The notes beneath the pieces were generated by a model. It saw nothing but the letters and a program-made list of their open reading frames with translations. It was not told where the DNA came from and searched no databases. Positions 1 to 17,383 of a DNA stretch of 17,383 nucleotides are shown here, one piece after another. Position 1 is the first letter of the stretch, and each line of letters begins with the position of its first letter. The DNA is from Phycisphaerales bacterium (lineage in GTDB: Bacteria; Planctomycetota; Phycisphaerae; Sedimentisphaerales; Anaerohalosphaeraceae), in assembly GCA_011053245.1 (NCBI GenBank), contig DRGS01000096.1, positions 1 through 17,383 of the forward strand, given 5' to 3'. The position numbers and the translations under genes were made by a program.

Positions 1-152
1 TATTGCTGGAGGTCAGCCGTAGGCTGGCCGGAAGCAATACCGCTTTCGGCAAATTTAGCTGGGGTCAAATTGCCCAGCGAACTATGTGGACGATGGCAGT
101 TATAATCGTCACGCCACTGCTCTATCTTATCACGGGCATCGGCCAATGACAA
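1..152 (-). pseudogene. 3' remnant of an IS3-type transposase (integrase core tail)
   Basis: Read on the minus strand from about base 152 to the window edge, the frame encodes the familiar C-terminal tail of IS3-family OrfB transposases. It contains the motif [17 protein letters not shown] followed by AKFAESG, ending close to base 1, where a codon beginning TA is cut. Upstream of about base 152 the frame stays open briefly but no longer resembles an integrase: the catalytic D-D-E part is absent. I therefore read it as a truncated insertion-sequence fragment. No terminal inverted repeat or target duplication is visible because the element runs off the window. Confidence 0.75.
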
Positions 153-547
153 AGCACTACCTTGATTATTAGTGTGACTGCGGCATTTACAATTTCGGCA
201 TTATTGTCCATATTTAAGCCAATGTAACTTTAAGCTGTCTACCAATCATATAAGCCCCAGCCCGAAGCGTGAGGGTTTGAGTCCCTGCTACCCCCGGGTT
301 ATGAGACGGTGACTAAAAAACGACATAAACACTTAACCTCATTGTGCTTATGAAGATGATGCGATTCCCTGAAACAGCAAAATGCGAAAAATTGGGACAT
401 CCCGGCAAGCCTCAGGCAAACGTAAATTTGAGTCAATAAAACAGGTATTTTACTGCCCTAATCAGCTTTTTCACAGCATTCCTACGAACGCTTGACAACT
501 ACAGAAAGTTCATAAGAATGAACACGCCCAATAATATTGACCTTCTA
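153..547. other. Gene-free stretch between IS remnant and radical SAM gene
   Basis: I see no convincing coding frame here. The stretch holds a small T-arm-like hairpin near 275-290, where GGG and CCC flank a seven-base loop, and a tRNA-Met-like patch around 290-310. No complete tRNA cloverleaf can be drawn on either strand. A likely terminator hairpin lies at 508-523. The rest looks like decayed or junction sequence beside the transposase fragment. Confidence 0.5.
508..523 (-). terminator. Weak intrinsic terminator after the radical SAM gene
   Basis: A perfect 6-bp stem (GTTCAT / ATGAAC) with a 4-base TCTT loop starts 24 bases after the radical SAM stop codon on the minus strand and is followed by TTTCTG. 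The stem is AT-rich and the T tract short, so termination may be partial. The position fits the end of the whole minus-strand gene run. Confidence 0.35.
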
Positions 548-2011
548 TTAGTCGAGCAGATTGATCAGCTTATGGACGCTGTCGGGCATGCCGCCGAGGC
601 CCTTCATGTGGTCCTTGAGGAAAGAATTCTCTACGATTGCTTTCATTCCCTTGATCATACATGATCGTTTGAGGTCATTGCCTTTCATGGCGGCCCACTG
701 TGGGACCTTCTTCATGTAGTACTCTTTGTAGCACTTTAGCACCTGTTGCATCAACTCATCGCGAGTCATCGCCACTGGTTTTATGATCGGCTCGACGAGA
801 TTGTATTTGGAATAGTCTGTCACCTCGATATAGGGTTTTAAGGACTCGTACATATCAGCATAGGGCCAGGGGGCGAGCAATAAAAAGTGCATGAAGTCGG
901 CGTTGTACTCGGCTGCAAGAGCGAGCGTTTCTTTGATAGATTCCGGTGTCTCGCTGGGTGTTCCGAGAATGAGCGAACTTTCGGCGATCATTCCGGCATC
1001 GACGATGGATTTAAGAGCAAGCTTTGAATCTTCGAAGCGGGTTTCCTTCTTGAATTCTTTGAGTTTCTGGTCGCTGGTGGCTTCAACGCCGAGGTAGATG
1101 AATAGTATTCCGGCTTTGCGGTAGCGGTCGATGATGTCGCGATCCCTTAAGATGTCCTGAACGCATGTTTCCATCAGGATGTGTACTCCGAGGTTCTTTT
1201 CGGTCAGCAGGTCGAGGATGGTTTCCCATCGCTCTCTGGAGTATGTCGGGTATTCGTCGGCTATGAAGAATACATTGATGCCATAAGTTTTGGCGAGGTA
1301 TTCGATCTCGTCGACGAATTTATGTGGGTCTCGCTGGCGGTATGTTCCCTTCCAGAATTTGTGCTGTGAACAGAAGATGCATGTGTGTATACAGCCGCGC
1401 GAAGAGCTTACTATCGCTACGGTAGAGTCGTCAATAAAGTAGAGCGGATAGTCGGACCAATCGACAAGGTGCCATGCGGGAATGAGCGTGTCGAGGTCCT
1501 CGACGAACTCTCTGATCTCTGTGCGAATAACCTTGCCATCCTGAAGATAATAAGCGATACCAGCTACTTTTGACATGTCCTGACCATTTGTGTGGGCCAG
1601 AAGAAGCTCCGGTGCGGTCAGTTCGCCCTCACCGAGGATGCAGTAGTCAACCCACTGGCTGTCTTTTGCAAATATCTCTTCGTAGCAAAAGGTCGTATGG
1701 ACGCCGCCTAAAAAGGTCGTTACTTCGGGCAGTTCTTGCTTTGCGATCTGCAAGACTTTTATCGCATCGTTAATGGTCGCCGTTATTGCGGTACCACCTA
1801 CGAAGTCGGCGTTGGAGGTACGGATGCGTTCGGTAATCGTGTCGTAATCGTCGAACTTAGACATGGCATCATAAATTTCGACTTCAAAGCCTGCTTTTTC
1901 GAGATGACCGGCAATATAGACGAAGCCAAGGTTGGGCCATCTGCCGGCGGACTCGACGACGCCAGCATGATACGGCGGAGTTATCAGCAATACTTTTTTC
2001 TTTATATCCAT
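548..2011 (-). CDS. BchE-like B12-binding radical SAM protein
   Basis: The N-terminal ~140 residues form a cobalamin-binding Rossmann-type domain (ITPPYHAG near the start, then a GGVH motif). A radical SAM core follows with the [4Fe-4S] motif CxxxCxxC at about C207-C211-C214. The flanking residues (CSQHKFW, then YRQRDP, then an ADEYPT stretch) resemble BchE, the anaerobic Mg-protoporphyrin monomethyl ester cyclase, more than other class B enzymes. No other chlorophyll gene is in the window, so the substrate is unknown; a tetrapyrrole is a guess suggested by the adjacent heme-lyase genes. I chose ATG at 2011, with AGGAAG about five bases upstream. An in-frame GTG at 2017 overlaps that Shine-Dalgarno sequence. 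It lies 82 bases after the CcsA gene on the same strand and may share its transcript. The family call is strong, the function unassigned. Confidence 0.85.
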   Translation of the reverse strand: MDIKKKVLLITPPYHAGVVESAGRWPNLGFVYIAGHLEKAGFEVEIYDAMSKFDDYDTITERIRTSNADFVGGTAITATINDAIKVLQIAKQELPEVTTFLGGVHTTFCYEEIFAKDSQWVDYCILGEGELTAPELLLAHTNGQDMSKVAGIAYYLQDGKVIRTEIREFVEDLDTLIPAWHLVDWSDYPLYFIDDSTVAIVSSSRGCIHTCIFCSQHKFWKGTYRQRDPHKFVDEIEYLAKTYGINVFFIADEYPTYSRERWETILDLLTEKNLGVHILMETCVQDILRDRDIIDRYRKAGILFIYLGVEATSDQKLKEFKKETRFEDSKLALKSIVDAGMIAESSLILGTPSETPESIKETLALAAEYNADFMHFLLLAPWPYADMYESLKPYIEVTDYSKYNLVEPIIKPVAMTRDELMQQVLKCYKEYYMKKVPQWAAMKGNDLKRSCMIKGMKAIVENSFLKDHMKGLGGMPDSVHKLINLLD

Positions 2012-2093
2012 TAACACTTCCTACGTTATTAATATATTTGAAAATATTGTAACCGATACGGTGAGCTTTCTCCAGAACAACTATCAAATAATA

Positions 2094-2918
2094 TCATTGC
2101 GTCCATGGCCCGGGGTGAACAGATGGAGAGAACCATTCTATACCCCAAAAAGATATTGTCAGGATCACGATTCCCAGAACCGCCAGCCATGCCGCCCGTT
2201 TCATTTTCCAGCCGAGGAAAGAGCGGGCATGGAGATAGAACGCGTAAAAGAGAAATGCGATCAGTGACCATGTTTCCAGCGGATCCCAGCTCCAATAATG
2301 TCCCCAGAGCTTTTTGCCCCAGATGGCACCGGATATGAGCATGACGGCGTGGTTAATAAAACCAAGGACGATGAAACGATAGTTCGAAACATCCAACGCT
2401 TCGCAAGGCGGTATATTCAGTTGCGGCCTTTTAATGAGCAGCTTATCTCGTAACAAGAACATCATTGCCGCACCTGTCGATATCGCATAGCAGCCGAAAG
2501 CGAACCATGCGAAAATGACATGGACGATAAGCCACGGGCTTTGAAAAGCAGGCCCCATCGGAACTACTTCAATTCGTGACATCATACCGTGGCCGAGACC
2601 CAGAAAGACTATCGGCGTAACGATGAGGGCTATTACCCGATCGATTTTTTTCAATCTCTCAAATATCAGGAACACGAGCATAGTAAACCACATCCCGGTA
2701 AGGTTAAACTCATAAGCATCTGTTACCGGTGGATGAGCGGCGTCTATCCATCTTGCTATACCCGTAGCGGTATGCAGGAAAAACGCAAGCCAGAGAATCT
2801 TAAAAGCCAGATCGATCTTCTCATCCTTTCCCCTCACCAAAGAAAAAAGATGCCGGGAAAAAGCCAATACATACATAAAAGTCGTGAGCCAGAAAAGTAT
2901 CTCTTCGATTTTCGCCAT
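2094..2918 (-). CDS. ccsA: CcsA/ResC-type cytochrome c heme lyase subunit
   Basis: This integral membrane protein delivers heme and helps ligate it to apocytochrome c in System II (Ccs/Res) maturation. The 274 residues contain about eight membrane segments and the diagnostic tryptophan-rich WWD loop at about 205-215 (WGHYWSWDPLETW). The family's histidines are visible: H133 (LIVHV) and H230 (YLHAR) flank the WWD side, and H190 (INHAVML) lies in a membrane segment. By family knowledge these hold heme at the external site and inside the membrane. The gene begins 12 bases after the resB stop, with AAGGTGAT seven bases before ATG, so the two are clearly cotranscribed. It is slightly shorter than many CcsA proteins (300 or more residues), but no key element is missing. 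Confidence 0.93.
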   Translation of the reverse strand: MAKIEEILFWLTTFMYVLAFSRHLFSLVRGKDEKIDLAFKILWLAFFLHTATGIARWIDAAHPPVTDAYEFNLTGMWFTMLVFLIFERLKKIDRVIALIVTPIVFLGLGHGMMSRIEVVPMGPAFQSPWLIVHVIFAWFAFGCYAISTGAAMMFLLRDKLLIKRPQLNIPPCEALDVSNYRFIVLGFINHAVMLISGAIWGKKLWGHYWSWDPLETWSLIAFLFYAFYLHARSFLGWKMKRAAWLAVLGIVILTISFWGIEWFSPSVHPGPWTQ

Positions 2919-2930
2919 GTTTAGATCACC

Positions 2931-4088
2931 TTAAAATTTATCCGCATTAGCGGACCATTTTCGCATGTCGGGAACATACCGCAACAACAAAGCTCCGAGA
3001 CCGAGCCAGAGAGAGATGCACACCGTCAAATAGCCCGGATCATCTACGACCTGAAACGAGGCCCATCGCCTTAGATCGGCAAACTTAAAAACATGATCTC
3101 CAATAGGAACCTCTTGGCCGGGAGTTAAATATTCTTTCGATACTATTTTGCCATCCTGATCTTCAACTACAATACGAATAAGCGGATTCTTTGGTTCTTC
3201 GGATGTTTTTACCGCTTGGCCGTCTTTCATTACATGATCCGGGTATACTGTGACGATCGTTCTGTTCTTCAAAAAATCAAGGGGCAGAAAATCTCTGTAC
3301 TCTTTACCATTATCACCATCGTAAGTTTTGAGCATCACGAAAGAATAAAACAAAATCCTGCCGGTATTTTTGTCTCTTATTTCGATCCGGGGAGAAAAGC
3401 CTATCTCCTTATGCGTAAACGCAAAGGACTTATATGTAAAGGGGCGGTTGACTTTAACGGTTGCCTCTTTGACTTTTTGGCCTTGCTCAAGAACATCTAA
3501 TCTTGAAGTTACATCCGTCTGGTAAAAGGCTTTCTGATACTCTGTCGTTATTTCGTTGAGCTTCAGTGCGAAATTCTTATGAGACTTCTTTCTTAGCGGT
3601 CCTTCGGCTATTCTTAGATAGCCGGCATGAGTTTCGGAAAAAGTCTGCCCTTCGGTCAGGATTATATGTCCGTTTAATTTCAGTGCGGTGGTTATAAACC
3701 CCCCGACTATAAGCATGACAAGACTGATGTGCAGTAGAAAGAAGCCGCCCTTTTCTATTCGTTTAGGGCCAGCGAGGCAGGCAAATCCGCCATCTCTTAC
3801 AAATCGCAGGGCGGTGCAGGTTAAGGTATTTATCCCCAACACTATGAGAGTTATCATAAACGGCCAGGAAGTAAAAACATGGAACAAACCGATCTGTTTT
3901 GCGACAGGTGTTATGAGGGCGTGATCCCGCTGCCAGAGAAGGATATCATCAGGGTTGACACGATCAATCTGGGGGAGCACAGTGCCCGCAAAAGAAAAGA
4001 TCATCAGGACAAGAACGATTGCCAGCGCCAGTTTCCCGGAACTGGTGACCCTTAGTAAAGCCGTTAATGATTTAGATACAAGCGACAT
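2931..4088 (-). CDS. resB: ResB-type cytochrome c biogenesis protein
   Basis: ResB (CcsB) pairs with CcsA as the System II heme lyase that attaches heme to CXXCH motifs outside the cytoplasmic membrane. The 385-residue protein has the family layout: TM1 at about 19-40 (GKLALAI...FAGTVLPQ), TM2 at about 75-95, TM3 at about 114-134 with the conserved histidine H120 (FLLHISLVML), a large external domain at about 140-350, and a final TM at about 353-370. The ATG lies 88 bases downstream of the giant cytochrome gene. Only a poor Shine-Dalgarno sequence is visible, and a perfect TATAAT box sits in the gap, so its own promoter is possible. No thioredoxin-like ResA or CcdA is in the window, so the cysteine-reducing part must be encoded elsewhere. 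Confidence 0.92.
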   Translation of the reverse strand: MSLVSKSLTALLRVTSSGKLALAIVLVLMIFSFAGTVLPQIDRVNPDDILLWQRDHALITPVAKQIGLFHVFTSWPFMITLIVLGINTLTCTALRFVRDGGFACLAGPKRIEKGGFFLLHISLVMLIVGGFITTALKLNGHIILTEGQTFSETHAGYLRIAEGPLRKKSHKNFALKLNEITTEYQKAFYQTDVTSRLDVLEQGQKVKEATVKVNRPFTYKSFAFTHKEIGFSPRIEIRDKNTGRILFYSFVMLKTYDGDNGKEYRDFLPLDFLKNRTIVTVYPDHVMKDGQAVKTSEEPKNPLIRIVVEDQDGKIVSKEYLTPGQEVPIGDHVFKFADLRRWASFQVVDDPGYLTVCISLWLGLGALLLRYVPDMRKWSANADKF

Positions 4089-4141
4089 TTAAGAAAAGTC
4101 CCTGGCGTAGATTTGCCTTTAGCGTCACGATTATGGATGGC

Positions 4142-4147
4142 ATTATA
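4142..4147 (-). promoter_or_regulatory. Candidate -10 box upstream of resB
   Basis: On the minus strand this is an exact TATAAT, about 54 bases before the resB ATG and inside the 88-base gap after the giant cytochrome gene. The -35 position 16-18 bases upstream has only poor matches (TTTCAT or nearby), so the assignment rests on the -10 box and position alone. If real, it would let the heme-lyase genes be expressed independently of the cytochrome genes. Confidence 0.3.
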
Positions 4148-4176
4148 ACTGGCCTGTGTGATTTATGAAAGTCTTA

Positions 4177-7100
4177 TTATGGCGTTCGTACAGGATAGCT
4201 CTTCGAGCCATTTGTATGGTTGCAGTTGCCGCCCCAGCAATCTACGCTTCCACCGGACGGCAGCCATCCGCTATTCCAGCCGCCTACAACAAAGATGTCG
4301 GTAATCACAAATTCACTATTAGAACCCGAAGGCCAGGTGTAGCTGCCGCCATGGATACTACCGGCTGCGGCGCCGTTATCCAAGCCAGAATCTTTATCGT
4401 CATCTATGAAACCTGCATGACAGCCAAAACAAGCCATATCATTACTATTCAAGTGACCATTCTGAGCGGGAGCGTGGTATTGGAAGCCGCTTCCATCTGT
4501 ATCCGAGGCGGAGCCGGTGGCATATACGGTTGTATTATGGCATAACACGCAGAAGTCCTTTATCTGTGTGTTGATACCAGCGGTATAACCGCCTCTTCCT
4601 GATCCGGCTTCAGAGATCATAGTATCGAAGTCAATGGGACTGCGCAGCATTCTTTGGTTATTGCTGCCATGTGTATTTGTAGTATGACAATCGAAGCATG
4701 ATATTACATCGTGCCCATCTGAGTTCGGACCTCCGGTAGTGTCCTGATTCCATGGCGGATCCATCATAGTATTATATCCGCTATGGGGTATAGTAAACGG
4801 GTTACTTCCAGGTCCCCTGACCGCATGATGATAGGTATTGGAAGCAGTATCGAACTTGCCATATACTTCAGGGACGGTTGCTCCTGTTGAGAATGGCGTC
4901 ATTGCGTTTGCACCGAGATAAGCTGCTCCGCCTAAACCCGGTCCTCTGGATGCATCGGAATCATGACACTTAAAGCAGAACTGGTCCTGAACAACAGTCG
5001 TCCATTCTTCTAATACATCAGAGTTTGTATTCCGGTCAAGAACGCTAAATGAATAATCGGAGCCTTGATATTGGATCTGATTGCCGGTATCGGGGTCACG
5101 CAAGTCAATCATTTTAGGTGAAGAATGCAGCGTGGGCGGATTTTCCATGTGGCAGACTTCACAGTCGGCTTGGACGGGGGTACCGTTTGAAACGTGATGA
5201 CTTGTCATGGCAAAGTCTGCGACGACATCACGCCTTGTGCCCTGAACCTGGTCGTGACAGCCGGAACCGAGACAATCGCCTCCAACAACAACCGCTCCGA
5301 AACCACCATCGTGCGGATGGCATGCAACACACGGTTGACCGACATAATCACCTCTTTCAGCAGGATGTGCGGCGTCGAGACCTGTGTTCGTGTGATGGTC
5401 CGTTGTTGTATGACAAGTCTGGCAGATACCGTTAAAGGGCGTGCTGGTAAACCCCCAGAAATCATCTGGATTCTCCGGTGCGCCATGATAAAGAACCGGT
5501 TCCAGTGCGGTGGGGTAGAGATCAGGCTTATTGATATCCCATCGAATCCAACTGACATTCGGAGCGGTTATTCCGCTGGCATGGGTATCTGTGGTATTAA
5601 AATCATAGTAGTTGTGCATTTCATGGCAGTAGCCGCAGTCCATCATACCGCCACTTGTATCATGCAAAGCGAAATCCAATTTGGCAGAAGCATCACCATC
5701 CGGGTTATGGCAGGTTACACATCTTGCTTCCTGTGCGGCGCCTGCCGGCATAAAACCACCACCTCCTCCGTGAGTACTGTGACATTCCACGCAATCGGCA
5801 CCATACATTGCGTTATGGCCAAAAGGCAGAACACTTGTAAGCTGTGAATATGTAGCCGGAGTTGTCAGCCGGTAATTTATGAGCGACTCTGCCCCTTCAC
5901 CGTTATAGGCATATACCGCAATGTGATATGTGGTGTCGTCCGTCAGGCCGGAAAGGCCGAAAATAGTACCCACACCTTTGTAAACGACATAATTGCCTGT
6001 TCCGATCTGATCGCCGCTTCCAAATACCGGGAAATCATTGTATTCGATGCCGTCAACAGGATCGGCATCAACAGGGGAACCTTCTTTGGCCAATACAATA
6101 CTGTAAGGCGTTTCGCCTTTGGTCCAATTGAAAGATATATACTTAAATGTGACTCTCGATGTGCCGATATTGGTTGGCGATGTTGCCGGCTCGGTATAGA
6201 ATGATGCCTGCGTCGAATAACTTGTTCCGAAAGAGTTCGTGGCATAACCGCGGAAATATATCCGTGAACCGGACGCAAGCCCTGTTCGGCCGTGTGTAAA
6301 ATCTCCTAACTGCCCTGAAGCGGTCTGTACATTTACCAGATCGTCAACTATGTTCGGCATACCCGTCGTGTTCCAGACCGTACCGCGAGCCGTCAGGGTA
6401 TCGCCGCCGTTATTGGTTACGTCGGCACCGAGTGTAGCGGTGGTTGCAAGGACATTGCTGAACGTAGGCAAGATAACGGTCGGATAACCGACGATCAACC
6501 GGCTGTTGGTTGGTGGACTTTCTTCGCGATAGTTGACTCCGCTGGCCCCTGCGCCGGAACCTTTGTACTCATAAACCGCCACATGGTATGTATGGCCGGC
6601 GATCAAGTCCGTGATATTTACATAATTGTTCACAGTATCCCGGTAGGCAACAAAGTTACCGCTGCCAAGGTCGGTACCTGCGCCGTAGCTGGGATTGGCC
6701 AGAGGTTCGACACCATCGGTCGGGGTAGCGCTGACAGCGGAATCCTGCCTGATAACTACCATTGCACCGTCACCATTGCCGCGGACCCAGTTAACACGCA
6801 TGCTCGATTCTGTTATGTTGTCAAGAGTAATGGTTGAAGCTTGGGTCGGTTCGGTATAAAAAGTTCCATCGGAAGAATATGCTGTCCCGTCGCCATTTGT
6901 TCCGTAACCGCGGAAGTAGATCAGCGACCCGGGATCAAGACCGGCGGCAGAATCGTTAAATGAACCCGGTACCGCGCCGCTGTATGTGCCCAGCGTAGTC
7001 GGATGTTCATCTATAGGAGGCCCCGTTGTGTTCCACATCGTACCGTGCTGAAAGATAGTTCCGCCGCCATCGCTGAATATCGTTATCTGGAGATCGGCGG

Positions 7101-8268
7101 TCGTCGTCTGCACATTGGAAGAGCTGACAGTCGTAAGAGCCGGAGGGCCGATTATCAACTGGTTCGCCGTAGCGGGACTGGTCTGGATATAGTTGATACC
7201 CGTCTGACCCGTACCGGAGCCGCCGTAAGCATATACCGCAACATAGTATGTCGAACCGGGGCTGAGATTCGTCACAGTTACGTTGCTTGCCGTACCGATA
7301 TAGACTACGCGGTTGCCTGTGCCTATCTCGTCGCCATTGGGATAAATGCTGTCATCTGAGTAAAGCGTTCCATCTATCGGATCGGCGTCGACTGCGCCGT
7401 TTTCCTGTATCAGCACGATCACACCGTCACCGGTATGGGTGTTCGACCAGTTTATCCGCATATCGGATGCGCCTGCGTTATCTATAAAAGCGGTCGGTTC
7501 CTGCGTGTCCGGCTCGGTGCGGAACGAGTCTTCCGTGGAAAGGGCCGTTCCCGTAGAATTAGTTGCGTAACCTGCAAAGTAGATGATCGTTTTAGGAGGC
7601 AAATCTGTTCGCAAGTGAAAGAACTGGCCCAGTCCGCTGCCCTGGCTGGCGGGATTATCTGTTTCCGCTACGGGCGATGATGTTTTCCAGACCGTACCGC
7701 GGTCGGAAACCGGAGGGTCGCCGCCATCGCCTGTGACATCCGCTCCGAGTGTTGCACTGGTTCCGCCGATACCGCTGGCTCCAAGATTGATTATTGTTGG
7801 CGGTGCCACGCTTAAATTTCCCGTTCCCTGAATACTGAAGGTATATGGGTTTCTCGTATCGTCAGAGTTATTGGCAATGCTTACGCTCGCACTGCGGATG
7901 CCTGCTCCTGCCGGCGTAAATCGAATCGTAAATGTTGTCGTCAAATTCTTTCCAACAGGCGAAATTGGATTTACCGTTACGTTAAATTCGCCAGAGTGCG
8001 TTCCCGTGATAACAGGATTTGACAGAGTAAGGTTGCCGGATTGAGATCCGGTATTTGTGATCGTATATGTTCTGTCAAATGTGTTTCCGATATCGACAAC
8101 GAGGAAATCGGTATGATTCGATGAACTTGGCGATGTCGCGCCGTCACTGATCGGTTGACCATTACCTGTCATGGCCATATTCGGGGGTTTCGGTGCGGCG
8201 ATTGCAGTTGCGGATAAGCAAACGACGACGATCAAAGCTATAAGAATGTAATTGTTTCTATTTAACAT
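4177..8268 (-). CDS. Giant secreted multiheme cytochrome with Ig/FN3-like modules
   Basis: The 1363-residue protein starts with a Sec signal peptide (residues 1-25, hydrophobic core then TAIAA). Residues ~30-155 resemble a choice-of-anchor-D (ASH-like) Ig domain. Three tandem modules follow at about 156-374, 375-592 and 593-812. Each pairs a domain with a GTVWNTTG / YFRGYATN pattern and a fibronectin-like domain ending in TYHVAVY and NY. The C-terminal ~540 residues carry ten CXXCH motifs (first C826, last near C1280), one CX4CH (C999-H1005) and an odd CX4CNH near the end. CX4CH-CXXCH domains are known from Geobacter cytochromes. A surface-exposed electron-transfer and binding protein is inferred. 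An upstream ATG at 8328 would place 20 extra residues before the signal peptide and overlap the preceding gene. ATG 8268 lies 22 bases after that gene's stop, with AAGGAAG somewhat far upstream. No C-terminal sorting signal is seen. Confidence 0.9.
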   Translation of the reverse strand: MLNRNNYILIALIVVVCLSATAIAAPKPPNMAMTGNGQPISDGATSPSSSNHTDFLVVDIGNTFDRTYTITNTGSQSGNLTLSNPVITGTHSGEFNVTVNPISPVGKNLTTTFTIRFTPAGAGIRSASVSIANNSDDTRNPYTFSIQGTGNLSVAPPTIINLGASGIGGTSATLGADVTGDGGDPPVSDRGTVWKTSSPVAETDNPASQGSGLGQFFHLRTDLPPKTIIYFAGYATNSTGTALSTEDSFRTEPDTQEPTAFIDNAGASDMRINWSNTHTGDGVIVLIQENGAVDADPIDGTLYSDDSIYPNGDEIGTGNRVVYIGTASNVTVTNLSPGSTYYVAVYAYGGSGTGQTGINYIQTSPATANQLIIGPPALTTVSSSNVQTTTADLQITIFSDGGGTIFQHGTMWNTTGPPIDEHPTTLGTYSGAVPGSFNDSAAGLDPGSLIYFRGYGTNGDGTAYSSDGTFYTEPTQASTITLDNITESSMRVNWVRGNGDGAMVVIRQDSAVSATPTDGVEPLANPSYGAGTDLGSGNFVAYRDTVNNYVNITDLIAGHTYHVAVYEYKGSGAGASGVNYREESPPTNSRLIVGYPTVILPTFSNVLATTATLGADVTNNGGDTLTARGTVWNTTGMPNIVDDLVNVQTASGQLGDFTHGRTGLASGSRIYFRGYATNSFGTSYSTQASFYTEPATSPTNIGTSRVTFKYISFNWTKGETPYSIVLAKEGSPVDADPVDGIEYNDFPVFGSGDQIGTGNYVVYKGVGTIFGLSGLTDDTTYHIAVYAYNGEGAESLINYRLTTPATYSQLTSVLPFGHNAMYGADCVECHSTHGGGGGFMPAGAAQEARCVTCHNPDGDASAKLDFALHDTSGGMMDCGYCHEMHNYYDFNTTDTHASGITAPNVSWIRWDINKPDLYPTALEPVLYHGAPENPDDFWGFTSTPFNGICQTCHTTTDHHTNTGLDAAHPAERGDYVGQPCVACHPHDGGFGAVVVGGDCLGSGCHDQVQGTRRDVVADFAMTSHHVSNGTPVQADCEVCHMENPPTLHSSPKMIDLRDPDTGNQIQYQGSDYSFSVLDRNTNSDVLEEWTTVVQDQFCFKCHDSDASRGPGLGGAAYLGANAMTPFSTGATVPEVYGKFDTASNTYHHAVRGPGSNPFTIPHSGYNTMMDPPWNQDTTGGPNSDGHDVISCFDCHTTNTHGSNNQRMLRSPIDFDTMISEAGSGRGGYTAGINTQIKDFCVLCHNTTVYATGSASDTDGSGFQYHAPAQNGHLNSNDMACFGCHAGFIDDDKDSGLDNGAAAGSIHGGSYTWPSGSNSEFVITDIFVVGGWNSGWLPSGGSVDCWGGNCNHTNGSKSYPVRTP

Positions 8269-8290
8269 AAAATCGAATATACTTCCTTTA

Positions 8291-9514
8291 TCAAGGGACC
8301 AATATGATCTCAACTCGTTTGTTTCCATAATTCGCTACGGCAAGACGGCCGTTACTGTCAAATGCTATGTCCAGCGGCACTCTGAGTTGACCCGTGTCGA
8401 ACCCCTCTTCACCGTAAGAAACTATATGCGCCCTGGTTACCGGGTTGAATATCTGAATGTTATTCAGGTAGCAATCGGCTACATGAAGGCGTCCGAGGTT
8501 ATCCATAGCAATACTCTGAAGCCGGATGAATTTGCCGTCGGCACCGCCGAAAATTAGCTTACGGCCGATCGAACGCAAGTAGTTACCCTCAAGATCAAAT
8601 ACCTTTATCATGAAGTTCTTCTGGTCAGCGATATAAAGCTCGGTGGTGATATTACCTAAACCGTCATCGACGTCCGCTATCGTAATAGTTGTAGGAAAGT
8701 GCAGCTTGCCGTCGCTGATAAGACGAAGGCGATTGCCGTTCGGATCAAAGACTATAACCGTATTGGAAAGGCTATCGACTACATACACATTGCCCGCCGC
8801 ATCGAGTGCGATAGAGTTGGGCATCTGAATGACGTCATCACCAAAGGTATAAAGCAATTCACCATTGGAGTCATAGACTTCGATATTATCATTACCATCA
8901 CTGCCGACGTAAATATTACCGTCAGGACCAATTGCGATCCCCAGCGGTTTGTTGATATCCTTGATCTCAGCTACGGCGGTTATGATGGCCGGTTCGTTGG
9001 GATCAACGGTATCGGCAGCTTCATAGATAAAGATCGAACCTACCTTGTGGTCGCATACATAGAGCCTGCCATCCGGCCCCCATGTAAGACGTGAGGGGTA
9101 TTCGTTTTGATGCTTTACCGCCAACGGATCCTCGGGCAAGACAGGAGGTTCGTTTGGTTCTGGCGGTGGCGGTGGTGGTGGAGCATAACATTCGAGATAG
9201 TCTATTATAAAATCAATTAGTTCGTCTGATGCTTTGGATTTGTCATCTTGATCCTCGACCCAAAGGCACCAGTCGATCACATGCCAGCCAACGCCGAAAC
9301 GTTTAATGCTGAAAAGCTGCAGGTCCTCGACATCTATTTTGCCGTCACGGTTGAGGTCCCCATCGGAAGCGGCATAAACAGTGGTTGGCTGCATCGGTAA
9401 GGGAACCTTATCGCCCAAGGGAAGCATGCGAAGCAACACCGCAGCGCAGGCTATTGTCAGGGCCGTACTTAGCATGGCCCTTTTTTTCAACATATTTGAG
9501 TTCTTTGAACTCAT
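8291..9514 (-). CDS. Secreted NHL beta-propeller with N-terminal dockerin-like domain
   Basis: A signal sequence spans roughly residues 1-48. It is followed by a dockerin-type calcium loop at D53-D64 (DLNRDGKIDVED), a degenerate second half (about 80-109) containing a Cys pair (DWC...LEC), and a Pro-rich linker at 112-124. From about 130 to 407 the protein is an NHL propeller with repeated patterns such as IAIGPDGNIYVGSD, IALDAAGNVYVVDS and IAMDNLGRLHVADC. Propellers of this kind act as binding scaffolds; no catalytic residues are evident. The start is supported by AAGGGAAG about five bases before ATG. It lies 22 bases upstream of the giant cytochrome gene, so both are probably made together and may bind each other. 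Dockerins usually sit at the C terminus, so an N-terminal one is uncommon. Confidence 0.88.
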   Translation of the reverse strand: MSSKNSNMLKKRAMLSTALTIACAAVLLRMLPLGDKVPLPMQPTTVYAASDGDLNRDGKIDVEDLQLFSIKRFGVGWHVIDWCLWVEDQDDKSKASDELIDFIIDYLECYAPPPPPPPEPNEPPVLPEDPLAVKHQNEYPSRLTWGPDGRLYVCDHKVGSIFIYEAADTVDPNEPAIITAVAEIKDINKPLGIAIGPDGNIYVGSDGNDNIEVYDSNGELLYTFGDDVIQMPNSIALDAAGNVYVVDSLSNTVIVFDPNGNRLRLISDGKLHFPTTITIADVDDGLGNITTELYIADQKNFMIKVFDLEGNYLRSIGRKLIFGGADGKFIRLQSIAMDNLGRLHVADCYLNNIQIFNPVTRAHIVSYGEEGFDTGQLRVPLDIAFDSNGRLAVANYGNKRVEIILVP

Positions 9515-9942
9515 CTAAGCTTCCCTTTAAGTACAAGGTCTGATGGAATAATAAGCCTCGTCCCCTTATTTCGTAATTTCACGGGGGCAACTACAGTACT
9601 TAGTTAGAATTATTGCCAATTATCTCAACCAGGTGCGTTATTATCGGGCTCGTCTGTTTATACGCAGACTTTTGGCGATATTTTCTCAGCAATACTAACA
9701 TCGCAACTTGCGTACCAATAGAAGGTATTTGTCGGAACAAAAAGCAGAACTGCCTGTAACTTCTTTTCTGACAGGGAGATACCTTGCAGTGACAGTCGAA
9801 AAATATCAAAAGAAAATATAATGATCCTTTGAAGACTTCTCATTTGTGGGAGCATGTAAGCATTACGTTCTCAAAGACGGGAACCCATTTAAGGACTATA
9901 TAGAGCGATTTATAGGTTAAATGGGTATAATGGGTGACGACT
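9515..9942. other. 428-base gene-free leader region
   Basis: This gap separates the heptaheme cytochrome gene from the dockerin-NHL gene. Two short minus-strand frames (9600-9809, 9658-9855) lack ribosome sites and recognisable sequence. The gap contains a strong hairpin at 9883-9926 and a small GTCTG/CAGAC hairpin at about 9653-9672. Its length suggests a promoter and 5' leader for the dockerin-NHL and giant cytochrome pair, but I could not identify convincing -35/-10 or sigma-54 boxes, and I saw no known riboswitch core. Confidence 0.45.
9883..9926 (-). other. Hairpin just downstream of the heptaheme cytochrome gene
   Basis: A perfect 10-bp inverted repeat (ACCCATTTAA / TTAAATGGGT) encloses a second 5-bp stem (CTATA at 9896-9900 with TATAG at 9911-9915) and a 10-base loop. 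It begins 17 bases after the cytochrome stop codon. No T run follows on the minus strand, so a classic intrinsic terminator is not supported. A transcript-stabilising or processing hairpin, a Rho-linked end, or a protein-binding site are alternatives. Confidence 0.5.
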
Positions 9943-10788
9943 TTACCTGTCATGACACTGAAGACAGATGCGGCCGCGATCGAGAGTTTCATTTGTGCGG
10001 GACTTGTTTTGAGCATAAAGGGTGTGGCAGCTACCGCAGCCGACTTTCCCTTTGAAGAGCCGTACCCGACCAGGATTGGCCCTTGGATAGAAAAAAGTAC
10101 CCGGTGCTTTCTGCAAGGCGAAACTGCGATAGTCCACTCCGACAGGATGGTCGGTCATTGTCGCCCAGCGGGCCCTCTTTCGAGATTCTGATTCGTGCAG
10201 CGCAGGGATAGTCACCTTTACATCTGTGTGACAGCTAAGGCAGGTATGGGTTTCCTTGTCCAATGGACCAAGAAACTGAACCGGCTTTTCAGAAGTATTG
10301 GAGTTTGGATTGATCGTTTCCAGATGAGCACGATTTGAAAATTGCCAGTGTGACATCTCCATAGTAGACCCTGACATTGACGTATGGCATTGCCCGCAAA
10401 AATTGTTGTCGCTGTCCTGAAGAGTTTGCAGCAGCCTTTCATTTGTACCACCGCTTGATGTCGTTGATTCATGGCATGTCAGGCAGGTGATCCGCTGATC
10501 ATCGTCAAGAGGCATGTTTTCGGGAACATTACCCTGGCCGCTTATGTCAACAGCGTGATTTAAGATAGGGTCGTAATCGTGACAACCCGCGGTAGCACAG
10601 AGACCGCTTATATCCGACTTCAGGTTGCCCGCACCCGATCCCGTCTGATGGCAGCTTTCACATGACAAATTAAAATGATGAAGTGGAATGGTTTTGTTTG
10701 ATCCGAAAGCGTTGCTTGCGGGGGTTGTCATAAAAATAAGAATGGCAAATATTGCGAGAAGCATTTTGTTGGTCTTACGCGACAGCAA
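9943..10788 (-). CDS. Secreted cytochrome with 6 CXXCH and 1 CX4CH motifs; start uncertain
   Basis: The protein has six canonical heme motifs (CESCH, CLTCH, CGQCH, CLSCH, CGSCH, CLQCH) and one CX4CH (CATAGCH) between the first two, so up to seven c-type hemes. The last motif ends the protein. The reading frame contains a good signal peptide (basic RKTNK, hydrophobic MLLAIFAILIF, then a probable cleavage after SNA). The start is problematic. The coordinates use the in-frame TTG at 10788, which has no ribosome site. In-frame ATGs at 10875 and 10896 give an overlong N-terminal region. The only good ribosome site serves an ATG at 10805 that is out of frame by one base. It is probably periplasmic or surface-exposed, and its partner is unknown. 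Confidence 0.82.
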   Translation of the reverse strand: MLSRKTNKMLLAIFAILIFMTTPASNAFGSNKTIPLHHFNLSCESCHQTGSGAGNLKSDISGLCATAGCHDYDPILNHAVDISGQGNVPENMPLDDDQRITCLTCHESTTSSGGTNERLLQTLQDSDNNFCGQCHTSMSGSTMEMSHWQFSNRAHLETINPNSNTSEKPVQFLGPLDKETHTCLSCHTDVKVTIPALHESESRKRARWATMTDHPVGVDYRSFALQKAPGTFFYPRANPGRVRLFKGKVGCGSCHTLYAQNKSRTNETLDRGRICLQCHDR

Positions 10789-10802
10789 AATTGCTTTGAA
10801 TG

Positions 10803-10821
10803 CATTTAAAATAGTCCTCCT
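10803..10821 (-). promoter_or_regulatory. Strong ribosome site with out-of-frame ATG
   Basis: On the minus strand AGGAGG (10821-10816) is followed ten bases later by ATG (10805-10803). This ATG reads MHSKQFCC and reaches a TGA after about 25 codons. It is one base out of frame with the cytochrome. One more T in the T4 run at 10790-10787 would join it to the signal peptide. Confidence 0.55.
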
Positions 10822-11060
10822 GCATAGATCAAAGCAACTCGGTACCAAAACCAGTTTTCTCGGCCCCTCAGCCATAACGACTACCCCCATAGGCATATAT
10901 GCATCTATTATGTCTACTGCTTTTTACGCTGGCTGACAGATGCAGTTCAATCTATCAACACTTAAAACATAAGAAATAATTCGGGGACATCCAACTTGCA
11001 AAATGAGGTAGCAGAAGATATGTGCTAACGTCCGAAAAAGACGGGTATGCTGAATATTGA

Positions 11061-11104
11061 GACCGGAAGTACCGTAGTAAAAAAACACAATTTGCTATCC
11101 GGTC
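11061..11104 (-). repeat. Inverted repeat after the 12-motif cytochrome gene
   Basis: GACCGGA and TCCGGTC form a perfect 7-bp inverted repeat around a 30-base spacer that starts one base after the cytochrome TGA on the minus strand. A run of seven T lies inside the spacer rather than after the stem, so terminator function is doubtful. The rest of the 10897-11105 gap holds a palindrome GCATATATGC at 10893-10902 and no clear promoter. Confidence 0.35.
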
Positions 11105-11105
11105 A

Positions 11106-12755
11106 TCAGTAACTTTCCGTGTTATGTTCACGTTCATGGCAAAACAGCGAGCACTCACCGCGAAATACACCCTGATCGACAAATTCAAGACGGCTGTTTG
11201 TTGTAGAGGGCAGAACAATGCTTGTGTCGAAGTTTATAAGATGACTGTTATTTTGTTCATTGCCCTGGGCATTTGATATACCATGCGGATCATGGCAGGC
11301 TGAACATGGTGTTTCTTCTTCGATATGTTTACTATGCTGTGGGAAACTTTCGTTATTTAGAATGCTGTTTCGGCTATGGCATTGATAGCACAGTTGATAA
11401 CTTGATTCGCTTTCTTGTGTGAAATCGCGGGTCTCATATCGATAGGCAAGCAGATAAGGATAGTTAGAGCCGTGCGGTCCTTTTGTTCCTGAACCGTCGG
11501 AACCATGGCAGTCGGTACAATATATCATAGTGGCAGTCGTAAGTTGAGCGTTCAAACTTGGTACATTCTGATTTTTGCCGCTGGTAACTACCGGATGAAA
11601 CGACGGAGCCGACGGGTCGAATTCAAGCCTTGTATCACTTTGTGTGATCTGTCTGGATATAGTCGGCTGCACCCTGTCAACATTACTGCCGTGACACTTA
11701 AAGCATACTTCATATTGATATTTTACATCTCTTGTTATCGAACCTGATTCGGTTATGCCGGAGACCTTTTCCATGACCCCTGATGCTGCTGGAACCTCCG
11801 CAAAGGTTTTTGTGGCGGCATGCGGATTATGACAGTCGACGCATTCGACATGCTTCTCGGCTTCAATTGGCAACTCTTTTAAGTCATGGACACCCTTGTA
11901 ACGCACGACATCGTGTTTATACGGTTTTGCAAGATCAGTCAACAGGTTTGTTTTCGCTACTGTACCGTCGTGGCAGTTAAGGCAATTGTCTTCGGAGTTC
12001 TTAAAATGAAGCAGCCGCTCGGGGCCTCCCGCAGAATGGGGACGGTGGCATGAAAGGCAGCCGTTCTCAGCTACGGTATGGTATTGAGTTTGCTTAAGAT
12101 ATGTATCCGTTGTGTTTGAAACAGCAACGTTTGAACTTTCATGGCTTGACCCGGACCACCCCTCAAGGTCATGGCAGGTTATGCACATCGCCGAACGCTC
12201 ATTTGACATAACCAGAAAGTTGCCATTAGTATTATCATGCGAGTCATGGCACGTCGTACATTGAAGTTCGCCAGAGTTGTCAAGTTTAAAGTGCGAGGGC
12301 AAAGCAGAGACCGCGCGTATTTGCGGATCCTTACCGGAAAGACCAGGCGAGTAAATAAAACTTATGGGGTGGTCGTCCGAAAGATCCGTACCAAGATTGG
12401 CAGCACCGGGCCGTATCCGCGTACCTGCCGACGAGGGCTTACCTCTTCTGACCTGGCCAAGTGCAACGGTTCCATCATGACAACTAAGACACAGCTTGCT
12501 CGAACCGGTCGGCTGACCGACTTTGGCATCAAGCGAAGAACTGCTATATATTTTATAGACCGCGGTCGAAAGTTTGTGGTTCCAGACGGGCGTGTTCCGT
12601 AATGCACCATGCGGAGTGTGACAGAAACTACATGTACTCTTGGCTCCTTTGGCGCGAAGATCATGCGGAGTACCCTTAATACCAGCGGCATAGACAACCA
12701 CAGGCAAAACCATCAAAATGAGTACAAAAGCCAGGATCTTAAAACGACAAATCAT
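11106..12755 (-). CDS. Secreted doubled-CXXCH cytochrome (11 CXXCH plus 1 CX3CH)
   Basis: A signal peptide (residues 1-23, cleavage after VYA) precedes a domain typical of doubled-CXXCH cytochromes: CSFCHTPHG, then PVWNHKLS, then LCLSCHDGTVALG. Eleven CXXCH motifs are spread along the 549 residues, several followed by a histidine two residues later (CHTPH, CHRPH, CHNPH, CHDPH) that may serve as an axial ligand. Near the C terminus CSLFCH (C535-H540) has one extra residue between the cysteines. The ATG follows GGAGGT by five bases and overlaps the stop of the preceding propeller gene as ATGA, which suggests translational coupling. It is expected outside the cytoplasmic membrane, either as a periplasmic feeder or on the surface next to the barrel; the sequence does not decide which. 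Confidence 0.92.
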   Translation of the reverse strand: MICRFKILAFVLILMVLPVVVYAAGIKGTPHDLRAKGAKSTCSFCHTPHGALRNTPVWNHKLSTAVYKIYSSSSLDAKVGQPTGSSKLCLSCHDGTVALGQVRRGKPSSAGTRIRPGAANLGTDLSDDHPISFIYSPGLSGKDPQIRAVSALPSHFKLDNSGELQCTTCHDSHDNTNGNFLVMSNERSAMCITCHDLEGWSGSSHESSNVAVSNTTDTYLKQTQYHTVAENGCLSCHRPHSAGGPERLLHFKNSEDNCLNCHDGTVAKTNLLTDLAKPYKHDVVRYKGVHDLKELPIEAEKHVECVDCHNPHAATKTFAEVPAASGVMEKVSGITESGSITRDVKYQYEVCFKCHGSNVDRVQPTISRQITQSDTRLEFDPSAPSFHPVVTSGKNQNVPSLNAQLTTATMIYCTDCHGSDGSGTKGPHGSNYPYLLAYRYETRDFTQESESSYQLCYQCHSRNSILNNESFPQHSKHIEEETPCSACHDPHGISNAQGNEQNNSHLINFDTSIVLPSTTNSRLEFVDQGVFRGECSLFCHEREHNTESY

Positions 12756-13819
12756 GGCGTACCTCCATCAATCAATTCAAATATCTGTATTCTCTTGTTA
12801 AACGAATCGGCGACATACATCCTGTTCGCATCATCGATAAATATACCGCCGGGCAGCCAGAATTCGCCAAACCCGCCACCTTCGCCGCCGATAGCCATAA
12901 GAATCTGGCCATTAGAGTCGAAAATCTGAATATTTTCAAACTGCCGATCGACAACGTATATGTTACCATAATTATCGGTTGAAATGCCACTCGGATGAGC
13001 GAAATTCCCGGGCCGGTCGCCCTGATCGCCGAAACTCCTCAGAAAAGCCCCATGTTTCGTGAAAATCTGCACACGATAATTCAGAGTATCACTCACATAT
13101 ATATTGCCAGAGGTGTCAATCGATATATGCGTCGGGTAATTAAACTGAGCGTTTTCGACGCCCCTTGACCCTATCGTATCGATCTGCTTGCCGTCCTTTG
13201 TAAATATCTTTATAGTATGCGCAGGCGTATCGGTCACATAAAATCTTTCCGTCTCCGCCATATATGCTATAGATGTTGGCCGTTGAAGGGCATCGGCGCC
13301 AAAACAAAAGAGGAACTCGCCCTCAGTATCGAAAACGCACACCTTGTGAAGTATACTGTCAACGACATAGACTTTTCCATCGACCAGTTCCAGCGACACC
13401 GGGCTTATCAGCCTGTCGTCATTCGATATTCCAGAAAACTGGCGGTACTCCCGATTTGCGAGGTCGAACACATGAATATTCGACCCAGCCATATCCGCGA
13501 CAAACATCCTCTGGCGATCATCGACACAGACATCATACGGCCCTAACAATACGCCCGTGTCCTCCCTGCCAAAGAAAAACCTTAGAAACCCTTCCGCCCA
13601 GGGCACTTCCTTTTTCAGGTCTTCCTCAGTCGAAATAACACCTATAAACTTTATCCTTGGTTCTTCCGGTTCACCCGGCCAGACGATGGGCTCAGCCAGC
13701 GGTTCAAACAACTCACCTCTTTCACTCGTACACCCACCAAGCAAAGCCGACATACCAACCGCGCAGAGACACAATGACATATATAAAAAATGCGATTTAT
13801 GATCTTCAGTTTTTGACAT
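12752..13819 (-). CDS. NHL six-bladed beta-propeller lipoprotein
   Basis: A lipoprotein signal peptide ends in LGGC with the lipidated cysteine at C30 (next residue Thr, not Asp, so outer-membrane sorting is plausible). A linker rich in Pro and Glu (WPGEPEEPRIKF) leads into a propeller with repeated blades, for example DVCVDDRQRMFVADM, ISIDTSGNIYVSDT, ISTDNYGNIYVVDR and IFIDDANRMYVADS. The start has AGGAG five bases upstream. The gene is 17 bases after the barrel gene and overlaps the next cytochrome gene by 4 bases, so it is made in step with both. Related propeller lipoproteins occur in clusters for extracellular electron transfer; a scaffold role for the cytochrome is inferred. Confidence 0.9.
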   Translation of the reverse strand: MSKTEDHKSHFLYMSLCLCAVGMSALLGGCTSERGELFEPLAEPIVWPGEPEEPRIKFIGVISTEEDLKKEVPWAEGFLRFFFGREDTGVLLGPYDVCVDDRQRMFVADMAGSNIHVFDLANREYRQFSGISNDDRLISPVSLELVDGKVYVVDSILHKVCVFDTEGEFLFCFGADALQRPTSIAYMAETERFYVTDTPAHTIKIFTKDGKQIDTIGSRGVENAQFNYPTHISIDTSGNIYVSDTLNYRVQIFTKHGAFLRSFGDQGDRPGNFAHPSGISTDNYGNIYVVDRQFENIQIFDSNGQILMAIGGEGGGFGEFWLPGGIFIDDANRMYVADSFNKRIQIFELIDGGTP

Positions 13820-13836
13820 TGTAACTCCTACGATAT

Positions 13837-15918
13837 TTAAAAGGTCCGCCTGATCCTCATATACAAAAACAGCGTTTCAGTTTCACTGTTGCTTCGCGTC
13901 AGAAGACTGTACTCAAGACCTGTCAGGAATGAGAACTGCCTGTAATTATACCCTAATTCCGAATTAAACTCAATCCCCTCTGTATCGCCAAACAAGGTAT
14001 CCGTTTCGTTAACATAGTCTATATCAGCCGTCAGATGGTACTTGTCAGACAGCCGCCAGTAGAACTCACTGCCAAAATCGATCATCTCGGTCTCACGATC
14101 CTGGGATCCGCCCGTAGTCAGAACGCTCTTTGACCCCCATACGCTTACCGTCTTTGTATCATCGATATCCCAGTGATATTGTGCCCGAATATTCGTGCTT
14201 TCAGAGTTCTCTATCGTCGACTCAGTCTCTGTGTACTCTGCAGCCAGGGCAAAACCGCCCTTTATATAATCCGCGGTCAATGTATTGGTCCGGGTATTGT
14301 CAGCTACGACATCCGGATCTGACGAGGTTACATCTTCATTCTGCCGCCTGTGTTTTGCGTATATTGAAAGGCCGTTATTAAATTGATGGCCCAAAAGAAA
14401 CTGCTGATTAACGGTATCCTCGCTTCGCTTTGATTCGACAAAAAATGTATAGTCAACCTTGACGGTGTCACCGGCAGCAATATTATTACCGTTTATCCCC
14501 AGTGTTGAAAGCCGAAGCTTTGTTATTCCACCAGCACTCGGGATGATCGTATAGTCGTCTGGTGATGTTAAAAGATTATCTGCGATATCGGTAACGAAGA
14601 TGCTGGTCTCGTCAATATTTATCTGGCGGAGTTCGACTTCAAAAAAAGTAAAGCCGATCGGGATAGTATGCAGTTCGTCGTCGACTATACCGGAAGTGCC
14701 GCTGCCTGATTGTTCAAGAGAATTTAAGCTTACACTGTAGTTAGCAAAAATACTGCCCCATCTGTTCTTTTTATTATAGTTAAACGACAGATCGCCGCCT
14801 CTTTGTTCCTGCTGGTTCTTGCCCTGAAAGTCCAAATTGGCACCGTAAATATTGACATTGGTCACAAGGCTTTGGTACAACTTATGAGTAAGACCTGCCC
14901 GGTAACGGGTCTCATTGTCCTCAAGACCTTCGCGTGTTTTCTTCGTGGACAGAAAGGAATAATAAGTTCTTAATGCTTTGCTGTGCTGGATGGTCAGATC
15001 TTCGTTCCACCGCAGATTTTTGTTCAGCACCGGTATGGTCTGGTCGCGAAAACTGATCGATGAATTAAGCGACCCCTCTTGTCTTTCGCCTAATTGCCAG
15101 CTATGACTTAGATCATAACTGTCAGTGGCGGTGAAATTCTGTGAATTCAGGGTTGAACTTTCGCTCTCACGGCGATCAAATGTAAATTTCATCCGGGAAT
15201 ATTTGGTGAAATCATGTTTGACACCATACTTAAATGTCTTATTAGTTCTTGAAAAAGTATCGCCTGATAGTGAAGAAGCAGAAACAGGGCTCTGCTCCGT
15301 ACTGTGTTTATCGTACCTGAATGTCATCGGAAAGGACTCGTTTCTGATGATAAGGTTATAATATTCGGACTCGTCCGTAGCTCTCAGCGGGCCGTAGAAG
15401 TGCCTTGAGATCAGGTTCTCGGTCTTATTGAAAGAGTAAGAGAACGGATAATCTTTCTTTTGCAAAATGGTTCCGGACAAACTGTATTCATCTATAAAAC
15501 CGTTTGTCTTTTCCGAAAGATCGCCTGTACCGCCTCCTCTATCGTCTGAGTCCACCTGTTGCTGATTCAGGCCAAGACCGAGTGCGGCACTGTAGAGCAT
15601 AAGGTTGGGGTGGTAAAGGTCTCCGCTTGTCCAGAGATTTAATCTCTCTTCAAAAACCAGCGTTTCGCTTTTAGTTTCGACTCCGCTTCTGCTCGCATTT
15701 CTGTCAAACTCACCTATTAGCTCAACATCACCTTCTATACGGCCATGACGCAGCAGCGGTCTTTCCCTGCCGCCAATATTTACGCTACAGCCGGTAACAG
15801 TGAAAAGCATAATGACAAATGCGAAACAGCAAACGATCCGCTCGACACGCCCGTAAGAAAGCAGATGGTAAACCCTGCGTTTGCAGCCCAAGAGTCTCTT
15901 TGTTATCTCTGCCTTCAA
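13837..15918 (-). CDS. Outer-membrane beta-barrel, candidate porin of a porin-cytochrome conduit
   Basis: After a hydrophobic signal segment ending in TVTGC (a lipobox, C44) comes about 640 residues of alternating amphipathic strands with aromatic girdles and polar turns. The protein ends in LYMRIRRTF, the terminal-Phe signature recognised by the Bam machinery. A segment at about 430-520 (DETSIFVTDI, DDYTI, GDTVKVDYTF) resembles small beta domains inserted in some conduit barrels. No sequence link to MtrB/PioB can be claimed by eye. Its neighbour upstream is a lipoprotein cytochrome and downstream are a propeller and a large cytochrome, which argues for a heme-threaded pore rather than a nutrient channel. 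I chose TTG 15918, which overlaps the cytochrome stop as TTGA. An ATG at 15984 would lie inside the cytochrome's last heme region, lacks a ribosome site and would bury the signal. Confidence 0.82.
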   Translation of the reverse strand: MKAEITKRLLGCKRRVYHLLSYGRVERIVCCFAFVIMLFTVTGCSVNIGGRERPLLRHGRIEGDVELIGEFDRNASRSGVETKSETLVFEERLNLWTSGDLYHPNLMLYSAALGLGLNQQQVDSDDRGGGTGDLSEKTNGFIDEYSLSGTILQKKDYPFSYSFNKTENLISRHFYGPLRATDESEYYNLIIRNESFPMTFRYDKHSTEQSPVSASSLSGDTFSRTNKTFKYGVKHDFTKYSRMKFTFDRRESESSTLNSQNFTATDSYDLSHSWQLGERQEGSLNSSISFRDQTIPVLNKNLRWNEDLTIQHSKALRTYYSFLSTKKTREGLEDNETRYRAGLTHKLYQSLVTNVNIYGANLDFQGKNQQEQRGGDLSFNYNKKNRWGSIFANYSVSLNSLEQSGSGTSGIVDDELHTIPIGFTFFEVELRQINIDETSIFVTDIADNLLTSPDDYTIIPSAGGITKLRLSTLGINGNNIAAGDTVKVDYTFFVESKRSEDTVNQQFLLGHQFNNGLSIYAKHRRQNEDVTSSDPDVVADNTRTNTLTADYIKGGFALAAEYTETESTIENSESTNIRAQYHWDIDDTKTVSVWGSKSVLTTGGSQDRETEMIDFGSEFYWRLSDKYHLTADIDYVNETDTLFGDTEGIEFNSELGYNYRQFSFLTGLEYSLLTRSNSETETLFLYMRIRRTF

Positions 15919-16529
15919 TTGCTTTCCCGGCTCCTGCCTTGTCTTAACAGGTGCTTGTCCGTACTTGTATGACCATAATGACATGTAAAGCAGTTGGTAA
16001 ACTCCTGATGGCCCTCTATTAACTTAATCTGTAACGGGTTGTGACACTGAAAACAAAGTTCCGGAGCCGGCATCCTCAATATATGTTCGTTCGTACTCTT
16101 GTGCGGGTCATGACAGTAAAGGCACTCGCCTACCGCGACAGGACCGTGAACAGGTATGGATATCGAGGAGTAATCCTTATCCTCATGGCATTGAAAGCAC
16201 AACTGAGGAGGTTCGACAGGCATTGAAACCGAGCCTGAGTAACCTTGTTTACGCTCGCCATGGCAGGATATATCGCAGGTTTCATACGGTACATGGGTGT
16301 ACCACTTCGTCCTTTGCTGCTGCTTTTTTTGTGATGCGTCGTTAACTGCATTGGGGTCCGTTGCAAACCGCTGAGTTGATGCCAACTCACCTTCTTGTCC
16401 GGGCACCGGAACCCCGTCAAAAAAATACGCTAACATCTCATAATGCTCGACCTCGTCGCAGCCGGACATGAAAAAGAGCAGACAAGAGATGCCCGCAACC
16501 CATAAAATAGTTCGCTCGTTAAAAAACAC
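15915..16529 (-). CDS. Lipoprotein cytochrome c (4 CXXCH plus 1 CX3CH)
   Basis: A short lipoprotein signal ends in MSGC (C24; the next residue is Asp, then Glu). The segment YEMLAYFFDGVPVPG before the hemes is one I associate with cytochromes beside outer-membrane barrels in planctomycetes and other metal-cycling bacteria. The heme motifs are CDISCH (CX3CH), CFQCH, CLYCH, CFQCH and CFTCH, giving up to five hemes in about 110 residues. The start is GTG 16529 because AAAGG lies seven bases upstream and the resulting signal peptide is normal in length. In-frame ATG 16565 and TTG 16580 would add 12 or 17 residues. The gene overlaps the barrel start, and its small size suits a cytochrome held inside or beneath the barrel. 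An Asp after the lipid Cys is an inner-membrane retention signal in E. coli, but that rule may not hold here. Confidence 0.88.
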   Translation of the reverse strand: MFFNERTILWVAGISCLLFFMSGCDEVEHYEMLAYFFDGVPVPGQEGELASTQRFATDPNAVNDASQKKQQQRTKWYTHVPYETCDISCHGERKQGYSGSVSMPVEPPQLCFQCHEDKDYSSISIPVHGPVAVGECLYCHDPHKSTNEHILRMPAPELCFQCHNPLQIKLIEGHQEFTNCFTCHYGHTSTDKHLLRQGRSRESN

Positions 16530-16619
16530 ACATAAACCTTTCAAACTATCCGCTATGAATCCCATTACCTGTTGATTCAATGCGGGATCGATCCAAAGCG
16601 TTTAGCCTACAGGCAAAGC

Positions 16620-17383
16620 CTACTGCGGGAAGGTACCCAGAGCATATACGGATATTTTGTTTTTTCCAAACTGGTTAGCTATTAAAATAATGGCCTCGAT
16701 CTCGGCTCCGTCAACGGCGTAACTTCTAAAGTGCTCAATGTTATCATAATCGATTCTTATCCCTATAGGGAAATACAACGCACCGGCAGCACCATCATCT
16801 GGCAAACCGAAATACAATAGTAGCCTTTGCTCTTGATCATATATCTTGGCAACCCCTGTCGCGGCATCGACGATCCACATCCTGCCCTCTCTGTCGACAT
16901 CGATTCCTTTGGGACGAACAAAGTCATGTACGCCCGTAGTCGGCTTACCGAATTTAGACACAAAGATGCCGTCTTTGTCAAATATGGTTATCGAAGCGGT
17001 GATCTTGTCGGTAATGTAAATATTCTCATCTTCATCAACCGCCATTCCACCGATATATTTGAATTGGCCCGGTTCGCTACCCTTCTTACCAAACCGCAGT
17101 ATCTCAGAACCGTCACTTTTGTTAACGACCACAATCTGCATTTTGTTCATGTCAACGACGTACATCTTGTCGCCGCGTACAACAACATCCATTGGGTATA
17201 TCCCAAGATCACGCAGCATAATAGCGGTCATGGTATCTTCTCGGTTAAAAACAAAGACCGCCTTGGCTTTGGGGTCGGCGACATACTTATTTCCCTCTGC
17301 ATCGATAAAAATACCGAGGGGGTTTATTATCCGCCTATCTTCGGTAAGCAGTTTGTAGGTCTCATCGCTCGAATCCAGGACCA
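16620..17383 (-). CDS. NHL beta-propeller protein, N-terminal part beyond the window
   Basis: The frame is open to the window edge (about 254 codons visible), and the 50 codons before the first internal Met still fit the propeller pattern (NPLGIFIDAEGNKYVADP). Further blades read MAVDEDENIYITDK, GIDVDREGRMWIVDA and so on, with FGKKGSEPGQFKYIGG linking blades as in six-bladed NHL proteins. Any signal peptide or lipobox would lie outside the window. It ends 90 bases before the chosen start of the lipoprotein cytochrome and is probably in the same operon. It has the same role class as the two other propellers in the window, but its visible sequence is clearly diverged from them. Confidence 0.88.
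   Translation of the reverse strand, partial: VLDSSDETYKLLTEDRRIINPLGIFIDAEGNKYVADPKAKAVFVFNREDTMTAIMLRDLGIYPMDVVVRGDKMYVVDMNKMQIVVVNKSDGSEILRFGKKGSEPGQFKYIGGMAVDEDENIYITDKITASITIFDKDGIFVSKFGKPTTGVHDFVRPKGIDVDREGRMWIVDAATGVAKIYDQEQRLLLYFGLPDDGAAGALYFPIGIRIDYDNIEHFRSYAVDGAEIEAIILIANQFGKNKISVYALGTFPQ

Follow-up and report, generated by a model that had tools for sequence, protein, structure and literature searches.

The closest described counterparts of the locus studied here are the Uet and Oet systems. The Uet (undecaheme electron transfer) cluster of Tenderiales and Gallionella is described as comprising a barrel, an 11/12-heme cytochrome, an extracellular tetraheme cytochrome and NHL proteins (PMC10734462), and according to a review Tenderiales are said to use uetA-J for electron uptake (PMC12575090). 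The Oet system (OetA, OetB, OetI) of syntrophic sulfate reducers is reported to unite a barrel, a lipoprotein cytochrome and nanowire-type cytochromes in one cassette (PMC10553843). NHL proteins have also been reported in cytochrome clusters of D. ferrophilus (PMC9769857), and a beta-propeller protein in a multiheme operon of SEEP-SRB (PMC12246660). Porin-cytochrome genes of Planctomycetota are already in print, since PCC, Omc and DFE-like genes have been scored in MAGs of this phylum, Phycisphaerae included (PMC10732223), and two Planctomycetota MAGs with such complexes have been reported (PMC13264449). Among the titles and abstracts listed in literature searches on Planctomycetota or such clusters, none described the cluster presented here, which is not proof of absence.

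The window, i.e. the whole stretch of 17,383 nucleotides that was analysed, contains five genes on the minus strand that span positions 17383 to 11106 in the order NHL1, LcytA, barrel, NHL2 and CYT12. These genes, features within them and possible accessory genes are the following.

16620..17383, minus strand: NHL1, a 6-bladed beta-propeller (PF17170, E 4e-12; NHL, E 9e-6) whose 5' end lies beyond the window
15915..16580, minus strand: LcytA, a 5-heme lipoprotein cytochrome c (lipobox MSGC, FFDGVP motif; PF09699, E 2e-20)
13837..~15918, minus strand: predicted outer-membrane beta-barrel (28 long strands in the model, C-terminal Phe)
15787..15789, minus strand: lipobox cysteine of the barrel (VTGC; aligned [STA]GC column)
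14440..14694, minus strand: small beta-domain inserted in the barrel chain between strands 17 and 18 (secondary structure of the model, tail-tube model match)
12752..13819, minus strand: NHL2, a propeller lipoprotein (lipobox LGGC; NHL, E 7e-24)
11106..12755, minus strand: CYT12, a 12-heme cytochrome c (11 CXXCH and one CXXXCH; PF09699)
12171..12749, minus strand: OmcE-like tetraheme domain, residues 3-195 of CYT12 (profile match to 7tfs)
9943..10896, minus strand: CYT6, a 6-7-heme cytochrome c, possible accessory gene (PF09699, E 2e-11)
2094..4088, minus strand: ResB and CcsB, possible accessory genes for cytochrome c biogenesis by system II (PF05140, E 1e-32; PF01578, E 1.5e-37)

The gene map and the families bore out the layout proposed in the earlier note, with a Phe-ending barrel between LcytA and CYT12, propellers on either side and 12 heme motifs in CYT12. 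As to the two stop/start overlaps claimed there, the 4-nt ATGA that joins NHL2 and CYT12 at 12755-12752 stands from the coordinates, and the TTGA between LcytA and the barrel at 15918-15915 holds only if the in-frame TTG at 15918 starts the barrel, the other start candidates being ATG 15984 (ORF listing) and ATG ~15810 (used in P0001). The cytochromes of the window carry 5, 12, 6-7 and 10-11 heme motifs. LcytA has four CXXCH and one CXXXCH motifs and a doubled-CXXCH domain, and it matched over 56 residues (E 6e-8) chain 6r2q_A, which is listed as cystathionine beta-synthase in an entry titled Mtr complex and which we take to be MtrA.

Against the possibility that structure prediction would give no membrane barrel, AlphaFold2 gave a large barrel with 28 long strands and a mean pLDDT of 85.5. 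Among the best 50 matches listed by VIA-align, MtrB came first, covering residues 19-607, with a Z value of 22.3 compared with 20.2 for TonB-dependent receptors, a gap of about 2 units. Among the best 50 listed by Foldseek alone, the colicin receptor Cir ranked first and MtrB fourth, and FimD/PapC ushers were also present. These ushers agree with an alternative in which the barrel would mainly be an usher-like export or assembly channel for OmcE-like subunits or propellers, with CYT12 acting as a filament cap or assembly factor; the cluster does contain filament-type cytochrome genes, and its lipoprotein propellers could serve as an assembly platform. However, the first place of MtrB in the VIA matches listed argues against such a channel, as do two traits that an usher would not need, i.e. 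the presence of CYT12 in exactly the barrel genomes of the sampled class and of the 5-heme LcytA just upstream of the barrel in 40/63 loci with room, and we consider this alternative unlikely.

The suggestion that the barrel is not obviously MtrB-like agreed with the sequence comparisons. The MtrB/PioB models PF11854 and TIGR03509 gave no match at E<=0.1 with 33 barrel family members, the window barrel included, and PF11854 matched in none of six genomes; membership of the MtrB/PioB family by sequence was therefore rejected. The window barrel matched no Pfam family at E 0.01, and profile searches of the PDB with barrel alignments gave no match or E values of 0.34 or more at best. A broad protein search with the barrel, which like the other two protein searches scored the ~8000 candidates with most words in common, returned 19 matches, and the three with an organism name were two Planctomycetota and one Anaerolineaceae MAG; therefore, that search provided no bridge to UetC or OetI. 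In alignment A1, F657 is invariant across the 13 aligned barrels and [STA]GC occupies one column in all eight N-terminus-bearing sequences, the window being included in both cases; the lipobox claim rests on this aligned column, the pattern count (25/71) containing false positives and omissions. A phage tail-tube model matched the window barrel weakly (E 0.007) at the inserted beta-domain and also matched 24/33 family members (best E 8.5e-9; position displayed for L095 only). We read this match as a small beta-domain inserted between strands 17 and 18 and rejected the barrel as a phage protein. In locus L011, the barrel is divided between two ORFs.

The gene set and its conservation were established directly. 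The order barrel-NHL-CYT12 was kept in all 11 loci of a named-genome scan, ten of them titled Planctomycetota and one 'uncultured bacterium', as expected for the planctomycete cluster that the earlier note had proposed, and it was retained although the barrels are only ~25% identical; CYT12 is 60-67% identical across the 11 loci. Among 298 genomes of one planctomycete class, the same 77 carry the barrel and CYT12, and a phylum-wide draw of 392 genomes contained the barrel in 20, CYT12 in 21 and both in 19. The cluster is present in many planctomycetes. The analysis covered one region per genome, although the barrel was matched two or three times in many of them. When stop-to-stop segments were inspected in the 63 loci with downstream room, CYT12 was found 3' of the barrel in 59 (absent in L092, L099, L100 and L101) and an NHL gene in 58 (absent in L061, L094, L099, L100 and L101). 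The upstream half varies: of the 63 loci with upstream room, 40 have LcytA and 36 have NHL1. As for the scan loci, a 51-57% identical NHL2 homologue lies 3' of the barrel in 10/11, and in L005 too by HMM, and relatives of NHL1 are 45-53% identical in 9/9 upstream-reaching loci, in L003 over 64 residues only; the lipobox is present in the six NHL1 relatives inspected. In the scan-locus map, some long NHL1 ORFs carry a wrong LcytA label. A homologue of CYT6 (E <= 1e-10) was found in 8/71 barrel loci.

The idea that homologs of the barrel occur mainly without cytochrome neighbours was not borne out, as at least three heme motifs in one frame segment were found within 4 kb in 71/71 barrel loci examined, against a high background: four of 12 control windows (2 kb, located 7.5-9.5 kb off the barrel) likewise had at least three motifs in one segment. 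A multiheme gene nearby is therefore weak evidence alone, and the weight falls on CYT12 and the genome sets. Those control windows, together with the abundance of multiheme genes (25 PF09699 matches in genome G002 and 18 in G003), would suit a chance grouping of multiheme cytochromes with an unrelated barrel, but this is contradicted by the identical barrel and CYT12 genome sets and by the order kept at such low barrel identity, and is extremely improbable. The cluster is more than chance, because 11/11 loci share its order and barrel and CYT12 occur in the same 77/298 genomes.

With profile A4, the N-terminal part of CYT12 matched the Geobacter OmcE filament 7tfs with an E value of 8e-32 and all four CXXCH aligned, which establishes the homology directly, and the same profile matched 9yuq (E 1e-27). 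In contrast to the OmcE filament, the tetraheme domain of CYT12 is fused with an 8-heme part. CYT12 has a signal-like N-terminus, and no lipobox was seen in it. Its structure model was poor (mean pLDDT 35.8) and was left out of the fold search, so the heme path is not visible. The CYT12 protein search listed the best 120 of 7995 matches, tblastn against plasmids gave no match, and a viral-contig scan with profile A4 gave one locus. The OmcE-like domain, and hence the link to nanowires, is missing from the earlier note.

A separate OmcE-like tetraheme gene lies upstream of NHL1 in 6/11 scan loci, the L001 protein matching 7tfs with an E value of 3e-10; among the remaining five, the contig ends too early upstream in four, and L003 has no such gene at that place. 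Its expected position in the studied stretch falls past the window end (beyond 17383). With a simple ORF caller, a separate OmcE-like tetraheme ORF was found within 4 kb of the barrel, on either strand, in 55/71 loci. Multiheme conduits are reversible. As an alternative, the cluster could be a conduit that takes up electrons from a partner cell or from Fe(II), or that reduces a soluble acceptor, and its OmcE-like domain would then no longer form filaments. The assignment of uetA-J to electron uptake in Tenderiales (PMC12575090) points the same way, but the separate tetraheme ORF near most barrels and a NapC/NirT-type cytochrome inside the L009 cluster (PF03264, E 1e-10) speak against such a use, which we regard as decidedly unlikely; the NapC-type cytochrome suggests outward flow, at least in L009.

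Compared with Uet as described in PMC10734462, the planctomycete cluster shares the barrel, the NHL proteins (UetHI versus NHL1/NHL2) and a UetJ-like doubled-CXXCH cytochrome with 11/12 motifs, the likeness resting on motif count and domain and on the description of UetJ. A tetraheme cytochrome comparable to the extracellular UetA is present in 6/11 relatives, and the window ends before its place. The cluster differs from Uet in having a 5-heme lipoprotein where Uet has the triheme UetDEG, with no triheme among the window cytochromes, and in the peptidyl-prolyl isomerase UetB: no isomerase was detected in 10 scanned window proteins, and all PF00639/PF00160 matches in six relatives' genomes are distant from the cluster or on other contigs. 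As in Oet, a lipoprotein cytochrome, LcytA (MSGC), adjoins the barrel, whereas one filament cytochrome of Oet is OmcS-like and that of the present cluster OmcE-like, and 'NHL' or 'propeller' appears 0 times in the main text of PMC10553843. MtrCAB/PioAB likewise combine a large barrel with cytochromes, and MtrB is the best VIA fold match among those listed, but the 33 barrels do not match the MtrB_PioB model and the cytochromes gave only sub-cutoff matches to decaheme models. The PCC3 conduits of iron oxidisers also pair a barrel with multiheme cytochromes, but these carry many more hemes (medians 34 and 21), and a protein of the inner membrane belongs to the set (PMC5566968). Judged by gene content against the published descriptions of Uet and Oet, the cluster is probably a variant of such systems that belongs to planctomycetes; it is set apart by a barrel that does not match the MtrB/PioB models, by the lipobox in the window's subfamily and by the isomerase not found nearby. 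The NHL propellers, seen earlier as built-in parts, are indeed near-constant after the barrel, yet the distinct conduit type deduced from them is not supported as stated, because Uet has already been reported with a barrel, 11/12-heme and tetraheme cytochromes and NHL proteins (PMC10734462).

Taken together, we consider it likely that the cluster encodes an electron conduit of the outer membrane that connects to a cytochrome filament of the OmcE type, as a planctomycete Uet/Oet-like variant. Its large barrel, its two propellers and its several heme proteins appear to form a wire that crosses the outer membrane and probably hooks onto an OmcE-type nanowire outside the cell. For the heme path, topology, assembly and direction of flow, we infer that electrons would pass from periplasmic cytochromes to LcytA and the C-terminal octaheme region of CYT12, both placed within or beneath the barrel, next to the OmcE-like N-terminal domain of CYT12, placed at the surface, and then to OmcE-like tetraheme subunits polymerised outside the cell, with the NHL lipoproteins as a scaffold on the outer membrane. 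More tentatively, and with some doubt, CYT12 might be a hard-wired nanowire base, in which fusion joins an OmcE-type subunit with an octaheme wire seated in a lipidated barrel of 28 strands, and polymerising OmcE-like subunits prolong the heme chain from the periplasm without a break; if so, conduit and nanowire would be a single machine. In Geobacter, the way in which cytochrome filaments exchange electrons with the inside of the cell is said to be poorly understood (PMC10553843). By joining an OmcE-like domain and eight more hemes in one conserved protein, CYT12 provides a testable candidate for the filament/cell joint, in a kind of conduit present in about a quarter (77/298) of the sampled genomes of one planctomycete class.

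The gene order that forms the cluster is set out below together with the features that follow it on the same strand.

17383 to 11106, minus strand: NHL propeller gene NHL1 (cut by the window end), 5-heme lipoprotein cytochrome LcytA, predicted outer-membrane barrel, NHL propeller gene NHL2 and 12-heme cytochrome CYT12, in this order
8291-9514, same strand: NHL propeller that begins with a dockerin-like EF-hand
4177-8328, same strand: 1383-residue multiheme protein combining choice-of-anchor D and FN3 domains with MtrC/MtrF-like heme domains (10 CXXCH motifs and one longer motif)
2094-4088, same strand: ResB and CcsB, system II cytochrome biogenesis genes, near the cluster

The NHL2 and CYT12 genes are joined by an ATGA overlap, and the sequence allows, without proving, a TTGA overlap of the LcytA and barrel genes, provided that translation of the barrel begins at the in-frame TTG (15918). 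The 6-7-heme cytochrome gene CYT6 also lies further along this strand. The ORFs of 71 barrel loci contained no homologue of the 1383-residue protein at E <= 1e-10. At L004, a relative's locus, CcmE and CcmF of system I directly follow CYT12 (6993-9368), in contrast to the system II genes near the cluster of the window.

A single scan of genome contigs yielded 11 loci, ten titled Planctomycetota, Planctomycetes, Phycisphaerae, Phycisphaerales or Sedimentisphaerales and one 'uncultured bacterium'. NHL2 and CYT12 followed the barrel in all 11 (at L011 two ORFs share the barrel, which is split), LcytA and NHL1 preceded it in the 9/9 loci reaching upstream, and CYT12 was the most conserved of the five proteins (60-67% identity). 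Among 298 genomes of the class to which the genome of L003, a scan locus titled Phycisphaerales, belongs, the barrel (profile A1) and CYT12 (profile A4, E <= 1e-60) were each found in 77, and the two genome sets were identical. In a phylum draw of 392 genomes partly overlapping that sample, 20 carried the barrel (profile A3) and 21 CYT12 (A4, E <= 1e-40), with 19 common to both; G341 had the barrel only, as a weak match, and G371 and G581 only CYT12. Because related genomes are not independent, no probability is attached to these counts.

Neighbours were counted on stop-to-stop segments in 71 loci, namely the 11 scan loci, three of which fall within the 77-genome sample, and one region each from 60 further genomes of the 77, with 14 of the 77 left out. 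Where 3.3 kb or more was available downstream (63 loci), CYT12 lay there on the strand of the barrel in 59 and an NHL gene in 58; where the sequence reached 4 kb or further upstream (also 63 loci), LcytA was present in 40, NHL in 36 and both in 35. All 71 loci had, no more than 4 kb from the barrel, a segment with at least three heme motifs, a figure that by itself proves little because 4/12 control windows (smaller, and 7.5-9.5 kb away) were also positive. At L099, L100 and L101, barrel homologues adjoin an 8-heme cytochrome with neither CYT12 nor NHL nearby, and these genomes carry CYT12 on another contig. One further barrel homologue, P0147, is named from an Anaerolineaceae MAG, reflecting either transfer or mis-binning.

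Residues 3-195 of CYT12 matched 7tfs (E 8e-32) in an alignment that pairs each of the four CXXCH motifs, and also matched 9yuq (E 1e-27); 7TFS is identified in a review as the OmcE filament (PMC12954529). A free-standing tetraheme gene was located upstream of NHL1 in 6/11 scan loci, the L001 protein matching 7tfs at E 3e-10; in four others the upstream contig is too short, and L003 lacks the gene there. Its expected site falls beyond the window end. Within 4 kb of the barrel, on either strand, 55/71 loci contained an OmcE-like tetraheme ORF. The first heme motif of CYT12 is followed by a nearly invariant HTPH stretch, which may be the counterpart of the OmcS cross-subunit histidine. In OmcS and OmcE, as described in PMC9473688, a histidine of the neighbouring subunit coordinates a heme.

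A 196-residue OmcE-like tetraheme cytochrome (7tfs, E 2.7e-21) is also encoded at 7980-8570 of L102 (IMGVR_UViG_3300037560_000207), a 181-kb contig classed as viral, among small ORFs that include a phage-type RNA ligase; it is possibly a phage-borne nanowire subunit, or the contig may be misassigned.

Alongside the gene co-occurrence, barrel prediction, OmcE homology and lipoboxes that the analysis shows, an electron path can be proposed in which the 8-heme part of CYT12 would sit inside the barrel and its OmcE-like part outside, where filament subunits would add onto it. LcytA may pass electrons on at the periplasmic side, a role in keeping with a match over 56 residues to 6r2q chain A, presumably MtrA. 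On its upstream side the L009 cluster also includes a 13-15-motif cytochrome and one of NapC/NirT type; homologues of the NapC/NirT-type protein (E <= 1e-10) occurred in 10/71 loci, although heme-rich proteins can cross-match. These cytochromes suggest that electrons come from the quinone pool in some relatives.

As far as described in PMC10734462, the Uet conduit comprises the undecaheme UetJ (tabulated with 11 and 12 motifs), tetraheme UetA, triheme UetDEG, the peptidyl-prolyl isomerase UetB, the NHL proteins UetHI and the barrel UetC. With these parts the planctomycete cluster has in common an 11/12-heme cytochrome, a barrel and NHL proteins and, in relatives, a tetraheme gene. In contrast to Uet with its triheme UetDEG, the window has no triheme gene, and no isomerase gene of PF00639 or PF00160 was found beside the cluster in the genomes of 6 relatives; neither of these two tested Uet features being found, we do not file the cluster as Uet. 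Oet, according to PMC10553843, combines a barrel, a lipoprotein cytochrome and nanowire cytochromes. The planctomycete cluster probably works like Uet and Oet.
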